From contig NZ_QVMT01000009.1 in assembly GCF_003418935.1 (NCBI RefSeq), positions 186,001-250,000 on the forward strand: a stretch of 64,000 bases of DNA, in the 5' to 3' direction. A model generated the notes under the pieces. It was not told the DNA's origin. It saw only the letters and a list, made by a program, of their open reading frames with translations, and did no database searches. Positions 1 through 64,000 of the stretch are shown here, piece by piece; positions within the stretch are counted from its first letter, which is position 1, and each line of letters begins with the position of its first letter. Both the position numbers and the translations under genes were made by a program. This stretch comes from Emticicia sp. C21 (lineage in GTDB: Bacteria; Bacteroidota; Bacteroidia; Cytophagales; Spirosomataceae).

Positions 1-50
1 CCAATATCGTAAACAGCTCATCGGCCAGATTTAAAGTAAAAATCCTGAAA

Positions 51-2198
51 TTATCCCTGGATATTATTCAGGTCGAAGGGTAATTTTCTTACCCGAATAT
101 TGGTTAGGTTGAATAGTGCATTTCCTAAAGCTGGTGCAACCGGTGGTAATCCTGGCTCTCCTACTCCACCCGGTATTTCACCGTCGGCAATGATATACGT
201 TTCGATTTCTGGAATCTCATCATTGCGAATCAAAGCATATTGATTAAAATTCGACTGTTGAGGTATACCTGCTTTGATTTCAATCTTTTCTTTGGTAGCA
301 GCGCTTAAACCCATAATTACATTGCCGCTCATCTGGGCTTTTACCATGTCCGGATTCACACATATACCACAATCAAGCACTGAAATTACCTTGATAACTT
401 TGACTCCGTTATCCACTTTAGCTACTGTTATACATATGGCACAGGTACTTTCAAATGAATTAAATATTGCCACTCCCATCGCGGTATTAGCATCCGGTTT
501 CATTTTGTAGTGGCTCCTTTCTGCTAATGTTTCCAGCACTTTTCTAAAACCTTTATCTTGCAACATATCCAACCTCAATTGCAAAGGGTCTTTCTGGGCT
601 TTATGCGCTAACTCGTCGATAAAACACTCTTGAGCCCAGGCAAAACTACCTGAATATACACTTCTCCACCACATAATCGGGATATCTGTGGCTACTCGTT
701 TGGTACTTACTTTTATATTTTCAATCTGATACTTATTTTTTTCGAAGCCAATTTCATTACCCACACCACTTTCTGCCTCGCCATCTTTCGGGCTATTTCT
801 CAATTGGCCGTCGATACTTTCACATACCGCATAATGGTGTATGGTTGCAATCTTGCCATCTTTTATAGAGCCCTGCATTCTTGAAACTCCTCCACACCTA
901 TAAGGGCCCTGTGTAATGTCATCTTCTCTCGACCAGATTACCTTTATCGGTCTTTTCAATTTCTGACTTAATTCGCAAGCTTCCAGCAGATAATCATGAT
1001 AAGCTTTCCTGCCAAATGAGCCTCCCATATTATAGACATGCACAATCACATCATCTTTTGATATTTTCATCAATTTTGACACGTCGTCTTTTATCCACAC
1101 CGGACTTTGTATAGCTGCCCAAACTTCCACTTTACCATCAGGTCTTACATGGACAATGGCACATTCTGGCTCAATAGGTGTATGTGCTACAAAATTACAT
1201 TCGTATAGCTCATCCAGTTTTTGCTCTGATTTATGAAAGACTTCATCAAAATTGCCTTTGTTATAAAATGGCTTAGTCGACTTATCAACTTCTTAATAAA
1301 GTTTTTTAAAGTAAATATCGGTATCCAAATGATCTCCCTCTTTGCCCCAGACCCCCTTTAGCGCTCTACGACCCTTCAAGGCACTCCAATAGCTGTCTGC
1401 AACCACTGCCAAAGCATCAAAACTGCTGTATGGCATAGTTCTCTTGCAAGGTACAACTGCCACAACTCCATTTACTTTCAGGGCTTCTTTATCATCATAA
1501 CTCTGTAGTTTGCCGATAATGGTTGGGCTATGAAGAACTGCTGCATACAACATATCGGGCACTGTTACATCAATACCATATTGCATTTTACCGGTAATTC
1601 GTTCAAGTACATCAGAACGCTTAGTGGCCTTTCCAATAATAGTGAACTGCTCTTTGTTTTTGAGTTTAGGTTTTTCGGGAATAGGTAAGGTGCGTGCTTT
1701 TTCTACCAATTCCCCATAGCTTAAACGAGCTTTTGTATTTAGGTTAATTACTTCTCCATTTTGTGCTTTGCATTGGGAATCACTCATTTCCCACGTCTCA
1801 GCAGCGGCTCTTAAAAACATTTCTTTAGCAGCTGCTCCTGCCTGGCGGAGTTGCTCCCACGATCTTCTGACTGCACCACTACCTCCTGCAATCTGAGCCC
1901 CCTCATTGGCTTGCCCACTACTGAATATAACCTTTACTTTATCAAGGCTTACTTCGAGTTCTTCGGCTATTAAGGCAGCAGAGGCTTGAGAAGAACCCTG
2001 GCCTAAATCAGGATTCGGATTCACAAACGTAACTTGTCCGTTGGTATTTATACTAATAAATGGGTTGAAACTGAAATCGGAATTTCCCAAAGCGTCTTGT
2101 GCCAGTAAAATTTTTCCATGGTCGAGAACCAGGCAAAAGCCAAGAGAAGCTTTTGAAGCTGCTTTCAGAAAATCCCGACGACTGGTCATAGTTTTCAT
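51..2198 (-). pseudogene. Molybdopterin-binding large subunit (IorB-like, xanthine dehydrogenase family), interrupted by in-frame TAA
   Basis: This is the large, molybdenum-cofactor-binding subunit of an isoquinoline 1-oxidoreductase-type hydroxylase, usually a periplasmic heterodimer with the 2Fe-2S subunit encoded just upstream. The N-terminus has a Tat-like signal (TSRRDFLKAAS). The C-terminus holds the GVGEPGLPPVAPALGNA stretch, whose Glu is the family's catalytic base. A TAA at 1293-1295 splits the frame after ...DIYFKKLY. The same frame continues immediately with EVDKSTKPFYNKGNF and on through VEVWAAIQSP to the stop at 51-53, so homology is not shifted, only interrupted. Without the stop the protein would be about 715 residues, close to the family's normal length. 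The 301-residue 5' piece and the 3' piece could not each be a full enzyme. Family call strong; pseudogene status depends on the TAA being real and not suppressed. Confidence 0.85.
1293..1295 (-). other. Premature in-frame stop codon in the IorB-like gene
   Basis: On the minus strand the codons read CTT TAT TAA GAA GTT GAT. The flanking residues on both sides match the continuous IorB family protein. A single substitution (for example from GAA or AAA) would explain it. No frameshift is needed, because positions 1293 and 1128 are in the same frame. Confidence 0.85.
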
Positions 2199-2202
2199 AA
2201 TT

Positions 2203-2673
2203 TTATTTGGTTAAAAGGTCAGAGGCATGTTTTACAGCTTGATTAATACGGTCGTAAGTACCACAACGGCATAGATTTCCACTCATCGCCGCACTTATTT
2301 CTTCCATTTTGGGCTTAGGATTATTTTTTAGAAAAGCCACTGCAGTCATTATTTGCCCGCTTTGACAATAGCCGCATTGAGGAACCTGGTGTGCCTGCCA
2401 GGCTTCCTGCACCGGATGTAGTTTGTTTTCAGAGGGTGCTATTCCCTCAATAGTTGTGATGGTAGATTTTCCTATCTGAAAGACAGGTAATTGACAAGAG
2501 CGAGTTGGTTGACCGTTAAGATGCACTGTACAAGCGCCACACATGGCTATACCACATCCAAATTTAGTGCCTGTTATACCCAGTTTTTCGCGAAGTATCC
2601 ATAGCAAAGGCATATCGGCATCGCAATCAACTGTCTGTTGTTTCCCATTAATATTAAGATTGTATTTACCCAT
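2203..2673 (-). CDS. 2Fe-2S subunit of isoquinoline oxidoreductase-like molybdenum hydroxylase
   Basis: Small electron-transfer subunit of the aldehyde oxidase/xanthine dehydrogenase family; it passes electrons from the molybdenum centre through two [2Fe-2S] clusters. At 156 residues it has the usual length. The N-terminal plant-ferredoxin-like cluster is Cys40, Cys45, Cys48 and Cys60. The C-terminal helical cluster is Cys100-GY-Cys103 and Cys135-R-Cys137. It starts the operon: the downstream IorB-like subunit begins 4 bases after its stop, so the two were co-transcribed. With IorB broken by a stop codon, this subunit may now have no partner. The ATG at 2673 directly precedes the conserved GKYNLNINGK start. 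Confidence 0.93.
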   Translation of the reverse strand: MGKYNLNINGKQQTVDCDADMPLLWILREKLGITGTKFGCGIAMCGACTVHLNGQPTRSCQLPVFQIGKSTITTIEGIAPSENKLHPVQEAWQAHQVPQCGYCQSGQIMTAVAFLKNNPKPKMEEISAAMSGNLCRCGTYDRINQAVKHASDLLTK

Positions 2674-2877
2674 TGGTTTGATTTTTTAATGCTACAAATA
2701 TGGGTTTCATAGTTACAACCAAGCAATTTCAAGGGTATTTGATTTCTACAGATTTAGTGAATGTGTAGGAAATTGAGGGAAATAATGAGATTTAACGTCT
2801 TAAAAAGATAAATTACTATCACGCTTCAACCATGCCATACTTCCTGCTAAACAGAATAAAGCTTAGATTAAGGAAAC

Positions 2878-2907
2878 AAAAAACCTCCCATGATAATCAC
2901 GAGAGGC
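2878..2907 (-). terminator. Rho-independent terminator after the DUF6607-like gene
   Basis: On the minus strand a GC-containing stem (GCCTCTCGTGA pairing with TCATGGGAGGT, including G-U pairs) with a short loop is followed by a run of six T. It lies about 35 bases past the stop at 2941 and separates the iron cluster from iorA. Confidence 0.85.
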
Positions 2908-2940
2908 TTTCTAACAGTCAGATACATCAGGATTGAACGA

Positions 2941-3855
2941 TTAGTTCTTTCCTATCACTTCATCATTGTATACTACAAATTGATTTAATACTTCTTTGAT
3001 TTTTTTACGATTAGTTGCAGAATCGTTTTTCTCTTTTTCGATGGTCGAGAAATACTCGCTCAACATTTTACTTCTTACAAATTGTTTAATAGTAATGTTT
3101 TTATGTTGATCAAACACCTGTGCCCATTCAGCTCGAACATCAGCCCAGAAAGGAGCATGCTCTGCCCACCATTTTTTGGTTACTTCACAATCTTTCTCAC
3201 TGCTCAATTTTTTGTAATCGTTGATACCCTTCTCTTGAACAATCAATAAATCAGTACCATCTTTTCTTAAGATTTTATCGTTATCTTGTTCGTGTAAGTA
3301 ACCAGCGTCAGTTACGTAGATTCTATTACCACGTTTTAATACGTTATAATCTTTTCTTTTAGTATACTCACGACGTGGAAGTGGCGCATCTACTTTACTT
3401 TCCCAAAGATGTTTACCATTGGCATGCGACCATTGTGCAAAACCTTCATAGCGTGGAGCATCGTCTACTTCATATACTTTTTGTGTCCAGCCCTTTTTTA
3501 CAGTCCCCTTTCCAAATTGGCTATATTTCCAGACACCCTCTTTATAGAAGCTCAATAAATTTGGGTCTTCGTAAGTCCAGTCTTCACGCCAGTGTTTTAC
3601 CACCATTGTATCACCAATAGCCAATAAGTGTTGAATAACAATTTTGTCTTTTGACTCTTCAACCACAAAAACGTATTCTGTTCCCTTGGCGTGGTACTGA
3701 TCTTTTAGTTTGTACTCTTTGTTTGGCGTAAAAGTTTCAGCGTAATCAAATTTTACTTCATGACAACCGCATTGCCCTTTAATAGCAGCAATGTCAGACG
3801 ATTTCTGAGCAAAAGCACCGAAGCTCACCAATAGTAATAAAACAGTTTTTTTCAT
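2941..3855 (-). CDS. Secreted DUF6607-like protein of the iron-uptake cluster
   Basis: Unknown function. A cleavable signal peptide (MKKTVLLLLVSFGAFAQ) exports it to the periplasm or cell surface. The mature 285-residue chain has an early CGCHEVKFDYAETF stretch, many aromatic residues and the HANGKHLWESKVDAPLPRREY region, which I associate with the uncharacterised DUF6607 family. No catalytic motif is evident. It is the last gene of a minus-strand series running from the TonB receptor, though a 123-base gap with a hairpin-forming repeat separates it from the upstream small gene. Its position suggests a role in iron or siderophore handling; that is inference. Family name given from memory, moderate confidence. 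Confidence 0.8.
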   Translation of the reverse strand: MKKTVLLLLVSFGAFAQKSSDIAAIKGQCGCHEVKFDYAETFTPNKEYKLKDQYHAKGTEYVFVVEESKDKIVIQHLLAIGDTMVVKHWREDWTYEDPNLLSFYKEGVWKYSQFGKGTVKKGWTQKVYEVDDAPRYEGFAQWSHANGKHLWESKVDAPLPRREYTKRKDYNVLKRGNRIYVTDAGYLHEQDNDKILRKDGTDLLIVQEKGINDYKKLSSEKDCEVTKKWWAEHAPFWADVRAEWAQVFDQHKNITIKQFVRSKMLSEYFSTIEKEKNDSATNRKKIKEVLNQFVVYNDEVIGKN

Positions 3856-3889
3856 ATTAATTATTTTTAGATATTGATTTGGATATATT

Positions 3890-3966
3890 TAGTAATTGAG
3901 TGAATGAGTGATTAATTACCAGAAAACATATTTTTTTCTCTTTAATAATCACTCACTCAATTACTA
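3890..3966. repeat. Inverted repeat built from AGTGAATGAGTGA-type words
   Basis: Arms TAGTAATTGAGTGA (3890-3903) and TCACTCAATTACTA (3953-3966) are perfectly complementary over 14 bases, with extra TGAGTGATTA / TAATCACTCA pairing inside. The same word family occurs in other intergenic gaps (4193-4251, 9250-9356, 34141-34173). No T-run follows, so it is not a normal terminator. Confidence 0.8.
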
Positions 3967-3978
3967 TAGTCGCATTTC

Positions 3979-4173
3979 TTAAAAACAGACACATTTAAAC
4001 CCTGCTTTACGCACGGCGCATTCAACTTCATTTTCACCTATAGAATCATGATTAATGGTTAATACATGACTTACGCCAAAATCAATCCTGAAAGAGGATA
4101 CACCTACTTTTTTGAGTTCGTCACTCAGGTTTTGTAGTTGACTCGGACTCTTAATGTTTGTGATGAATTTCAT
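3979..4173 (-). CDS. Small heavy-metal-associated (HMA)-like domain protein without the CxxC motif
   Basis: A 64-residue cytoplasmic protein with no signal peptide or membrane segment. Its pattern, MKFITNIKSP...LSDELKKVGVSSFRIDFGVSHVLTINHD...ECAVRKAGF, fits the beta-alpha-beta-beta-alpha-beta layout of HMA metallochaperones. The usual MxCxxC metal loop after strand 1 is absent (INIKSPSQ-like sequence instead). Cysteines are Cys53 and a terminal CVCF pair, so any metal site would be at the C-terminus. It sits between DUF4198 and DUF6607 genes in the Fur-linked cluster, which suggests metal handling. Fold call is inferred from pattern only. Confidence 0.72.
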   Translation of the reverse strand: MKFITNIKSPSQLQNLSDELKKVGVSSFRIDFGVSHVLTINHDSIGENEVECAVRKAGFKCVCF

Positions 4174-4192
4174 GGCAGATAAGATAAATAGT

Positions 4193-4251
4193 GAATTAGC
4201 GAATGATGAATTAGTGAATAGAAAGTGTCGAGATTCAATATTCGCTAATTC
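4193..4251. repeat. Intergenic inverted repeat
   Basis: GAATTAGCGAAT (4193-4204) and ATTCGCTAATTC (4240-4251) are perfect 12-base complements. The spacer contains further GAATTAGTGAAT words, linking it to the other AGTGAAT-type intergenic repeats. Confidence 0.75.
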
Positions 4252-4269
4252 GCCATTTGAAATTCGTTA

Positions 4270-4974
4270 TTACTTTACTTCAATAGTAGTCTCAGAATGG
4301 TAGCGGATAGACTCATAAGGCTTTTCTTTATAGGTGCCCGGTGTTTTGTCAATCCATTCAGCTTCTATCAGATAAATACCTTTGGAATTAGGCACAAATG
4401 AAGCGCGGCCTCTTTCACTGGTGATTTTTGTTTTCTCCCAACCATCAGGGCTGATAATCGTCAGTTTAGCTTTATCAGCAGGAACATTATTTTTAAATGC
4501 ATTCAGGTTTATTCCGTTGTCGGATTCAGTAGCGATAATATCCAAATAATTATTTGGTTTAGTCGCAGCAGTGGCTTTACCAACAATATAGTTGGTACGT
4601 AGGTACTGCATAGGTCTTACAATACCCAGGTTATGTTTTACCCAGTCCTGAACTTCTCTGGTTTCGTTAATACCCATTACCTGATAGTTGCCCTCAGATT
4701 TTGGTGTAAAAGTTCCTTCCCAGTGTGTCTCAGTTTGTGCAGTTGGCACTTCAGTGCGGTTACCGGCTTCATCAATCACAAAGAGTTTTATTTCATTCAT
4801 TTTGTCCAGTGACTTACCTTTCATTCTTCCCTGATTCAGATACTCACCATAAAAAATCTGAATTTTGGCAGGCTCGCCTACTTTTCCCGAACCTTTCACT
4901 TCAAGCCAGTAACCATGTCCCTCAGATAAAAACGGCAGGAACAGTAAGGCGAATAGTATAATTTTATTTTTCAT
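4270..4974 (-). CDS. Periplasmic DUF4198 domain protein
   Basis: A 234-residue exported protein with signal peptide MKNKIILFALLFLPFLSEG, followed at once by HGYWLEV, the His-containing start typical of DUF4198 proteins (relatives include NikM-like accessory proteins of metal uptake). The mature N-terminal His is a plausible metal ligand in this family. The rest alternates beta-rich segments (WEGTFTPKSEGNYQVMG, RASFVPNSKGIYLIEAEW) consistent with two Ig-like sandwiches. It lies 66 bases downstream of the PepSY membrane protein and in the same direction as the TonB siderophore receptor, so a role in capturing or releasing metal in the periplasm is likely, but the substrate is not shown by the sequence. 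Confidence 0.85.
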   Translation of the reverse strand: MKNKIILFALLFLPFLSEGHGYWLEVKGSGKVGEPAKIQIFYGEYLNQGRMKGKSLDKMNEIKLFVIDEAGNRTEVPTAQTETHWEGTFTPKSEGNYQVMGINETREVQDWVKHNLGIVRPMQYLRTNYIVGKATAATKPNNYLDIIATESDNGINLNAFKNNVPADKAKLTIISPDGWEKTKITSERGRASFVPNSKGIYLIEAEWIDKTPGTYKEKPYESIRYHSETTIEVK

Positions 4975-5040
4975 AAAGTTTATTTTATAAGTGTATATAC
5001 AATAGTGATTTAACTTAACAAAATGCTTTGAGCTTGCTAC

Positions 5041-6210
5041 TTATGAATACTTAGGCTTAAAAACCTGAGAGTTAGAAGTAGCAGGTTTGGCTACAACTTT
5101 AGCAGCTTTCTTTCTTCTCCCCCACCAGATATAAATCCCGGTAATTGGCAAGCTAGCCGCTATCAGACTGGCGCAAAAGGCTAGTATTTTACCAGCCAAA
5201 CCGAATATGGCTCCCACGTGTATATCGTAGTTCATTCGCATGATTTTATCAGCACCAGATAAATCTTTCAGTCTACCATAAGTACTTGTAACCGATACTT
5301 CTTTCAATGTATACTGGTCAAAATATCTGTAATCATGCTTCCAATATACATCGGCATCTGTAGTAGTTGCAGTAACAATAGTCGATTTTGCTGTTTCTGG
5401 TGGGTGCACTTCAATGGTAGCTGCCCCTGGCGTTTCAATAATCATTTTTTTCCAGATTCTGTCAATGGCTGGCTCCGCTGTTGTGCTTGCCATAGGCTTT
5501 CCTGATTCTGGTTCGTAATACAATTTTTCTTCCTTTCCGCCAGATAAGGTAAAGTAATAAGCTTTTGCAAACCATTGGAAACCCCATACCAAACCCGTAA
5601 CAGCAAGAATAATAGTCACCCATGTCATATAAAAACCTAATACGTTATGTAAGTCATAATTTACGCGGCGCCATTTGGCATTCCATTTAATAGAGAATCT
5701 CTGTTTGGCAGCAGATTTATTTTTAGGCCACCAGAGTATCAATCCACTAATCATTAGAACTACGAAAATCAAGGTAGCAGACGCCACAACTGGTTGCCCT
5801 ATTTCATCGGGAAGCCACAAATAGAAGTGTCCATCAAGAATAAAACGGAAGAAATCCTCATCCATATTCTTGGCTTTCAAAACCTCTCCGGTGTATGGAT
5901 TCACATAGACAAGGTAATAATAAGTTGGTTCGTAGTGATAGATAGTGGCAATAGCAGCTCTGCCAGGACGCTCGTAGGTTACACTATGAATATTTTTGTT
6001 TGGTACTGCTTTTTCTACAATAGCTTTAATCGCAGAAGGTGGTAACATCGGTTTGTTTTGAATCTCAACGTATCGATAAGATTGAGTGAGGTCTTGAATT
6101 TCGGATTGAAAGGCGTAGATACACCCGGTGATACTAACAATGAATACCACCAGCCCGGACGTGAGTCCGAGCCAGAGGTGTATTTTGCCTATAGCTTTTT
6201 TAAAAGTCAT
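5041..6210 (-). CDS. PepSY-associated transmembrane protein (siderophore-iron reductase-like)
   Basis: A 389-residue inner-membrane protein of the PepSY_TM family. Transmembrane segments are visible at about residues 14-34 (LWLGLTSGLVVFIVSITGCIY), 142-160 (PVVASATLIFVVLMISGLILWW), 190-210 (LGFYMTWVTIILAVTGLVWGF) and 340-362 (LAGKILAFCASLIAASLPITGIYIWWGRR), with large periplasmic PepSY parts between. Conserved His residues at membrane faces (IHLWLG, LHNVLGFY, IHVGAIFG) could bind haem, as proposed for iron-siderophore reductases of this family. It starts 5 bases after the end of the TonB receptor gene, so the two are surely co-transcribed. Probable role: reductive release of iron from the imported siderophore in the periplasm. 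Confidence 0.9.
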   Translation of the reverse strand: MTFKKAIGKIHLWLGLTSGLVVFIVSITGCIYAFQSEIQDLTQSYRYVEIQNKPMLPPSAIKAIVEKAVPNKNIHSVTYERPGRAAIATIYHYEPTYYYLVYVNPYTGEVLKAKNMDEDFFRFILDGHFYLWLPDEIGQPVVASATLIFVVLMISGLILWWPKNKSAAKQRFSIKWNAKWRRVNYDLHNVLGFYMTWVTIILAVTGLVWGFQWFAKAYYFTLSGGKEEKLYYEPESGKPMASTTAEPAIDRIWKKMIIETPGAATIEVHPPETAKSTIVTATTTDADVYWKHDYRYFDQYTLKEVSVTSTYGRLKDLSGADKIMRMNYDIHVGAIFGLAGKILAFCASLIAASLPITGIYIWWGRRKKAAKVVAKPATSNSQVFKPKYS

Positions 6211-6215
6211 TCCTC

Positions 6216-8585
6216 TTAAAATTTGTAATTAATAGTTAGACGTAAATTTCTTTTAGCTTCTGTCTGAAAGTAGAAAAACTGGCTCCACTCATAATATCCA
6301 CCCATATATAGGTAAGCATTGGTAACGTTATTGACATTTAGAGCAATGGCAAATTTGTTAGCCTGATAAGAAATGGCACCATCCATTCTGAAGTAGTTTG
6401 GCAAACCTTGTTTTGAACCATCAAACACATACCAGGACGAACGTCCGGCTTGGTATTGCCCTCCTAACGAGATTCCAAAGCCTTGTAAAGCACCATTGGT
6501 TGCTTTATAACTTAACCAGGCATTAGCAACATTTTTAGAAGTTCCAGGTATCTGTACACCAACTTTTTTCTCGTCAGTATCTTTGGTTACTTTACCATTA
6601 GTATAAGCATAGTTCAAAGTCAAATCCAGGCCATGAATGATTTGCCCACGTAAGTCAAATTCAATACCTTTTACCTGTGTTTGGCCTAATTGAATCGAGA
6701 AGAATTGATTGTTAGGGTCAGATGTAAGAACATTATTTTTAGTAATATTATAAGCTGAAACTGAAGTAGACCACAATCCACCTAACCATTCACGTTTGAT
6801 ACCTATTTCTTTATTATCTCCTGTAATCGGGTCAAAGGCTTTACCTTTCGCATCAGCACCTGCCTGTGGTACAAAGGCCTGGTCAAACACAGCATAAACA
6901 CTTGTATTTTTATTAATTGAGTAGCTTAAACCTATACGTGGAGTAAATTTCTCCGCAGAAACAAAGCCTGAATAAGGGTCATTGTTTTGTGCTTTAGTGA
7001 AACGTCCGGCAAGCGTTAATCTTAATTTATCCTGTAAGAAACGTATCTCATCCTGCGCATAGAGAGCTGCATAGTTTTGTGCATAGTAAACGCCTCTCTG
7101 ACGTAAGCTCAGGCTACGGTCATATTTAGGATAAGCAGAAACCGGAACAGTACCATAAACAGGATTATAAATATTGAAACCATTCGGGCCAGAGAAACCA
7201 CCACCTTGATTCCAATCATGATAGAAATCTTTTTGTCCCATATCTAAACCTGCAAGAATACGGTGGTTGACAGGACCGGTCTTGGCATCCCCATTAACGA
7301 AGAATTGTCCTACTTTGGTTATACCCATAACATCCCAAATTGAAGCGCCTCTGTAAAGCGTATCACCATTAGCAGAGAAACCTGATGGCCATAAAGACTG
7401 ACCTTGTTGGCTATATTTCATATAAGCCAGTTGGCCAGTCAATTTCCAATTGTTGTTAAGGCTATGTGCCAATGTCAGGAATAAAGTATTATCATTTATA
7501 TTCGTTGGATCCATATTAGGCTCAGCTGTTGTAAAGCTTACTGGCAAATCTCCCATACCTTTTTTAGAGAAAGAATAGTTTGAACCAATGACCGACATCT
7601 GATTGAACTGATAAGTATATTCAGCAGTCAACGAAGTATTTGGTGTAAACTGGAATTTCAATACCGGAGCCACTGAAATACGATTGTTGAATTCATAATC
7701 ACGATGTGAGCCTTTGGTTTGTCCCATCAGGTTCAAACGATATAATATTTTGCCATCCTGTGTTAGTTTTCCGTCGAAGTCAAGCGTTGAGCGGTAAGTA
7801 TTGAAACTACCTACTGTCATAGTTGCTTCTCCTTTATTAATACCGGTAGGTTTTTTAGTTACAATATTGTAGAAGCCGCTTGGTTCACCATTGGCCAACA
7901 TAAATCCGGCAGGGCCTTTTACAAATTCAATACGCTCTACCATACTCATATCTTCTACTAATGGTCCCCAGGTAGACTGCACATTCATTCCATTTCTGAA
8001 ACCTGCAATCTGTGAACCTCTCATATTTATTTGCGCATAAATGTCCCAGTGCTCAACACGGGTAGCGCCACTTACATTACGCGTTACTCCTTCCAACATA
8101 TCAAAAATCTGTTGGTCCTGAATTACCTGCTTAGTAATTACCTGAATATTCTGTGGAACTTCTAATAGCGGAGTTTTTAAACGTAAAGAAATTGACGGAT
8201 AATCTGTTACATATTTGCTTGGATTAGCTACAACAGCAACCTCTTGTAGTTGATTAGCTGAAACCTCCATTTCGAAATCAAGCGCTATTATTTCGTCTGC
8301 TTTAATTGTGAATTTTTTATTTTCTGCTTTTAATCCTACAAAACTTGCCTGAGCTGTATACTCCCCTGGTTTTAGATTATTAATCTGGTAATTTCCCTCA
8401 ATATCAGCAGTGGCACCTTTATTAGCTCCTTTTATAATAACATTTACAAATTCGGCAGGCTTACCATCACTCGTTGTAACCTTTCCTTTCAAGGTACCAT
8501 TTTGAGCCAGTACCCATCCACTACACATTAATAATAATACTGTAAAAATTGACTTCATTTTTCGGGGTTTTAGTTTACTCATCAT
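6216..8585 (-). CDS. TonB-dependent siderophore receptor
   Basis: Outer-membrane receptor of 789 residues that imports a ferric siderophore using TonB energy. Order: signal peptide (MKSIFTVLLLMCSGWVLA, within a start that could be 8585 or the internal ATG at 8558), a carboxypeptidase-regulatory-like domain typical of Bacteroidota (GTLKGKVTTSDGKPAEFVNVII), the plug with VPQNIQVITKQVIQDQQ and RGSQIAGFRNGMNVQ, then the 22-strand barrel ending in aromatic NLRLTINYKF. Plug motifs match the siderophore (FhuE/FpvA) subgroup rather than SusC. It heads the operon with the PepSY protein. The promoter at 8616-8623 overlaps a Fur-box-like palindrome, so iron repression by the divergently encoded Fur is likely. 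The exact siderophore cannot be read from sequence. Confidence 0.95.
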   Translation of the reverse strand: MMSKLKPRKMKSIFTVLLLMCSGWVLAQNGTLKGKVTTSDGKPAEFVNVIIKGANKGATADIEGNYQINNLKPGEYTAQASFVGLKAENKKFTIKADEIIALDFEMEVSANQLQEVAVVANPSKYVTDYPSISLRLKTPLLEVPQNIQVITKQVIQDQQIFDMLEGVTRNVSGATRVEHWDIYAQINMRGSQIAGFRNGMNVQSTWGPLVEDMSMVERIEFVKGPAGFMLANGEPSGFYNIVTKKPTGINKGEATMTVGSFNTYRSTLDFDGKLTQDGKILYRLNLMGQTKGSHRDYEFNNRISVAPVLKFQFTPNTSLTAEYTYQFNQMSVIGSNYSFSKKGMGDLPVSFTTAEPNMDPTNINDNTLFLTLAHSLNNNWKLTGQLAYMKYSQQGQSLWPSGFSANGDTLYRGASIWDVMGITKVGQFFVNGDAKTGPVNHRILAGLDMGQKDFYHDWNQGGGFSGPNGFNIYNPVYGTVPVSAYPKYDRSLSLRQRGVYYAQNYAALYAQDEIRFLQDKLRLTLAGRFTKAQNNDPYSGFVSAEKFTPRIGLSYSINKNTSVYAVFDQAFVPQAGADAKGKAFDPITGDNKEIGIKREWLGGLWSTSVSAYNITKNNVLTSDPNNQFFSIQLGQTQVKGIEFDLRGQIIHGLDLTLNYAYTNGKVTKDTDEKKVGVQIPGTSKNVANAWLSYKATNGALQGFGISLGGQYQAGRSSWYVFDGSKQGLPNYFRMDGAISYQANKFAIALNVNNVTNAYLYMGGYYEWSQFFYFQTEAKRNLRLTINYKF

Positions 8586-8615
8586 TTAAAAAATTTCCGT
8601 GGTTATTTGGTGTTG

Positions 8616-8623
8616 CAAATGTA
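8616..8623 (-). promoter_or_regulatory. -7 promoter element of the TonB receptor operon
   Basis: Minus-strand TACATTTG matches the Bacteroidota TAnnTTTG element, 30 bases upstream of the receptor ATG at 8585. The Fur-box-like palindrome at 8628-8650 lies immediately upstream of it, in the spacer to the -33 region. Confidence 0.75.
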
Positions 8624-8627
8624 TAGC

Positions 8628-8650
8628 TTATTTAGACTAATTAAAAATAA
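8628..8650. promoter_or_regulatory. Fur-box-like palindrome 1
   Basis: A 23-base imperfect palindrome: outer arms TTATTT and AAATAA, inner GAcTAATT. Eight of eleven position pairs are complementary. It shares the layout TTATTTxGAxTAATTxxAAATAA with the second box at 8661-8683, and it lies against the receptor -7 element. Confidence 0.65.
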
Positions 8651-8660
8651 AATCGTAAAA

Positions 8661-8683
8661 TTATTTGGATTAATTCTAAATAA
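8661..8683. promoter_or_regulatory. Fur-box-like palindrome 2
   Basis: A 23-base imperfect palindrome with arms TTATTTgGA and TtCTAAATAA around a TTAAT centre; nine of eleven pairs match. It lies just upstream of the fur -7 element (8689-8696), so Fur would autoregulate as well as control the receptor. Confidence 0.7.
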
Positions 8684-8688
8684 GCTTT

Positions 8689-8696
8689 TACCTTTG
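8689..8696 (+). promoter_or_regulatory. -7 promoter element of fur
   Basis: TACCTTTG matches TAnnTTTG, 88 bases upstream of the fur ATG. The Fur-like box ends 6 bases before it, a position where bound repressor would block RNA polymerase. Confidence 0.75.
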
Positions 8697-8783
8697 TGTC
8701 ACGCTGCTACAGAAAAACTGTTTTAAAGCCAGAACTAGTAACAACACCGCACCTGAAGAGGTGATTTTTGGAAAGGAGGCATA

Positions 8784-9251
8784 ATGAAAGATATACATTA
8801 CGAGAAAGCAGTGGCTAAATTTCTGATTTTCTTAGACAAAAAAGGGCTAAGAAAAACCACAGAACGCATGATGATGCTGGAAGAAATCTATTCGCGCCAC
8901 GACCATTTCGATGCAGAGGATCTCTACAAGACCATGGTTGATAAAAAACAATATGTTAGCAGAGCCACTATCTATAATAACCTTGAAGTTTTGCTTGAAT
9001 GTGGTTTGATACGCAAAAATCAATTTGGCAATAATGTCACCAGATACGAAAAAGCGGCCAATTTCCGTCAGCACGACCATCTCATTTGCTTAGACTGCCA
9101 GCAAGTAAAAGAGTTCTGTGACCCACGTTTACAGCAAATACAGAAAATGATAGGCGAAATGATGCAGTTTGAAATCACTCAGCACGATTTGCTACTATAT
9201 GGACATTGTGAGAAAGTAGATTGTGAAAATAAGAATATACTTAGTAATTAA
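8784..9251 (+). CDS. fur: Fur family ferric uptake regulator
   Basis: A 155-residue metal-dependent repressor. The N-terminal winged helix (about 10-85) contains the recognition-helix signature SRATIYNNLEVLLECGLI. The C-terminal dimer/metal domain has QHDHLIC (His97, His99), a structural zinc site CLDC (Cys102/Cys105) and a second Cys pair HCEKVDC (Cys142/Cys147). Divergent orientation from the TonB receptor operon, with two palindromic boxes in between, makes it the probable iron sensor of this locus and of itself. The start at 8784 is supported by an unusually strong Shine-Dalgarno AAGGAGG at 8773-8779, rare in Bacteroidota. A Zur- or PerR-like specificity cannot be excluded from sequence. 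Confidence 0.93.
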   Translation: MKDIHYEKAVAKFLIFLDKKGLRKTTERMMMLEEIYSRHDHFDAEDLYKTMVDKKQYVSRATIYNNLEVLLECGLIRKNQFGNNVTRYEKAANFRQHDHLICLDCQQVKEFCDPRLQQIQKMIGEMMQFEITQHDLLLYGHCEKVDCENKNILSN

Positions 9252-9356
9252 TTGAGTAAATAAGCGATTGAGTAGTTATTTTACTTATAACTATAATTGG
9301 GAAAATCAATTGCTAAAAGAGATTCAATCACTCATTCACTAAATCACTCATTCACT
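9250..9356. repeat. AGTGAAT/ATTCACT-type intergenic repeat with 16-base tandem copy
   Basis: AATCACTCATTCACT occurs at 9326-9340 and again at 9342-9356 (period 16). The start of the gap (9250-9280) contains the opposite-strand words AATTGAGTAAAT and GATTGAGTAG, so the gap can fold back on itself. Confidence 0.75.
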
Positions 9357-9391
9357 CAATAATTATACAATAAAAATCAATAACGATAAAA

Positions 9392-9718
9392 ATGAACAAT
9401 CACAAACTATTAATCCTTGCTTCTTGCGCCTACGGATATATAGGTAAATGTCAGTGTTGCGAAAAGTATAATCTGGTATTCAATAATCAGTTGTTCATTT
9501 TTTCGGAAGATGATTTAAGACAATTCAGAGTCATATTTGAAGACGAAAAGACCATTTTTGAAGCAGGAGAATTGTGTTGCAATGGCAGAACAATGGGCAT
9601 GCGTACACCCATGAACAATTTTTACCTGATGTTTACTCCAAAGGAATTAGAGCATTTCAGAAATATGCTTGATGATACTTTTGTAATGATAGAAGTTAAT
9701 AAAGTACTACAATACTAA
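9392..9718 (+). CDS. Conserved small cysteine-containing protein (DUF6686-like), function unknown
   Basis: A 108-residue protein with no signal peptide or clear membrane segment. It contains a CxCC motif (KCQCCEKYNLVF, near residue 20) and a later LCCNGRTMGMRTPMNNFYLMFT segment, so four or more cysteines could bind a metal or cluster. I associate this pattern with the uncharacterised DUF6686 family of Bacteroidota, from memory only. It follows fur after a 140-base repeat-bearing gap, has the same direction, and ends before a strong terminator at 9775-9810; it may be part of the same metal-responsive unit. Existence as a real gene is well supported by its position and composition; function is not. 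Confidence 0.75.
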   Translation: MNNHKLLILASCAYGYIGKCQCCEKYNLVFNNQLFIFSEDDLRQFRVIFEDEKTIFEAGELCCNGRTMGMRTPMNNFYLMFTPKELEHFRNMLDDTFVMIEVNKVLQY

Positions 9719-9774
9719 AAAATCCACACAGCAAAAATTTTATATTTAAGTCGTAAATAACTGTCGTAGTAAGC

Positions 9775-9810
9775 AATCTTGTCACCGTTTTGTGTGGCAA
9801 GATTTTTTTT
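9775..9810 (+). terminator. Rho-independent terminator
   Basis: AATCTTGTCAC pairs with GTGGCAAGATT (11 bp, one G-U) around a CGTTTTGT loop, followed by eight T. It closes the fur-side transcription unit. Confidence 0.9.
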
Positions 9811-9866
9811 GACACAAATATAAATAATGTAGAGCAAAATAGTATCAGAAACAGCCACTCAATAAA

Positions 9867-9897
9867 TAATATAGAATTAATCTAAAGTATACCTTTG
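9867..9897 (+). promoter_or_regulatory. Promoter with overlapping third Fur-like box
   Basis: Positions 9867-9889 match the reverse complement of Fur-like box 2 at 18 of 23 positions, including a shared AGAATTAATC core. The -7 element TACCTTTG follows at once (9890-9897), about 80 bases before the ATG at 9977. The box-to-promoter arrangement is the same as at fur. Confidence 0.6.
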
Positions 9898-9976
9898 ATA
9901 CCTCTAAATTTGACTACGCTAATCGAGTCAGAGCCCATCTAATATGCTCCTAATTCAAACACCAACTCTATAAATC

Positions 9977-11506
9977 ATGAAGCCAAACTTACTATTTGTC
10001 CTGTTTTTCCTCATTTATCTTTGTAGCCAGGCCCAACAACCTTTAATTGAGTGGCAAAAGACTTATGGAGGCAGTTTCTATGATAAGGCTGTTTCGGTTA
10101 TAGAAACACACGATGGAGGCTATTTTGTAGGTGGGCATTCACAATCAGATAATTTTGATTTGAGTAATCATTATGGTTTTTTTGATGGCTGGGTAATGAA
10201 ACTTAGTCATTCGGGTGAATTACAATGGAAAAAATCAATTGGTGGCCGTGGAGAGGATTATATTAATTCAGTAATTGAAACCGATGACCATAAGTATATA
10301 TGTGTTGGCCATACCAATTCTGTAGATTTCGATATAACTGAAAATTACGGACATATTGACTACTGGATAATTAAATTTAATGAGAATGGTGATATTGAAT
10401 GGAAAAAAAGTATCGGAGGCACAAGTAATGACTATGGTTTTTCGATCTGCAAAGCTGATAATGATAATTATTTAATAGCAGGCTACTCCGAATCTAATGA
10501 TAGTCTTATAGTAGGGAACCATGGGCTATTTGATGCCTTACTTCTAAAAATTGATGGAGCTGGTAATCTGACAAAGCAAAAATCTTATGGAGGTTCAAAG
10601 AGTGACTATGCCCACTCTATTATCAAAACCCGAGATGGTGGGTTTGCTTTTGTAGGTTATTCAAATTCTGAAGATTTACCCGGACTTACTAATAAGGGGG
10701 GATTAGATTTCTGGGTAGTGAAGCTTAATAAAGACGGCGAATTGCAATGGCAGAATACTTTTGGAGGTACGCTGGATGAATCTGCCAAATCTGTAATTCA
10801 GTGCAGTGATGGCAGTTTTGTGATAGCCGGAGAAACCTATTCTCATGATTATGATGCTGCAGAAAATCACGCAAACTTTGATAATCCTAATAACAGAGAT
10901 TATATGGTTGTAAAAATAGATAGCCTTGGACAAAAAATTTGGAGTCGGTGCTACGGGGGCCTTAAAAATGAATATGCCCGCTCGATTCTGCAAATGGTTG
11001 ATGGTGAATATCTGGTAGTAGGCGAGTCATATTCAGCTAACGGCGAAGGTGATCCAGTAGGGAATCATGGCAGTGCGGATTTCTGGGTGCTTAAACTTAA
11101 TCCAATCAATGGCGATATGCGCTGGCAGAAAACCTATGGTGGTAGTGGGCACGATGAACCGAATTGTATGCTAAATACTTATGATAATGGCTATCTGGTA
11201 ATTGGCAATACTGCTTCACCTAATAATGGAGATGTATCTGGCTGGCATGGCGATGATGATTTCTGGATATTGAAGTTGAAGAACAATGAATGCCAGTCTG
11301 AAATGAATCTGACCAAAAATATACCTAGTGGCAACTATGATTACACCGCTTCTGAAAGCATTAGTTTCAATGGAAATATATTGGGAAATGCTGCCATTAT
11401 AAAAATGCAGGCTAATAAAAGTATTACCCTGACAAATGGCTTTCAGACCCAACCAGGTGTTACATTTTTAGCAGAAATGGGTGGTTGTAATAGTAATAAC
11501 AATTAA
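9977..11506 (+). CDS. Secreted repeat protein with C-terminal 3-coathanger-stack-like domain
   Basis: A 509-residue exported protein (signal MKPNLLFVLFFLIYLCSQAQ). From about residue 25 to 425 there are seven repeats of roughly 58 residues of the form W.K.YGG...D.A.SVI...DGGY.V.G.S.S.......G..D.W..KL...G.L, a pattern expected for a beta-propeller or related all-beta fold. The last 70 residues (SGNYDYTASESISF...NKSITLTNGFQTQPGVTFLAEMGGC) resemble the 3-coathanger stack module found near the C-termini of secreted Bacteroidota proteins; a canonical T9SS signal is not obvious. It stands alone between a terminator and the convergent L25 gene. The promoter carries a Fur-like box, hinting at iron control. 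Ligand unknown. Confidence 0.85.
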   Translation: MKPNLLFVLFFLIYLCSQAQQPLIEWQKTYGGSFYDKAVSVIETHDGGYFVGGHSQSDNFDLSNHYGFFDGWVMKLSHSGELQWKKSIGGRGEDYINSVIETDDHKYICVGHTNSVDFDITENYGHIDYWIIKFNENGDIEWKKSIGGTSNDYGFSICKADNDNYLIAGYSESNDSLIVGNHGLFDALLLKIDGAGNLTKQKSYGGSKSDYAHSIIKTRDGGFAFVGYSNSEDLPGLTNKGGLDFWVVKLNKDGELQWQNTFGGTLDESAKSVIQCSDGSFVIAGETYSHDYDAAENHANFDNPNNRDYMVVKIDSLGQKIWSRCYGGLKNEYARSILQMVDGEYLVVGESYSANGEGDPVGNHGSADFWVLKLNPINGDMRWQKTYGGSGHDEPNCMLNTYDNGYLVIGNTASPNNGDVSGWHGDDDFWILKLKNNECQSEMNLTKNIPSGNYDYTASESISFNGNILGNAAIIKMQANKSITLTNGFQTQPGVTFLAEMGGCNSNNN

Positions 11507-11536
11507 ACAAAAAAATAACGGGTTGTTGCCAACCCG
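11507..11536 (-). terminator. Rho-independent terminator after rplY
   Basis: On the minus strand CGGGTTG-GCAA-CAACCCG forms a perfect 7-bp stem with a 4-base loop, followed by a T-rich run. It lies about 35 bases beyond the L25 stop codon, directly against the end of the convergent gene. Confidence 0.88.
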
Positions 11537-11569
11537 CTACATATCTATTAGCGAGAAAATTCGTTGCTA

Positions 11570-12127
11570 TTATTGACGCAAAGAACGTGGAATTGAGATA
11601 AACGCTACAGGATTGCTTGCAGAGTCAAGGATCTTTACACCTTCGATTTCTGTAATGGCAGCAACTTTGATAGATTTACCTAAGTCCAAATCTTTAATAT
11701 CAACATTAATATAATCAGGGATATTTTTAGCAGGTCCTTGCAAACGTAGTTTTTGCATTTTTTGAACCAGTTTACCCCCTTTCTTTTGTCCTTCTGACGG
11801 ACCGTGTAATTTAATCGGAACTGCTACTTTAATAACTTTATCCGGAGTGATTTCCAAGAAATCAGCGTGAATAATCTGGTCATTTGTCGGATGGTATTGT
11901 GAATCCTGCAAAATACCAGTGTAAATTTTACCCTCAATATTAATGGTTACTTCGTAAACATCAGGAGTGAAAAGTAAATCACGGAATAAATAAGCCGGAG
12001 CATAGAACGATACCTGATCAGTACCACCATATAATACACACGGAACCATTCCTTGCCCACGTAATTCCTGTGAAGCCTGGCGTCCGAGATTCGCTCTGTT
12101 ATACCCTACAATCTCAGTTTTTTTCAT
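11570..12127 (-). CDS. rplY: Large ribosomal subunit protein bL25, Ctc-type
   Basis: A 185-residue L25/Ctc protein that binds 5S rRNA in the large ribosomal subunit. The N-terminal L25 domain (about 1-90) shows KTEIVGYNRANLGRQASQELRGQGMVPCVLYGG and the DFLEITPDKVIKVAVPIKLHG junction; the C-terminal beta domain (about 95-180) makes it the long Ctc form rather than the short E. coli type. It is preceded by prs with a 45-base gap in the same direction, a gene pair often found together in Bacteroidota, so it is probably transcribed from the prs promoter and stops at 11507-11536. Confidence 0.95.
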   Translation of the reverse strand: MKKTEIVGYNRANLGRQASQELRGQGMVPCVLYGGTDQVSFYAPAYLFRDLLFTPDVYEVTINIEGKIYTGILQDSQYHPTNDQIIHADFLEITPDKVIKVAVPIKLHGPSEGQKKGGKLVQKMQKLRLQGPAKNIPDYINVDIKDLDLGKSIKVAAITEIEGVKILDSASNPVAFISIPRSLRQ

Positions 12128-12172
12128 TTTTTAAAATTTTAATAATGAATTTCAGAACCTGATAAAATCTTA

Positions 12173-13123
12173 TCAGAAACCTAAATTCTGTTGATAATTT
12201 ATAAATAAAGTGCTAATAGACCCATTATCTCTGATTCTTCCGATAGCCTTGCCAAACAACTCGGCTACTGATAATACCTTGATTTTAGGATTATCATACT
12301 TTAACGGAATAGTATCAGTTACTATTAATTCTTCTAATACAGAACTGCTGATGTTTTCGTGAGCTTTACCTGAAAGTACACCATGTGTACAAAATGCTCT
12401 TACTGACTTTGCTCCTTTTGAAAGGATTAATTCTGCTGCTTTACAGATAGTACCACCTGTATCAATCAGGTCATCAACCAGAATTACATCAGACCCTTCA
12501 ACATCTCCGATTAACTGCATTGAAGCAATTTCATTGGCTTTTTTTCGGTGTTTATCACAAATCACAATCTCTGCATCGAAGTAAGAGGCAAATTTGCGAC
12601 AGCGTGATACACCACCAACGTCAGGCGAAGCAAATTTTAGATTCTGAAGATTCTGCGTCTTTAAATAAGGCACAAAAACCGAAGTACCTTCCAAATGGTC
12701 AACCGGTATATCAAAAAAACCTTGAATCTGGCCAGCGTGCAAGTCCATTGTCATTACCCTATCTGCACCTGCTGCGGTGAGCATATTAGCTATAAGCTTG
12801 GCTGTAATACCCACTCTCGGTTTGTCTTTTCTGTCTTGTCTGGCGTACCCAAAATATGGGATGACCGCACAAACATAGTGAGCAGAGGCACGTCTTGCGG
12901 CATCAATCATCATCAACAATTCCATGATATTATCACTTGGTGGAAAAGTAGACTGAACAAGAAAAACATCGCACCCTCTAACAGACTCATCAAAACTTAC
13001 TGAGATTTCGCTATCAGCAAAGCGATTGATGCTTACACCGCCTAAATCTTTGCCATAATAATCGGCAACTCGACTAGCTAAATACTTTGATGTAGTACCT
13101 GAAAAAATCTTAACTTCTGCCAT
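12173..13123 (-). CDS. prs: Ribose-phosphate pyrophosphokinase (PRPP synthetase)
   Basis: Cytoplasmic enzyme making PRPP from ribose 5-phosphate and ATP for nucleotide, His and Trp synthesis. At 316 residues it has the standard class I length. Visible motifs: NRFADSEISV near residue 35 (ATP-binding loop region), the PRPP-synthetase signature MTMDLHAGQIQGFFDIPVDHL near residue 125 with the catalytic flexible-loop region after it, and the PRPP-binding loop VILVDDLIDTGGT near residue 215. The promoter TAnnTTTG lies at 13151-13158 on the same strand. It is upstream of rplY in one transcription unit. Confidence 0.97.
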   Translation of the reverse strand: MAEVKIFSGTTSKYLASRVADYYGKDLGGVSINRFADSEISVSFDESVRGCDVFLVQSTFPPSDNIMELLMMIDAARRASAHYVCAVIPYFGYARQDRKDKPRVGITAKLIANMLTAAGADRVMTMDLHAGQIQGFFDIPVDHLEGTSVFVPYLKTQNLQNLKFASPDVGGVSRCRKFASYFDAEIVICDKHRKKANEIASMQLIGDVEGSDVILVDDLIDTGGTICKAAELILSKGAKSVRAFCTHGVLSGKAHENISSSVLEELIVTDTIPLKYDNPKIKVLSVAELFGKAIGRIRDNGSISTLFINYQQNLGF

Positions 13124-13150
13124 TTTGTTTATGCCTCAAAAAAAGATTCG

Positions 13151-13158
13151 CAAAGGTA
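13151..13158 (-). promoter_or_regulatory. -7 promoter element of prs-rplY
   Basis: Minus-strand TACCTTTG, 28 bases upstream of the prs ATG, with a T-rich TTTTTTG block about 20 bases further upstream as the -33 element. Confidence 0.75.
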
Positions 13159-13212
13159 CGCTTTTTGGGCAAAAAAACATATACCACTTTGGAATATTTT
13201 CGACTTTTTGTA

Positions 13213-13220
13213 TAGATTTG
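13213..13220 (+). promoter_or_regulatory. -7 promoter element of the 13251 gene
   Basis: TAGATTTG, 31 bases upstream of the ATG, with TTTGG at 13188-13192 as a possible -33 element, 20 bases away. Confidence 0.7.
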
Positions 13221-13250
13221 CATTATTCATGGATACTCCTGTAATGTACC

Positions 13251-13667
13251 ATGATATCTAAACGCCTTAAGCTGATGCAATTGTCATTACTGGACGAAGT
13301 TCCTGAACTCAATAAAGTTTTTTTTCTTGACGTTTTTGCAGAGTCTTATTTTGACACTGGAAAAAAACGCATGAGACTAAGTACAATAAATGGTCAGCAA
13401 ATACCATGTGACCTTAAAGTTAGCTGTCCATCCAGGCTAGTGTCAAATTATCCAGAAGGTACCATCTTTAAACTGGATGCACGACTTGTGCGAAGAGGCG
13501 AAGGCAAAACCCCCTATTTTATTGCAATTAACCGTAATAATCTACAAAGGGCTTTAGAATATTTTGATTATAATCTGAAAGTACAGAATGGCTTTGATTA
13601 CGTATACCCGATAAAAAGGAAGAATAGTAATAAAGTTCTGAGTTCAGCCATAATACAAAGAAAATAA
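13251..13667 (+). CDS. Hypothetical protein (138 aa)
   Basis: No family recognised. The protein is cytoplasmic in appearance (no signal peptide, no membrane segment), basic at the C-terminus, and contains a compact beta-rich central region (RMRLSTINGQQIPCDLKVSCPSRL, EGTIFKLDARLVRR) followed by FDYNLKVQNGFDYVYPIKRK. It has its own promoter, diverging from prs, and good coding composition. It precedes the ECF sigma factor by about 200 bases, but nothing shows a functional link. Start chosen at the first ATG after the TAGATTTG element. Confidence 0.72.
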   Translation: MISKRLKLMQLSLLDEVPELNKVFFLDVFAESYFDTGKKRMRLSTINGQQIPCDLKVSCPSRLVSNYPEGTIFKLDARLVRRGEGKTPYFIAINRNNLQRALEYFDYNLKVQNGFDYVYPIKRKNSNKVLSSAIIQRK

Positions 13668-13869
13668 ATAGTTCTCCGAAAACAAGAATCATCCTGATTC
13701 TACTAAAATTTCAGGAAATTAATTATTTTTAACAGCGTTTTGACAGGTAATTTACGTCTTATCAATAATAGTTTCACTATTCAATCGTAAATTTCCCGTG
13801 ATAACACAAACAGCAGAAATTTACTTAAAAACCTTAACCAGAAAAAAGCTATTGACCTCAAATAGTTTG

Positions 13870-14388
13870 ATGGAGGTTGTCGCAGATTGCCAGAAAGGCA
13901 ATGAAAAGGCCATGAAAATTTTTTATGAGCATTTTCATGGGTTTGCTTTATCTGCTTGTATGAGTTATTGTGAAAACAGAGAAGACGCGTTAGAAATTAT
14001 GAACGATGGGTTCTTAAAGGTCTTCAAGAATCTAAACAAAATAGATAATATAGAAAGTATTAAACCTTGGCTTCGGAGAATTATGATTAACGGAGCTATA
14101 GATCATTATAGAAAAAACATTCATAAACAATCGGCAGAATTAAACGACAATATTGCTGAATCAAATTATGGAGACGAATCAGTCTACGCTAAGCTCTCCT
14201 CTGAAGACATCATGTTGGCAGTGCAAAGTTTACCAACTAACTACAGAGTAGTGTTTAGCTTATACGCAATAGAGGGGTATTCACACAAAGAAATTGCCGA
14301 AATGTTAAGCATTGCAGAAAGTACTTCAAGAGCGAATCTGTCTTTAGCCAATGGGTTGCTTCGTCAAAAATTAACAAAAAGATTGTAG
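13870..14388 (+). CDS. ECF-type RNA polymerase sigma factor
   Basis: About 172 residues from the chosen ATG. Region 2 is seen as ADCQKGNEKAMKIFYEHF...EDALEIMNDGFLKVFKNL...WLRRIMINGAIDHYRK. Region 4 is LPTNYRVVFSLYAIEGYSHKEIAEMLSIAESTSRANL with its helix-turn-helix. It directs RNA polymerase to a dedicated promoter set. The frame is open back to a GTG at 13798, but a TAaaTTTC promoter-like element at 13787-13794 would place the transcript start at about that GTG, so the ATG at 13870, which begins at the usual sigma N-terminus, is preferred. The next gene starts 2 bases after its stop and encodes a probable membrane partner, the usual arrangement for sigma and anti-sigma factors. Confidence 0.9.
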   Translation: MEVVADCQKGNEKAMKIFYEHFHGFALSACMSYCENREDALEIMNDGFLKVFKNLNKIDNIESIKPWLRRIMINGAIDHYRKNIHKQSAELNDNIAESNYGDESVYAKLSSEDIMLAVQSLPTNYRVVFSLYAIEGYSHKEIAEMLSIAESTSRANLSLANGLLRQKLTKRL

Positions 14389-14390
14389 TC

Positions 14391-15593
14391 ATGTCAGAAG
14401 AAGAAAAATTTCATCGGATTATCAGGGAGAAATTAAACCATTTCCATCCCGAGTCTTCGCCAGATGATTGGAAAAAGATGAAACGTAAAATTATGATTGA
14501 TAATCTCCTACGTTTCTCCATTCCAAGTGTTGTTGTATTAGTATTAGGATTGAGTTATTACTGGTTTACGGATGTCGACTCGCTACCTGCCAAAGAAACT
14601 GTTATTGCTCAGAAACCTCCTGTCGCCGAAATAAAACCAAAACAAGAAGAACCTATAGATGAAAAGACGTTTACTAAAGTAGAATTACCTAAAGAAAAGA
14701 AATCGAATCCTGTTCCCACTGCACCTAAAACACCTACAGTGGATGAAACCCTTAAAGAATCTGAAAGCATTGTTTCAGAACCATTGGCTAATTTGAAAGT
14801 CAATAAATTGAGATCAAGGAATGTTGCTGCTCCTGCCGAAAAACACGCAGATTTTGTTGATAAAGAACTCCGTTTTCTCAATGCATCGGCTGTTTCAATG
14901 AGTGATAAAATCATGAGAGTACGCGAATTAGGGAAAACCTATGAGTTAACTTCTTATGAAGCGCTCGATCGCAACGCTGACAAATGGAGAAATATCGTGA
15001 TTGTATGCGACATGACCTCTAGCATGTTTCCATACACTACTCAGGTGTTCGATTGGATGATGGAAAATGTGGATAATACCAGTATAAAAGGTATTATTTT
15101 CTTTACTGATTGCGATAGCCTTGGGAACGAAACCAGAGGAAAACTCCCAGGTAAAATGTTTATGGTGAAGAAAAAAGATGAATTGCTATTGTGGGACACC
15201 ATGTTTGCCGCCATCAATAATACTGAAAATAATAAAGATAAAGCTGAAAATAATATTGAGGCATTACTTTTTGCACAAAAGAACTTCCCGGAGGTTGATG
15301 ACTTCGTGATGATTGCTGATAATAGTAGTCATGTAAAGGACATGAGGAATCTTTCAAAACTAAAGAAGAGAACTCATATTATTTTATGTGGGGAAACTTA
15401 CAAGAAAGATTTAGCTTTTCAGTCAGACTACGTTCAGATAGCTAAAAAGACTGAAGGCAGTATTCATACCTTGGAAGACGATATTATTAACCCAGCCAAT
15501 ATTAAAGAAATGACAGTTATACGTGTAGGACGAATTTATTTCAGATTCCAGAAAGGGAAGTTCTATACTACTAAAATGAGTTTCCGTCCTTAA
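14391..15593 (+). CDS. Membrane protein with cytoplasmic N-terminus and VWA-like domain, probable anti-sigma partner
   Basis: 400 residues, not a standard anti-sigma factor. Residues 1-40 (EEKFHRIIREKLNHFHPESSPDDWKKMKRK) resemble the short cytoplasmic segment of Bacteroidota anti-sigma-like proteins. One transmembrane helix spans about 42-61 (IPSVVVLVLGLSYYWF). A Pro/Lys/Glu-rich linker runs to about 130. The periplasmic part from about 198 has a von Willebrand A-like pattern: NIVIVCDMTSSMFPY supplies a MIDAS-like DxTxS, followed by IIFFTDCDSLGN and DDFVMIADNSSHVKD. The coupling to the sigma gene (2-base gap) suggests that a divalent-cation-dependent adhesion-type domain controls the sigma factor. 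That role is inference. Confidence 0.8.
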   Translation: MSEEEKFHRIIREKLNHFHPESSPDDWKKMKRKIMIDNLLRFSIPSVVVLVLGLSYYWFTDVDSLPAKETVIAQKPPVAEIKPKQEEPIDEKTFTKVELPKEKKSNPVPTAPKTPTVDETLKESESIVSEPLANLKVNKLRSRNVAAPAEKHADFVDKELRFLNASAVSMSDKIMRVRELGKTYELTSYEALDRNADKWRNIVIVCDMTSSMFPYTTQVFDWMMENVDNTSIKGIIFFTDCDSLGNETRGKLPGKMFMVKKKDELLLWDTMFAAINNTENNKDKAENNIEALLFAQKNFPEVDDFVMIADNSSHVKDMRNLSKLKKRTHIILCGETYKKDLAFQSDYVQIAKKTEGSIHTLEDDIINPANIKEMTVIRVGRIYFRFQKGKFYTTKMSFRP

Positions 15594-15966
15594 TTACTGC
15601 CTTCTATTTAAAAGTATTTTTTATAAGTAGTGAATGTCTGGCTTTAAATAAATGTATTAAGCACTAACATAAATTTACTAACCTCATTCCTATTGTTTCT
15701 ACTTTCCTCGAAATGGGGTTACAATTCAAAGAAATAAGGCCACTTCCGCTCGACTCTTTCATCTTTGCTTCTTTTAAAGCCAATTTATCAAAAGATTCAA
15801 GAGTGGCTTATTCAGTCATTTAAACGAATTTATCGATTGAATTAAAACAATTTTCTTCTTAAACCGTTATAATTTACAATCCACGGAATCAAAATTTGCT
15901 ACTTGATTAAACCGATGCAACATTTTTAAATCAAATGCTCGTCTATAGGTTTGAACGGCAAAATTT
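15594..15966. other. 373-base gap without a convincing gene
   Basis: AT-rich sequence between the VWA gene and the orphan T9SS-tail ORF. I see no terminator, no clear TAnnTTTG element and no long ORF. It may hold decayed upstream sequence of the truncated T9SS-tail gene. Confidence 0.5.
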
Positions 15967-16182
15967 TTGCTTCTCCTTTTCCATAATATTAAAATGATGA
16001 TGAACATGAAGAATACCGCATTTCTAAAAGATTCGCAAGGAAGAGTAATTCAAAAACAAAATCTTCATAATGGCAGCCTGCAGGAGTTTGATGTTGAGAA
16101 ATTAAAAGATGGGGTTTATTTTGTAGAACTACAGTTGGCAAAGGGTAAGTGCGTCACACATCAATTCTCTATTAATCATTAA
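15967..16182 (+). pseudogene. Orphan T9SS type A sorting-domain-like fragment
   Basis: At most 71 residues (more likely starting at an internal ATG, MNMKNTAFLK). The sequence FLKDSQGRVIQKQNLHNG...FDVEKLKDGVYFVELQLAKGK...HQFSINH matches the C-terminal half of a type IX secretion sorting domain, which normally ends a much larger exported protein. There is no signal peptide and no passenger domain here, so it could not be secreted by the route its tail specifies. It is most simply the 3' remnant of a deleted gene; a genuine small protein is a less likely alternative. It is followed by a strong terminator at 16201-16236, as expected of an original gene end. Confidence 0.65.
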
Positions 16183-16200
16183 ATTAAATGATATAAAATG

Positions 16201-16236
16201 ACAGAGGTCTTATTTTTTAAGGCCTCTGTTTTTATT
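16201..16236 (+). terminator. Rho-independent terminator
   Basis: ACAGAGGTCTT pairs with AAGGCCTCTGT (one G-U) around a T-rich loop, followed by TTTTTATT. It lies between the T9SS-tail fragment and the convergent folD gene and may serve both. Confidence 0.85.
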
Positions 16237-17116
16237 ATTGATAAATTTCTCTTCGTGCCGATAGCAAAGTATTGTACATCAAAGCTGCTACAGTCATAAG
16301 CCCCACCCCACCCGGTACTGGTGTGATATAGCTACTTTTCGGGGCCACTTCGTCAAATTTAACATCGCCTTTCAAGGCAAATCCGCTTTTTTTGGTTTCA
16401 TCAACTATACGTGTTAAACCTACGTCAATTACAACAGCACCCTCTTTTACCATTTCAGCCGTAATAAATTCAGGTTTGCCTAAAGCGGCAATGAGAATAT
16501 CAGCCTGACGTGTAATTTCAGCTAAATTCTGTGTACGACTATGAACCAACGAAACTGTGCAATTGCCCGGGTATGTATTTCTTTGCATCAGAATACTCAT
16601 AGGTAGACCTACAATCTGGCTTCTGCCTACTACTACGCAATGCTTTCCGGCTGTTTCGATATTATATCTTTTAATTAACTCTAAAACACCAAAAGGTGTA
16701 GCAGAAATGTAGGCAGGTAATCCCTTAGCCATACGCCCTATATTGATTGGATGGAAACCATCCACATCTTTTCGTGGCTCTATCGATTCAATTACTTTTT
16801 CTACGTTTATTTGTGATGGTAAGGGTAATTGTACAATGAATCCATCAATATCTTCATCATCATTTAATTGCCTGATAACCTCAAGTAGTTCTTCCTCTGT
16901 AATACTATCATCTCTGCGAATAAGTGTTGATTTAAAACCAATTTCTTCGCAAGACTTAATCTTACTGGCTACATAAGTTTCACTTGAGCCATTATTACCC
17001 ACTAATATAGCTGCCAGATGAGGTATTTTACCGCCACTGGCTTTTTGTTTTTCTACTTCTTCTTTTAATTCTAGTTTTACCTGAGCCGAAATTAATTTTC
17101 CGTCTATAAGATTCAT
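16235..17116 (-). CDS. folD: Bifunctional methylenetetrahydrofolate dehydrogenase / methenyl-THF cyclohydrolase
   Basis: Cytoplasmic one-carbon enzyme of 293 residues, NADP-dependent oxidation then hydrolysis of 5,10-methylene-THF to 10-formyl-THF. Motifs in order: [18 protein letters not shown] (catalytic Lys), [26 protein letters not shown], the nucleotide-binding [14 protein letters not shown], and the C-terminal [14 protein letters not shown]. The last usually reads GVGPMT, so there is a Pro-to-Leu change next to the folate site, probably neutral. Single gene; a GACCTTTG element about 35 bases upstream is one mismatch from the -7 consensus. Confidence 0.96.
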
Positions 17117-17210
17117 TGAGCTTATTTTTAATGAGAGTGCAAAGGTCTGTTAAATCAAACAAATTCAAAAATTAATCTTTGAAAAAATGGAAATCAGCCG
17201 TTTAATGGTT

Positions 17211-17729
17211 TTAATAAACGCTATTTTTATTTAAATACTTAATTACTTTTTCCATATCAAATTCATCCTCTCCGCTTACAATCAGTAAATCTTTTATTTC
17301 AGAAGAAGGCTTGCCAAATTTCTGAAATGAATTCCAGATGTGATCAATAAACCAGGTTGGTTCATAACCCCATCTAGTATCCATCGATTTTCTAATCAGA
17401 AATGTGCGCTTAGAAACTTTTACAAACAGTTTTTTATCAAGTAGTGCATTCGTAGACTCATCATAAAATGCAAATAAGCCCTCCGCTATCACCACATCAA
17501 ACTTTTCTCTGAAAAGACTGAGTACCTCTTTGAACAATTCAAAATCAATAGAGTGTGGAGACTCCCAGTCTGTCCGGTTTTTAATTTTAGGGATTTGCGT
17601 TTCAGGAAAAACGAAATCGTCCTGATGAAAAATAATCGCCTTTTTCCCATTTTTACGAAAATGCGTCACCAAAAGATTTGCTAAAGTACTTTTGCCAGAG
17701 CGGCTGACTCCTCCAATTCCGATAAGCAT
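17211..17729 (-). CDS. P-loop kinase of the uridine kinase / nicotinamide riboside kinase-like family
   Basis: A 172-residue cytoplasmic nucleoside-kinase-like protein. It starts with a perfect Walker A (GIGGVSRSGKSTL, residues 4-16), followed by the HQDDF motif near residue 36 where the Asp contacts the substrate hydroxyl, the TDWESPHSIDF segment, and VVIAEGLFAFYD as Walker B-like strand. This order is typical of the uridine kinase and NRK1 group. The lid region (LIRKSMDTRWGYEPTWFIDHIWNS) supports NRK-like architecture. The nucleoside substrate cannot be decided. It is 94 bases downstream of folD's start on the same strand, so it may be transcribed ahead of folD. Confidence 0.8.
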   Translation of the reverse strand: MLIGIGGVSRSGKSTLANLLVTHFRKNGKKAIIFHQDDFVFPETQIPKIKNRTDWESPHSIDFELFKEVLSLFREKFDVVIAEGLFAFYDESTNALLDKKLFVKVSKRTFLIRKSMDTRWGYEPTWFIDHIWNSFQKFGKPSSEIKDLLIVSGEDEFDMEKVIKYLNKNSVY

Positions 17730-17812
17730 ACGTTAGATTTATATTATTTTGTAAAAATGTAAATTTTCAATAAAAGATTTATGTAAAAAATTAGAAACTG
17801 TTCATTTAATCT

Positions 17813-17820
17813 TATTTTTG
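17813..17820 (+). promoter_or_regulatory. -7 promoter element
   Basis: TATTTTTG matches TAnnTTTG, 37 bases before the ATG at 17857. It shows that the longer open frame from 17818 cannot be the true start. Confidence 0.65.
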
Positions 17821-17856
17821 AATAAATTTCAAACTTATACCCTAACCTACATATTC

Positions 17857-18024
17857 ATGGATAAAAACAAGCTTACTATCATTGCAAGCTATGTGGCAAT
17901 TGCCTGTGGCATCTTAATTCTTATAATTAGCCTTTTTCTCCCTGAGGTGAGTACTTTTAAAATCGTAATGGGACTTCTCTTTATAGCAGTTGGTATGATT
18001 GGTCTAAGGTGGTTCCATCGATAG
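17857..18024 (+). CDS. Small two-helix membrane protein, function unknown
   Basis: About 55 residues from the ATG at 17857 (MDKNKLTIIAS). Two hydrophobic helices are evident: SYVAIACGILILIISLFL and TFKIVMGLLFIAVGMIGL, with a short loop PEVS between and a basic end RWFHR. That is consistent with an inner-membrane hairpin. It is alone in front of an amidohydrolase gene in the same direction (65-base gap). Function unknown. The promoter at 17813-17820 and clean coding features support a real gene. Confidence 0.65.
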   Translation: MDKNKLTIIASYVAIACGILILIISLFLPEVSTFKIVMGLLFIAVGMIGLRWFHR

Positions 18025-18089
18025 CGAATCAGCCAAATCTGTAAGTCTGTGACTAAAATTATGTTATAAATATTCAATCACCACTTTCT

Positions 18090-19358
18090 ATGAAAAAAAC
18101 TCTGCTCATTACATTTATAATAGCCTTTCAATTTTCAATTAATTGTTTTGCACAAACCTCTACTTATTTAAAGCCCGCCCGAGTATTTGATGGAGAAAAA
18201 GTCTTCGAAAATTATGGAGTAATGGTGAAAGGTAATAAAATAGAACAAATAGCACTTCAAACAGATATTGAAAAAAATCTAAGCAAAGATACCAAAGTAA
18301 TAGAACTGAAAAACTGTACGCTACTACCCGGATTAATTGAGGGGCACACGCATTTGTTCTTGCATCCTTATAACGAAACATCATGGAACGACCAGGTTTT
18401 AAAGGAGTCACGTTCTTATCGGACTGCCCGAGCTGTAAAACATGCAGAAAGAACTTTAAAAGCAGGATTTACCACTGCAAGAGATTTAGGAACTGAAGGC
18501 GCAGAATTTGATGATGTTGGTTTAAAAATGGCTATTATTGAAAACGTAATTTTAGGTCCAAGGTTAATAATTGCCACGAAGGCTTTAGTAGCTACCGGAA
18601 GCTATGCTCCTAAAGGATTTGCCTCAGAAATCAACGTACCTCAAGGCGCAGAGGAAGCTGACGGACACGATGATTTAATAAAAAAAGTGAGAAATCAGAT
18701 TGGTAAAGGAGCTGATGTAATAAAAATTTATGCTGATTACCGATGGGGATTGAGAGGTGAAGCTGCACCTACTTTTACACTTGATGAAATTAAACTGATT
18801 GTTGCAACCGCTAAAAGTTCGGGAAGACCAACTGTTGCCCATGCTTTAACAGCCGAAGGAATGAGGAGAGCGATCATGGGTGGTGTAGAAACTATAGAAC
18901 ATGGCGACAATGGGACACCTGAAATATGGAAACTAATGGTAGAAAAAAATGTATGCCTCTGCCCTACTTTGGCTGCAGGTGATGCGCTCTATCAATATGG
19001 TGGTTGGAAAAAAGGGATTGACCCGGAACCTGAAAAGATAACTCATAAAAAAGAGTCATTTAAAGAAGTGTTGAAATCAGGTGTAAAAATATGCATGGGT
19101 GGCGATGTAGGAGTTTTTGCTCATGGAGACAATGCCAGAGAGATTGAAATGTTAGTTGAATACGGCATGAAGCCAATAGAAGCTCTACGATCTGCCACAA
19201 GTACAAATGCAGACGCTTTTCATATTGAACAACAGGTTGGAAGAATTAAAACAGGCTTATTAGCAGATATTGTAATTGTAGAGGGAAATCCAACAACTCA
19301 TATCAAGGATATTAGAAATGTAAAGCTGGTGATGAAGGACGGGCAGGTGATAGAATAG
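18090..19358 (+). CDS. Exported metal-dependent amidohydrolase
   Basis: A 422-residue amidohydrolase-superfamily enzyme with a signal peptide (MKKTLLITFIIAFQFSINCFA), so periplasmic or beyond. Metal ligands appear in the family order: HxH in EGHTHLFLHP, the Lys of DVIKIYADY (carbamylated in relatives), His in TVAHALTAEG, His in ETIEHGDNG and Asp in MGGDVGVFAHGDN. The C-terminal GLLADIVIVEGNP closes the beta-sandwich as usual. Closest types are imidazolonepropionase-like and Xaa-Pro dipeptidase-like exported amidohydrolases; substrate is not identifiable. It ends in a strong terminator at 19365-19402. Confidence 0.9.
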   Translation: MKKTLLITFIIAFQFSINCFAQTSTYLKPARVFDGEKVFENYGVMVKGNKIEQIALQTDIEKNLSKDTKVIELKNCTLLPGLIEGHTHLFLHPYNETSWNDQVLKESRSYRTARAVKHAERTLKAGFTTARDLGTEGAEFDDVGLKMAIIENVILGPRLIIATKALVATGSYAPKGFASEINVPQGAEEADGHDDLIKKVRNQIGKGADVIKIYADYRWGLRGEAAPTFTLDEIKLIVATAKSSGRPTVAHALTAEGMRRAIMGGVETIEHGDNGTPEIWKLMVEKNVCLCPTLAAGDALYQYGGWKKGIDPEPEKITHKKESFKEVLKSGVKICMGGDVGVFAHGDNAREIEMLVEYGMKPIEALRSATSTNADAFHIEQQVGRIKTGLLADIVIVEGNPTTHIKDIRNVKLVMKDGQVIE

Positions 19359-19364
19359 AATATG

Positions 19365-19402
19365 ATTCCCGCAAAGTTTAAATTTTGCGGGAATTCGTTT
19401 TT
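19365..19402. terminator. Rho-independent terminator, probably bidirectional
   Basis: ATTCCCGCAAA and TTTGCGGGAAT form an 11-bp perfect stem, followed by a T-run (19398-19402) on the plus strand. It lies between convergent genes. Confidence 0.88.
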
Positions 19403-19403
19403 A

Positions 19404-20237
19404 TCAAAGTAGCCGAACAACTGCTATGCCCGAATGCTTTTTAAATCGATTTAGATAATCAGCTAAAGGCTCTGTCGAAATTACAATTTTTTTCATTTCC
19501 TGCGAAGCATGCAACAAATGAACTCTTCCATTCTTTCTGATAGCAAAACCCTCATGGTTAAAATCAAGCCCCTCGATATTTGATGTAATGGCAATTATAT
19601 CTCCATCCTGAATCTGACTTTCTACTTTTCTGACATTGGCTTTGGGAACATAATAAAAATCATACTTATTCAAATGATTCTCGTGGCTTTGAACTGTAGA
19701 AAAGGTTTCATTATTCTGCAAATGAGGGTACAAATTACGATGACTGGTCATGAAATTAATTTGTTTTTCAGCCGATATTCCTCCTATCATTTCAGTCATA
19801 TCCTGCACCAGTTTATTCTCTTCCGCCCTTATGGCCCATTCTTTGAAATAGTGTAACCTGGAAGCATATCCGTTTATTTGTCCGTCTCTATATCTTAATT
19901 TCTTAAGCATATGAAGAAATGCAGCAAAACCAGGTTTAGAAGAATGTTTCGTAATTGCCATTGCTGAAACTGTCTCAACAAAAGTCCAGCAGTCGAAATC
20001 TTTCAGATTACAAACTAATTGCTCTTTAGTCGCCACATCAAGCGTACCTGCCTTATAAGGTTGACCAATAAAAGATTGCGCAATTGTCAAGGCTGATTGA
20101 GGAGTACTTTCTCCCTTAGGCAAATCCATTTTTTGTTTAAAAACCAACTCATCTGCACTCTGCGCTAATAAGAACTTTGATGTAAGAACAAATAAAGTCG
20201 TGAAATAAAATTTCATGGAAAGCAATTTCTTATACAT
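19404..20237 (-). CDS. DUF1460 secreted protein (amidase-like NlpC/P60-related fold)
   Basis: Exported protein of about 277 residues. Signal: MYKKLLSMKFYFTTLFVLTSKFLLAQ. The DUF1460 hallmarks are LKDFDCWTFVETVSAMA (catalytic Cys), LHYFKEWAI, the NFMTSHRNLYPHL segment, and the late DFNHEGFAIRKNGRVHLLHAS block with the catalytic His. Structures of this family are described as N-acetylmuramoyl-L-alanine amidase-like, so action on peptidoglycan is likely. Start: the frame is open to an ATG at 20291, but the TATCTTTG promoter at 20260-20267 places transcription downstream of that, leaving 20237 or 20216 as starts. Confidence 0.85.
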   Translation of the reverse strand: MYKKLLSMKFYFTTLFVLTSKFLLAQSADELVFKQKMDLPKGESTPQSALTIAQSFIGQPYKAGTLDVATKEQLVCNLKDFDCWTFVETVSAMAITKHSSKPGFAAFLHMLKKLRYRDGQINGYASRLHYFKEWAIRAEENKLVQDMTEMIGGISAEKQINFMTSHRNLYPHLQNNETFSTVQSHENHLNKYDFYYVPKANVRKVESQIQDGDIIAITSNIEGLDFNHEGFAIRKNGRVHLLHASQEMKKIVISTEPLADYLNRFKKHSGIAVVRLL

Positions 20238-20259
20238 ATTGTTTGAGTTATTAGGGCTG

Positions 20260-20267
20260 CAAAGATA
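20260..20267 (-). promoter_or_regulatory. -7 promoter element of the DUF1460 gene
   Basis: Minus-strand TATCTTTG matches TAnnTTTG. Its position excludes the upstream ATG at 20291 as the translation start. Confidence 0.7.
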
Positions 20268-20309
20268 ATGGAAAACTGTTTTTCTTTGCATAACCCTTAA
20301 AATCAGTAC

Positions 20310-21599
20310 CTAATTATTCATTAATTCTTCAATTTCCTCTACCTCAATGGGAATATTCTCCATTAAATCTATATTCCCCTTTTGAGTTATCAGAATATCA
20401 TTTTCTAATCGAATGCCCAATTTTTCTTCTGGAATATAAATGCCCGGTTCGCAGGTAAAAACCATGCCGGGTTTAAATGTTTCGTATCGACTGCCAACAT
20501 CGTGCACATCAAGCCCTAAATGATGTGAAATACCATGAGGAAAATATTTTCTATATAAAGGTGCATCCGGGTCTTGTCTTTCTACATCGCTCTTACTCAA
20601 CAATCCCAACCCAATTAATTCAGACTCCACTATCTTGCCTACATCTTTTCGCAATTTATCCATGGTGTTCCCTTTCACAATCATGTTGCGTGACAAACGC
20701 ATAATTTTCAGAACTGACTCATAAACCTGTCTTTGACGTGGAGTGAACCGACCACTGACAGGTAAACACCGAGTGATATCTGCATTGTAGTTAGCATATT
20801 CTGCACCAAAATCCAGTAGTATAACTTCCCCTTCTTTACAAATATTGTTGTTAGTAATATAATGTAACACACATGCACTAGAGCCTGATGCCATTATTGG
20901 ATGAAAAGCATGCCCACGAGAGCGATTCCTTAGAAATTCATGGGTCAGTTCAGCCTCTAGCTCATACTCACGTACATTGGGTTTCAGAAATTTTGCCATT
21001 CTCATAAAGCCTTTTGCCGAAATTTCAATGGCCCTTTTCATGAGCTCAATTTCCTGAGGCTGTTTGATTACCCTTAATTGGCGCATAAGAGGAGCTAATC
21101 TTTCCACTTTATGCAAGGGGAATTTCTGCTGGAATTCTGTAATAAATCTTCTTTCGCGGCTCTGAAATTTCCAATCTGCACCGTCATGCTCATTCATATT
21201 CAAGTAAACCTGGTCGGCTTCAAAGACCAGTTTGCGTAGTATCGACTCAAAACTGCTTGTCCATACTACTTTGGAAATATCTGAAATGTTCGTGGCTTGC
21301 AATTTAGTCAGTCTCTCACCCTCCCAGGTTTTTATATGCTCGCTGGTTTCACGTAATAATAATATTTCTCTAAGATTCTCGTCAGGAAAATCAGGAAATA
21401 AAATCAGAATACTTTCCTCCTGGTCAATACCTGTCAGATAAAAAAAATCGTTATTTTGTCTAAAACCTAATGTGCCATCGGCGTTACTCGGAACGACGTC
21501 ATTAGACAAAACAATTACCATCGATTTGGGTTTTATTAGTGAATTGAGACGTTTGCGGTTGCTTAAAAACAAAGTAGAATCAATTGGCTCGTAACGCAT
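20310..21599 (-). CDS. pepP: Xaa-Pro aminopeptidase (aminopeptidase P, M24)
   Basis: A 429-residue cytoplasmic metallopeptidase removing N-terminal residues before proline. The N-terminal creatinase-like domain (about 1-170) includes FRQNNDFFYLTGI. The pita-bread domain carries the five metal ligands: Asp263 and Asp274 in LLDFGAEYANYNADITR, His359 in GISHHLGLDVHD, Glu384 in FTCEPGIYI and Glu399 in IRLENDI. Length and motif spacing match E. coli PepP. Single gene, divergent from a subtilisin-like protease gene, 19 bases from the DUF1460 gene start region. Confidence 0.94.
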   Translation of the reverse strand: MRYEPIDSTLFLSNRKRLNSLIKPKSMVIVLSNDVVPSNADGTLGFRQNNDFFYLTGIDQEESILILFPDFPDENLREILLLRETSEHIKTWEGERLTKLQATNISDISKVVWTSSFESILRKLVFEADQVYLNMNEHDGADWKFQSRERRFITEFQQKFPLHKVERLAPLMRQLRVIKQPQEIELMKRAIEISAKGFMRMAKFLKPNVREYELEAELTHEFLRNRSRGHAFHPIMASGSSACVLHYITNNNICKEGEVILLDFGAEYANYNADITRCLPVSGRFTPRQRQVYESVLKIMRLSRNMIVKGNTMDKLRKDVGKIVESELIGLGLLSKSDVERQDPDAPLYRKYFPHGISHHLGLDVHDVGSRYETFKPGMVFTCEPGIYIPEEKLGIRLENDILITQKGNIDLMENIPIEVEEIEELMNN

Positions 21600-21751
21600 A
21601 TTAGGTGATTTTCTAAATGAGTTTAGTCGTTTGGGTTTATTTAATCAATATTTTCAGCTAAATTTATCAATTAAATATAGCTTTTATTAAAAACTCTGTT
21701 GAAAGATTGTCTTATCACGTAAGACAAAACAGTTTTCAGGTATCTAAATAT

Positions 21752-23332
21752 ATGAATTATAGTATTGACATGACAAGGGTTGGGCAATTTCTTTTTTTCT
21801 TTGTTTTCATTTCATTACAAGGATTTTCGCAGCAGAAATATTGGGTTCTTTTCAAAGATAAGGATTTAAACGCAAGTGCTGCCATTTCTGAAACGTGTAA
21901 AGAAAACAGAAGAGCGATAGGCGTTGCTGAAATTCAAATAACCGATTATCCTGTCAATAAAAAATATATTAATGGCCTAAAATCAAATGGTATTTTTGCG
22001 ATTAATGAATCCAGATGGCTGAATGGAATTTCCTCTTATCTTACTTATTCACAGATACAATACATTAAAAGTTTGCCTTTTGTTCAGGAAATTATACCCA
22101 TCGAAGGCAAATTAATAATAACCAAGACTAATCTGGATAAACCACACTTAAAAGCTGAAGATGATTTACGTGTTGACTATGTAATGAAGCAGATTGGAAT
22201 TGAGGGTTTCCTACAAGCAGGCTTAAATGGCAAAGGCATAACCATTGGCGTAATTGATGCCGGATATTATGGTGTTAGTGATTCGCCGGCACTAGGGCAT
22301 TTGTTTACAGAACAAAGGATTTTAGGTATCAGAGACTATATTAACCCTAAGAAAACTAATCATTTTGATGAACGTGAAACCTCATCAGATTTTCATGGCA
22401 CTGAAGTTCTGACTGCCATAACAGGCAAGTCTCAGGATGAAAAATTGATATTAGGATTGGCTACTCAGGCCAGGTTTTATCTAGCAAGAACCGATACCGG
22501 TGGTAGGGAATTTCGCGGTGAAGAAGATAACTGGGTTTCTGCAATGGAATGGATGGATAGCCTGGGAGTACGCTTAATTAATACTTCACTAGGCTATGCA
22601 AAAGGTTTTTCGAATGCGAAGGAAGATTATAAACCTGATCAAATGAACGGGAATACCAGCATTATTGCCCGAGCCGCTAAAATAGCGACTGAAGAAAAAG
22701 GTATTGTGGTAGTGGTTTCAGCAGGCAATGAAGGTGGTGACCGGGATTGGCGTATTATTTCAACTCCGGCAGATGCAGAGGGTACGATTGCCGTTGGTGC
22801 CACTAACGAAACTGGGCTTAAAATGGGCTACAGTAGTGTTGGCCCCGATTTCTTAGAATACCTGAAACCAAATGTAGCTTGTTACTCACTATATGGAACT
22901 TCTTTAGCTGCCCCAGTAATTACGGGCTTTGTTGCATGTATGCTACAAGCAAACCCTAAACTGACGAATAAGGAAATCAAAAATTATTTACAAAAATCTT
23001 CCAGTCTTTATCCTTTTGGTAATAATTTTCTAGGATACGGTATACCTAATGCAGCCAAAGCTTTAGATTTAATCCGAAGTCAAACTAAAGAGCCTTTAGA
23101 ATCTCGCAATATTACCCGAACCCTATCTATACCAGAAAATGAATCGCAAGCTGAAATTGCGGTAAAAGAGGGAGAGGTAGTAACTGTCTTCTACAAAAAA
23201 ACACCATATTTGGTTCTTTCACAAGATGCGCAAAGAGTAAAACGTAACTCTATTGTATTAAAGCGTAATTCAAAGGTAAAACACACTACCGTAGTTACAA
23301 CAGAAGAAGTAATTGAGGTAATTTGGTTATAA
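21752..23332 (+). CDS. Secreted subtilisin-like serine peptidase (S8)
   Basis: Exported S8 protease of about 526 residues. Signal peptide: TRVGQFLFFFVFISLQGFSQ (start at 21752, or the in-frame ATG at 21770). A propeptide-like region follows (about 25-125). The catalytic triad is read in order as Asp in GVIDAGYYG, His in FHGTEVLTA and Ser in YGTSLAAPVITGF, with an oxyanion-site VVVSAGNEGG between. The last 90 residues are a small beta-type tail ending in VIEVIWL, without a recognisable T9SS sorting signal, so its export route past the periplasm is unclear. Divergent from pepP; the 107-base gap gives no clear promoter match. Confidence 0.92.
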   Translation: MNYSIDMTRVGQFLFFFVFISLQGFSQQKYWVLFKDKDLNASAAISETCKENRRAIGVAEIQITDYPVNKKYINGLKSNGIFAINESRWLNGISSYLTYSQIQYIKSLPFVQEIIPIEGKLIITKTNLDKPHLKAEDDLRVDYVMKQIGIEGFLQAGLNGKGITIGVIDAGYYGVSDSPALGHLFTEQRILGIRDYINPKKTNHFDERETSSDFHGTEVLTAITGKSQDEKLILGLATQARFYLARTDTGGREFRGEEDNWVSAMEWMDSLGVRLINTSLGYAKGFSNAKEDYKPDQMNGNTSIIARAAKIATEEKGIVVVVSAGNEGGDRDWRIISTPADAEGTIAVGATNETGLKMGYSSVGPDFLEYLKPNVACYSLYGTSLAAPVITGFVACMLQANPKLTNKEIKNYLQKSSSLYPFGNNFLGYGIPNAAKALDLIRSQTKEPLESRNITRTLSIPENESQAEIAVKEGEVVTVFYKKTPYLVLSQDAQRVKRNSIVLKRNSKVKHTTVVTTEEVIEVIWL

Positions 23333-23394
23333 GTAGTATTATTTTTTTGACATAAACCAAGGCTACATTTTTAACTCTATCACATATTATGGCT

Positions 23395-23922
23395 TTAACT
23401 TATGGCAACTCCTAATGCAACTGCCGCTGCCGCACTACGCCTTCTTAAAAAATAAAATCCAATGAAAAAACCAACAAGTGTCAATAAATCAGAATTTTCA
23501 CTTGATTCTAAGATGCTGATTTTGCCCTCCTGATTAAGAAAATTTCTATCACGGTCATAATTGATAATCACTGGATCATTATCAGTATCAGGCAAATCAT
23601 GTATAAGTTCCCACTCTCTCATAAAGAAATCGGCTCTTTTCCATATATACTTTTCTCCATTAGTGAGTTGTGCTTCAGCTTTATTTCTAAAACCCAGATA
23701 AATCTTCCCTACTTCCAGGTTATTCTCGTCTGTAATAGCTACTTCTTTATTCACAAATCCATATACATCGAATCTAAATTTTTTACCGTTTAATTCAGCC
23801 TCTACATCTCTGTCAAGTATTTTGAAAGTCATTGTTCCTATGATTTCCCCTTTTTCACCTTTAAATTCGATACTTCTGTTAAAAGCTTTTCTGGTCCAGT
23901 TTAATGATTTTGTCATGTTCAA
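23395..23922 (-). CDS. Hypothetical tail-anchored-type protein (175 aa)
   Basis: No family recognised with certainty. Residues 1-135 are soluble and beta-rich (RSIEFKGEKGEIIGTMTF, VEAELNGKKFRFDVYGFVNK, VGKIYLGFRNKAEAQLTNGEKY), a pattern similar to LURP/phospholipid-scramblase-like folds, though this is only an impression. The C-terminal SDLLTLVGFFIGFYFL followed by RRRSAAAAVALGVAIS is a single hydrophobic segment that could anchor the protein. It is convergent with the S8 protease gene and has no operon partner. Confidence 0.7.
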   Translation of the reverse strand: MNMTKSLNWTRKAFNRSIEFKGEKGEIIGTMTFKILDRDVEAELNGKKFRFDVYGFVNKEVAITDENNLEVGKIYLGFRNKAEAQLTNGEKYIWKRADFFMREWELIHDLPDTDNDPVIINYDRDRNFLNQEGKISILESSENSDLLTLVGFFIGFYFLRRRSAAAAVALGVAIS

Positions 23923-24171
23923 TTGTCAGTTTTGAATAGATAAATGATGAAGCTATTATTTGTTGCAATAACTGCGAATGAAAATTACTTAATAATACAT
24001 CTTTTTAGGAAAACTTTCATCTTTTGGCTCTATAATTATCATCATTTCAACAAAGTTTTTTTGTCTTTTCATTAGTACTAATATTTTATCTATACAAAAC
24101 TAAATTTTGTCTCATAAAACCTCAAAAGAATTAAATTTTAAAGTAAATTTATCCATCCAAATATTCTACTT

Positions 24172-24696
24172 ATGAACCGACGTTTAGCTATCAGAGACCT
24201 GACTTTAGCCTTAGGTGGGCTTGTCTCTATTCCTTCATGGGCCTCCAACGGATGGAACGCGAACTCCTTGTCGATAAGCTCAAGTTTTTTCAAGACTGCT
24301 GAACAGAATATACTCGAAGTAATCGTAGAAACTATCATTCCTGAATCTTCTACCAAAGGAGCAAAATCTTTAGGTGTGCCTGCTTTTTTGCAAAAAATGC
24401 TACAAGATTGCTATGAAGCACCTGTATCTGAGAATATTAAGAATGGCTTATCTGCAACCGATGCCACAGCCCAAAAGCAGTTCGGCAAACCTTTTGAAGG
24501 CTGTAATACTCAGCAAAAGCAGCAAATACTGTTAGGTTTTGAGAAAAGTGAAGATACCAGACTGAAGGAGTTTTATAGTCTGATTAAAAATCTGACTATA
24601 CTCGGATATACTACCTCTGAGTATGTGCAAACAGAGTTTTTGCATTACAATATGGCACCCGGGCATTATTATGGTTGTGTATCTGTAAAAAAATAA
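24172..24696 (+). CDS. Gluconate 2-dehydrogenase subunit 3-like protein
   Basis: A 174-residue small subunit accompanying a membrane or periplasmic GMC-type sugar dehydrogenase. The Tat-like start MNRRLAIRDLTLALGGLVSIP is typical of the family. The body includes the characteristic NILEVIVETIIPESSTKGAKSLGVPAFLQKML and the closing NLTILGYTTSEYVQTEFLHYN...PGHYYGCV, which are hallmark family segments. The GMC catalytic subunit starts 26 bases after its stop, so they form one operon. It probably stabilises or exports the partner; no cofactor site of its own is visible. Confidence 0.92.
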   Translation: MNRRLAIRDLTLALGGLVSIPSWASNGWNANSLSISSSFFKTAEQNILEVIVETIIPESSTKGAKSLGVPAFLQKMLQDCYEAPVSENIKNGLSATDATAQKQFGKPFEGCNTQQKQQILLGFEKSEDTRLKEFYSLIKNLTILGYTTSEYVQTEFLHYNMAPGHYYGCVSVKK

Positions 24697-24722
24697 ACTA
24701 TTCACCTATACTACGACATAAA

Positions 24723-26438
24723 ATGGCAAATCTTGCAATAGATATAAAAAAACAGAATACTTACGATGCCATCGTGATTGGCTCGGGTATTAGTGGAGGT
24801 TGGGCAGCAAAAGAATTATGTGAGAAGGGTTTGAAAACAATCGTACTGGAACGCGGAAGAGATATAAAACATATTGCAGACTACCCAACTGCTATGAAAA
24901 ATCCCTGGGATTTCGAGCATCGCGGGCAAGTGCCTTTAGATGTCAGAAGTCAATATCCTAAGGGCAGGGCAGCATTTTTAAGAGAAGAGACGCTTCCGTT
25001 TGCACTGAAAGATGGGATACAACCCTTTGTAGAAGAAAAACCTTTTACCTGGACACGTGGATATCATGTAGGAGGTAAATCATTAATGTGGGCAAGGCAA
25101 ACACAACGCTGGAGTGATTTAGATTTCGAAGGCCCAAAACGTGATGTATTTGCTGTTGACTGGCCTATCCGCTATGCTGATATTGCACCCTGGTATAGCC
25201 ATGTAGAGAAATTTGCCGGTATCTCAGGTAATAAAGATGGTTTACAGGAATTACCAGACGGCGAATTTCTTACTCCGATTGAATTGAACTGTGTAGAACA
25301 ACACCTGAAAAAAGTTTTAATAAAAGAATATGATAGCAAACGCCATGTAATTCAGGGACGTTGTGCGCATGTAACTGACCCGCAGCCTATTCATTTAAAA
25401 CAAGGTAGGGCTACATGCCAGCATCGCAACTTGTGTAATCGTGGTTGTCCGTACGGTGGATATTTTAGCAGCAATGCATCTACCCTACCATGGGCTGCCA
25501 AAACTGGTAATATGACTTTACGACCGTTCTCAACTGTTCATTCTATTATCTTTGATGAAAAACTCAATAAAGCCTCAGGTGTAAGAGTGGTTGATACCAA
25601 TACCAAAGAAATGATTGAGTATTATGCGAAAATCATTTTTGTTAATGGTTCTGCTTTAAACTCAAACCTGATTTTGCTGAATTCAATCTCCGCTCGTTTC
25701 CCCAATGGTTTGGGTAATGACAGTGGACTTTTGGGTAAATTTATAGCTTGGCATAACTACCGTGGTAAAATATCGGCTGAGTATGAAGGTTTTCTGGATA
25801 AGATCACCGATGGAAAAAATCCAAGCAATGGTTATGTGCCAAGATTCAGAAACCTGCATTCACAGGAAACTGACTTTTTGAGAGGTTATGCCGCTGGAGT
25901 TGGCGCAGGTAGAGGCTCTTATTCAAGCCGGGAAGGTATTGGCGAAGATTTGAAGAATAGCCTATTGTTTCCTAAATTGAATAATCATTGGCACGTAAGC
26001 TCATGGATGATGGGCGAATGTGTGCCAATCGAAAAAAATCATGTCAGGTTACACGAAACACTGAAAGACCCTTTTGGTATTCCGCAATTAGTCACTTCTG
26101 CCGAATGGACTGATAATGATGTAAAAATGGTAAAGGATTACATGGAACAATTTACGGAAATGTTTACCAAGGCAGGGTTCAGAAATATAAAAGCGGTTGA
26201 TGGCAAATCAAATCCAGGCTCAGATATTCATGAGATGGGTGGTGTAAGAATGGGACATGACCCTAAAACTTCTTTGCTTAATCAATGGAATGCTTTGCAT
26301 CTTTGCAAAAACGTTTTTGTAACAGACGGCGCTTGCATGACATCTACCGGAACGCAAAACCCTTCCCTGACTTATATGGCTCTAACTGCCCGCGCAGCAA
26401 ACTACGCAGTGGGCGAAATGAAGAAGAAAAACCTTTAA
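24723..26438 (+). CDS. GMC family oxidoreductase (sugar dehydrogenase catalytic subunit)
   Basis: FAD-dependent dehydrogenase, about 571 residues from the ATG at 24723 (MANLAIDIKKQ). The dinucleotide-binding motif IVIGSGISGGWAAKELCEKGLKTIVLERG lies near residues 17-45. A Cys-rich block CQHRNLCNRGCPYGGYF near residue 240 is typical of the gluconate/glucoside dehydrogenase subgroup. The C-terminal catalytic region contains DIHEMGGVRMGHDP and CMTSTGTQNPSLTYMALTARAANYA. With the subunit 3-like partner upstream and a sugar isomerase/epimerase-like protein downstream, it fits the operons that oxidise sugars or glycosides at C3. The first Met of the longer open frame (24675) overlaps the previous gene and is not supported. 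Confidence 0.93.
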   Translation: MANLAIDIKKQNTYDAIVIGSGISGGWAAKELCEKGLKTIVLERGRDIKHIADYPTAMKNPWDFEHRGQVPLDVRSQYPKGRAAFLREETLPFALKDGIQPFVEEKPFTWTRGYHVGGKSLMWARQTQRWSDLDFEGPKRDVFAVDWPIRYADIAPWYSHVEKFAGISGNKDGLQELPDGEFLTPIELNCVEQHLKKVLIKEYDSKRHVIQGRCAHVTDPQPIHLKQGRATCQHRNLCNRGCPYGGYFSSNASTLPWAAKTGNMTLRPFSTVHSIIFDEKLNKASGVRVVDTNTKEMIEYYAKIIFVNGSALNSNLILLNSISARFPNGLGNDSGLLGKFIAWHNYRGKISAEYEGFLDKITDGKNPSNGYVPRFRNLHSQETDFLRGYAAGVGAGRGSYSSREGIGEDLKNSLLFPKLNNHWHVSSWMMGECVPIEKNHVRLHETLKDPFGIPQLVTSAEWTDNDVKMVKDYMEQFTEMFTKAGFRNIKAVDGKSNPGSDIHEMGGVRMGHDPKTSLLNQWNALHLCKNVFVTDGACMTSTGTQNPSLTYMALTARAANYAVGEMKKKNL

Positions 26439-26477
26439 TAACTATAATTAACCTCGGCGGAAATCGCCTCATTAACT

Positions 26478-27329
26478 ATGAAGAAAATCCTTTTTTACAG
26501 TTTATTAAGCCTGGTATTTATTCAGGGAGTAAATGCGCAAAAGAAAAAGCCTTTGTACACAGCACCATTTGCAGTACAGACTTATACTTATCGCAATGTA
26601 ATGCCTAAAGACGTACCCGGTACACTTGACCTGATTAAATCATTGGGCATCACCGAGATTGAAGGTGGTGGAGCAAAAGGTGTAACATTAGAAGAATTTA
26701 AAAAAATGTGTGATGATAGAGGAATTAAGATTCCATCGACCGGGATTGGTTATGAGCAATTGAGAAATCCGGAAGAAACCATCAAAAGAGCCAAGATATT
26801 GGGTTCTACTTACGTGATGTGTGCATGGATACCTCACAAAGGTGATAATTTTACCATTGAAGAGGCAAAAAAAGCAGTAGAAGATTTCAACTATGCCGGT
26901 AAAATATTCAAAGAAAATGGTATTACCTTCTGTTATCATGACCATGGCTATGAATTCAGACCATATGAAGATGGTACATTAATGGATTATATCATTAAAA
27001 ACACAAATCCAGAATACGTTTCTTTTGAGATGGATGTATTATGGACCATTCATGGAGGCGGCGATCCTGTAGCTTTAATGAAAAAATATCCTAATCGCTG
27101 GAAATTAATGCACGTGAAAGATTTGAAAAAAGGCATTAAAGGTGATTTCTCTGGTCATACACCTGCTGAGAACGATGTGGTTTTAGGAACAGGGCAAGCT
27201 GATTGGCCAAATATTTTTAAAGAAGCCAACAAAATCGGTATTAAACACTTCTTTATTGAAGACGAAAGTAATAACGAACTGGTAAATGTTCCGAAAAGTA
27301 TTGAGTATCTAAAGAGTTTGAAGCAGTAA
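26478..27329 (+). CDS. Exported sugar phosphate isomerase/epimerase-like TIM-barrel protein
   Basis: A 283-residue xylose-isomerase-like (AP endonuclease 2 superfamily) TIM barrel with a signal peptide (MKKILFYSLLSLVFIQGVNA), so periplasmic. Metal-site residues can be placed: Glu in GITEIEGGG, the His of FCYHDHGYEF, Asp in SFEMDVLWT, His in KLMHVKDLKK and Glu in HFFIEDES. It follows the GMC dehydrogenase by 39 bases in the same operon. In 3-keto-sugar pathways, exported proteins of this family act as lyases or hydratases on 3-keto-glycosides, so that role is plausible rather than a true phosphate-sugar isomerase. Ended by the terminator at 27340-27379. Confidence 0.9.
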   Translation: MKKILFYSLLSLVFIQGVNAQKKKPLYTAPFAVQTYTYRNVMPKDVPGTLDLIKSLGITEIEGGGAKGVTLEEFKKMCDDRGIKIPSTGIGYEQLRNPEETIKRAKILGSTYVMCAWIPHKGDNFTIEEAKKAVEDFNYAGKIFKENGITFCYHDHGYEFRPYEDGTLMDYIIKNTNPEYVSFEMDVLWTIHGGGDPVALMKKYPNRWKLMHVKDLKKGIKGDFSGHTPAENDVVLGTGQADWPNIFKEANKIGIKHFFIEDESNNELVNVPKSIEYLKSLKQ

Positions 27330-27339
27330 TTTTAAACGC

Positions 27340-27379
27340 AAAGAGGAGAAACCGCTAAGGTCTCTCCTCTTTACTTTTA
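27340..27379. terminator. Terminator hairpin between convergent genes
   Basis: AAAGAGGAGA and TCTCCTCTTT form a perfect 10-bp stem. The T-run after it is interrupted (TTTACTTTTA), so strength is moderate on the plus strand. Confidence 0.75.
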
Positions 27380-27395
27380 TCGAACATCTAATCAA

Positions 27396-28187
27396 TTATT
27401 GTTTTTTAATCCAGTCCAGAATATAATCTGCATCTTCCTTCCAGGTTGCTTGGCCTAGTACGTAGTGGTTTCTACCTTTGAATTCTTTATAATCTAATAC
27501 CGATCCTGATTCTTTGTAAGCTTTATAGTTACGCATATTCAGGTGTGCCGGTATAATTGTATCTTTATCACCTGAGGTAATCAATAAAGGGGCATGTGGT
27601 TTAGCAAAATCAACTTTTGCTGCACTTGTTAATCCACCTCTGGCTACAGTTTTCGATTCAGGAATGGTATTTTTTTCATAAGCTTCTTTTTGTTCTTCTA
27701 ATGGCATTCCATTCACAAAAGCATACTGCCAGTCTTTAAACGACATCAGGTAAGTTTTTTTCAAGGATGTAAACAAACCAAGTACTTTCCAGCCTGCTTT
27801 CAGGAACGAGAATTCATAAGGTATAATACCTTGCGGAGCAACCGGGTGAATGGCGATACCAGCTGCAGCTAAATCTCTGTTTACTAAAATCTGCGTGATT
27901 AACCCCCCTAAAGAGTGACCAATGATAATTGGCTTTTCCGGGAATTGTTTCACAATATTTGCATAATGATCTACTAATTCATCTAAAGTCAGGGCAGCTA
28001 AATCAGTGTCATTCGGTTGTCTGCTTCGTAAATCCTCTGCAGTTGGTGCATCTTTAAATGGCCAGGCAGGAGCAATAGTGTTATAGCCTTTGCTTTCAAA
28101 ATATTTTTGCCATTCCTGCCATGAAGAATTGTGAACGAAAGCGCCTGTAATAAATACGATGTTTTTGGTGGTGATTGAATTTTTCAT
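27396..28187 (-). CDS. Alpha/beta hydrolase
   Basis: A 263-residue cytoplasmic alpha/beta hydrolase. The nucleophile elbow is GHSLGG near residue 90 (Ser), the acid is in ITSGDKDTIIP (Asp, near residue 207) and the base His is in GRNHYVLG near residue 240. The N-terminus IVFITGAFVHNSSWQEWQKYF carries the oxyanion-hole segment seen in esterase/lipase-like members. Substrate unknown. The promoter region carries a TGTCAT...ATGACA palindrome (28251-28270), and a Crp/Fnr family regulator gene lies just upstream on the same strand, suggesting direct control. Confidence 0.9.
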   Translation of the reverse strand: MKNSITTKNIVFITGAFVHNSSWQEWQKYFESKGYNTIAPAWPFKDAPTAEDLRSRQPNDTDLAALTLDELVDHYANIVKQFPEKPIIIGHSLGGLITQILVNRDLAAAGIAIHPVAPQGIIPYEFSFLKAGWKVLGLFTSLKKTYLMSFKDWQYAFVNGMPLEEQKEAYEKNTIPESKTVARGGLTSAAKVDFAKPHAPLLITSGDKDTIIPAHLNMRNYKAYKESGSVLDYKEFKGRNHYVLGQATWKEDADYILDWIKKQ

Positions 28188-28247
28188 TGTAGTATTGATT
28201 TGATGTTTTTAAAATCTGTGTTGTTGTTATCGTTAAGATTATGATAC

Positions 28248-28270
28248 AAATGTCATAGATAGGCATGACA
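28248..28270 (-). promoter_or_regulatory. Promoter-like element overlapped by a Crp/Fnr-type palindrome
   Basis: TGTCAT (28251-28256) and ATGACA (28265-28270) are perfect 6-base arms with an 8-base spacer. They overlap minus-strand GACATTTG (28248-28255), one mismatch from the TAnnTTTG -7 element of the hydrolase gene. The neighbouring gene encodes a Crp/Fnr-family regulator. Confidence 0.55.
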
Positions 28271-28413
28271 ATAATTTTAACCTAAGTTAAATAAGCAACC
28301 TAAGCCAGATTTTTTTCCAATAAATTCAATACAGTTATTAAGAATGAGTTAACCACGGAGTATCACTAAGTTTTGGGCAGAGTCGAGCTGAGTTTAATCA
28401 AATCAATAAATAA

Positions 28414-29004
28414 TTACTTACCAATAATTCTCCTGCGAATGCGGCTCAACGATGGGCCCTGGATGCCCAGATAGGAGGAAATCTGATATAATGGAATAGT
28501 ATTGAAGATATCAGGGTGCTCGTCAATTAATTGCAGGTAACGCTGTTCAGGAGTTTGAAATAAAAAGCTTTCAGTACGATTCATCGAAACATTAAAGGCC
28601 AACTCAGCTATGAGTCGCCCAAAATGTTCCCATTTATGAGATTTCTGATATAATCGGTTAAGGTCATCTATATGGATATACAGAATCTTCGAATCGACCA
28701 TTGATTGAGTAAAGTAGTTACAGGGAGTTTGAGTAATAAAACTTTTGAATGAAACTACTACCTGATTTTTTGAGAAAAAGAAGACATTCTTTTCTTCGCC
28801 TGTATTATCATCAACATAATATGTTCTGAAAACGCCATCAATAATAAATCCAAGATACTTGCACACATTACGGTATTCATTGTAATACTCTCCTTTTTTA
28901 TAATTCTTATGCTGCCAATAAGGTGAAGCAAGCTTAAAATCATCTTCATCTATTTTGGCTAATTGTTGTAAAGCGTGAGCAAGTATATCATGGTAGTTCA
29001 TCAT
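28414..29004 (-). CDS. Crp/Fnr family transcriptional regulator
   Basis: A 196-residue Bacteroidota-type Crp/Fnr protein. The N-terminal cyclic-nucleotide-binding-like beta roll (about 20-115) has YKKGEYYNEYRNVCKYLGFIIDGVFRTYYVDDNTGEEKNV and FSKNQVVVSF but lacks the exact cAMP-binding RxS motif. The C-terminal helix-turn-helix is seen as PLYQISSYLGIQGPSLSRIRRRI. Promoter TAGATTTG at 29030-29037. The downstream neighbour is an alpha/beta hydrolase whose promoter holds a matching palindrome, so local control is a reasonable inference. Confidence 0.9.
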   Translation of the reverse strand: MMNYHDILAHALQQLAKIDEDDFKLASPYWQHKNYKKGEYYNEYRNVCKYLGFIIDGVFRTYYVDDNTGEEKNVFFFSKNQVVVSFKSFITQTPCNYFTQSMVDSKILYIHIDDLNRLYQKSHKWEHFGRLIAELAFNVSMNRTESFLFQTPEQRYLQLIDEHPDIFNTIPLYQISSYLGIQGPSLSRIRRRIIGK

Positions 29005-29029
29005 AAATTTCAGTAGATTCAGGTTTTAT

Positions 29030-29037
29030 CAAATCTA
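29030..29037 (-). promoter_or_regulatory. -7 promoter element of the Crp/Fnr gene
   Basis: Minus-strand TAGATTTG, 26 bases upstream of the ATG at 29004. Confidence 0.7.
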
Positions 29038-29097
29038 CAGACTCTATACATATTTAGCAAGTTTTGATTGAAATTGACATTAAATTTCATATTTATC

Positions 29098-30048
29098 TCA
29101 ACCATAACTTTTTATCAGAGTTTTATAGGCATCGAAAGCAGGTTTAGATATATAATCATCTTTCATCAAACCGAATTGGAATCCGTTATCCGAACTATCA
29201 GCATCTCTTAAACCGAAATACTCATAATGGGTAATATTTAATTCCACCTTCAACTGATTCACTACGAGCAGTGTATCTATTAAGACTTCCTTTTGTCTTT
29301 GAAAGGTGCGTTCCGGAGTAGTGGCCCATCCATTTTCTGTAATATGGATCGGAATATTGTCTGAAATTTTCCCAATAGCTAGATTTGCTTTTCTGAATTG
29401 ATTTAATACCAGATTTACCGCTTCTTCTATGCTTATTGTAATACCATCAGGTTTTGCAGGTAATGGTATAAATACATCGGGAAAAAAGTCCAGACCAACA
29501 AAATCCAACGAGTTCATAAATTTTGGAGTAATTCTCTCTGCTAAACTTTGCCAGAAACTATCCGTCGGGTTAAATGAGACAACGGCATTAAAGCCTACCA
29601 TTATATGCAAACCTAATAGAGAAGCCTCTCGCTTGGCCACGATAACTCCTTCAATAATAGCTTCATGAATATTTTTAGAACTCCCATCCCCTCCTGTTAA
29701 AGCATCAGGATTATTAGGTTCCTCTGTAATTTGTATTTTATGCAAATGCGTTGAGTATTGATGAATCATTCTTTTAATAAAAATAATCCATCCGTCAATA
29801 TCGCCTGTAGCACTCCTATAGCATAATGTCAAATCCAATTTTCTTCCATTGATGCAATATTGTTCCATCATTTCAGGTGCTTCTACGTCAACATTATCGA
29901 ATCCTCTATATCCTCGTACCAGAAATAGTTGTTTATCACCCTGTAAAATATCTAATGCCTCATTAATCTTTTCAGGATTATTTGGTAATCCTTTTTGTAA
30001 AGCATCTAGTCCACCGGGGTAAATACCAAATATAAGTTTATCATCCAT
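29098..30048 (-). CDS. Cytoplasmic clan GH-A-like TIM-barrel protein (putative glycosidase)
   Basis: 316 residues with no signal peptide, so intracellular. The layout of a clan GH-A retaining glycosidase can be traced: IQITEEPNNP near residue 105 gives an N-E-P-like acid/base Glu, and IHITENGWAT near residue 233 gives the nucleophile Glu after strand 7. Between them GLDFFPDVF and later YEYFGLRDADSS (often seen as W-F-D-L-R-D near strand 8) complete the barrel. I cannot place it in a numbered GH family. It is divergent from a MarR regulator with a 108-base shared promoter region, so an inducer-responsive system is likely. A glycosidase with no exported partners here would act on a transported oligosaccharide. 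Confidence 0.72.
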   Translation of the reverse strand: MDDKLIFGIYPGGLDALQKGLPNNPEKINEALDILQGDKQLFLVRGYRGFDNVDVEAPEMMEQYCINGRKLDLTLCYRSATGDIDGWIIFIKRMIHQYSTHLHKIQITEEPNNPDALTGGDGSSKNIHEAIIEGVIVAKREASLLGLHIMVGFNAVVSFNPTDSFWQSLAERITPKFMNSLDFVGLDFFPDVFIPLPAKPDGITISIEEAVNLVLNQFRKANLAIGKISDNIPIHITENGWATTPERTFQRQKEVLIDTLLVVNQLKVELNITHYEYFGLRDADSSDNGFQFGLMKDDYISKPAFDAYKTLIKSYG

Positions 30049-30074
30049 AATATATTGTTTTCGTTATTTAATCG

Positions 30075-30082
30075 ACAAATAT
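30075..30082 (-). promoter_or_regulatory. -7 promoter element of the glycosidase-like gene
   Basis: Minus-strand TATATTTG in the divergent region, 27 bases upstream of the ATG at 30048. A weaker plus-strand TATATTTA (30127-30134) may serve the MarR gene. Confidence 0.65.
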
Positions 30083-30156
30083 ACATCGCTTTAGATTTAT
30101 TTACAACATATTAGTTTTTATTTTCTTATATTTACATCGGATCAGATATAACATCT

Positions 30157-30768
30157 ATGAATAAGACAATAAAACTCTTAATAGAATGGGATTCATATGA
30201 ACAAGAGAATCCACACGCAAACCTTGATGAATTTTGCAGGTATTATTTGGCAAAACAAAATCTTAGCGAAGAAAATACATCAGCAAATAGTAGAGGCTTG
30301 CTTCTTAGAACAATGGGGCGTATCACAAGCGCTTTTAATCTTTATCAAAGAGCTGCCATGAGCGAAACTCAATTACCGTTCCACGATGGTTTTTATTACC
30401 TGAATGGTTTAGCACATATAGGTGAGGTTCGCAAGACAGATTTAATTAATTATTTACTTGTAGAATACACTACAGGCATGGAAGCTATTGCGAAATTACT
30501 GTACGATGATTTCATACAAACCCGCCCTGACGAAACAGATGGAAGAGCACGTTTAATCAGCCTTACAGAGAAAGGCAGGCAAACTTTGGCTGAATGCTAT
30601 AAATATATGGCTAAAGCTGGAGAAATGATTTTTAGCGAAATGAGTGAAGAAGCTATCCAATTATGTATTCAGCAATTAGAAGCTGTAGAGAAAAAGCATT
30701 CAGTATTGGCGGTAGAAGTGAAAGGCAAGAGTTTCGAAGAGATGTATAATTACATAAAAAATCATTAA
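30157..30768 (+). CDS. MarR family transcriptional regulator
   Basis: A 203-residue winged-helix regulator, longer than the usual 140-150 residues because of an N-terminal extension (about 1-55) rich in acidic residues. The core shows LLRTMGRITSAFNLYQRAAM, LPFHDGFYYLNGLAHIGEVRKTDLINYL (helix-turn-helix) and the wing TRPDETDGRARLISLTEKGRQTL, the classic MarR DxRxxxxxLTxxG. Divergent from the GH-A-like gene it most likely represses. Ligand unknown. Followed by the terminator at 30785-30816. Confidence 0.9.
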   Translation: MNKTIKLLIEWDSYEQENPHANLDEFCRYYLAKQNLSEENTSANSRGLLLRTMGRITSAFNLYQRAAMSETQLPFHDGFYYLNGLAHIGEVRKTDLINYLLVEYTTGMEAIAKLLYDDFIQTRPDETDGRARLISLTEKGRQTLAECYKYMAKAGEMIFSEMSEEAIQLCIQQLEAVEKKHSVLAVEVKGKSFEEMYNYIKNH

Positions 30769-30784
30769 GAGCAGCTACTACAGC

Positions 30785-30816
30785 AAAAAAGACTGCCCTT
30801 CAAGCAGTCTTTTCTA
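30785..30816. terminator. Bidirectional rho-independent terminator
   Basis: AAAGACTGC and GCAGTCTTT form a 9-bp stem around CCTTCAA, with T-runs on both strands (TTTTTT on the minus side). It separates convergent marR-type and sufB genes. Confidence 0.88.
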
Positions 30817-30836
30817 CAAATAATCTATTGCTAAAA

Positions 30837-32306
30837 TTATCCGACACTTCCTTCTAGTGAAATCTCTAATAATTTTTGTGCTTCAACGGCAAACTCCATG
30901 GGTAATTGGTTTAATACTTCTTTTACATATCCATTTACAATCAATGCCACCGCTTTCTCTGTTGGGATACCTCTCTGGTTGCAATAGAACAATTGGTCTT
31001 CGCCGATTTTCGAGGTAGTTGCTTCATGTTCTACTGTGGCAGAAGAATTATTTACTTCAATATATGGGAATGTATGTGCTCCACATCTATCGCCCAATAA
31101 TAACGAATCACACTGTGAGAAGTTACGGGCATTTTGTGCTCTTTTTGAAATATCTACCAAACCTCTATAAGAGTTCTGGCTTTTACCTCCTGAAATACCT
31201 TTTGATACAATACGGCTTTTGGTATTTTTACCAATATGAATCATTTTCGTACCGGTATCAGCCTGTTGCATATTGTTTGTAACAGCTACTGAATAGAACT
31301 CTCCGATTGAATTATCACCACGAAGAATTACGGAAGGATATTTCCAGGTAATGGCAGAGCCTGTTTCAACCTGTGTCCATGAAATTTTAGAACCTTCACC
31401 GAAACATAATCCACGTTTGGTTACAAAGTTATAAATACCACCTTTCCCCTCTTTATCACCCGGATACCAGTTTTGTACAGTTGAATATTTTACTTCAGCA
31501 TCTTTGTGAGCATAAATTTCAACTACTGCCGCATGCAATTGGTTCTCATCACGCTGCGGGGCTGTACAGCCTTCCAGATAACTTACGTAAGCACCTTCGT
31601 CAGCAACAATCAAGGTACGTTCAAATTGCCCGGTTCCTGCCGCGTTAATACGGAAGTAAGTAGACAATTCCATCGGGCAACGAACGCCTTTCGGAATATA
31701 ACAGAACGAGCCATCAGAAAATACGGCTGCATTCAGTGCTGAATAAAAATTATCTTTTACTGGTACAACCGAGCCCAAATATTTCTTAACTAAATCAGGG
31801 TGTTCCTGAATAGCGTCTGACATTGAACAGAATATAATTCCCAATTTCTTTAGATCTGCCTTAAAGGTTGTAGCCACTGAAACCGAGTCAATCACGGCAT
31901 CAACCGCAACACCTGATAAAGGTTTTGATTCAACACCGGCTAAACGCTCCTGCTCTTTTAATGAAATCCCTAAACGCTCGAAAGTACGACGTAATTCCGG
32001 GTCAATTTCATCAAGACTATTAACAGTCTTCTTCTGTTTTGGTGCAGAATAATATTTGATACCCTGAAAATCAACAGGTTTGTAGTGGATGTTTGCCCAT
32101 TTAGGTTCAGTCATGTTTAACCATGTTCTGAAAGCATTCAAACGCCATTCTAACATCCACTCAGGCTCGTTTTTTTTCTCAGAAATCAAACGGATTACAT
32201 TTTCGTCTAATCCTGCCGGAACTTCATCTGCCTCAATGTCGGTATAAAACCCGTATTTATATTCGGAGCTTGTTAATTCTTCTAATAATTCTAAGTCTTT
32301 ACTCAT
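30837..32306 (-). CDS. sufB: Fe-S cluster assembly protein SufB
   Basis: A 489-residue scaffold component of the SUF iron-sulfur assembly system, cytoplasmic. Family landmarks: the N-terminal [24 protein letters not shown] and [16 protein letters not shown], the central [42 protein letters not shown], the beta-helix with [20 protein letters not shown], and the C-terminal [24 protein letters not shown] and [19 protein letters not shown]. Length is standard. The other suf genes are not visible downstream within this window: the next minus-strand sequence is a terminator, so sufC/D/S must be upstream or elsewhere. A 7-bp inverted repeat lies in the leader (32323-32341). Confidence 0.96.
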
Positions 32307-32322
32307 GTATTTTTGCTTTGTG

Positions 32323-32341
32323 CGCTTTTAAAATAAAAGCG
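32323..32341. promoter_or_regulatory. Inverted repeat in the sufB leader
   Basis: CGCTTTT (32323-32329) and AAAAGCG (32335-32341) flank a 5-base centre, 17 bases upstream of the sufB ATG. It could be a regulator site or a leader hairpin. The AT content makes chance occurrence possible. Confidence 0.35.
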
Positions 32342-32494
32342 AAATATTAGACTTTTGCGTAGTAACAAATAGCAAACTAAGCATCTGCTGTAATTATCCT
32401 AACACCAGTTAAGAAATATTTGTTCGCAAATTTAGCCTTAATACCGATACGATGGGCGAATTTGTTAAATTTATTCTCTATAGACCAATATTCC

Positions 32495-32983
32495 TTACTG
32501 TGCAGGCTGAAAAGTCGCTACAAACTTATACGTTTCACCGTTCAATGTAATAGTTGTTTGTCCCGTAAAAATGTTATCGTTCAATTCTACAATGTCAAAT
32601 ACCGTATCATTTAGTTCTCTACCCAGGAAAACAATTTTGTCGATTTTAAATTTAGTTTCATTTTCCTGAAAGCTCCAGTTCGATTTCAACAAAAGGTCGG
32701 GGTCATTTGCACCACATTTCGTTGCACCCTCTCTGAACTCATATGTATTGTTTGGATAAAAAATCAATATATTATCAGTGACACAAGCAGGTTGGGTAGT
32801 TACTAAATCTACTTTAAGTCCACCAGAATTGGTTGCTTCCGCTTTCGTATTCTTCCATGTTTTAGAAGAAGCCCCTGCCAGATATTCTGTTTTTGACTTT
32901 GCCGCTACAACAGATTTCTCTTTACACGAAAACACAATTAAACTACTGATAGTCAGGACAATTAGAACTTTACTGAATCTCAT
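32495..32983 (-). CDS. Lipocalin-like lipoprotein
   Basis: A 162-residue lipoprotein: signal MRFSKVLIVLTISSLIVFSC with lipobox IVFSC, then KEK. The mature part begins with EYLAGASSKTWKN, followed by eight-strand-like alternation including NILIFYPNNTYEFREGATKCG, LLKSNWSFQENETKFKI and NIFTGQTTITLNGETYKFVATF. This is the usual layout of the small lipocalin-like lipoproteins of Bacteroidota. It lies between sufB and lpxB on the same strand, 30 bases after the lpxB start. Ligand unknown. Confidence 0.82.
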   Translation of the reverse strand: MRFSKVLIVLTISSLIVFSCKEKSVVAAKSKTEYLAGASSKTWKNTKAEATNSGGLKVDLVTTQPACVTDNILIFYPNNTYEFREGATKCGANDPDLLLKSNWSFQENETKFKIDKIVFLGRELNDTVFDIVELNDNIFTGQTTITLNGETYKFVATFQPAQ

Positions 32984-33013
32984 TTTTCGAAAATTTTGTT
33001 TACTATTAATTAT

Positions 33014-34129
33014 TTACAATTTGCTATTATTCAATATCTCCACAATTCTCTGCCCTGTCTTAGCCGATGCCCCAGCACTACCAAGTATTTCTCTTATTCT
33101 TTGATAGTCCGCTATTTGCTGCTTTCTTTTCTCCGAATTACCAAGTACTGCTTTAATTTCTCTCGCAATATTCTCAGAAGTCAATTCGCCTTGTAACAAC
33201 TCTTTTACTACTTCTTTTTCAGCAATGAGATTGACTAACGAAATAAAAGGCACTTTAATAACCATGCTGGCTATACTATAGGTTACCAGACCCATTTTAT
33301 AACAAACCACTTGGGGAACTCCAAATAAAGCAGTTTCTAATGTAGCTGTTCCACTTGTTACCATTGCTGCTTCGGCATGGCTTAATAAGTCGTAAGCCTG
33401 ATCAAAAACAAGGCTGACATCATCAGACAAAAAGCGTTCGTAAAACTCTTTTGAAAGATTGCCTACACCTGCTATAACGAACCGATAACCCGGAAATTGC
33501 TTTTTAGTGGCAACCATGAGTTCAAGCATTTTCTCAACTTCCTGCTTTCGGCTACCGGGCAATAAGGCAATTATTTTGCTATTTTCGAGTTTATTCTGGC
33601 TTAAGAAATCAGGATTTGGTTGAAAGGCTGCAATTGCATCGAATAGAGGATTACCCACAAATTCAACTTCATAATCATACTTTTTAAAAAAGTCGACCTC
33701 AAAAGGGAATATCACAAAAAGCTTATCAATGGTTTGTTTTAGCTTCAAAGCTCGTTTTTGATTCCATGCCCAAACCTTAGGTGAGATATAATAGAATAAC
33801 TTATAACCTTGTGGTTTTGCCCATTTGGCTATACGCATATTAAAGCCTGCATAATCAATCAGAATAATGGCATCGGGCTGAAATTCCTCTATCTGTTTCT
33901 TGCAGAGTTTAAAAAAGCCAAGAATTTTTGAAAGGTTCTGCACTACCTCAAAGAAACCCATAAAGGCTGTATCTCTATAGTGCATCTGAATAGTTGCTCC
34001 TGCTGCTTGCATATAATCTCCACCCCATCCTAGTATCTGAGCTTCTTTATCTGCTTGCTTAATAGCAGTAATCAGATTAGAACCATGCAAATCTCCTGAC
34101 CTTTCGCCGGCTATGATGAAGTATTTCAT
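33014..34129 (-). CDS. lpxB: Lipid-A-disaccharide synthase
   Basis: A 371-residue GT19 glycosyltransferase that joins UDP-diacylglucosamine and lipid X in lipid A synthesis; peripheral inner-membrane enzyme. Motifs: FIIAGERSGDLHGSNLI at the N-terminus, IDYAGFNMRIAKWA, the YYISPKVWAWNQKR signature near residue 125, EFVGNPL, IALLPGSRKQEV near residue 190, and the donor-binding MVTSGTATLETALFGVPQVVCYK near residue 258. It indicates a Gram-negative outer membrane. The gap upstream carries the AGTGAAT-type repeat (34141-34173). Confidence 0.96.
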   Translation of the reverse strand: MKYFIIAGERSGDLHGSNLITAIKQADKEAQILGWGGDYMQAAGATIQMHYRDTAFMGFFEVVQNLSKILGFFKLCKKQIEEFQPDAIILIDYAGFNMRIAKWAKPQGYKLFYYISPKVWAWNQKRALKLKQTIDKLFVIFPFEVDFFKKYDYEVEFVGNPLFDAIAAFQPNPDFLSQNKLENSKIIALLPGSRKQEVEKMLELMVATKKQFPGYRFVIAGVGNLSKEFYERFLSDDVSLVFDQAYDLLSHAEAAMVTSGTATLETALFGVPQVVCYKMGLVTYSIASMVIKVPFISLVNLIAEKEVVKELLQGELTSENIAREIKAVLGNSEKRKQQIADYQRIREILGSAGASAKTGQRIVEILNNSKL

Positions 34130-34140
34130 TTGGAGGAATT

Positions 34141-34173
34141 TAGTGATTGAGTGAATTAGTGATTAAGTGATTA
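34141..34173. repeat. AGTGATTGAGTGAAT-type intergenic repeat
   Basis: Four near-copies of (T)AGTGATTGA / GTGAATTAG / TGATTAAG / TGATTA run head to tail upstream of lpxB. They belong to the same word family as the repeats in the iron cluster. Confidence 0.7.
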
Positions 34174-34345
34174 TTTTATTGTCAATGTATTTCTAAAAAA
34201 TAAACGTTCCTCAAAATCTTGAATTTTGTATAGATAGGGAATTGCACTTTTTATAACTTTGAAAGTTTGTCTTAAAACCGTTTAACACATTTCGATAAAA
34301 TTCTAAATAATCTAAGAAATAGTTATTCTACTATTAGACAATGAA

Positions 34346-34756
34346 TTACTCCCCAAAATACTCTACATAGTGATTAGGCGTTTCAATTAGTTTTACACAG
34401 TGCAAAGCACTATTGTATTCATTCTCAATAACAGGGGCTAATATATTCCAGATTTCAACCGCAAAAACTTCAGTACTTGGAAACTTGCCTTTCAGGAATT
34501 CTACATCTTCATTCAGAAAAGTATGATCTACTTTATCAATGATTTCCTGTTTCATCAATTTGCTCAATGCCTTTAAGTCCATTACAAATCCTGTGTTAGG
34601 GTCTATTTCACCTTTTACAGTTACAATCAGTTCCCAGTTATGACCATGAATATTTGAACACAAACCAAAAACCTCTCTGTTTTTCTCTTCCGACCACGTG
34701 GCATTCCACAATCTATGCGCTGCATTAAATCTTTCGCGCCTTGTAATATGAATCAT
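34346..34756 (-). CDS. queD: 6-carboxytetrahydropterin synthase (QueD/PTPS family)
   Basis: About 136 residues from the ATG at 34756 (MIHITRRERFNAAHRLW). Converts dihydroneopterin triphosphate to 6-carboxytetrahydropterin in queuosine and deazapurine synthesis. Zinc ligands: His in FNAAHRLW and the pair in NIHGHNWEL; the catalytic Cys is in FGLCSNIHGHN. Later VMDLKALSKLMKQEIIDKVDHTFLN and STEVFAVEIWN complete the family pattern. The longer open frame begins with a TTG at 34792 and is not needed. Single gene. Confidence 0.93.
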   Translation of the reverse strand: MIHITRRERFNAAHRLWNATWSEEKNREVFGLCSNIHGHNWELIVTVKGEIDPNTGFVMDLKALSKLMKQEIIDKVDHTFLNEDVEFLKGKFPSTEVFAVEIWNILAPVIENEYNSALHCVKLIETPNHYVEYFGE

Positions 34757-34932
34757 AATATTTTGTTGATTTTCATTTTGACCTTTTAACAACGGAACCC
34801 GTTACAAAAAGTTCACAAAATTACCATCAAAAAAGCATTAACCTATTGTTATGAACGTTATTTCAATGCATATTCTTTAAAAAGTCCAAATTAATCGAAG
34901 TTAAGTCTATGGATTTACGTTTTGGAATGTGC

Positions 34933-34940
34933 TAAATTTG
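34933..34940 (+). promoter_or_regulatory. -7 promoter element of the heptose epimerase gene
   Basis: TAAATTTG, 28 bases upstream of the ATG at 34968. Confidence 0.65.
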
Positions 34941-34967
34941 CAAACTTTATAACACTACGAAAGTTTT

Positions 34968-35933
34968 ATGATAATTGTTACGGGTGCCGCTGGTTTTATT
35001 GGAAGCTGTTTGATACAACGCCTGAATCAAGACGGGTTTAATTTTATTATTGCGGTTGATGACTTCTCTAATCCTCTGAAAATGAAGAATTTAGAGAATA
35101 AAAAGATACAAGAGTTTGTGCACCGTGACGTATTTTTTGAGTGGTTAGACAAAAATCAGGCTGAAGTTGAGTTTTGTTTTCATATCGGTGCACGTACAGA
35201 TACTGCAGAGTTTGACCAAGATATTTTCAACAGATTAAATCTGAATTACTCAAAGCAGATATGGAAAAAGTGCCATCTGTACCAGATTCCACTTATCTAC
35301 GCCTCTTCAGCAGCTACTTATGGGAATGGTGAGTTTGGTTATGATGATAATGAATTGCAGATCCCTCAATTAAAGCCTTTAAATCCTTACGGAGAATCGA
35401 AGAATGAGTTTGATAAATGGGCTTTATTACAAAAGGATGCTCCATTCTTCTGGGCGGGTTTAAAATTCTTCAACGTTTTTGGACCAAATGAGTACCACAA
35501 GAGTAGAATGGCTTCTGTTATTTTCCATTCTTACAACCAGATTAAAGCGACAGGAAGAATCAAACTTTTCAAATCCCATCGACCTGACTTTAAAGATGGC
35601 GAACAAATGCGTGATTTCGTATATGTAAAAGATTTAGTGGAAGTTTGTATTCATCTAATGCATTCACGTCGTAATTCGGGTATATATAATTTAGGTACAG
35701 GCAATGCCCGTACTTTCCTGGATTTGGCTAAGGCTACCTTTGCTGCTCTGAATCTTGAGCCTCAGATAGACTTCATAGATACGCCAGTTGATATTCGTGA
35801 TAAATATCAATATTTTACTCAGGCGAATATGAGTAAACTACGTCTGATAGGGTATAAAAAATCTTTTACCTCTTTAGAAGATTCGGTGCAGGATTATGTG
35901 AGCAATTATTTAGTTGGAGATAATTATCTTTAA
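34968..35933 (+). CDS. hldD: ADP-L-glycero-D-manno-heptose 6-epimerase
   Basis: A 321-residue NADP-dependent short-chain epimerase that makes ADP-L-glycero-beta-D-manno-heptose for the LPS inner core. The Rossmann motif VTGAAGFIGSCLIQRL starts the protein. The catalytic Tyr/Lys pair is YGESK near residue 140, preceded by YASSAATYG. The HldD-specific FKSHRPDFKDGEQMRDFVYVKDLV follows. Standard length. Together with lpxB nearby it points to a normal LPS pathway. No operon partner; lepA follows in the same direction with its own promoter. Confidence 0.95.
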   Translation: MIIVTGAAGFIGSCLIQRLNQDGFNFIIAVDDFSNPLKMKNLENKKIQEFVHRDVFFEWLDKNQAEVEFCFHIGARTDTAEFDQDIFNRLNLNYSKQIWKKCHLYQIPLIYASSAATYGNGEFGYDDNELQIPQLKPLNPYGESKNEFDKWALLQKDAPFFWAGLKFFNVFGPNEYHKSRMASVIFHSYNQIKATGRIKLFKSHRPDFKDGEQMRDFVYVKDLVEVCIHLMHSRRNSGIYNLGTGNARTFLDLAKATFAALNLEPQIDFIDTPVDIRDKYQYFTQANMSKLRLIGYKKSFTSLEDSVQDYVSNYLVGDNYL

Positions 35934-35961
35934 AATCTTCATTTTATCCTCCTTTTCTTAC

Positions 35962-35969
35962 TATTTTTG
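35962..35969 (+). promoter_or_regulatory. -7 promoter element upstream of lepA
   Basis: TATTTTTG in the 155-base gap before lepA; gives a leader of about 110 bases. Confidence 0.6.
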
Positions 35970-36088
35970 CAAAAATTCGTTTGCAAGCCTGATATACGGG
36001 TTTTAGAGATATTACGTTGTTACGAATAAATCAATAGACAGTTATTAAACATCACAGCTGTCTTAAAGACTCGGAACTGAACATTTAG

Positions 36089-37876
36089 ATGAAAAATATT
36101 CGCAATTTCTGCATTATTGCACACATTGACCACGGCAAAAGTACACTTGCCGATCGCCTATTACAATCTACTAATACTATTTCAGATCGTGAAATGCAAG
36201 CCCAAGTGCTTGATGACATGGATTTGGAAAGAGAAAGAGGGATTACAATAAAAAGCCACGCCATTCAGATGAATTATAAGTTTGAAGGGCAGGAATATAT
36301 ATTAAACCTGATTGATACTCCTGGTCACGTCGATTTCAGTTATGAGGTTTCGCGCTCTATTGCCGCCTGTGAAGGTGCTTTGTTGGTGGTAGATGCTTCA
36401 CAAGGAATTGAGGCGCAAACTATTAGTAACCTCTTTCTGGCGCTAGATCATGATTTGGAAATCATTCCGGTACTCAATAAAATTGACTTACCTGGTGCAA
36501 TGCCAGAAGAAGTAAAAGACCAGATTGTAGATCTGATAGGTTGTGACAGAGATTCTATCATCCCTGCAAGTGCGAAAGAAGGTATTGGAATTAATGAAAT
36601 TCTGGCGGCTATTATTCATCGTATTCAGCCACCTAAAGGGAATCCAAATGCTGAATTGCAAGCCTTGATTTTTGACTCTACATTTAACTCGTACCGCGGT
36701 ATTGAGGTAATTTTCCGTGTAAAAAACGGCCGTATATCTAAAGGTGATAAAGTAAAATTCGTAGCCACAGGTAAAGAATATTTTGCGGATGAAGTAGGGA
36801 TTCTGCGTTTAACCAAAGAACCTCGGGATTACGTAGATTGTGGAGACGTAGGATATATTATTTCAGGTATTAAAGTAGCCAAAGAGGTAAAAGTAGGTGA
36901 TACCATTACTCACTCTGAAAACCCAACTAAAGAAGCCATTAAAGGTTTCGAAGAAGTAAAACCCATGGTATTTGCCGGTATTTATCCGGTTGATACCTCA
37001 GAGTTTGAGGATTTGAGAGAGGCCATGGAAAAGTTGCAGTTGAATGATGCTGCGCTTATCTGGGAACCTGAAACATCAGCCGCTTTGGGCTTTGGTTTCA
37101 GATGTGGTTTCTTAGGTATGCTACACATGGAGATTGTACAGGAGCGTCTGGAACGTGAGTTTGACATGACAGTATTGACGACGGTACCATCCGTACGTTT
37201 TAACGTAATAGATAAGAAAGGAGAAATTCTTGAAGTTTCTGCACCATCAGAAATGCCTGACCCAAACTATATCGACTGGATTGAAGAGCCATTTATCAAT
37301 GCACAAATTATTACAGCCTCTGACTACGTTGGTCCAATTATGGGTCTTTGTATGGAGAAAAGGGGTATTCTGAAAAATCAGGTATATCTGACTGCTACCC
37401 GTGTTGAGTTAACTTTTGAAATGCCGCTTTCGGAAGTAGTATTTGATTTCTTCGACAAACTAAAAACTATATCAAGAGGATACGCCTCATTAGATTATCA
37501 TCTGATAGGCTATCGTGAATCTAATCTGGTAAAACTGGATATTCTTTTAAATGGTGACCCGGTTGATGCCCTTTCGGCTATTGTGCACCGTGATAAAGCC
37601 TACGATTGGGGTAAGAAATTATGTGAGAAACTTCGCGAGCTTTTACCACGCCAGCAGTTTGAAATTGCTATTCAGGCAGCCATCGGGGCAAAAATCATTG
37701 CCCGTGAAACGGTAAAAGCCTTACGCAAAGACGTAATTGCCAAGTGTTATGGAGGTGATATTTCCCGTAAACGTAAGCTTCTGGAAAAACAGAAAAAGGG
37801 TAAGAAGAGAATGCGCCAGATTGGAACAGTAGAGGTGCCACAAGAAGCATTTATGGCTGTATTGAAGATTAGCTAA
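36089..37876 (+). CDS. lepA: Elongation factor 4 (LepA)
   Basis: A 595-residue translational GTPase that back-translocates or remodels ribosomes. G1 motif [14 protein letters not shown] near residue 9, switch [13 protein letters not shown] near residue 77, G4 [10 protein letters not shown] near residue 128. The LepA-specific C-terminal domain contains [40 protein letters not shown] and the final [38 protein letters not shown]. Length is standard. Ended by the terminator at 37885-37919. Confidence 0.97.
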
Positions 37877-37884
37877 ATATAAAT

Positions 37885-37919
37885 GCCCTTCCTGATTCTA
37901 CTGACGGAGGGGCTTTTTA
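37885..37919 (+). terminator. Rho-independent terminator after lepA
   Basis: GCCCTTCC pairs with GGAGGGGC (one G-U), followed by TTTTTATTT. Confidence 0.87.
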
Positions 37920-38145
37920 TTTCGTTCCAGTAATAGAATTACGTAAAGTTTTTGTTGGAATATTAATGACATTCACAGACTTTATTATAATTTTGGGCAT
38001 CAAAGAAATTTGTTACAACCGATTCTAAGTAAAATCAATAAATTGCTCAAGGCTACGTAACTTTTTATTCAGCTATGATGTTCTGATAAAAGTACAGGAA
38101 CCGTTGCAGCAAAATCATTAATCCAAAACCAAGCAAATTTTTAAA

Positions 38146-39768
38146 ATGGCAGAAGTAATCCGAATGCCCAAGATGAGCGACACCATGACTGAAGGTGTGA
38201 TTGCAGCATGGCATAAAAAAGTTGGAGATACTGTAAAATCAGGCGATATTTTAGCAGAAGTAGAAACAGATAAGGCTACAATGGATATGGAGTCTTATTA
38301 TGATGGCACCTTGCTATATATTGGTGTAGAAAAGGGGCAATCTGTTCCGGTTGATGCTATCATGGCCGTAATCGGTAAACCTGGTGAAGATTATCAAAGC
38401 CTTTTAAGTGGTGGTGGATCAGCACAGCCTGCTGAAGCACCAAAAGAAGCTGCTCCGGCTGCTCAACCTGCGCCACAACCTACTGCACCGGCAGCCCCGG
38501 CAGTAGATACATCAAATATTAAAGCTAAAACAGTACAAATGCCTCTTTTGAGTGATACCATGACAGAAGGGGTAATACATACCTGGTTGAAAAAAGTAGG
38601 TGATAAAGTAAAATCAGGTGATATTCTGGCTGAAATTGAGACAGATAAAGCTACGATGGAACTTGAAGCCTATGAAGATGGCACATTGTTGTATATAGGT
38701 GTTGAAGCCGGACAGGCTGCAAAAGTGAATGCAGTAATTGCTGTTATCGGTGAAGAAGGTGCCGACTATCAGGCGCTTCTAAACGCTGGCAATACTCCTG
38801 CTACTCCTGCACCAACAGAAGCAAAATCAGAGCAACCTGCTGCTTCCACCCCGCAAGCAACAAATACACCTGAATCAACTGTATCCGCTAACAATGGGCG
38901 TATATTGGCATCTCCATTAGCGAAACGTCTGGCGGAAGAAAAAGGTATTAATTTATCTGATGTAAATGGTTCTGGCGAAGGTGGAAGAATTGTCAAAAAT
39001 GATGTTGATAGCTTCCAGCCAAAAACTAAACCTGCTACACCAAGCCAAACTACCGCTCCTGTAGTTGCAGCGGCTCCGGCGGGTCAGGAAAGCTACGAAG
39101 ATATACCTCTTTCGCAAATGCGTAAGACTATCGCTCGTCGTTTAGCTGAATCTAAATTCTCTGCCCCTGAGTTCTATCTGACGATGGAAATCACAATGGA
39201 CAAAGCCATCAAGGCTAGAGAGGCGATGAATGAAATTTCTCCTGTGAAGATTTCGTTCAACGACATGGTAATTAAAGCTGTTTCAGCGGCATTAACTAAA
39301 CACCCTATGGTAAATGCATCCTGGTTAGGTGATAAGATTCGTAAAAATCACCATGTACATATCGGTATGGCCGTAGCGGTTGAAGAAGGACTATTAGTAC
39401 CTGTTATCCGTTTCGCCAATACCAAAACACTTTCTCAGATTGCAGCCGAAACCAAAGATTTAGGAGGTAAAGCTAAAAACAAGCAATTGCAACCTAAAGA
39501 TTGGGAAGGCAATACCTTTACAGTAAGTAACCTGGGTATGTTTGGTATCGAGCAGTTTACCTCAATCATCAACCCTCCTGAATCTTGTATCCTTGCTGTG
39601 GGTGCTATTAAAGAAACGGTTGGTGTTAAAGATGGTCAGTTCTTCGTAACTAATATCATGAAGCTAACCCTTACTTGTGACCACCGTGTAGTTGATGGCG
39701 CTACTGGTGCAGCATTTATGGTTACTTTAAAACAATTGTTGGAAGAACCGTACAAATTATTGGTATAG
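38146..39768 (+). CDS. pdhC: Pyruvate dehydrogenase complex E2, dihydrolipoamide acetyltransferase
   Basis: A 540-residue E2 core enzyme that transfers acetyl groups to CoA. Two lipoyl domains are visible, with lipoyl lysines at about Lys43 (EVETDKATMDMES) and Lys168 (EIETDKATMELEA), separated by an Ala/Pro-rich linker. A peripheral subunit-binding domain follows near 253-287 (ASPLAKRLAEEKGINL...GRIVKNDV). The catalytic domain ends with TCDHRVVDGATGA, holding the active-site His and Asp. The IPLSQMRKTIARRLAESKF signature supports acetyltransferase. It opens a tightly packed three-gene unit with a secreted protein and hslV. E1 and E3 genes are not in the window. Confidence 0.96.
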   Translation: MAEVIRMPKMSDTMTEGVIAAWHKKVGDTVKSGDILAEVETDKATMDMESYYDGTLLYIGVEKGQSVPVDAIMAVIGKPGEDYQSLLSGGGSAQPAEAPKEAAPAAQPAPQPTAPAAPAVDTSNIKAKTVQMPLLSDTMTEGVIHTWLKKVGDKVKSGDILAEIETDKATMELEAYEDGTLLYIGVEAGQAAKVNAVIAVIGEEGADYQALLNAGNTPATPAPTEAKSEQPAASTPQATNTPESTVSANNGRILASPLAKRLAEEKGINLSDVNGSGEGGRIVKNDVDSFQPKTKPATPSQTTAPVVAAAPAGQESYEDIPLSQMRKTIARRLAESKFSAPEFYLTMEITMDKAIKAREAMNEISPVKISFNDMVIKAVSAALTKHPMVNASWLGDKIRKNHHVHIGMAVAVEEGLLVPVIRFANTKTLSQIAAETKDLGGKAKNKQLQPKDWEGNTFTVSNLGMFGIEQFTSIINPPESCILAVGAIKETVGVKDGQFFVTNIMKLTLTCDHRVVDGATGAAFMVTLKQLLEEPYKLLV

Positions 39769-40326
39769 ATGTCATTCAAAGCATATCAATTGAAATCACT
39801 GATAAATCCCTCATTGAAAATATGGGGGATTTATTGCTTTTTAGTATTGGCTATTCCTTCATTCGCACAGGAAACACCTCAACAAAGGCTTACCAAGTTC
39901 TTTACCTGGATAGGCAAACCAGAAAAATTACCCAACGAAAACGAATGTTTTTATGGAGAAGGGATGGATATTATTAAAATTAATACCAAATGCATCCAAA
40001 ACTATTTGGTTGCTATTCAGAAGACCGGATTGTTTTCAAGCGTGTATATGAAGAATCTGAAAAATGAATTTGCCGAGAAGCAGGCCATTGTAGCTAAAAA
40101 GGATACAGCGGAAAGAATGGATTATGATAGGTATTTACTATCTCAGGACCCTCCTACGACGGCACAACTACTTTATGCACTCAAAAACAGTTCTTCCACT
40201 AAAATAGACAAAACAAAGGCGAGGGTAACAGTAAATCTTAAAAAGCCTTATGTACAAACACTGATTTATAATTTTGATTTAGAAGATAATCTCTGGAAGA
40301 TTTCTTCCGTAGAAGAAAAAGAATAA
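39769..40326 (+). CDS. Hypothetical secreted protein between pdhC and hslV
   Basis: A 185-residue protein of unknown function. The start ATG follows the pdhC stop with no intervening base, and the hslV ATG comes 1 base after its own stop, so translation is probably coupled through all three genes. A hydrophobic segment at about 18-33 (IWGIYCFLVLAIPSFAQE) ends in a signal-peptidase-like AFAQ, predicting export. The mature part is helical and mixed (RLTKFFTWIGKPEKLPNENECFYGEG, ARVTVNLKKPYVQTLIYNFDLEDNLWKISSVE), the latter resembling NTF2/DUF3828-like ends. No catalytic motif seen. Confidence 0.8.
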   Translation: MSFKAYQLKSLINPSLKIWGIYCFLVLAIPSFAQETPQQRLTKFFTWIGKPEKLPNENECFYGEGMDIIKINTKCIQNYLVAIQKTGLFSSVYMKNLKNEFAEKQAIVAKKDTAERMDYDRYLLSQDPPTTAQLLYALKNSSSTKIDKTKARVTVNLKKPYVQTLIYNFDLEDNLWKISSVEEKE

Positions 40327-40327
40327 G

Positions 40328-40864
40328 ATGGAAAAAATACACGCAACAACTGTCCTTGGGATCATTCATAATGGTAAAGTAGCTCTGGGAGCTGACGGGC
40401 AGGCAACAATGGGCAATACTATTGCCAAAAGCAACGTAAGGAAAGTAAGAAAGCTATTCGGCGGCAAAATATTAGCAGGTTTTGCTGGCTCAACAGCTGA
40501 TGCATTTACCTTAATTGAGCGCTTTGAAGAGAAACTCAATTCTTATGGTGGTAATATGAAACGCGCAGCTATTGAACTAGCAAAAGATTGGCGTATGGAC
40601 AGATACCTGCGTAAATTAGAAGCAATGTTGATCATAGCCAATGAAACAGAACTTCTGGTTATTTCGGGTACAGGAGATGTATTAGAACCAGATAATCAGA
40701 TTGCAGCTATAGGCTCGGGAAGTATGTTTGCACAATCGGCCGCGATAGCTTTAAAAAGACATGCACCACAATTAAGCGCTCATGAAATGGTACAGGAAGG
40801 ATTGAATATAGCGGCAGATATTTGTATCTATACTAACCACAATATTATTATAGAGACGCTTTAA
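40328..40864 (+). CDS. hslV: ATP-dependent protease peptidase subunit HslV
   Basis: A 178-residue proteasome-like Thr peptidase. After a short propeptide (MEKIHA) the mature chain begins TTVLGIIHNGKVALGADGQATMGN, with the N-terminal Thr as nucleophile. KSNVRKVRKLFGGKILAGFAGSTADAFTLIERFE and the closing AIGSGSMFAQSAAIAL and AADICIYTNHNI match HslV. HslU, its ATPase partner, is not in the window. Placement in a pdhC operon is unusual compared with the common hslVU pair. Ends at the terminator 40881-40915. Confidence 0.95.
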   Translation: MEKIHATTVLGIIHNGKVALGADGQATMGNTIAKSNVRKVRKLFGGKILAGFAGSTADAFTLIERFEEKLNSYGGNMKRAAIELAKDWRMDRYLRKLEAMLIIANETELLVISGTGDVLEPDNQIAAIGSGSMFAQSAAIALKRHAPQLSAHEMVQEGLNIAADICIYTNHNIIIETL

Positions 40865-40880
40865 TAGCTGATTTTGTGAT

Positions 40881-40915
40881 ACCACCTTATGAAGCAATTC
40901 TAAGGTGGTTTTTTA
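40881..40915 (+). terminator. Rho-independent terminator after hslV
   Basis: ACCACCTTA and TAAGGTGGT form a perfect 9-bp stem, followed by six T. Confidence 0.9.
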
Positions 40916-40940
40916 TTGTAGATTTATTTTCAATAGCAGC

Positions 40941-41330
40941 TTATTGAATTGAGCTAAGTTTTTTTTCCGGGTATCTATCAAAAATATAATCTTCCTGATC
41001 GTAGAACTGATCGGATAATACTAACAAAACAGCATTTTCAGAGAAATCATACATCTCATGCCAATCCTTAGGGTCGAGTAATAAACACATATCAGGTGCA
41101 TCTAAATCATATACATGCTGCTCTTCGCCATCATCTACAAAAACTTTACAACTTCCACTTACACAAGTTAAAGCGTTATAAGCCAGTTTATGTCTATGAC
41201 CACCCCTTATTTGATTCTCCGCATCATAAATATAAAAAATCCTCTTGATGCCCTCAGATAATATTTTTTCAAAAACCGTCAGACTTCCCTTTTCCGATGA
41301 AAACGTTTGTAAATGAAATAATTTTGCCAT
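40941..41330 (-). CDS. FdtA/WxcM-like sugar 3,4-ketoisomerase-type cupin
   Basis: A 129-residue single-domain cupin. FYIYDAENQIRGGHRHKLAYNALTCVSGSCKVFVDDG is the hallmark first half, with the His pair (GGHRH) used for catalysis in dTDP-6-deoxy-hex-4-ulose 3,4-ketoisomerases. LDPKDWHEMYDFSENAVLLVLSDQFYDQEDYI is the second half. Such enzymes build dTDP-linked deoxy-aminosugars for surface polysaccharides. No other deoxysugar genes are adjacent; a polytopic membrane protein gene lies upstream on the same strand (120-base gap), so a glycan role is plausible. Confidence 0.88.
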   Translation of the reverse strand: MAKLFHLQTFSSEKGSLTVFEKILSEGIKRIFYIYDAENQIRGGHRHKLAYNALTCVSGSCKVFVDDGEEQHVYDLDAPDMCLLLDPKDWHEMYDFSENAVLLVLSDQFYDQEDYIFDRYPEKKLSSIQ

Positions 41331-41450
41331 AAGGCTTTTTTGGCTTAGTTATAATAGTTAAAAATTGCGAGTATACTGTAAAATAAAGGCTTTTTTTTAT
41401 AATTTAAAAGCCTTAAGCTCTAAATTGAATTAAAATTGCTCTTTTCTTAT

Positions 41451-43322
41451 TTAACAACCACACGGGAACTTCATTCTTAGAGCTTTATTTTTATCAATAA
41501 AGTTGCTCCATAAGCTTGGTTTTGGAATAAAAACCACTCTTCCGGCCCCCGGAATCACAGTACTTTGTGTAGGTTGTCCTATTTTATTAACAATTTGTTT
41601 ATACATTTTTTCTGGAATCAGATCAATACATAAATTGATACCTGCAAAATCATTGTATTGAAAATACTTAACAAAGTATGCCAGTTGCTCGTCTGAAAAG
41701 TCATTAATAATTCTGGAAGCATTCCGCCAATCTCTGGAGTCAGGTTCAGTCAGATTTCCTACACCTATATCAACAAAACCCTTAATCGCCGCCGGATGAA
41801 TATGGCTATAATAACCTCCTATCACCTTTTTATGATGAAAGCGTCTTAGGGCATATACATTACACGTTTTCTGAAAAATCGGACAAAGATTTTCTTTTAA
41901 GCCTGTCCCATCCCCTCCTACCACGCAAAACGGAAAATCTAAAACTGCTTCACCTTTTTGCTTTTCAACTTCAGACATATAGTTGAAAAAATTCTTATCG
42001 ACTATGTATGTTTTTTTATTGTACAAAAATCGATAAACAACCACACCCTCTATCAAAAATAATACTGTTAAGACTCCTATTAATATTTTAGGTATTCTTA
42101 CCCGATATAAATCAAGAGGTAATAAAAAGCAACAAAAAATAACCGGTAATATTGAGGTAAACCTTGATGGTACTCTATTAAAAGTCCCCCAAGGAAAAAT
42201 CTTTAGTGTCGGAACCCTATTTGGATGATAAAAGGTTGAAATGACCAGTAAAATCGCTAAGGGTAAAAACACCAGCCAATATTTCTTCCAATTCGAAAAG
42301 AACCCTAAAATACCTAGTCCTAAACAAAACCATCCAGGGCTCCCTGAACCCAACCCCTCGGGCATATCTCTTAATATTTCAGTTAATGGATTTTGTGTGG
42401 CATTAAAAAAAGGAAAATACGGAAACAGCATTCTTAACGGATGACTCCAAAGGTGTGGTGATTCTGCATTGTCAAAATGCAATGACTGTGACTCTCGATA
42501 AATCTGCCACACAATTGGTAAGTAAAAATACAATACCAAAAATGATGGAACAGCTAGTAATACATACAAACCTAGACTTGCCTTAATCTCTTTAAACCAA
42601 TTGGTGAAATATAACCCTAATTGATTTTCGTGCTTCCTATACCTTTTAATTAAGACAACGACTACCACCAATAAACTTAAAACAAAACTTGTTAAAGCAA
42701 ATCCACAGATATAACCTAAGTTCATTCCAAGTGTAGCTATCAACAGAAAAGCTTTCAAAAACACCCATTTCAGAGAAATGCTCTCTCGCAGAATAATCCT
42801 TTTCGTTAATACAAAATCAGAAAAAATACTTAGGATTGTCCAATGAATAGTACTATGATTAAAATGGTGTGGGTATTTGTTGAGTGCATAGAAATTAAAA
42901 AATGTCACTACAAAACCTACAAAAAAAGCTTTCTCTGCGCCAAATTCTTTCTTCAACAAAACATACGAACCTAAAAATGAAATCACAAGGCTTAAAACAT
43001 AATAGTAGTTCAGCCATGCGCCATGTCCCCAGTTTTTGTAAAAAAAAGCAAACCAATAATTGCTTTCGAGCGACCAGTCAGAAAAAGCCTGTGTAGTACC
43101 AAAAGGATAAAATGTCTGATTCTGCTGAAGTGCAATTTGTGGAAAGATATCGAAATGGATATTCTGAGATAAAAAATAGCCCACATATTCCCATTCGTCC
43201 ACATCTCCACCTCCTGTTAGTGGTAAGCTGAAATTTCTGATAAAGAAAACTCCATAAATGACAGGAAGTAAAATTGCAATAAAAATAAAAATCTGATTTT
43301 GCCTTGATGCTCGAAAGTCCAT
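41451..43322 (-). CDS. Polytopic membrane protein, GT-C/YfhO-like
   Basis: A 623-residue inner-membrane protein with about 12 hydrophobic segments, the first at residues 11-29 (IFIFIAILLPVIYGVFFI) and the last near 415-440 (ILIGVLTVLFLIEGVVVYRF), then a soluble C-terminal part of about 180 residues (DKNFFNYMSEVEKQKGEAVLDFPFCV...). The first periplasmic loop holds GGGDVDEWEYVGYFL with paired acidic residues, as in GT-C glycosyltransferases that use polyprenyl-phosphate sugars. The family is not recognised exactly. Promoter TACATTTG at 43358-43365. The FdtA-like cupin downstream supports a surface-glycan role. Confidence 0.78.
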   Translation of the reverse strand: MDFRASRQNQIFIFIAILLPVIYGVFFIRNFSLPLTGGGDVDEWEYVGYFLSQNIHFDIFPQIALQQNQTFYPFGTTQAFSDWSLESNYWFAFFYKNWGHGAWLNYYYVLSLVISFLGSYVLLKKEFGAEKAFFVGFVVTFFNFYALNKYPHHFNHSTIHWTILSIFSDFVLTKRIILRESISLKWVFLKAFLLIATLGMNLGYICGFALTSFVLSLLVVVVVLIKRYRKHENQLGLYFTNWFKEIKASLGLYVLLAVPSFLVLYFYLPIVWQIYRESQSLHFDNAESPHLWSHPLRMLFPYFPFFNATQNPLTEILRDMPEGLGSGSPGWFCLGLGILGFFSNWKKYWLVFLPLAILLVISTFYHPNRVPTLKIFPWGTFNRVPSRFTSILPVIFCCFLLPLDLYRVRIPKILIGVLTVLFLIEGVVVYRFLYNKKTYIVDKNFFNYMSEVEKQKGEAVLDFPFCVVGGDGTGLKENLCPIFQKTCNVYALRRFHHKKVIGGYYSHIHPAAIKGFVDIGVGNLTEPDSRDWRNASRIINDFSDEQLAYFVKYFQYNDFAGINLCIDLIPEKMYKQIVNKIGQPTQSTVIPGAGRVVFIPKPSLWSNFIDKNKALRMKFPCGC

Positions 43323-43357
43323 TCAATGTGTTGCTATCCTGAAAGAGAACTAAAACA

Positions 43358-43365
43358 CAAATGTA
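43358..43365 (-). promoter_or_regulatory. -7 promoter element of the polytopic membrane protein gene
   Basis: Minus-strand TACATTTG, 36 bases upstream of the ATG at 43322. Confidence 0.7.
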
Positions 43366-43443
43366 CCAATTTTATCAGAACCTTTCTAATTTTATGGATT
43401 GACAAGACTTCTATGAAAAAGGTTGTAATACCTTGAAAGTATT

Positions 43444-43908
43444 TTATAATAATGGTATAGGACGCACTGTTCTCTCCTCTAATGAAATAAAAGTTTCAGT
43501 ACGCTGAATGCCCTGAACTTTTTGTACCTTATCGTGGAGGACTTCCCGAAGATGAAGCGTATCCCGACAAACTATCTTGGCAAAGATACTATACATACCA
43601 GTAGTATAGTTAATACTAACTACTTCTGGTATTTTTTCGAGTTGGTCGGCCACCTCATCATATAGTGAACTTTTATCTAAGTATATGCCAATGAATGCGC
43701 TTATGTCCCATCCTAGTTTAACAGGGTCAACAATCAGTTGCGAACCTTTTACAATGCCCATTTGTTCCATTTTTGCCATCCTGACATGCACGGTTCCTCC
43801 TGAAACAAAGATTTTCTCGCCAATAGTAGTATATGGCATCTTGGCATCCTGCATTAATAATGATAAAATCTTCAAATCTGTTTTATCAATTTCTAAATTT
43901 TTGTCCAT
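43444..43908 (-). CDS. Lrp/AsnC family transcriptional regulator
   Basis: About 154 residues from MDKNLEIDK. The N-terminal helix-turn-helix is IDKTDLKILSLLMQDAKMPYTTIGEKIFVSGGTVHVRMAKMEQMGIV, and the C-terminal RAM ligand-binding domain follows (GWDISAFIGIYLDKS, EVVSINYTTGMYSIFAKIVCRDT). It probably senses an amino acid. Upstream ATGs at 43917 and 43938 are possible but would add only a few non-conserved residues. It is divergent from the structured RNA gene; no target site is evident. Confidence 0.93.
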   Translation of the reverse strand: MDKNLEIDKTDLKILSLLMQDAKMPYTTIGEKIFVSGGTVHVRMAKMEQMGIVKGSQLIVDPVKLGWDISAFIGIYLDKSSLYDEVADQLEKIPEVVSINYTTGMYSIFAKIVCRDTLHLREVLHDKVQKVQGIQRTETFISLEERTVRPIPLL

Positions 43909-44018
43909 TGAAAGCATATGTTTTTGCGAATTTATCAATAATTATATTTAATAATTAATAATTATCTAAATATTTGAGAAAATTTATAAAAAATTTGCAA
44001 TTAAACAGATTTATGTCG

Positions 44019-44026
44019 TAACTTTG
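44019..44026 (+). promoter_or_regulatory. Promoter of the tRNA-like RNA
   Basis: The -7 element TAACTTTG, with TTTG at 43994-43997 as -33 (21-base spacing), fits the Bacteroidota promoter. It predicts a transcript start near 44032, 35 bases before the tRNA-like acceptor stem. Confidence 0.75.
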
Positions 44027-44031
44027 TAATG

Positions 44032-44277
44032 TCAAAGCGAGAGAAAAACAGCCTTGGCGATGATAATGTAAGGTGATGAAATTGGCAGCCATGCCCTCCT
44101 GTCTCGGGGGTGGTGATAATAGGACAAACGCAGCATAAAGCCGGACAATTTTAGTCGACTGGGATTGACCACCAAAATTTGTACTGTGGCTAACTACACC
44201 GTGGGCGGTTCGAGTCCCCCTCTTACAGCGTGAAGTATGAAAGATTTATGATTAAATTTCTTTCATACTTTTTTTTT
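44032..44277 (+). ncRNA. Stand-alone structured RNA with tRNA-like ends and a large variable-arm insert
   Basis: Between a good promoter and a strong terminator, with no ORF. A tRNA-like fold can be drawn. Acceptor stem: TGTAAGG (44067-44073) with TCTTACA (44221-44227), 7 bp with one G-U, then G228 as discriminator position. D-like arm: ATG/CAT with AAATTGGCAGC loop (44076-44092). Anticodon-like arm: CCCTC / GGGGG with loop CTGTCTC (44094-44110), placing GTC at the anticodon. T-like arm: GGCGG TTCGAGT CCCCC (44204-44220) with one C-C mismatch. Between them lies a 93-base insert (44111-44203), closed by GGTG/CACC and containing an ACAATTTT/AAAATTTGT helix. CCA is not encoded, and residue 37 is T rather than a purine, so a normal Asp tRNA is doubtful. 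It could be a degenerate tRNA, a regulatory tRNA-like RNA, or a known class (for example 6S-like) I do not recognise. Confidence 0.7.
44233..44277 (+). terminator. Rho-independent terminator of the tRNA-like RNA
   Basis: AAGTATGAAAGA and TCTTTCATACTT form a perfect 12-bp stem, followed by nine T. It begins 5 bases after the tRNA-like 3' end. Confidence 0.92.
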
Positions 44278-44339
44278 AAGTATGTTTGCTTAACAAAAAC
44301 ATTATTTGGTTTTTAGTTTGTTGATGAAGTGTAATTGCG

Positions 44340-44374
44340 ACACGCAGTTCCAAATTGAGGATTGCGTGTTTTTT
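44340..44374 (+). terminator. Second hairpin-T-run downstream, possible back-up terminator or DUF819 leader
   Basis: ACACGCA and TGCGTGT form a 7-bp stem (plus an inner TCC/GGA), followed by six T, about 110 bases upstream of the DUF819 ATG. No separate gene lies between the two hairpins, so it may be a fail-safe terminator or a leader attenuator. Confidence 0.6.
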
Positions 44375-44482
44375 ATTTGAAGCTTTTTTGCTATTTTTCG
44401 TATGAATCAGAGCCATTTTACGATGATTCTTAATTTACCTATCTTATAGAATAATCAACAAAGAAAATCAAACCCTCATTGG

Positions 44483-45721
44483 ATGACCCCGAACTCTCCT
44501 CTATTTATAAATGACGCCATTGCACTTGGCATCCTTCTTGGTACACTAGCCCTTATCTTTTATTCAACCAGAGTTAAAGCCTTTGAGAAAATCTATAAAA
44601 TCGTTCCGCCCATTTTATTATGTTTCTTTATTCCAGGTTTATTCAGCTCTTTTAATATTATATCAGCCGAGCAATCACAATTAGATGAGACTGCGTCCAG
44701 ATTTTTATTGCCAACCTGTCTAGTATTCTTTACGTTGGGAATTGACTTTCAGGCTATTAAGCGTTTAGGAGGAAAAGCAATATTTGTTTTTCTGGTCGGG
44801 GCTATAGGTGTAATGATTGGTGGCCCTTTGGCGTTGTGGATTGGCAAAAATATTGACCCTGGCTTTTTAAACAGGAATGGTGAAGAAGTATGGAGGGGAT
44901 TAGCAACCATAGCTGGGAGTTGGACAGGAGGCAATGCTAATCAATTGGCGCTAAAAGAAGTATTTCAGCCCGCTCCCAACGTTTTCGCCCAAACGAGTGT
45001 CATAGATGTATTGTTTGCTGAATTATGGCTGGGGTTATTATTATATTTTGTTGGAAGGGCCAAATTGATTGATAAACAAATGAAAGCCGATTCATCAGTC
45101 ATTGAGGAAATCAGAATTAAAGTTGAGAATACTAGTGCGCAACAAAAAAATCCTGATTTTCAGGAATTGATTATTTTACTGGCTGTAGGTTTTGGAATTA
45201 CTGCTGTTTCCCATTTCATTGCTGACATCATCGCGCCTTTTATTGAGCAAAATTACCCAATGTTGAAAGCATATAGTCTGGCATCAAAATCTTTCTGGAT
45301 TGTGACCATTGCTTCTTCTTCGGGTTTAATATTATCAACAACCAAAGCCCGGAAATTAGAAACCTGGGGAGCAACTAAATTTGGTACTTTGTTTTTGTAT
45401 ATGCTGATTGCAACCATAGGTATGCAATTGCATATTTTTGATGCTTTTCAGAATCCTACCTTATTTATTGTTGGTTTAATCTGGATTCTAACACATGCTA
45501 TTTTTATTTTAATAGCGGCAAGAATGGTGAGAGCTCCATTCTTTTTTACGGCAGTTGGCTCACAGGCCAATGTCGGTGGCGTGGCTTCAGCCTCAGTTGT
45601 TGCCGCCGCTTTTCACCCGTCTTTGGCACCAATTGGAGTACTATTGGCTATCTTAGGAAATGCTATTGGTACGTATTGTGGATATGTTACGGGTCTAATT
45701 ATGCAATGGATTGCAAATTAG
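44483..45721 (+). CDS. DUF819 family integral membrane protein
   Basis: A 412-residue inner-membrane protein with about ten to twelve hydrophobic helices. Family segments: KIVPPILLCFFIPGLFSSFNII, FLLPTCLVFFTLGIDFQAIKRLGGKAIFVFLVGAIGVMIGGPLALWI, the conserved LATIAGSWTGGNANQLALKEVF, and near the end FFFTAVGSQANVGGVASASVVAAAFHP...GVLLAILGNAIGTYCGY. The paired glycine-rich Asn motifs (GGNAN, ANVGG) resemble transporter re-entrant loops of an inverted-repeat fold. Substrate unknown. The Wzi-like gene follows 65 bases later in the same direction. Confidence 0.93.
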   Translation: MTPNSPLFINDAIALGILLGTLALIFYSTRVKAFEKIYKIVPPILLCFFIPGLFSSFNIISAEQSQLDETASRFLLPTCLVFFTLGIDFQAIKRLGGKAIFVFLVGAIGVMIGGPLALWIGKNIDPGFLNRNGEEVWRGLATIAGSWTGGNANQLALKEVFQPAPNVFAQTSVIDVLFAELWLGLLLYFVGRAKLIDKQMKADSSVIEEIRIKVENTSAQQKNPDFQELIILLAVGFGITAVSHFIADIIAPFIEQNYPMLKAYSLASKSFWIVTIASSSGLILSTTKARKLETWGATKFGTLFLYMLIATIGMQLHIFDAFQNPTLFIVGLIWILTHAIFILIAARMVRAPFFFTAVGSQANVGGVASASVVAAAFHPSLAPIGVLLAILGNAIGTYCGYVTGLIMQWIAN

Positions 45722-45786
45722 GCATTGTTTTTGTCTGGTATTTAGTATTAGAATGCGACCCAAGAAGTAGCCCCAAAAATGCAGTA

Positions 45787-47259
45787 ATGAAAATCTTTAC
45801 CGCTGTACTAACATTTCTTATTACTACTGCTGTGTTTGCTCAGGAAAAACAGCTCAAAAACAAATTCAATTATGAATTTGAAGTAGGAGGCTATTTTTCT
45901 CTTACTAATAAATTACCTTTCTGGCAAGCAAGTAATCAATTCGGAAGTATTCCTAAAGAACTCCCCGCCTTTCTTTGCCGTCAGATTTTAAAAACTAAAA
46001 AAGACACACTCAATAAATTTTTCAGACTTGATTATGGTGCTGAATTGGTAACTCTTCTGGGCAGACAGCCCCAGCTAATTGTGCCGGAAGGTTATATATC
46101 TGCCAAAATCGGAGCCTTTCAGATTTACGGCGGACGTAGAAAAGAGATATATGGATTAGTTGATACTACCCTTAGTTCAGGCTCAATTTCATGGTCGGGA
46201 AATGCCTTACCGCTACCCAGAGTTCAGATTGGTATCCCTAATTATACCATGTTATTTTTTAAATGGCTTAGTTTTAAAGGGACTTTTGCCCATGCCTGGT
46301 TTGGTGAGCAAAATTATGCAAAAGGTTATTATCTGCATCAGAAGTCTTTCTTTTTAAGATTGGGTGCACCATCGGCCAAAGTAAAACTTTTTGGTGGGAT
46401 TGTTCATAATGTACAATGGGGAGGCACCCCTAAAGTAAAATTACCAGAGGGAGATGACAGATTATTTAACGGCAAATTTCCAGAAGACTGGTTTGTTTAT
46501 GGCAATGTGGTATTTCCGTTTAAAAAAATATGGGGTATGATACCTAAGTATGAAGAATACAACAAGTTTGAATTAGGAAATCGTTTTGGAAATCACCTGG
46601 GTTCAATGGATGCCGGAGCAGAAATTACAATTAAGAAAAGTAGGTTACTACTATACAAACAATTCATTTTTGATGATGGACAGCTTTTTGGCTTTACTAA
46701 TACGGATGATGGTCTCTATGGGATAAGTCTTACACCCAACAAATCGGCATTTAAAAAAATAGTATTTGAATATCTTTATACTAAAAATCAGGGGCATTAT
46801 GTGGCTGCATTCGGAAGGCTTCTAGGCTTGTCTGACAGACACCCAAATGAAGAAAATTTCATCTTCAATCATCAACAATATCTGGATGGATGGTCATATA
46901 ATCGTAATACAATTGGTACACCATTCTTAACACCGGAGGAAAACTTAAGATCAGAAAAACAGGTAGATAATAATTATATTTTCGTCAATAATAATCGTGT
47001 CTGGGCTTGTTATTTAGGTTTAGCGAACCAGATTGGCACTATTAATTTTACGAATAGAATATCTTATAGTAAAAACTTTGGTTCGTACGATGTAATCGGT
47101 AAACCCATTACTCCTGTGACACAAATATCTTATAGTGTCAATACAGCTATTCCTCTAAATAAATTAAAAGCCTTCTTAAATGTGAATATTGCTGTTGATC
47201 ATGGAGATTTAATCAGAGATAATTTTGGTTCTTATGTTTCGATTGTTAAAAGATGGTAA
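45787..47259 (+). CDS. Capsule assembly Wzi-like outer-membrane protein
   Basis: About 490 residues starting at the ATG at 45787, where a signal peptide begins (MKIFTAVLTFLITTAVFAQ); the longer open frame overlaps DUF819 and is rejected. The mature protein is rich in amphipathic beta strands with aromatic girdles (KLPFWQASNQFGSIP, GAFQIYGGRRKEIYGL, SFFLRLGAPSAKVKLFGGIVHNVQWGG), as in Wzi, an 18-strand barrel that anchors capsule at the cell surface. FVYGNVVFP and YLYTKNQGHYV continue the barrel. No capsule export genes are adjacent. Function by family resemblance. Confidence 0.85.
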   Translation: MKIFTAVLTFLITTAVFAQEKQLKNKFNYEFEVGGYFSLTNKLPFWQASNQFGSIPKELPAFLCRQILKTKKDTLNKFFRLDYGAELVTLLGRQPQLIVPEGYISAKIGAFQIYGGRRKEIYGLVDTTLSSGSISWSGNALPLPRVQIGIPNYTMLFFKWLSFKGTFAHAWFGEQNYAKGYYLHQKSFFLRLGAPSAKVKLFGGIVHNVQWGGTPKVKLPEGDDRLFNGKFPEDWFVYGNVVFPFKKIWGMIPKYEEYNKFELGNRFGNHLGSMDAGAEITIKKSRLLLYKQFIFDDGQLFGFTNTDDGLYGISLTPNKSAFKKIVFEYLYTKNQGHYVAAFGRLLGLSDRHPNEENFIFNHQQYLDGWSYNRNTIGTPFLTPEENLRSEKQVDNNYIFVNNNRVWACYLGLANQIGTINFTNRISYSKNFGSYDVIGKPITPVTQISYSVNTAIPLNKLKAFLNVNIAVDHGDLIRDNFGSYVSIVKRW

Positions 47260-47339
47260 ATTTCTATAAGTACTTAAAACGCTTCAATTTCTTTCTATTC
47301 TGACTTCTTTTTGCGTAAGTTTATAGCAAAACCCTATAC

Positions 47340-48200
47340 ATGAAAAAAATTAGCCTTTTTGTTTTCCTGATAACTACATCTTTTCAATTATTTGCTCAGA
47401 GCGAAAAAGTCCAGATTGCTTTTCTTGGAGTTTTTCATATGGGCGAAACTCCTGATTATAAGCAGGGTTCACTCACTGATTTACTTTCCCCGAATCGTCA
47501 ACAACAAATTTCAGAAGTAGTTGATGCTCTGGCTAAATTTAAGCCAGATAAAATTTTTGTGGAGAATACACCTGATACGCAACCTTTCTGGGATAATGTC
47601 TATAAAAATTATCAGAGGGGTATTAAGCCGACAGAACGTAACGTAGAGTACAATGAAATTTATCAACTGGGAATAAAAACTGCGCAAAAAATTAATCTTC
47701 CTATTGGTGTAACATGCATTAATTATGTACAGGCTGAGTTAGTATCAGGATTAAAATTAGCAAGAAACAAATTAGATACATTAACAAGCTTTTATTCTCA
47801 TGAATTAGAAAGAAAACGCCCGTCTTATGATGCGTATTTTAAGGCTAATCCAAGTGTAAATAAAGCTCTGAAAGATTATCTGGCCAGATATGAAACCTGG
47901 AAAAATTTAAGCATTAAAGACCATTTGATACTATTGAACTCAGAAGAAAGTGTGTCTACCTTACATTATTTCAATATAACGGGTTGGATGGATACCAATA
48001 CGAATGGTTATGGTGCCGAATTTACAGCAAAGGAGTATTTCCGGAATACCAAAATTCTCCAGAATATACTCCTTCGTGTCAGTCCTTCTGACCATAAATT
48101 ATTAGTTATTATTGGTGGCGGGCATATTCAGGTATTAAGAGATATGCTGAAAACCCACCCTTATTTTGAGGTGATTGATGCCACTACTTTATTGAAGTAA
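47340..48200 (+). CDS. Secreted DUF5694 protein
   Basis: A 286-residue exported protein (MKKISLFVFLITTSFQLFAQ). It shows the DUF5694 pattern: IAFLGVFHMGETPDYKQG near residue 28, FKPDKIFVENTPDTQPFWDN near 70, and a late VIIGGGHIQVLRDML with a His. The His and Glu arrangement (F-H-M-G, V-E-N, G-G-H-I-Q) resembles TraB/Tiki-like metallopeptidase folds, although no activity is established. It overlaps the 3' end of the convergent isomerase gene by 12 bases. Confidence 0.87.
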   Translation: MKKISLFVFLITTSFQLFAQSEKVQIAFLGVFHMGETPDYKQGSLTDLLSPNRQQQISEVVDALAKFKPDKIFVENTPDTQPFWDNVYKNYQRGIKPTERNVEYNEIYQLGIKTAQKINLPIGVTCINYVQAELVSGLKLARNKLDTLTSFYSHELERKRPSYDAYFKANPSVNKALKDYLARYETWKNLSIKDHLILLNSEESVSTLHYFNITGWMDTNTNGYGAEFTAKEYFRNTKILQNILLRVSPSDHKLLVIIGGGHIQVLRDMLKTHPYFEVIDATTLLK

Positions 48201-48908
48201 TGATGCAGCTGCTTTATCAATCCAGATATGTCCGTTAATATGTTTTTTGAAAACTGTAGCCGGTAGATTGATATTTGGGTCCTGAATTATTACTTCTTGA
48301 ATAATCTCAGCCTTTCTCTCTCCGGTGGCAATCATAATAGCAGTTTTAGCTTCTAATAAATGTTTTAGACCTATCGTGATTCCCTGAGTAAGTTCGGTAC
48401 TTTCATTAAAATATTTTTGCCCTGTACTTATCGTAATTTCTGCCAGTTTTGATACATGGCAGTATAAGTCAAAGCTGGTTCCAGGTTCATTTAATCCTAT
48501 ATGTCCATTTAAGCCTACCCCAACGATAATAAAATCAATTCCTCCTTTCTCAAAAATCAATTTGTCTACTCTCTCGCACTCACTTTGTAAATCATCAGTC
48601 ATTGATTCGAAAAAGGTATATTGAGCTGGACTGACATTCAATGGTTTCAACAGATTTTCTTCGACTATATATCGGCAACTGCCCTCGCTTGTAGCTGGTA
48701 CTCCTACCCATTCATCTAAGCCGATGACAGTAACCTGATCAAAATCACCTGGTTGAGCCAATTCAACAATTTTTTTATAGGTTTTTACAGGTGTATCTCC
48801 TGAGGTAAGAATGAGTGTGGCAGTTGGTTTTTCTCTTACCAGATTAATAATAAATTTTGCAGCGGATTCAGCTAATTCTTCCGGGTCATTAAATACTTTT
48901 ACTTGCAT
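48189..48908 (-). CDS. Glucosamine/galactosamine-6-phosphate isomerase (NagB/AgaI family)
   Basis: About 239 residues from MQVKVFNDPEEL. Converts an aminosugar 6-phosphate to a ketose phosphate plus ammonia. LTSGDTPVKTY is the phosphate loop, VIGLDEWVG the region of the general base Asp, and VGLNGHIGLNEPGTSF the ring-opening motif, with Asn where NagB has Asp (N-G-H instead of D-G-H). Together with CHVSKLAE this resembles AgaI-type galactosamine-6-phosphate isomerases rather than classical NagB. The frame is open further upstream, but MQVKVF matches the family start. It overlaps the convergent DUF5694 gene by 12 bases. Confidence 0.87.
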   Translation of the reverse strand: MQVKVFNDPEELAESAAKFIINLVREKPTATLILTSGDTPVKTYKKIVELAQPGDFDQVTVIGLDEWVGVPATSEGSCRYIVEENLLKPLNVSPAQYTFFESMTDDLQSECERVDKLIFEKGGIDFIIVGVGLNGHIGLNEPGTSFDLYCHVSKLAEITISTGQKYFNESTELTQGITIGLKHLLEAKTAIMIATGERKAEIIQEVIIQDPNINLPATVFKKHINGHIWIDKAAASLLQ

Positions 48909-48977
48909 AGGATAAAGATTTTTATGATAATGATGGACTCTGATGGTTTTCACAAAAGTATTCAAAATTGTGCAGAA

Positions 48978-49862
48978 TCAACGTAGTCCACCCGTATGAA
49001 TTAACACAACAGTGCTATTATTTTTAATTTCAGTTTTCAGTAATTGGTAAAATGCAAAGAACATCTTTCCTGAATAAACGTGCTCCAGATTTATCTGATG
49101 CTTTGCTTTAAACAGCTTAATAAATGAAAGTAATTCAGGAGTTTTTTTTGCATAGCCCCCCTGATGAAAATCCCAGAAAATCATAAAGTTTTTATGAACC
49201 AGATTTTCTTTATTTTCAATTAAAGATGAGATTTCTTCTTCTAAATAGTTAGCATTTTTTAATACGCAAATTCCCATGATTTTGGTCTGAGCAGTAATAT
49301 TAATCAACCCTGCCATAGTTCCCCCTGAACCAATTGGACAAAATATGTAGTCAGGTTTATAGCCTAATTGACTAACAATCTCTTGGTACATCTCTCCCAC
49401 TCCTGCCAATGCTAATTCGTTGGTTCCACCTTCCGGTAATACATACTGGTCTTCTTTTCCATAGATTTCCAGCAATTCGGATTTGTCTCTATATGCCTCC
49501 CTTGAAACAAAATGTAATTTCATGCCATTATTATGAGCGTATTGGAGTGTAACACTGGAGGTATTATTCAGTTCATCCCCTCTAATAATCCCACTTGTTT
49601 CAAATCCAAAGAACCTACCAATGGCAGCTACTGCATATAAATGATTAGAATGCGCTCCGCCAAAGGTTATTAGTTTATTAAAACCTTGCTTTTTTGCCGC
49701 CAGAAGGTTGAATTTCAATTTTCGCCATTTGTTTCCCGAAATCTGTGGGTGAATCAGATCCTCTCTCTTTACAAACACCTTTAATGCTTTTTCTTCAAAT
49801 ATCGGGTCATTGATAAGCTCTAATGGTGAGGGTAGATTTAGTATTTTTTCAAAATCAAGCAT
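48978..49862 (-). CDS. PLP-dependent 1-aminocyclopropane-1-carboxylate deaminase / D-cysteine desulfhydrase family enzyme
   Basis: About 294 residues from the ATG at 49862 (MLDFEKILN), a fold-type II PLP enzyme. The PLP Lys lies in QISGNKWRKLKFNLL near residue 46. ITFGGAHSNHLYAVAA is the cofactor-phosphate or substrate loop, and CPIGSGGTMAGL the glycine-rich phosphate-binding loop. Members deaminate ACC or D-cysteine; this short Bacteroidota form is more often annotated as D-cysteine desulfhydrase-like. An upstream ATG at 49889 is possible. Divergent from the pseudouridine synthase gene. Confidence 0.88.
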   Translation of the reverse strand: MLDFEKILNLPSPLELINDPIFEEKALKVFVKREDLIHPQISGNKWRKLKFNLLAAKKQGFNKLITFGGAHSNHLYAVAAIGRFFGFETSGIIRGDELNNTSSVTLQYAHNNGMKLHFVSREAYRDKSELLEIYGKEDQYVLPEGGTNELALAGVGEMYQEIVSQLGYKPDYIFCPIGSGGTMAGLINITAQTKIMGICVLKNANYLEEEISSLIENKENLVHKNFMIFWDFHQGGYAKKTPELLSFIKLFKAKHQINLEHVYSGKMFFAFYQLLKTEIKNNSTVVLIHTGGLR

Positions 49863-49946
49863 ATCTTTGTACGATGAGTCAAGGTTCAACAGCTGAAAAT
49901 GCTGGCTGAATTGGCGATTTTAAGATTTGCACCAAAATTAAAAAGA

Positions 49947-50978
49947 ATGTCTGAAATACAAGAGAATATTGATAACGACGAAGAAGACGAACTCTACGAA
50001 CATCAACGAGTTGTAGTAGATAAAGGCCAGGCATTGATGCGTCTGGACAAATATTTGCCTCATTTCTCTAAAAATCTTTCGCGTAATCGTATCCAGAACG
50101 CCATAGAAGCAGAAACCATTAAGGTAAATGGACAGCCGGCTAAGGCCAGCTATAAGGTAAAGCCATTTGATATTATCACGTACTCTTTACCCAAACCACC
50201 TAGAAATACCGAACTTATCCCTGAGAATATTCCCCTTAATATAGTTTTTGAAGACGATGATATTCTAATCATCAATAAACCAGCAGGAATGGTAGTCCAT
50301 CCTGCCTTTGGCAACTGGACAGGTACTTTGGTAAACGGCTTAATTTATTATCTCCAAAACTTGCCAACACACCGAAATGGAGAGATTCGTCCGGGATTAG
50401 TGCATAGAATTGATAAAGATACTTCTGGTTTATTAGTGATTGCCAAGAATGATTATGCTATGACGTTTATGGCTAATCAGTTTTTTGAACACACAATTGA
50501 ACGTACCTACTATGCTTTAATATGGGGAGTGCCTAAAGAAGAAAGTGGAACTATTCACAATTTTATTGGCAGAAGTTTGAAAAATCGCAAGGTTTCAGAT
50601 GTATTTCCAGATGGGTCGCAGGGTAAAGAAGCGATTACTCATTATAAAATACTGAAAGATTTGCGGTACGTATCTTTGATTCAATGTAATTTAGAAACTG
50701 GCAGAACGCACCAGATCAGGGTACATATGAGGCACCTTGGCCACCCATTGTTTAATGATGTTGAATATGGAGGAGATAAAATATTAAGGGGACAGGTCTT
50801 TAATAAATACAAACAATTTGTTGAAAACTGCTTCGAAATTATGCCTCGTCAGGCACTTCACGCCAAGACTTTAGGATTTATTCATCCACGCACAAAAAAA
50901 TGGATGCAATTTGATACTGAGCTTCCGGATGACTTTAAAAGTGTTCTGGCAAAATGGGAAAGTTATGTTACCGAATGA
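49947..50978 (+). CDS. RluA/RluD-type pseudouridine synthase
   Basis: About 343 residues from the ATG at 49947 (MSEIQENID). The acidic N-terminus is followed by an S4 RNA-binding domain (MRLDKYLPHFSKNLSRNRIQNAIEAETIKVNGQPAKASYKV, about 28-70), then the catalytic domain with NKPAGMVVHPA and VHRIDKDTSGLLVIAKN, where Asp is the catalytic residue, and LETGRTHQIRVHMRHLGHPLFNDVEYGG. This fits the RluD class that modifies helix 69 of 23S rRNA. The upstream in-frame start at 49899 would overlap regulatory space shared with the divergent gene. Confidence 0.93.
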   Translation: MSEIQENIDNDEEDELYEHQRVVVDKGQALMRLDKYLPHFSKNLSRNRIQNAIEAETIKVNGQPAKASYKVKPFDIITYSLPKPPRNTELIPENIPLNIVFEDDDILIINKPAGMVVHPAFGNWTGTLVNGLIYYLQNLPTHRNGEIRPGLVHRIDKDTSGLLVIAKNDYAMTFMANQFFEHTIERTYYALIWGVPKEESGTIHNFIGRSLKNRKVSDVFPDGSQGKEAITHYKILKDLRYVSLIQCNLETGRTHQIRVHMRHLGHPLFNDVEYGGDKILRGQVFNKYKQFVENCFEIMPRQALHAKTLGFIHPRTKKWMQFDTELPDDFKSVLAKWESYVTE

Positions 50979-51052
50979 CTTAAATCCATTAGAAATAATG
51001 AATGTATTAATTAAAAGCTTACTCATTTAGAACCTAAACAACCACAATTACA

Positions 51053-51505
51053 ATGAAAATCAAGATCAGAAAAATAAAAAAAGAAGATGTTCCTCAGGTC
51101 TTCAATTTAGTTTACGAATTGGCTGTTTACGAAAAAGCACCCGAACAAGTTACTAATACCGTGGAAATGATGGTCAAAGATGGTTTTGGCAAAAACAAAA
51201 TATTTGGTTGCTTTGTAGGAGAAGTTGACGGAAAAGTTCAGGGAATTTCAATCTATTATTACCGTTATTCAACCTGGAAAGGTAAAAGATTGTATCTGGA
51301 AGATATTGTAGTAACTGAGACCATGCGCGGCAATGGGTTAGGAAAACAATTGTTTGATAAAACCATTGAAGAAGCCAAAAAGACGCATTGCACGGGTATG
51401 ATGTGGCAGGTATTAGACTGGAACGAACCGGCTATTAATTTCTACCGTAAGAATTTCCCAACAAGATTTGATGGAGAATGGATTAACTGCCATCTAGATT
51501 TCTGA
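51053..51505 (+). CDS. GNAT family N-acetyltransferase
   Basis: A 150-residue acetyltransferase of the spermidine/diamine-like branch. KIKIRKIKKEDVPQVFNLVYELAVYEKAPEQV gives the N-terminal strand and helix. YLEDIVVTETMRGNGLGKQLFDK is motif A, with the R-G-N-G-L-G acetyl-CoA pyrophosphate loop. MMWQVLDWNEPAINFYRKNF is motif B, typical of diamine acetyltransferases. It follows the pseudouridine synthase by 74 bases in the same direction. The acceptor is not certain. Confidence 0.9.
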   Translation: MKIKIRKIKKEDVPQVFNLVYELAVYEKAPEQVTNTVEMMVKDGFGKNKIFGCFVGEVDGKVQGISIYYYRYSTWKGKRLYLEDIVVTETMRGNGLGKQLFDKTIEEAKKTHCTGMMWQVLDWNEPAINFYRKNFPTRFDGEWINCHLDF

Positions 51506-51518
51506 GAGAGACTTAAAA

Positions 51519-51755
51519 TCAGTTTTTTTCAAGCTCACGTCTTTGCTTTCTGATTTTTCGCTTGTTACTATCCCCTATTAGTTTTTCACCCACAAAATGC
51601 ACCCGGGTTTTCCATATTTTGCGCGGAGAGAATGTTCTCTCTCCATGCCTATGTTCCATCCATACTTTGCAGGATTTGATCGGACATGGTCGGTAGATGT
51701 AGCAGCTCTGCATCAAAAAGAGCACTAAAAGTATCGCAAGTATCTTTCTCATCAA
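51519..51755 (-). CDS. Small lipoprotein (78 aa)
   Basis: A short lipoprotein: MMRKILAILLVLFLMQSC ends in a lipobox (LMQSC), leaving a 61-residue basic mature part with another Cys pair (RPCPIKSC), EHRHGERTFSPRK and a Lys/Arg-rich tail (NKRKIRKQRRELEKN). No family recognised. The small basic mature region and many Arg/His are typical of hypothetical envelope lipoproteins of Bacteroidota. Convergent with the acetyltransferase gene. Confidence 0.62.
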   Translation of the reverse strand: MMRKILAILLVLFLMQSCYIYRPCPIKSCKVWMEHRHGERTFSPRKIWKTRVHFVGEKLIGDSNKRKIRKQRRELEKN

Positions 51756-51953
51756 GTATCAGAACGAATTTCTGCTCAACTTATTTTCTACTTTTATGCA
51801 TAAATAACGGCTCCCTTGATTTTCGTTCGAAATCAAACCAATAGTTGAGGAATTTCCTCGCATGTATCCACACATTGGGGAAATTATGCCGCAAATCTTT
51901 ATTTTTCGTTAAGGAACATTTTTTTTGTAAGTAGAATCATTAAATCTACAACC

Positions 51954-52202
51954 ATGAAGCAATCTGAAAAAAAAGACAACATCGACCCCGAGACCAAGGA
52001 GCAGGTGAAAGAAGAAAAGAATCTTAATTTAAGAAAAATGTTAATTTGGATTATTGGATTAGGAATCGTTTTTTCAATCATTGCTTACGTCGGAGGTTTT
52101 ATAACAGTCGGTGGACCTGGTAAAGGTGGACGTTTTGGCACGGTTACTCCAGAAGATTCAGCAGCGATCGTAAAAGGCGATACTTTAAAAGCCGAGCCTT
52201 AA
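51954..52202 (+). CDS. Small single-pass membrane protein (82 aa)
   Basis: No family recognised. A charged cytoplasmic N-terminus (about 1-28, rich in Glu and Lys), one helix (MLIWIIGLGIVFSIIAYVGGF, about 28-49) and a Gly-rich outside segment (TVGGPGKGGRFGTVTPED). It directly precedes, by 46 bases, the LEA-like gene in the same direction and lies at the start of the stress-protein cluster, so co-expression is likely. The gene call is supported by strong Lys/Glu coding bias and the membrane segment. Confidence 0.65.
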   Translation: MKQSEKKDNIDPETKEQVKEEKNLNLRKMLIWIIGLGIVFSIIAYVGGFITVGGPGKGGRFGTVTPEDSAAIVKGDTLKAEP

Positions 52203-52248
52203 TGCTCAATAATTATCTCACAACACATTTTAAAACACACAACAAATC

Positions 52249-52542
52249 ATGAAAACTGAAAGAGAAGAACTGCTAGATGAAGCAAAATCAAAAAAAGAAG
52301 TATGGCAAGATAAAGCAGAAAAAACTTACGATAATGCCAAAGATAAAGCCGAAGATTTAAAAGATAAGGCAAAAGATAAATGGGAAGAAACTAAAGATGA
52401 TGCCTCAGATGCTTGGAATAAAACAAAAGATAAGGCATCAGACACCTGGGAAAAAACAAAAGATAAAGCCGACGAGCTTGGAGATAAAATCAGCGATAAA
52501 GCTAACGAAGCGAAAGATAAAGTTAAAAATTGGACAAAGTAA
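52249..52542 (+). CDS. LEA-like / YtxH-like amphipathic repeat protein
   Basis: A 97-residue, highly charged protein almost lacking hydrophobic core. From residue 25 it is built of 11-residue-like repeats: KDKAEDLKDKA, KDKWEETKDDA, SDAWNKTKDKA, SDTWEKTKDKA, and so on, matching group 3 LEA motifs that fold into amphipathic helices on drying or membrane contact. No signal peptide; cytoplasmic. Protects proteins or membranes in desiccation or osmotic stress in the known family. Upstream sequence has AAACACACAACAAATC, the same CACACAAC word found ten times in the 52.6-53.1 kb gap. Ends at the terminator 52580-52617. Confidence 0.8.
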   Translation: MKTEREELLDEAKSKKEVWQDKAEKTYDNAKDKAEDLKDKAKDKWEETKDDASDAWNKTKDKASDTWEKTKDKADELGDKISDKANEAKDKVKNWTK

Positions 52543-52579
52543 GATATTAATCGTGGATTCTATAGTGGTTGTGAAAGTC

Positions 52580-52617
52580 AAACAGGGGTATAGTCGATTA
52601 TTATACCCCTTGTTTTA
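52580..52617 (+). terminator. Rho-independent terminator after the LEA-like gene
   Basis: GGGGTATA and TATACCCC form an 8-bp stem with flanking AACA/TGTT pairing and a bulge, followed by TTTT on the plus strand. Confidence 0.75.
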
Positions 52618-52639
52618 AAACCAATCGAACAGAATCCTA

Positions 52640-53100
52640 TTATATAAAGTCATTTTACTGATCAGGTAAAAAAGATCGCAACTCAAATACACACAACTAA
52701 AAATACTTATAATTCAGTATAGGTTACGAATTATAATAGTTGCTTAAATTCACACAGCTTGCAACTTTGTAAGCACACAACTTAATTAAAATTTACAAAT
52801 TCACATTTACACACATCGAGCTTAACAGCTATTAAATTCACCAACTTTACAAAATAAGAACAGATTGAATCCGATTGAGTAAGTACACACAACAAAAAAT
52901 AAAAAAAAATTCACATAATTTAAGATTTGAGGATTGAATCCAATAACTTAAATGCACACAACAATTTTAAAATTCACACAATTAGGATATTAGAATAGAC
53001 GAATTTACTTTAATGGTAACTAACGCTCTAATCAATTCACACGACTTTAGTTTTAGTTAAGCTATTAAATTTTGCACAACTTACTTTATTAAATCCAATA
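52640..53100. repeat. Non-coding region with degenerate CACACAAC repeats
   Basis: About 460 bases with no ORF of note, very poor in G on the plus strand. Variants of CACACAAC or TTCACACAA occur about ten times (near 52689, 52750, 52774, 52811, 52886, 52911, 52954, 52972, 53036, 53074), separated by 20-60 bases of AT-rich spacer, some with GATTGAATCC/CCAATAA words. The unit is not a clean tandem repeat. A copy also sits just upstream of the LEA-like gene. Function unknown. Confidence 0.65.
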
Positions 53101-53125
53101 AGCCCTTAGCTACAAAATCCAACTG

Positions 53126-53160
53126 AAAAGGGGACATCCGAAAATGCCCCCTTTCTTTAT
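53126..53160. terminator. Terminator hairpin at the end of the CACACAAC region
   Basis: AAAGGGGACAT pairs with ATGCCCCCTTT (one mismatch) around CCGAAA. Plus-strand TTTCTTTATT and minus-strand TTTTCAG follow, so it may end both a plus transcript from the repeat region and the convergent 53187 gene. Confidence 0.72.
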
Positions 53161-53186
53161 TCCCAAAATAATAGTCAATCTTCTGA

Positions 53187-54218
53187 TTAAGCTGCCCATT
53201 GCTTTTTGTTGTGATAAGCTTTGGTCAGCAATTGAGGCTTAATAATCTGATTAAATCTTTCGTGTGCAAAGCCATTTTGCAGATACACAGGCAATTCATT
53301 TAATAGATTCTTGTAAGCTTCTATGCCCAATGCTTTCACAAGATATATCTCATGCACAAGATTAATATAATACACTATGCCAATCAAAGATTCATGAAAG
53401 GCATCGAATGCAATATTGGCATTGAGATAACGCTCAATCTCCCTATTGCTTTCTGAATACTTCAACCGACCTAATAAATCAAAAACAGTAGTTACCGGTA
53501 ATTGAGAAGTAATCTGTTCCCAATCCTGCTTCGAAAACTTCAATATAGGGTCGCCAGTCTTTTTATTCTTCAGCGCAGTATCTTCATTACTCTGTATCAC
53601 CTCTCTAAGCTTTTTTGCCTTAAGTGTGCGGGTAGTTTTTAAAAATTGTGCCACATGCGATACCACATCCTCTTCATCTTTCAGGTAATCAACACTTGGC
53701 TGAATATCCGTTTTAGGTAAACGATGGATTTTGAAATCATTATAATTACCAGAGCTATAATAACCCAGCGAAGCTGGATAAAATCCTTTTTCTATCCAAT
53801 TTGCCATACGCTTCGCTAAAACACTCTCATCGGCCGTATAGATGCCCTGTGTGCCCATTAGTGCTCTGGTTGAATAGAATATACTAAAATAAGCCTGTGG
53901 GAATGTCCAATGCAATGAATGATTTATAAATTGACTTTCGGGTGCTTTAGCCACACCTCTTAACGAAAACTCCGTATTCCATGCGTTTAATAGCATGGCT
54001 TTTATATAATTAACCCTATTATCGTTCATAAAGGGCCTGAATTTTTTCCATGATAACAGCGAAGTAACCTGATTCATTTCTATTTCTTTTTCGATATGTC
54101 GATAAATAGCCTCGAAATGATTAAAGAATACTTGGGCAGGGATAGACGATGAGTCCATCATGGTTAATTTCCCTCCCTGGTAGGTTTTAATTACTGAATT
54201 TCTTTCAACATTTTCCAT
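53187..54218 (-). CDS. Hypothetical cytoplasmic protein (343 aa), helical
   Basis: No family recognised. The coding frame is open beyond, but the first sensible start is the ATG at 54218 (MENVERNSVIKT). The protein is mostly helical and mixed, with no signal or membrane segments. FPQAYFSIFYSTRALMGTQG and WIEKGFYPASLGYYSSGNYNDFKI near residues 115-175 look faintly like HEPN-type helices, and an Arg-rich/Lys-rich stretch follows (KTTRTLKAKKLREVIQ). It is on the opposite strand to the flanking stress genes. The leader carries a hairpin (54261-54292). Composition and codon use look native. Confidence 0.68.
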   Translation of the reverse strand: MENVERNSVIKTYQGGKLTMMDSSSIPAQVFFNHFEAIYRHIEKEIEMNQVTSLLSWKKFRPFMNDNRVNYIKAMLLNAWNTEFSLRGVAKAPESQFINHSLHWTFPQAYFSIFYSTRALMGTQGIYTADESVLAKRMANWIEKGFYPASLGYYSSGNYNDFKIHRLPKTDIQPSVDYLKDEEDVVSHVAQFLKTTRTLKAKKLREVIQSNEDTALKNKKTGDPILKFSKQDWEQITSQLPVTTVFDLLGRLKYSESNREIERYLNANIAFDAFHESLIGIVYYINLVHEIYLVKALGIEAYKNLLNELPVYLQNGFAHERFNQIIKPQLLTKAYHNKKQWAA

Positions 54219-54624
54219 AGTAAAAAACAGCGAGATTATATGTATAAAATTTGTGGGTAGTAAGGGTGTTTCACTTGCAGAAATCACCCTTATATTATAA
54301 CGAAAAATCTGCATAAAAAATTCTATTCTCACAAAAAAAATACAAGAAAAACACACTCATAATTAACTGAAAATCAACGATTTGTGAAAAATAAAAAGCT
54401 ACTCAATCTTAACATCATTATACGTTATAAAAACGAAGTATTCTGGCTGATTTTAGTGAGGATTTTTTACCTCAGAAGATTGTAAATTTAGATTTTCTGA
54501 AAAACATTTCTGTTGTTAATTAATGTGTTTTTCAGATATAATTTTGATGGAACAGATTTTTTGTCAATACCTGTAAGTCATAAGTACTTCTCTTATTTTT
54601 TATTCAATTAAAATTCAGGGAGCC
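54219..54624. other. 406-base gap holding two inverted repeats and a promoter
   Basis: Near the minus-strand gene, TAAGGGTG (54261-54268) and CACCCTTA (54285-54292) form an 8-bp leader hairpin. Near the plus-strand gene there is the operator-like repeat at 54496-54536. No ORF worth calling. Confidence 0.6.
54496..54546 (+). promoter_or_regulatory. Operator-like inverted repeat and -7 element upstream of the DUF892 gene
   Basis: TCTGAAAAACA (54496-54506) pairs with TGTgTTTTTCAGA (ending 54536), one bulge. The TAATTTTG -7 element follows at 54539-54546. The repeat would cover the -33 region, so it may bind a regulator of the ferritin-like stress gene. Confidence 0.55.
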
Positions 54625-55164
54625 ATGAAAAATCCTAATCAAAATTTGAGTTCAAAATTCTCAGAACATGATGGTGAAAAACTAAGAACATTATTTGTTG
54701 ATGGTTTAAAAGACTTGTATTGGGCCGAGAATCATCTGGTAAAAGCTTTACCCAGAATGTCGAAAGCAGCAACCTCAGAAGATCTGAAAATGGCGTTTAA
54801 CACCCATCTAGCCGAGACTGAAAAACATGTCAATCGTCTGGAAAGAGTTTTTGAGATTGTTGGAGAGAAAATTCAGTCAAAGAAGTGCCCTGCTATGGAA
54901 GGGTTATTACAGGAGGGAGATGAAATTGTTGAAGCAACCGATACCAGAAGTTTTGTGAGGGACTGCGGGTTAATTATGGCTGCACAAAAGGTAGAACACT
55001 ATGAAATAGCATCTTATGGTACTCTACGAAACATTGCACGTATTCTAGGGCATTTTGAGGTAGCAGAAATTCTTCAAACTACTTTAGATGAAGAGGGTGA
55101 GGCAGATCATAAACTGACAGAGCTGGCAGAAGCTCACATTAATGAAGAAGCGGCTTTAGAATAG
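54625..55164 (+). CDS. DUF892 (YciE/YciF-type) ferritin-like stress protein
   Basis: A 179-residue four-helix-bundle protein of the YciE/YciF family. KLRTLFVDGLKDLYWAENHLVKALPRMSKAA begins helix 1 with the diiron Glu, FNTHLAETEKHVNRLERVFE has the His/Glu pair of helix 2, AAQKVEHYEIASYGTLRNIA is helix 3, and LDEEGEADHKLTELAE is helix 4. These carry the expected E/ExxH-type ligands, so a dinuclear iron or manganese site is likely. Such proteins are induced by osmotic or stationary-phase stress. Strong terminator at 55192-55232. Operator-like repeat upstream. Confidence 0.93.
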   Translation: MKNPNQNLSSKFSEHDGEKLRTLFVDGLKDLYWAENHLVKALPRMSKAATSEDLKMAFNTHLAETEKHVNRLERVFEIVGEKIQSKKCPAMEGLLQEGDEIVEATDTRSFVRDCGLIMAAQKVEHYEIASYGTLRNIARILGHFEVAEILQTTLDEEGEADHKLTELAEAHINEEAALE

Positions 55165-55191
55165 GTTAATTATAGTAGTTAAGCCTTGATA

Positions 55192-55232
55192 CACAAAAAA
55201 GCCTTATGATTTACTCATAAGGCTTTTTTGTG
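55192..55232. terminator. Bidirectional rho-independent terminator
   Basis: CACAAAAAAGCCTTATGA pairs perfectly with its complement around a 5-base loop. T-runs lie on both strands, between convergent DUF892 and SDR genes. Confidence 0.93.
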
Positions 55233-55254
55233 CGTTTTAGCTATATGTTTCCAT

Positions 55255-56100
55255 TTACCCGTTCACTGGCTCTCCCCCATTTATATGTATTACCTGACCA
55301 CTGATATAACTGGCATCTTCTGAAGCCAGAAAAACGTAGGCAGGTGCTACTTCTGCAGGCTGACCAGGTCGTTTCATAGGAGTATCTTTTCCGAATTTCT
55401 TCTGATGTTCCTTGGTAAAGGTTGAAACAATAAGAGGCGTCCAGATAGGCCCTGGAGCGACAGCATTTACCCGAATACCCTTATCCGCTACCATCCCTGA
55501 TAAAGTGCGCGTAAAAGCCACAATTGCGCCTTTGGTGGATGCATAATCTAAAAGTAAAGGATTACCACGATACGCAACCACTGAGGCTGTATTAATAATT
55601 GAACTCCCTTTTTTGAGGTGTGGCAATGCGGCCTTCACCAGATAAAAATTTGAAAAGATATTGGTTTCAAAGGTCTGCTTCATCTGGTCAGCAGTTATAT
55701 CTTTTATCGTTTCCTGCGGAAACTGAACTGCAGCATTATTTATCAGGGTATCAATCTTCCCAAACTCTTTCAATACCTGTTTTATAATTTCCTCGCAATT
55801 TACTTCGCTTACAATGTCTGATTCAATCAACAGAGCCTTTTTCCCTTTTTCTTCTACCAGTCTTTTTGTTTCTTCGGCATCTTCTGTATTCTTTTTATAA
55901 ACAATAGCCACATTGGCGCCCTCTCTGGCAAAAGCAATGCTTACCGCGCGACCAATGCCACTATCTCCACCAGTAATGAGTGCTACTTTATTAGTCAACC
56001 TTTGCGCTTGTCTGTCATAAGGCCTTTCAAATACAGGCTTGTCTTTCATGCTCTTCTCTTTCGAAGCAGCATTATTAATTTCTTTTTCGTGTTGTTTCAT
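55255..56100 (-). CDS. SDR family oxidoreductase (YdaD/YghA general-stress type)
   Basis: A 281-residue short-chain dehydrogenase. After a charged leader ending in DKPVFERPYDRQAQRL comes the cofactor motif VALITGGDSGIGRAVSIAFAREG (TGxxxGxG), then NNAAVQFPQETI, Ser in NTASVVAYRG and the catalytic Tyr-Lys in LDYASTKGAI, followed by the C-terminal NAVAPGPIWTPL and GQVIHINGGEPVNG. This leader plus SDR arrangement is typical of general-stress oxidoreductases such as B. subtilis YdaD. It lies in the stress cluster. Substrate not known. Confidence 0.92.
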   Translation of the reverse strand: MKQHEKEINNAASKEKSMKDKPVFERPYDRQAQRLTNKVALITGGDSGIGRAVSIAFAREGANVAIVYKKNTEDAEETKRLVEEKGKKALLIESDIVSEVNCEEIIKQVLKEFGKIDTLINNAAVQFPQETIKDITADQMKQTFETNIFSNFYLVKAALPHLKKGSSIINTASVVAYRGNPLLLDYASTKGAIVAFTRTLSGMVADKGIRVNAVAPGPIWTPLIVSTFTKEHQKKFGKDTPMKRPGQPAEVAPAYVFLASEDASYISGQVIHINGGEPVNG

Positions 56101-56169
56101 AGCTCAAATTTTAAACGATAGTATTAATTTTTACGTTTGTAAAAACTTGCTAAAAAACTATACCCGCCA

Positions 56170-57372
56170 TTATCTTTCGAATTTAAAAATTTCCTCACCC
56201 TTATTCTTCTTCCCGATTAAACTATCTCTGATTATCTCAGCAGCTAACAAGCTGAATACAATACCATTACCACCAAAGCCTAAAGCGAAATAGGTATTGG
56301 GGTGTTCTGCTACTTTACCAATATAAGGCAGGCCATCTTTGGTCTCAGCAAATGTACCTCCCCAACAAAAATCAGTTCGAAAGTCTAAATCCGGAAACTT
56401 CTTCTCAAACGCTTTTTTAAGTTGAACTCCCTTTATTTCTGTTATTTTATCTCTCTTGTTTGGATTATAGAATGTAACATCCTTGCCTCCAACTAATATA
56501 CGATTATCGTCAGTTGTGCGCATATATAAATATGGTCTGGCAGTTTCCCATATCAAACAGTTCTCATACCATAATTTCTTAGCTTCAAATGGCTCACTGA
56601 CAATAGCAAACGAAGAATTAAAATCAACAATCTTTTTAGAGAGGTATCCTTGAGACTCATACCCACTGGCGATAATAAGTTTTTTGGCTTTTACTGTCTG
56701 CCCAAAATTAGTTTTCAGTTCAACGCCTCTTTTATGCTGATTCATCTCCACTACTTCAGTTTTGTCAAATATTTTTAAACCCTTTTCCATCGACGCATTC
56801 ATTAATTCATGCGTAAAAATATAAGCGTCTAATTGGGCGCCATCCTTTGATAATAATCCCGCAGGAGCTGAAAAAGGAAATAGTTTATTTATGTCCTGGC
56901 TTGATAATATGTCTAGATCAATGCCAATGTTTTTTCTAAGCTGGTATTCAGACTTAATTTCTTTAGCATCTTTCTGTGTAGAAGCGAAATAAAAGCTTTT
57001 CTTCAACGAAAAGCCCACTTCTTTTTTTAAAGATTTAGTAATATTTTGAATTTTTTCAATAGCCTCAATGCACATAAGGTAGCTTTTATTTGCATTTTCG
57101 GTGCCTACGTATCTGGAAAGTTCTCCAAGTGGTGTATCGATTTCATATTGAAGCAGAGCAGTACTGGCACAGGTGCTACCCATGCCTATTTTGCGTTTAT
57201 CTAATAAAATAGCAGGAATCCCTTCTTTGGTCAAATGATAGGCGATCAGCGCACCAGTGATACCTCCTCCCATTATGGCAATATCTGTAGAATAAGATTG
57301 TTTGATTGAAGGATATGAACGGACAATACCGTTTTTCATCAACCAAAATGGTGACTCAGTTCTTAAATCCAT
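56170..57372 (-). CDS. FAD-dependent oxidoreductase (DAO family)
   Basis: A 400-residue D-amino-acid-oxidase-like flavoprotein. N-terminal WLMKNGIVRSYPSIKQ precedes the dinucleotide motif DIAIMGGGITGALIAYHLTKEGIPAILLDKR (about 31-61), then GMGSTCASTALLQYE. The C-terminal FAD segment is LPYIGKVAEHPNTYFALGFGGNGIVFSLLAAEII. It resembles gamma-glutamylputrescine oxidase or sarcosine oxidase-type enzymes, but lacks the CxxxxH or Rieske additions of other groups. Same direction as the SDR gene downstream (69-base gap), forming part of the stress cluster. Substrate unknown. Confidence 0.87.
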   Translation of the reverse strand: MDLRTESPFWLMKNGIVRSYPSIKQSYSTDIAIMGGGITGALIAYHLTKEGIPAILLDKRKIGMGSTCASTALLQYEIDTPLGELSRYVGTENANKSYLMCIEAIEKIQNITKSLKKEVGFSLKKSFYFASTQKDAKEIKSEYQLRKNIGIDLDILSSQDINKLFPFSAPAGLLSKDGAQLDAYIFTHELMNASMEKGLKIFDKTEVVEMNQHKRGVELKTNFGQTVKAKKLIIASGYESQGYLSKKIVDFNSSFAIVSEPFEAKKLWYENCLIWETARPYLYMRTTDDNRILVGGKDVTFYNPNKRDKITEIKGVQLKKAFEKKFPDLDFRTDFCWGGTFAETKDGLPYIGKVAEHPNTYFALGFGGNGIVFSLLAAEIIRDSLIGKKNKGEEIFKFER

Positions 57373-57410
57373 GTAGTTGTGACAAAAATAATAATCGCAG
57401 TTATACTTTT

Positions 57411-57872
57411 CTAATATACAAGAGCTAAATCAAATGCCTCCTGAGTTGATTCAACAGATTTACGGAGACTGGATATATGCTTCCCTAAGATGCTTTTTAA
57501 TTCTGGAAATGACAATAACTGACTTAATGCAGAAGTATAGGCTTTTTCAGCGAATTTATCTCCTAGCTGACACGACAAAGCTACCGTGCGAGGGTTAGTT
57601 GATGAAGCAGCCATTGTAAAATAAAATTGAGATTGATGAATTTTCTCACTCTCGATTCTGGTTGGTCTCATTTTTTCAAGACTTGACCTTTCAATTGAGC
57701 GATTTATATATTCTGTTAAATCAATTGTTTCGTCAATTTTTATCTGGAAATACTTTTTTGAATTTCCGTTCTTGATCATATCGACAGCTTTCTGATAGCC
57801 TTTCACTCTCACGGCGTTTATTTCGCACAGCTGTTTAAGGCTTCTCATCGCATCTTCGTTTAACTTGTCCAT
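57411..57872 (-). CDS. DUF2383/PA2169-like four-helix bundle protein
   Basis: About 153 residues from the ATG at 57872 (MDKLNEDAMRSLKQL). It has the pattern of ferritin-like PA2169/DUF2383 proteins: LKQLCEINAVRVKGYQKAVDMI, NSKKYFQIKIDETIDLTEYIN, and a final LSFPELKSILGKHISSLRKSVESTQEAFDLA, all amphipathic helices. Metal ligands are not as clear as in DUF892. Members are stress-induced and of unknown activity. It precedes the FAD oxidoreductase (39-base gap), so they may be co-transcribed. The longer frame to 57938 begins with a hydrophobic non-family stretch and is not used. Confidence 0.78.
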   Translation of the reverse strand: MDKLNEDAMRSLKQLCEINAVRVKGYQKAVDMIKNGNSKKYFQIKIDETIDLTEYINRSIERSSLEKMRPTRIESEKIHQSQFYFTMAASSTNPRTVALSCQLGDKFAEKAYTSALSQLLSFPELKSILGKHISSLRKSVESTQEAFDLALVY

Positions 57873-58104
57873 GGGTGCCAAAGGTTTAATTCGGGGATAA
57901 TTATTGGAGATTTTACATACAGTTATGTAAAAAATCATTCCAGAGCATGATTTAGCGCATATTTATGATTCATGAGTATTATATTACTCAAAATCATGTC
58001 CCTTATCTTACCCATCAATTTTTGTCATATTAAGTTTTCATTAAATATATTGGTGTGGTATAGATTTTTTGGATTTTGAACCATCTACACAAAACGTCAG
58101 AATA

Positions 58105-58602
58105 ATGAAAAATGAAGAAAAGAAAACCCGGGAAGATATTCGTGAAATGGTAAATGACATAAAGTTTGCAATGCTATGCACCACCCATAAGAATGGTCAT
58201 GTTCACAGTAGACCAATGGGAACACAAGGAATGGATAAAGACGGAAGTATATGGTTTATGACTGCCAAAGATTCAGAAAAAATTCATGATATAAAAGCCA
58301 ATCCAAAAGTTTGCATTTGTTATGCTGAACCATCTGACAATACTTATGTATGTATCATGGGAGAGGCAGAACAGGTAGATGACCAAAGAAAAATTGATGA
58401 GCTATGGACACCCATTGCGAAAGCATGGTTTCCTGAAGGAAAAGATGATCCGAATCTGACCTTAATTAAAGTAAATCCACATGAGGCAGAATATTGGGAT
58501 AGTGATTCGAATAAAATTGTATTAGGCATTAAAATGTTAAGCACAATAGTAACAGGGAAGGAATATGTAGAAGAAGGTGCACACGGCACCGTGAAATTCT
58601 GA
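58105..58602 (+). CDS. Pyridoxamine 5'-phosphate oxidase-like general stress protein
   Basis: About 165 residues from the ATG at 58105 (MKNEEKKTREDI). FMN-binding split-barrel protein of the general stress protein 26 type: IKFAMLCTTHKNGHVHSRPMGTQGMDKDGSIWFMTAKDSEKIHDIKANPKVCICYAEPSDNTYVCIMGEAE is the family core, with the flavin-phosphate-contacting residues in SRPM and the T-x-K-x-S region. No catalytic residues of true PNPOx are needed in this group, which bind FMN or F420. Placed in the stress cluster and ended by an exceptionally long terminator hairpin (58622-58678). An earlier TTG start at 58069 is less likely. Confidence 0.88.
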   Translation: MKNEEKKTREDIREMVNDIKFAMLCTTHKNGHVHSRPMGTQGMDKDGSIWFMTAKDSEKIHDIKANPKVCICYAEPSDNTYVCIMGEAEQVDDQRKIDELWTPIAKAWFPEGKDDPNLTLIKVNPHEAEYWDSDSNKIVLGIKMLSTIVTGKEYVEEGAHGTVKF

Positions 58603-58621
58603 TTACACAATTGAGCATGAA

Positions 58622-58678
58622 AAAGTATATAAAATAAGGCCGGGCAAAGTGTTTACCCGGCCTTATTTTATATACTTT
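58622..58678. terminator. Very long bidirectional terminator hairpin
   Basis: A 23-bp perfect stem (58622-58644 with 58656-58678), 11-base loop, T-rich ends on both strands. The distal arm overlaps the first two bases of the stop codon of the convergent deacetylase gene (58677-58679). Confidence 0.92.
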
Positions 58679-59672
58679 ATTTGACTTTATCTCTTCTTTC
58701 TTTCAACTCTCTCCAGGTTGTCATGATAATGCCATTATCCTTGATATATTTCTTCAGTACAGGGTCAATCATGGCTAATAAATCACCTCTTCTATTATTA
58801 CCAGAATCAGAAATATGCTCAAACACTTCGGTAGTGGCTGTGCAATGCATAATTACCATCGTTACACCAGGTTGTAGATCTTTAAAGGACTCGATGTATT
58901 TCTGGGTTTTATATTTCTGCAAAACTTCGTCGCTTACTTTCTGGTTTTTGTATTGATTCCAGTCGTAACTGATGTTATGCAAATCATCCAAAACTGGTAA
59001 ACCAGCTTCCCATAGTTTTTTACCAATGGCCTGGGCTTGTTCCAGTTTAAGACCTGTATTACCTATTTCTTTCATAATCATGTGATCGTGACCACCTGGA
59101 AACATCACCGGAATTTTCTGCTCCATGCCAATTTTAAGATATCTTTCCAAATAATCGGCTCTGGCAAAGAGCGTTCCCATATGTGAGTCCATATGTGTAG
59201 GTTCAAAACCCATGGTACGTGCTCTATCTAACTGACTTCTGATTTCTTTTTCAATATCATCAGCCGTTGCATGCGTAGCTGTCCCTTGTACGTTTCTCCA
59301 CATAGCCCCTTCTTCATCTACCAGATTCGGAACATTAGCTTTTCCTGCCAATGGACCCCAACGGTAATCTTTCCATTCCGAAGTAAGGGTCAGGTGCAAA
59401 CCGGCATCTGTTTTTGGGTGATTCTTTAAATAATGAACAAATCCCGGAACCCAAGGACAAGGCATCATGACACTTAATGAATTAGCTACACCTTCTTCAA
59501 TGGCCTTGATTGCTCCGATATTCGAATCATAAGACATACCGATATCATCAACATGCATAATAATAACTTTAGCTCCTTTCGGATAGCCTAATCGCTCGGC
59601 AAAAGTGGTATTCTGGGCAGTTACATGGAATGTAAGTAAGATTCCTGTGAGGATGGTTAAAATGTTTTTCAT
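58677..59672 (-). CDS. Exported ChbG/HpnK-type carbohydrate deacetylase
   Basis: A 331-residue exported protein (MKNILTILTGILLTFHVTAQ). The YdjC/ChbG metal-site motif is IIMHVDDIGMSYDSN (paired Asp), then GLHLTLTSEW (His), HMDSHMGTLF (His) and VTMVIMHC. Members deacetylate chitooligosaccharides or related N-acetyl sugars. It forms a series with NIPSNAP, a serine hydrolase and DUF3500 genes, all minus-strand and exported, but gaps of 4 and 27 bases indicate only part is a tight operon (with NIPSNAP). Substrate unknown. Confidence 0.9.
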   Translation of the reverse strand: MKNILTILTGILLTFHVTAQNTTFAERLGYPKGAKVIIMHVDDIGMSYDSNIGAIKAIEEGVANSLSVMMPCPWVPGFVHYLKNHPKTDAGLHLTLTSEWKDYRWGPLAGKANVPNLVDEEGAMWRNVQGTATHATADDIEKEIRSQLDRARTMGFEPTHMDSHMGTLFARADYLERYLKIGMEQKIPVMFPGGHDHMIMKEIGNTGLKLEQAQAIGKKLWEAGLPVLDDLHNISYDWNQYKNQKVSDEVLQKYKTQKYIESFKDLQPGVTMVIMHCTATTEVFEHISDSGNNRRGDLLAMIDPVLKKYIKDNGIIMTTWRELKERRDKVK

Positions 59673-59676
59673 TCAA

Positions 59677-60435
59677 TTAGATTTGTGAATAGGTGGTTGG
59701 TTCTAAAAAAACTCTTATGATGCGAGACACTGTATTAGCATATTCCGGCAGCGCAGATACTCTTTTCCAATCTGCATCAGCACTAAATGCTTTCCAGTTA
59801 GCATCTCTTTCTTCCATATTTTTGAAAGTAAGCATATAGGTTAAACATGGTTGATGTTCACCTGCCACTACTTCTCCGAAAAATACAGGATATAGTTTTG
59901 TATTGTAAAAGATTTTGATTTCGTCTTCATTAAACATTTTTCTCTTTCTGCGAGCAGCATCTTCTGAAAAACTTTCGTAGGTTCTCAATTCAAAAAAGCG
60001 TTGTTCAGTACCGGGTTTTATCATTTGTGGAAGTCCATCAAATGCTAATAAAAGAGAAGTCGTATACCGCGCATACGGCGCTTTATCTGGCAAAAGGCTA
60101 TTATAGTCCTGACTTAATTCCTTAAATTTTTCGTCAGAATTCAGTTGATTCTTAATAGTGGCATATTGCTCAATAGAAGTATAAGGAATAAAAACATAAA
60201 TTTTTGCCGGTTCAGACTTGCCAATTTCTTTAAACACACCTACATTTTTCACACCTAATCGATTCAGAGTGGGTATTAAAGCGTTTTTAAAGTAATTTTC
60301 AAGGTTAGACGCAGGAGAACCGAAGCGAAGTTCATATTCACGAATTTCATAGAACTCTTTCTTTGGAGCTGGGCTTTGTGCAAAAACACTAAAACTAAGT
60401 AAAGCTAATAAAAAAATAAAAAATGTTTGTTTCAT
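59677..60435 (-). CDS. Exported NIPSNAP-domain protein (two domains)
   Basis: About 252 residues from MKQTFFIFLLALLSFSVFAQ (ATG at 60435), with signal peptide. Two NIPSNAP-type alpha-beta barrel domains are visible: FYEIREYELRFGSP...NYFKNALIPTLNRLGVKNVGVF (about 30-110) and FFELRTYESFSEDAARRKRKMFN...FGEVVAGEHQPCLTYMLTFKNMEERDANWKAF (about 145-230). Function is not defined for the family in bacteria. It starts 27 bases after the upstream serine hydrolase stop and ends 4 bases before the deacetylase gene, so the three are probably co-transcribed. Confidence 0.88.
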   Translation of the reverse strand: MKQTFFIFLLALLSFSVFAQSPAPKKEFYEIREYELRFGSPASNLENYFKNALIPTLNRLGVKNVGVFKEIGKSEPAKIYVFIPYTSIEQYATIKNQLNSDEKFKELSQDYNSLLPDKAPYARYTTSLLLAFDGLPQMIKPGTEQRFFELRTYESFSEDAARRKRKMFNEDEIKIFYNTKLYPVFFGEVVAGEHQPCLTYMLTFKNMEERDANWKAFSADADWKRVSALPEYANTVSRIIRVFLEPTTYSQI

Positions 60436-60462
60436 CTGATTAATGATCATAGGTTGATATAA

Positions 60463-61680
60463 TTATTTGTTAAATGCTTCGAGTATGCGTTTTACTAATC
60501 CATCCATTGCATTGGTAGTTATCCATCTGGAAACCATAACCAATTCGTGGTCGGGATCTATATAAACCATATTTGTGCCGTTACCTAAATGATAAAATAC
60601 ATTAGCAGAGGCGCTAGGAAGAAGTTTTCTATCTGTATTCAAAAACCAGTTCATATATCCGTAAGTGGATTCTGCAGGTGTTGGTGTCAAAGCTTGTTTT
60701 ATCCAGTTTTCTGAGAGTATTTGCTGGCCATTCCATTTTCCACGATGCAGTGAAAGTAAACCGAAACGAGCCATATCATAGGCATTGATAAACATACCCC
60801 CACCCCAGTGTCCGCCCCCACTGACAGATTGCATGGCTTGTCCATCCAGCACTATCCATGAATTTCTATATCCAGTCCACCGCCAGGTGTTTGATGCCCC
60901 AATTTTATCCATGATATTTTCTTTTAAAATCTGTGGCAAGGGTTTTCGCCAGACACTTAGTGCGGCCAGGGAAAGTACATTCACTCGCACATCATTATAT
61001 TCATAGACAGCACCCGGCTTATTTCTCGGACGATTCAACCACAAAGAAGTATCTTTATCCGGTCTGTCGGCCCAGTCAGTTTTGCCCCAAAGTGTTCCTT
61101 CCCAATCACTGGTTTGTCTTAAGAGTGCATCCCATGTAATAGTTCTATTATGCGGTGTATTGAAGAGATTTATCAGTTCAGGCGTACCAAAATCCTCTGC
61201 AGGGCGATTCACTGGCTGACCATATAATTCAATAGATGGTACATAATGAGCAACGGTATCATTCACACTTTTAATCAATCCTCTTTCTACTGCTAAGCCT
61301 ACTACACTAGAAAGGAAGCTTTTGGTAACACTATGTGTCATATCACACCTTTCAGGTTCTCCCCACTTTGCTATGATATAACCTTTATAAACGATTAAAC
61401 CTGTCGGCTCACCCCTTTCAGCGAAAGGCCCTATTCCATTACCAAAAGGCTCTTTTCCGAAACTCTGGTAATGCGATACTTCCATATTTCGAGGATTCTT
61501 AGATTCATTCGTAATAGCAAAATTAATGGCCTCGTCAAGTTTTGTGGCGTTTAAGCCCATTTCTACAGGCCTTTTCTGTTGCCATTCATTATATGGAGGA
61601 AAATAAGGTTCAGTGGTTTTCTTTTGTGCATAGGTATTTATAAAGCTTATAAAACCTAACGTCAGTAACAGGTATTTCAT
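60463..61680 (-). CDS. Serine hydrolase (class C beta-lactamase family)
   Basis: A 405-residue exported protein (MKYLLLTLGFISFINTYA). The penicillin-binding-protein-like motifs are SVTK in THSVTKSFLSSVVGLAVE (Ser-x-x-Lys, near residue 125), Tyr-x-Asn in AVYEYNDVRVN, and a late HLGNGTN stretch in the KTG position. This places it with esterase or peptidase-like members rather than true beta-lactamases. In the exported hydrolase series with NIPSNAP and the deacetylase. Substrate unknown. Confidence 0.88.
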   Translation of the reverse strand: MKYLLLTLGFISFINTYAQKKTTEPYFPPYNEWQQKRPVEMGLNATKLDEAINFAITNESKNPRNMEVSHYQSFGKEPFGNGIGPFAERGEPTGLIVYKGYIIAKWGEPERCDMTHSVTKSFLSSVVGLAVERGLIKSVNDTVAHYVPSIELYGQPVNRPAEDFGTPELINLFNTPHNRTITWDALLRQTSDWEGTLWGKTDWADRPDKDTSLWLNRPRNKPGAVYEYNDVRVNVLSLAALSVWRKPLPQILKENIMDKIGASNTWRWTGYRNSWIVLDGQAMQSVSGGGHWGGGMFINAYDMARFGLLSLHRGKWNGQQILSENWIKQALTPTPAESTYGYMNWFLNTDRKLLPSASANVFYHLGNGTNMVYIDPDHELVMVSRWITTNAMDGLVKRILEAFNK

Positions 61681-61738
61681 CTATAATCTAATTTTTTATA
61701 GTACTGGAAAAAAGGTTCATCATACCTCTTTTCAAATA

Positions 61739-62770
61739 CTATTTTTTTACATGTTCTTGTTGATAATGTTTTTTAAGAATATCCTCTCCGAAATCATTAG
61801 TTAAGTCTCGGGTTACGGTATGAATATGATTGCCATTATTTTGAGTATTATCATATTCTATCAGAATCACATCATTCTGAATGCGGTAGTAATGTCCATT
61901 ATTCTCTCCGTATTTCTTACCTCCAGCCCAAACAAATCTTAATTGATTTAAACCCGCCTTTTCAATTTTCTGCATTAATTCATTAGAAAAGCCCAAAGGA
62001 TAGTTCTTTACATAAACACTTAGCAATCGCAAAAATATTTTTTGTTGAGCCTGATTCATATCTGCAAAGGTAATTCCCTCGTTGGCTAACGCATTTACTT
62101 TGCGCTTGTTACTGGTAATGATATCTCCAGGAGCAGTTTCTGATATAATGACTCTCTGCAATTGTTCTGGAGTAAAAGAATTAAGTAGCTCAAAACCAAA
62201 ATTTACCTCATCTTTCAGAATCTGATACCCCTTCTTTTCTCCACTCGGCACAATGCCCGGATTACTGCCAAAGAATAAAGGTGTGGCCGATACTATCTTG
62301 CCCGACTCAGAAGAGAAATTCATAGAAAGATGATGCCCTTCAATACGCCAACCCCATAGTTTCTTTTCATCGGGTGTTCCAAAAATGGTAAAGTAATATT
62401 TTACAGGGCTCCGGTAATCGCTCTCAGGAGGTGCTTTTTCCAATTCTTTCAATATAATTTCCAATTGAATAATAGCAATGGCTTTTTCATGCCCTTGCTG
62501 GCTTAAAGTAGCCTTTAGCAAATTCATAGCCGCTTCTTTCTGCTTTTCATTCATGTCTCTAAGCATGAGTCCATTTCTGGCTTTTGGCACAAAATACCAA
62601 TTGAAACGTTCTTCTGCATCGTAAGCATAGCTGATTTTCTCAAGTTGAGACTGATCCAACAATTTCAGAAAGTCATTGGCAGAAGACACAATAAGCTTAT
62701 TAGGAGCATTTTGTGCAAATGCAGCTATGCAATGAACCCATAGCAAACATATAGTTAGCGGCGTTTTCAT
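61739..62770 (-). CDS. Exported DUF3500 protein
   Basis: A 343-residue exported protein (MKTPLTICLLWVHCIAAFAQ). The DUF3500 landmarks are FNWYFVPKARNGLMLRDMNEKQKEAAMNLLKATLS near residue 55, YYFTIFGTPDEKKLWGWRIEGHHLSMNFS near 125, and the closing FVWAGGKKYGENNGHYYRIQNDVILIEYDNTQNNGNHIHTVTRDL near 275-320. The conserved His/Asp pattern (E-G-H-H-L, G-H-Y-Y-R, N-H-I-H) suggests a metal-dependent hydrolase, not proven. Upstream of the serine hydrolase by 58 bases on the same strand. Confidence 0.92.
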   Translation of the reverse strand: MKTPLTICLLWVHCIAAFAQNAPNKLIVSSANDFLKLLDQSQLEKISYAYDAEERFNWYFVPKARNGLMLRDMNEKQKEAAMNLLKATLSQQGHEKAIAIIQLEIILKELEKAPPESDYRSPVKYYFTIFGTPDEKKLWGWRIEGHHLSMNFSSESGKIVSATPLFFGSNPGIVPSGEKKGYQILKDEVNFGFELLNSFTPEQLQRVIISETAPGDIITSNKRKVNALANEGITFADMNQAQQKIFLRLLSVYVKNYPLGFSNELMQKIEKAGLNQLRFVWAGGKKYGENNGHYYRIQNDVILIEYDNTQNNGNHIHTVTRDLTNDFGEDILKKHYQQEHVKK

Positions 62771-62862
62771 AGTAAAAGGTTTATAGGTCGAATATTATTA
62801 CCAAGTAAATTCTATTTGTTATAAAAAACAAATTAATTTGCAGCGATATTACTCATTAAGGC

Positions 62863-63222
62863 ATGTTTACAATCAAGACTATTGGACTATACTTAGCTGT
62901 GCTGCTTTTTGTTGTAGCTGGTATTTCTCATTTTACGCAGGAGAGATTTTTCATTAAGGCGATGCCACCTTATATTCCTTATCATCGGGCAATGGTCTTA
63001 ATCAGCGGAGTAGCCGAAATTGCATTGGGAATTGGGTTGCTTTTCAATTCGACAAGAATTTACGCAGCATGGGGGTTAATTATACTATTGATAGCCGTTT
63101 TTCCGGCAAATATTTATATGGCAACCTCAGGCAAATTTCATAGGGTTCCTTTCGTTCTTTTATGGTTAAGATTGCCATTGCAATTTGTACTAATCTGGTG
63201 GATATATCAATATACTAAATAA
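62863..63222 (+). CDS. DoxX family membrane protein
   Basis: A 119-residue inner-membrane protein with four hydrophobic helices (IGLYLAVLLFVVAGISHF, YHRAMVLISGVAEIALGIGLLF, AWGLIILLIAVFPANIYMA, FVLLWLRLPLQFVLIWWIY), the DoxX/DoxD-like layout with HF near the end of helix 1 and the ALGIGLL and FPANIYMA segments. Function in Bacteroidota is not established. It is convergent with the trehalase gene, whose stop lies 3 bases beyond its own. Divergent from DUF3500. Confidence 0.9.
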   Translation: MFTIKTIGLYLAVLLFVVAGISHFTQERFFIKAMPPYIPYHRAMVLISGVAEIALGIGLLFNSTRIYAAWGLIILLIAVFPANIYMATSGKFHRVPFVLLWLRLPLQFVLIWWIYQYTK

Positions 63223-63224
63223 GT

Positions 63225-64000
63225 TTATTCAGCCATCATTTTTAATAATACACCGTTGGTCCAACCAAACCCATCCTGGTTTGGATATTCACCCCCGCCT
63301 GCTTCCAGGTTTTCGTCATTCACATTATATTTTTCGGTCATTTTTCCTGTTTCCTTATACACTTTCAGATTTAACTCAACCCATCTGATTTTAATTTTCT
63401 GAGCTAATTCATCAAATCCATAGTTTTTTAAACCTTTATAAGCTATCCATTGTAACGGTGCCCAACCGTTAGGTGCATCCCATTGTTGGCCCGTAAAGGC
63501 AAGTGTTGTTAATAAGCCTCCGGTCTTCAGAAATTTTTCTTCTAAAATCTTTGCCACTTTTCCAGCTTGTGCCTGAGTGGCTATTGAAAAAAATAATGGA
63601 AAAGTTGCAGCCAATGTTTCGCATTCTTTCTGTGAGCTTTGAACAAAATCGTAATCGAAGTAGAATCCTTTTTCTTCATTCCAACAATATTTCTGAATTC
63701 CTTCTCTACGGTTTTGTGCTGCTGATTTGAATCTTTTAGCAGTTACAGTACTTTTTTGCGAGGCGTAAACATCAGCAATCGTTTCTTCCAGATAGACTAA
63801 TAAACAATTCAGATCAACCGGAATAATATCGGTGGTGTGTATGCTATCGAAAGCTTCAGGATTTTTAAACCAGCGACTACTGAAATCCCATCCTGATTCA
63901 GCTGCGGCTCTTAAATGTCGATACAGTTCTTCTGGTTTTTGTCTGGAATGGGTAGCTAATTCTAAATCTTCTTTATAGGCTTCCGGGCGAGGCGTGCAAT
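63225..64000 (-). CDS. Trehalase (GH37), 3' part, gene runs off the window
   Basis: C-terminal 258 codons of a trehalase that hydrolyses trehalose to two glucoses. The frame is open to the window edge. Near the edge it reads CTPRPEAYKEDLELA, the conserved T-P-R-P-E-S-Y-like motif. Then ESGWDFSSRWF, IIPVDLNCLLVYLE and EGIQKYCWNEEKGFYFDYDF follow, and the second signature GQQWDAPNGWAPLQWIAYKGL, with GGGEYPNQDGFGWTNGVLL near the end. These match family signatures well. The catalytic N-terminal part, any signal peptide and the start are outside the window. Convergent with DoxX. Confidence 0.92.
   Translation of the reverse strand, partial: CTPRPEAYKEDLELATHSRQKPEELYRHLRAAAESGWDFSSRWFKNPEAFDSIHTTDIIPVDLNCLLVYLEETIADVYASQKSTVTAKRFKSAAQNRREGIQKYCWNEEKGFYFDYDFVQSSQKECETLAATFPLFFSIATQAQAGKVAKILEEKFLKTGGLLTTLAFTGQQWDAPNGWAPLQWIAYKGLKNYGFDELAQKIKIRWVELNLKVYKETGKMTEKYNVNDENLEAGGGEYPNQDGFGWTNGVLLKMMAE

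Follow-up and report, generated by a model that had tools for sequence, protein, structure and literature searches.

What is the role of a stand-alone RNA gene whose product would begin and end like a tRNA and carry a giant insert in its variable arm? Such a gene lies in Emticicia sp. C21 between an AsnC-type gene (43444-43938, minus strand) and a DUF819 gene (44483-45721, plus strand) of the window, that is, the whole stretch of 64,000 nucleotides that was analyzed. An initial annotation had read it either as a decayed tRNA kept under its own promoter or as a tRNA-mimic regulatory RNA. On the basis of a comparative analysis of bacterial and phage genomes, we consider it slightly better than an even bet (roughly 55%) that the product of this locus is a non-decoding carrier RNA, processed like a tRNA, on which asparagine is made and which replaces the asparagine synthetases AsnA and AsnB.

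The RNA gene and its fold

The order of the gene is a promoter (TTTG, 21 nt, TAACTTTG), a leader, the tRNA-like body and a 12-bp terminator. Its features and the neighboring regulator are as follows:

43444..43938, minus strand: AsnC-type (Lrp/AsnC family) regulator, divergent from the RNA; Pfam PF01037 and PF13404
43994..44026, plus strand: putative Bacteroidota-type promoter, TTTG (43994-43997), 21 nt, TAACTTTG (44019-44026), read from the sequence
44067..44229, plus strand: whole tRNA-like RNA, 163 nt, ending with G73-C74; CA is not encoded
44067..44073, plus strand: 5' strand of the acceptor stem, TGTAAGG (U1, G2), paired with 44221-44227; G73 at 44228 and C74 at 44229
44076..44092, plus strand: D arm, 3-bp stem and tRNA-Leu-like 11-nt loop (A14, A15, G18, G19)
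44094..44110, plus strand: anticodon arm CCCTC CTGTCTC GGGGG, loop at 44099-44105; anticodon GUC, U37, C38
44112..44200, plus strand: giant variable arm, basal stem GGTG (44112-44115) / CACC (44197-44200)
44129..44188, plus strand: inner helix of the variable arm, 44129-44138 with 44179-44188
44142..44157, plus strand: apical hairpin of the variable arm, two-sided changes at 2 of 3 modelled pairs
44160..44171, plus strand: conserved variable-arm motif TGG(G)RTTGACCA
44203..44220, plus strand: T arm, loop TTCGAGT, one bulged pyrimidine in the stem
44233..44277, plus strand: predicted intrinsic terminator, perfect 12-bp hairpin and T run, from sequence and fold

The promoter and the perfect terminator hairpin named in the initial annotation are both present. 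In 45 of 56 host loci, TAnnTTTG is found no more than 130 nt upstream of the first element; 500 base shuffles gave this in 6.5 loci on average. The regulator matches the NCBIfam AsnC equivalog model with an E value of 6.6e-46 and 155.9 bits, below the curated cut-off of 227. Downstream of the terminator, at 44302-44376, the window also contains a conserved sequence (TTTGGTTTTTAGTTTGTTGATGAAGTGTAATT or close variants) and, after it, a terminator-like hairpin; stretches of this type were also seen downstream of the element in several genera (L032, L034, L040, L131, L138, L140 and L161).

A single full-length copy of the RNA was found in its own genome, which also has 48 matches to the Rfam tRNA model. 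Ordinary tRNA-Asp(GTC) genes, about which the initial annotation had asked, are present elsewhere in this genome. A tmRNA variant was ruled out by the normal tmRNA (125.4 bits) found elsewhere in the genome, and a copy that is mobile only was ruled out by the single genomic copy together with the lack of any plasmid match for the element.

Taken alone, the sequence does not fold better than its shuffles (z -0.64), and the structural evidence is therefore comparative. Comparison of 39 distinct sequences from the family shows pairing in 95.5% of 1325 cells and two-sided changes at 13 of 34 pairs. The number of two-sided cells is 84, compared with 25 in shuffles (a control that leaves relatedness in) and at most 18 with the partner slid. 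The stems of the tRNA-like arms drawn in the initial annotation therefore covary, and the fold of positions 44067-44229 is that of a complete class II tRNA with a large structured variable arm.

In 115 distinct relatives from hosts and phages, G2-C71, G73, C74, U8, A14 and A15 are each found in all 115, and U1-A72 in 114 (one has A-U). Pair 3-70 is U-A in 110, otherwise A-U, G-C or C-G, and in none G-U. TGG is present in the D loop of 111, and the T loop starts with TTCGA in 114 and with TTCAA in one. The element thus has a cloverleaf with the D-T loop tertiary core of canonical tRNA (RF00005), and its continuation as G73-C74 corrects the earlier account of the 3' end. TGG[CT]A, with A and not U at 20a in our numbering, was found in the D loop of 57 of 64 unselected host elements.

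Two supposed defects need to be read differently. The 3-bp D stem, with its 11-nt loop, is the normal D arm of a class II tRNA (tRNA-Leu); its pair 11-24 is split between C-G (20) and U-A (19) among the 39 family sequences, and position 10 is A or U in 97 of 97 parsed elements. The supposed C-C mismatch of the T stem is more plausibly a single bulged pyrimidine, since 81 of 97 parsed relatives lack the extra nucleotide. Of the features held against a working Asp tRNA, U37 and the giant arm still count, whereas the D stem and the T-stem mismatch do not.

Phage loci were picked by the exact anticodon-arm motif, and their loops are uninformative on loop conservation. The loop was judged on 64 distinct host elements, which had been found by BLASTN or by a covariance model (R1, built from 40 family sequences) and not through the loop motif. 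An unbiased stem search read a GUC loop in 59 of them and an AUC loop in one; in two (the first copies in L216 and L218) the stem under the GUC loop is mismatched, and in two (L148) another hairpin replaces the 5' half of the anticodon arm. The Asp-like GTC and G73 pointed out in the initial annotation are hence nearly invariant. Position 37 is U or C in all 60 loops read and position 33 is C in three and G in one, so that the element does not show the U33 with purine 37 of canonical tRNA. A33 was seen in L430 and G33 in L441, and the anticodon stems of L415 and L430 are altered in sequence with pairing kept.

The variable arm could be parsed in 108 of the 115 distinct elements, and all four basal pairs form in 107 of these with diverse sequences (GGAG/CTCC, GGGG/CCCC, GAAG/CTTC, GTGG/CCAC and GTAG/CTAC among others). 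Two-sided changes occur at 5 of 7 modelled pairs of the inner helix, to which RNAalifold adds three pairs; an insert closed by GGTG/CACC with a helix of its own, as first described, is well supported. The arm measures 36-120 nt in hosts and 45-99 nt in phages, and G[GAT]?T[TAG]GACCAC is present in 57 of the 77 parsed elements from hosts and in 28 of the 31 from phages.

Distribution in Bacteroidota and phages

ARAGORN made no call in the window or at the elements of 40 related loci, the exception being two compact copies called tRNA-Asp(atc). These (L171:1501-1577 and L172:1501-1577) are 77-nt relatives without a variable arm, with the loop CTATCTC and G73-C74, and no AsnC was seen in the flanks examined. 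Rfam gave nothing at the elements in 10 related sources and nothing in the window, where four matches at E values up to 10 all lay far under gathering scores; a hit to another known family, which would have spoken for a different fold, was not found, nor did the element match the tmRNA model (RF00023). Searches of the open-access literature showed no description of this RNA, and to our knowledge no tRNA-like RNA of such build has been known.

BLASTN identified the element in all 11 genomes of the genus, including the close relatives in which the initial annotation had expected it, and in 203 of 222 genomes of the family. R1, which gives 185.2 bits for the window element (its training set contains the window sequence), finds it throughout the order; the raw order count (353 of 390 genomes) includes ordinary tRNAs and was set aside. 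Re-examination of 18 weak-match genomes revealed full-length elements in G450 and a degenerate 116-nt element in G503, and the best matches of the other 16 span 77-98 nt. In the class, 215 of 395 genomes match R1 at an E value of 0.001 and, by a stricter count, 68 at E values of 1e-13 or less, every match being at least 108 nt long. A second model, R2, detected 46 of 395 genomes of the phylum at an E value of 1e-12; outside the class, three genomes (G1136, G1144 and G1201) have best matches of 100-105 bits, and five others gave 85-87 nt matches of 61-64 bits that look like ordinary tRNAs. The element is therefore conserved across Cytophagales, in other families of the class and in one further class of Bacteroidota. 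The exact anticodon-arm pattern also occurs in at least 119 stretches in named genomes, and the 80 of them listed all bear Bacteroidota names. In L143-L147 and L280, three to six elements follow one another in tandem at a spacing of about 200 bp, and several of these arrays have hairpins in the spacers.

The element is also carried by phages. The pattern occurs in 70 IMG/VR stretches, on contigs of up to 326 kb; R1 matches every one of the 70, including two that are cut by contig ends. A 636,363-bp uncultured phage record has the element as well (BLASTN), with tRNAs nearby. At least six tRNAs are present in the fetched stretch of 16 of the 31 viral loci scanned (out of 70), the next tRNA lies only 4-8 nt from the element in L356, L372 and L411, and several of the arrays holding the element also have an ordinary tRNA-Asp. 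In two viral contigs (L367 and L380), the element is located 24-25 nt upstream of a tmRNA. PHROGs matches were obtained for 8 of 10 proteins tested from nine IMG/VR-listed viral loci, including a terminase large subunit and a portal protein encoded close to the L358 element. Since the RNA is conserved with compensatory changes across the phylum and carried by phages, the decayed tRNA of the initial annotation was rejected.

Several other observations were made in these phages. Seven phage elements (L349, L376, L377, L380, L389, L408 and L413) have an additional hairpin in the D loop. A second odd tRNA-like sequence occurs in arrays of large phages (L405:5064-5185(-), L405:5269-5412(-), L409:7478-7599(-), L356:7682-7830(-), L360:4907-5050(+) and L360:5866-5974(+)), with the acceptor AGTCAGG/CCTGACT or close variants, a Leu-like D arm, a T arm and a long insert, and with no evident anticodon arm. 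A tryptophan halogenase-like gene (L376:3-1085(-)) lies near the tRNA array of a 207-kb viral contig.

The AsnC neighbor and the asparagine enzymes

AsnC is encoded divergently upstream of the RNA in 117 of 167 distinct host loci, and no other arrangement of the two was seen. The 50 loci without AsnC comprise 37 with at least 1.5 kb visible upstream, which include the window's own locus (absent from the database used), and 13 with less. More class- and phylum-level loci have the same neighbor. Across 395 genomes, an AsnC orthologue is present in 66 of 68 RNA-bearing genomes and in 23 of 327 without the RNA; the cut for orthologues (E value of 1e-47, at least 52% identity) leaves a narrow gap to the next proteins (at most 49%).

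Twenty regions, from the 23 genomes with AsnC and without the RNA, were inspected for the gene divergent from AsnC. In 7 of 20 it is an asparagine synthetase, either AsnB (L450, L459, L463 and L465) or an AsnRS-like asparagine synthetase A (L455, L456 and L464). The asnC/asnA pair of E. coli, 151 bp apart, has the same geometry. On the other hand, no divergent synthetase or element was seen in 20 regions (G232 counted in; two of them short) where AsnC is not beside the RNA, from 19 RNA-bearing genomes. A search for a divergent element upstream of AsnC in 20 genomes without an RNA match yielded a single convincing case, a derived RNA in L451 (29 bits). It lies in an AsnB-bearing genome (L451:569-682(-)) and has the same acceptor and T arm ends, its D and anticodon arms not being recognizable. 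A tRNA-like stretch with the T-arm motif and a different acceptor was seen upstream of AsnC in L454. A protein near AsnC in 50 of 146 loci is presumably SufB, and AsnC may therefore serve other genes.

Our survey of the asparagine enzymes covered 77 genomes: 39 carry the RNA, 19 have AsnC only and 19 have neither. The synthetases searched for in the RNA-bearing genomes were AsnA and AsnB, and GatCAB was read from GatB alone of its three subunits. AsnB above the curated cut-off was found in 0 of 39, 9 of 19 and 6 of 19 genomes, respectively, GatB in 39 of 39, 13 of 19 and 11 of 19, and AsnA in 2 of 39 (G249 and G862), 2 of 19 and 0 of 19. Genomes with the RNA thus differ from the 38 without it in AsnB (0 vs 15; Fisher p 4e-6) and in GatB (39 vs 24; p 1e-5), with two genomes on either side having AsnA; it should be noted that these tests ignore phylogeny. 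AsnB-like proteins under the cut-off (207-243 bits vs 499) are present in 7 of the 39. The family f61 is split: G610, G643 and G756 have the RNA and GatB, with no AsnB above the cut-off, and G571, G780 and G673 have AsnB, without GatB and the RNA, all six genomes being at least 99% complete. Neither GatB nor AsnRS was found among the loci fetched. Other solutions exist, because GatB occurs without AsnB or AsnA in 11 of the 19 genomes having neither AsnC nor the RNA, and 7 of the 19 AsnC-only genomes have none of the synthetases looked for.

These associations bear on the second reading of the initial annotation. The RNA might be a regulatory tRNA mimic of the AsnC regulon that acts by binding AspRS, GatCAB or AsnC or by base-pairing with target RNAs, and so tunes asparagine or translation by its charging state without being a biosynthetic intermediate. 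A stand-alone transcript divergent from a regulator gene, loop motifs that are conserved in the variable arm, an anticodon loop that hardly varies and tandem copies in some lineages would all fit. However, regulation does not predict the absence of AsnB together with GatB in every RNA-bearing genome, the conservation of U1-A72 with G73-C74, or the packing in phage tRNA arrays. The mimicry itself is supported, but a role in asparagine metabolism is favored over regulation because of the associations with AsnC, asparagine synthetase and GatCAB, and we regard the regulatory reading as a rival that is unlikely.

A possible carrier RNA for asparagine

According to PMC9976931, bacterial Asp identity resides in G73, G10, G34 U35 C36 and C38, with G1-C72 and G2-C71 conserved; U1-A72 confers amidation of Asp-tRNA-Asn, and G1-C72 and U20a prevent amidation of Asp-tRNA-Asp. 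GatCAB likewise reads U1-A72 according to PMC4206432. The element has G73, G34 U35 C36, C38 and G2-C71 and lacks G10 and G1-C72. The features required for amidation are all present, with U1-A72 in 64 of 64 unselected host elements, no G1-C72 and no U20a. The tRNA-Asp of the same genome has G1-C72 and the loop CTGTCAC, and its tRNA-Asn has U1-A72; the element therefore combines the anticodon loop of tRNA-Asp, except for position 37, with the end pair of tRNA-Asn. With the main Asp determinants and U1-A72 on one RNA, a discriminating AspRS and GatCAB could make asparagine without mischarging tRNA-Asn.

The proposed mechanism is as follows. AsnC, whose divergent linkage is observed, would control transcription of the RNA. 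The transcript would be trimmed to tRNA-like ends and receive CCA, as suggested by the conservation of its ends and the tight packing in phage tRNA arrays. A discriminating AspRS would charge it with Asp through G73, G34 U35 C36, C38 and G2-C71, and GatCAB would amidate Asp-RNA to Asn-RNA, U1-A72 being present and G1-C72 and U20a absent; the determinants and the co-occurrence with GatB are the observed parts of this step. The pyrimidine at 37, the non-invariant U33 and the giant variable arm may keep Asn-RNA out of decoding, in which it would insert asparagine at Asp codons, and Asn would be set free as an amino acid. The RNA would stand in for AsnA/AsnB, and phages would carry it with their tRNAs.

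Several lines of evidence argue for this carrier: GatB in all 39 RNA-bearing genomes with AsnB in none and AsnA in two; the divergent and co-occurring AsnC; the asparagine synthetase that fills the slot in RNA-less AsnC loci, as in E. coli asnC-asnA; the split in family f61; and the union of Asp identity nucleotides with U1-A72. Against it stand AsnA in G249 and G862 and the sub-cut-off AsnB-like proteins, the missing G10 and G1-C72, the possible service of AsnC to other genes, the lack of a divergent synthetase where AsnC is not beside the RNA, and the RNA-less genomes without AsnB/AsnA. Absence of AsnRS, if such is the case, would also explain GatB without AsnA/AsnB and without this RNA.

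A related alternative is that GatCAB in the absence of AsnA/AsnB reflects the known route on tRNA-Asn with a non-discriminating AspRS, and that the linkage to AsnC is an old accident of gene order. The cell's own tRNA-Asn, with its U1-A72, would suffice as substrate, and PMC4206432 suggests this route for genera with AsnRS, GlnRS and GatCAB and no synthetase. Such an accident is difficult to reconcile with an AsnC that tracks the RNA across 395 genomes, non-adjacent cases included, with a synthetase occupying the slot in 7 of 20 loci without the RNA, and with an RNA that combines Asp and amidation determinants, and we consider it rather improbable. A working translational tRNA with an exceptional variable arm (for Asp, or for Asn at Asp codons in special contexts) is very improbable: the complete tertiary core, the tRNA-like ends and the position inside phage tRNA arrays, 4-8 nt from neighbors, agree with it, but the genome itself and several of these arrays also contain an ordinary tRNA-Asp, the loops read have a pyrimidine at 37, U33 is not invariant, and the variable arm is 36-120 nt long.

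A broader form of the carrier hypothesis, which we put somewhat short of even odds, is that a dedicated non-coding RNA under AsnC serves as carrier for free asparagine and replaces the synthetase in much of Bacteroidota, its giant arm acting as enzyme scaffold and in ribosome exclusion, and that giant phages use it to secure asparagine. We know of no other non-decoding carrier RNA for a free amino acid. If true, an amino acid would be synthesized on a purpose-built RNA carrier instead of a decoding tRNA. It would also explain the asparagine supply of some bacteria that lack an asparagine synthetase and possess AsnRS, GlnRS and GatCAB; PMC4206432 counts 18 such genera, with Bacteroidetes among the clades concerned. 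Mechanism aside, a widespread class of RNA that is carried by large phages among their tRNAs was missed by ARAGORN and Rfam in this analysis.

The RNA can be compared with several known systems. Like tmRNA, it is a tRNA-like RNA of bacteria and phages that is bigger than a tRNA; unlike tmRNA, it has no match to the Rfam tmRNA model and no G3-U70. The non-ribosomal tRNA-Gly of staphylococcal cell-wall synthesis is another tRNA-shaped RNA for non-ribosomal use of an amino acid, but it is of ordinary size, its amino acid is transferred unchanged and it has no known link to AsnC or GatCAB. With class II tRNA-Leu, the element shares the 3-bp D stem, the 11-nt loop, U8, A14, A15 and the T44-[V stem]-NT geometry at the base of the arm; it differs in having G73 (115 of 115) and not A73, a GUC loop, U37 and an arm of 36-120 instead of 10-20 nt. 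With tRNA-Asp, it has G73, G34 U35 C36, C38 and G2-C71 in common, and the loop of the cell's own tRNA-Asp differs at position 37 only, whereas U1-A72 in place of G1-C72, the lack of G10, the giant variable arm and U37 set it apart. A further parallel is tRNA-dependent asparagine synthesis by a non-discriminating AspRS and GatCAB (Deinococcus, Thermus, S. aureus and Bdellovibrio), in which, as proposed here, Asp on an RNA with U1-A72 is amidated by GatCAB and AsnA/AsnB are absent. That route uses the decoding tRNA-Asn as carrier and requires a non-discriminating AspRS, whereas here the carrier would be a separate RNA that has the anticodon of Asp and a giant variable arm and lacks a normal decoding loop.
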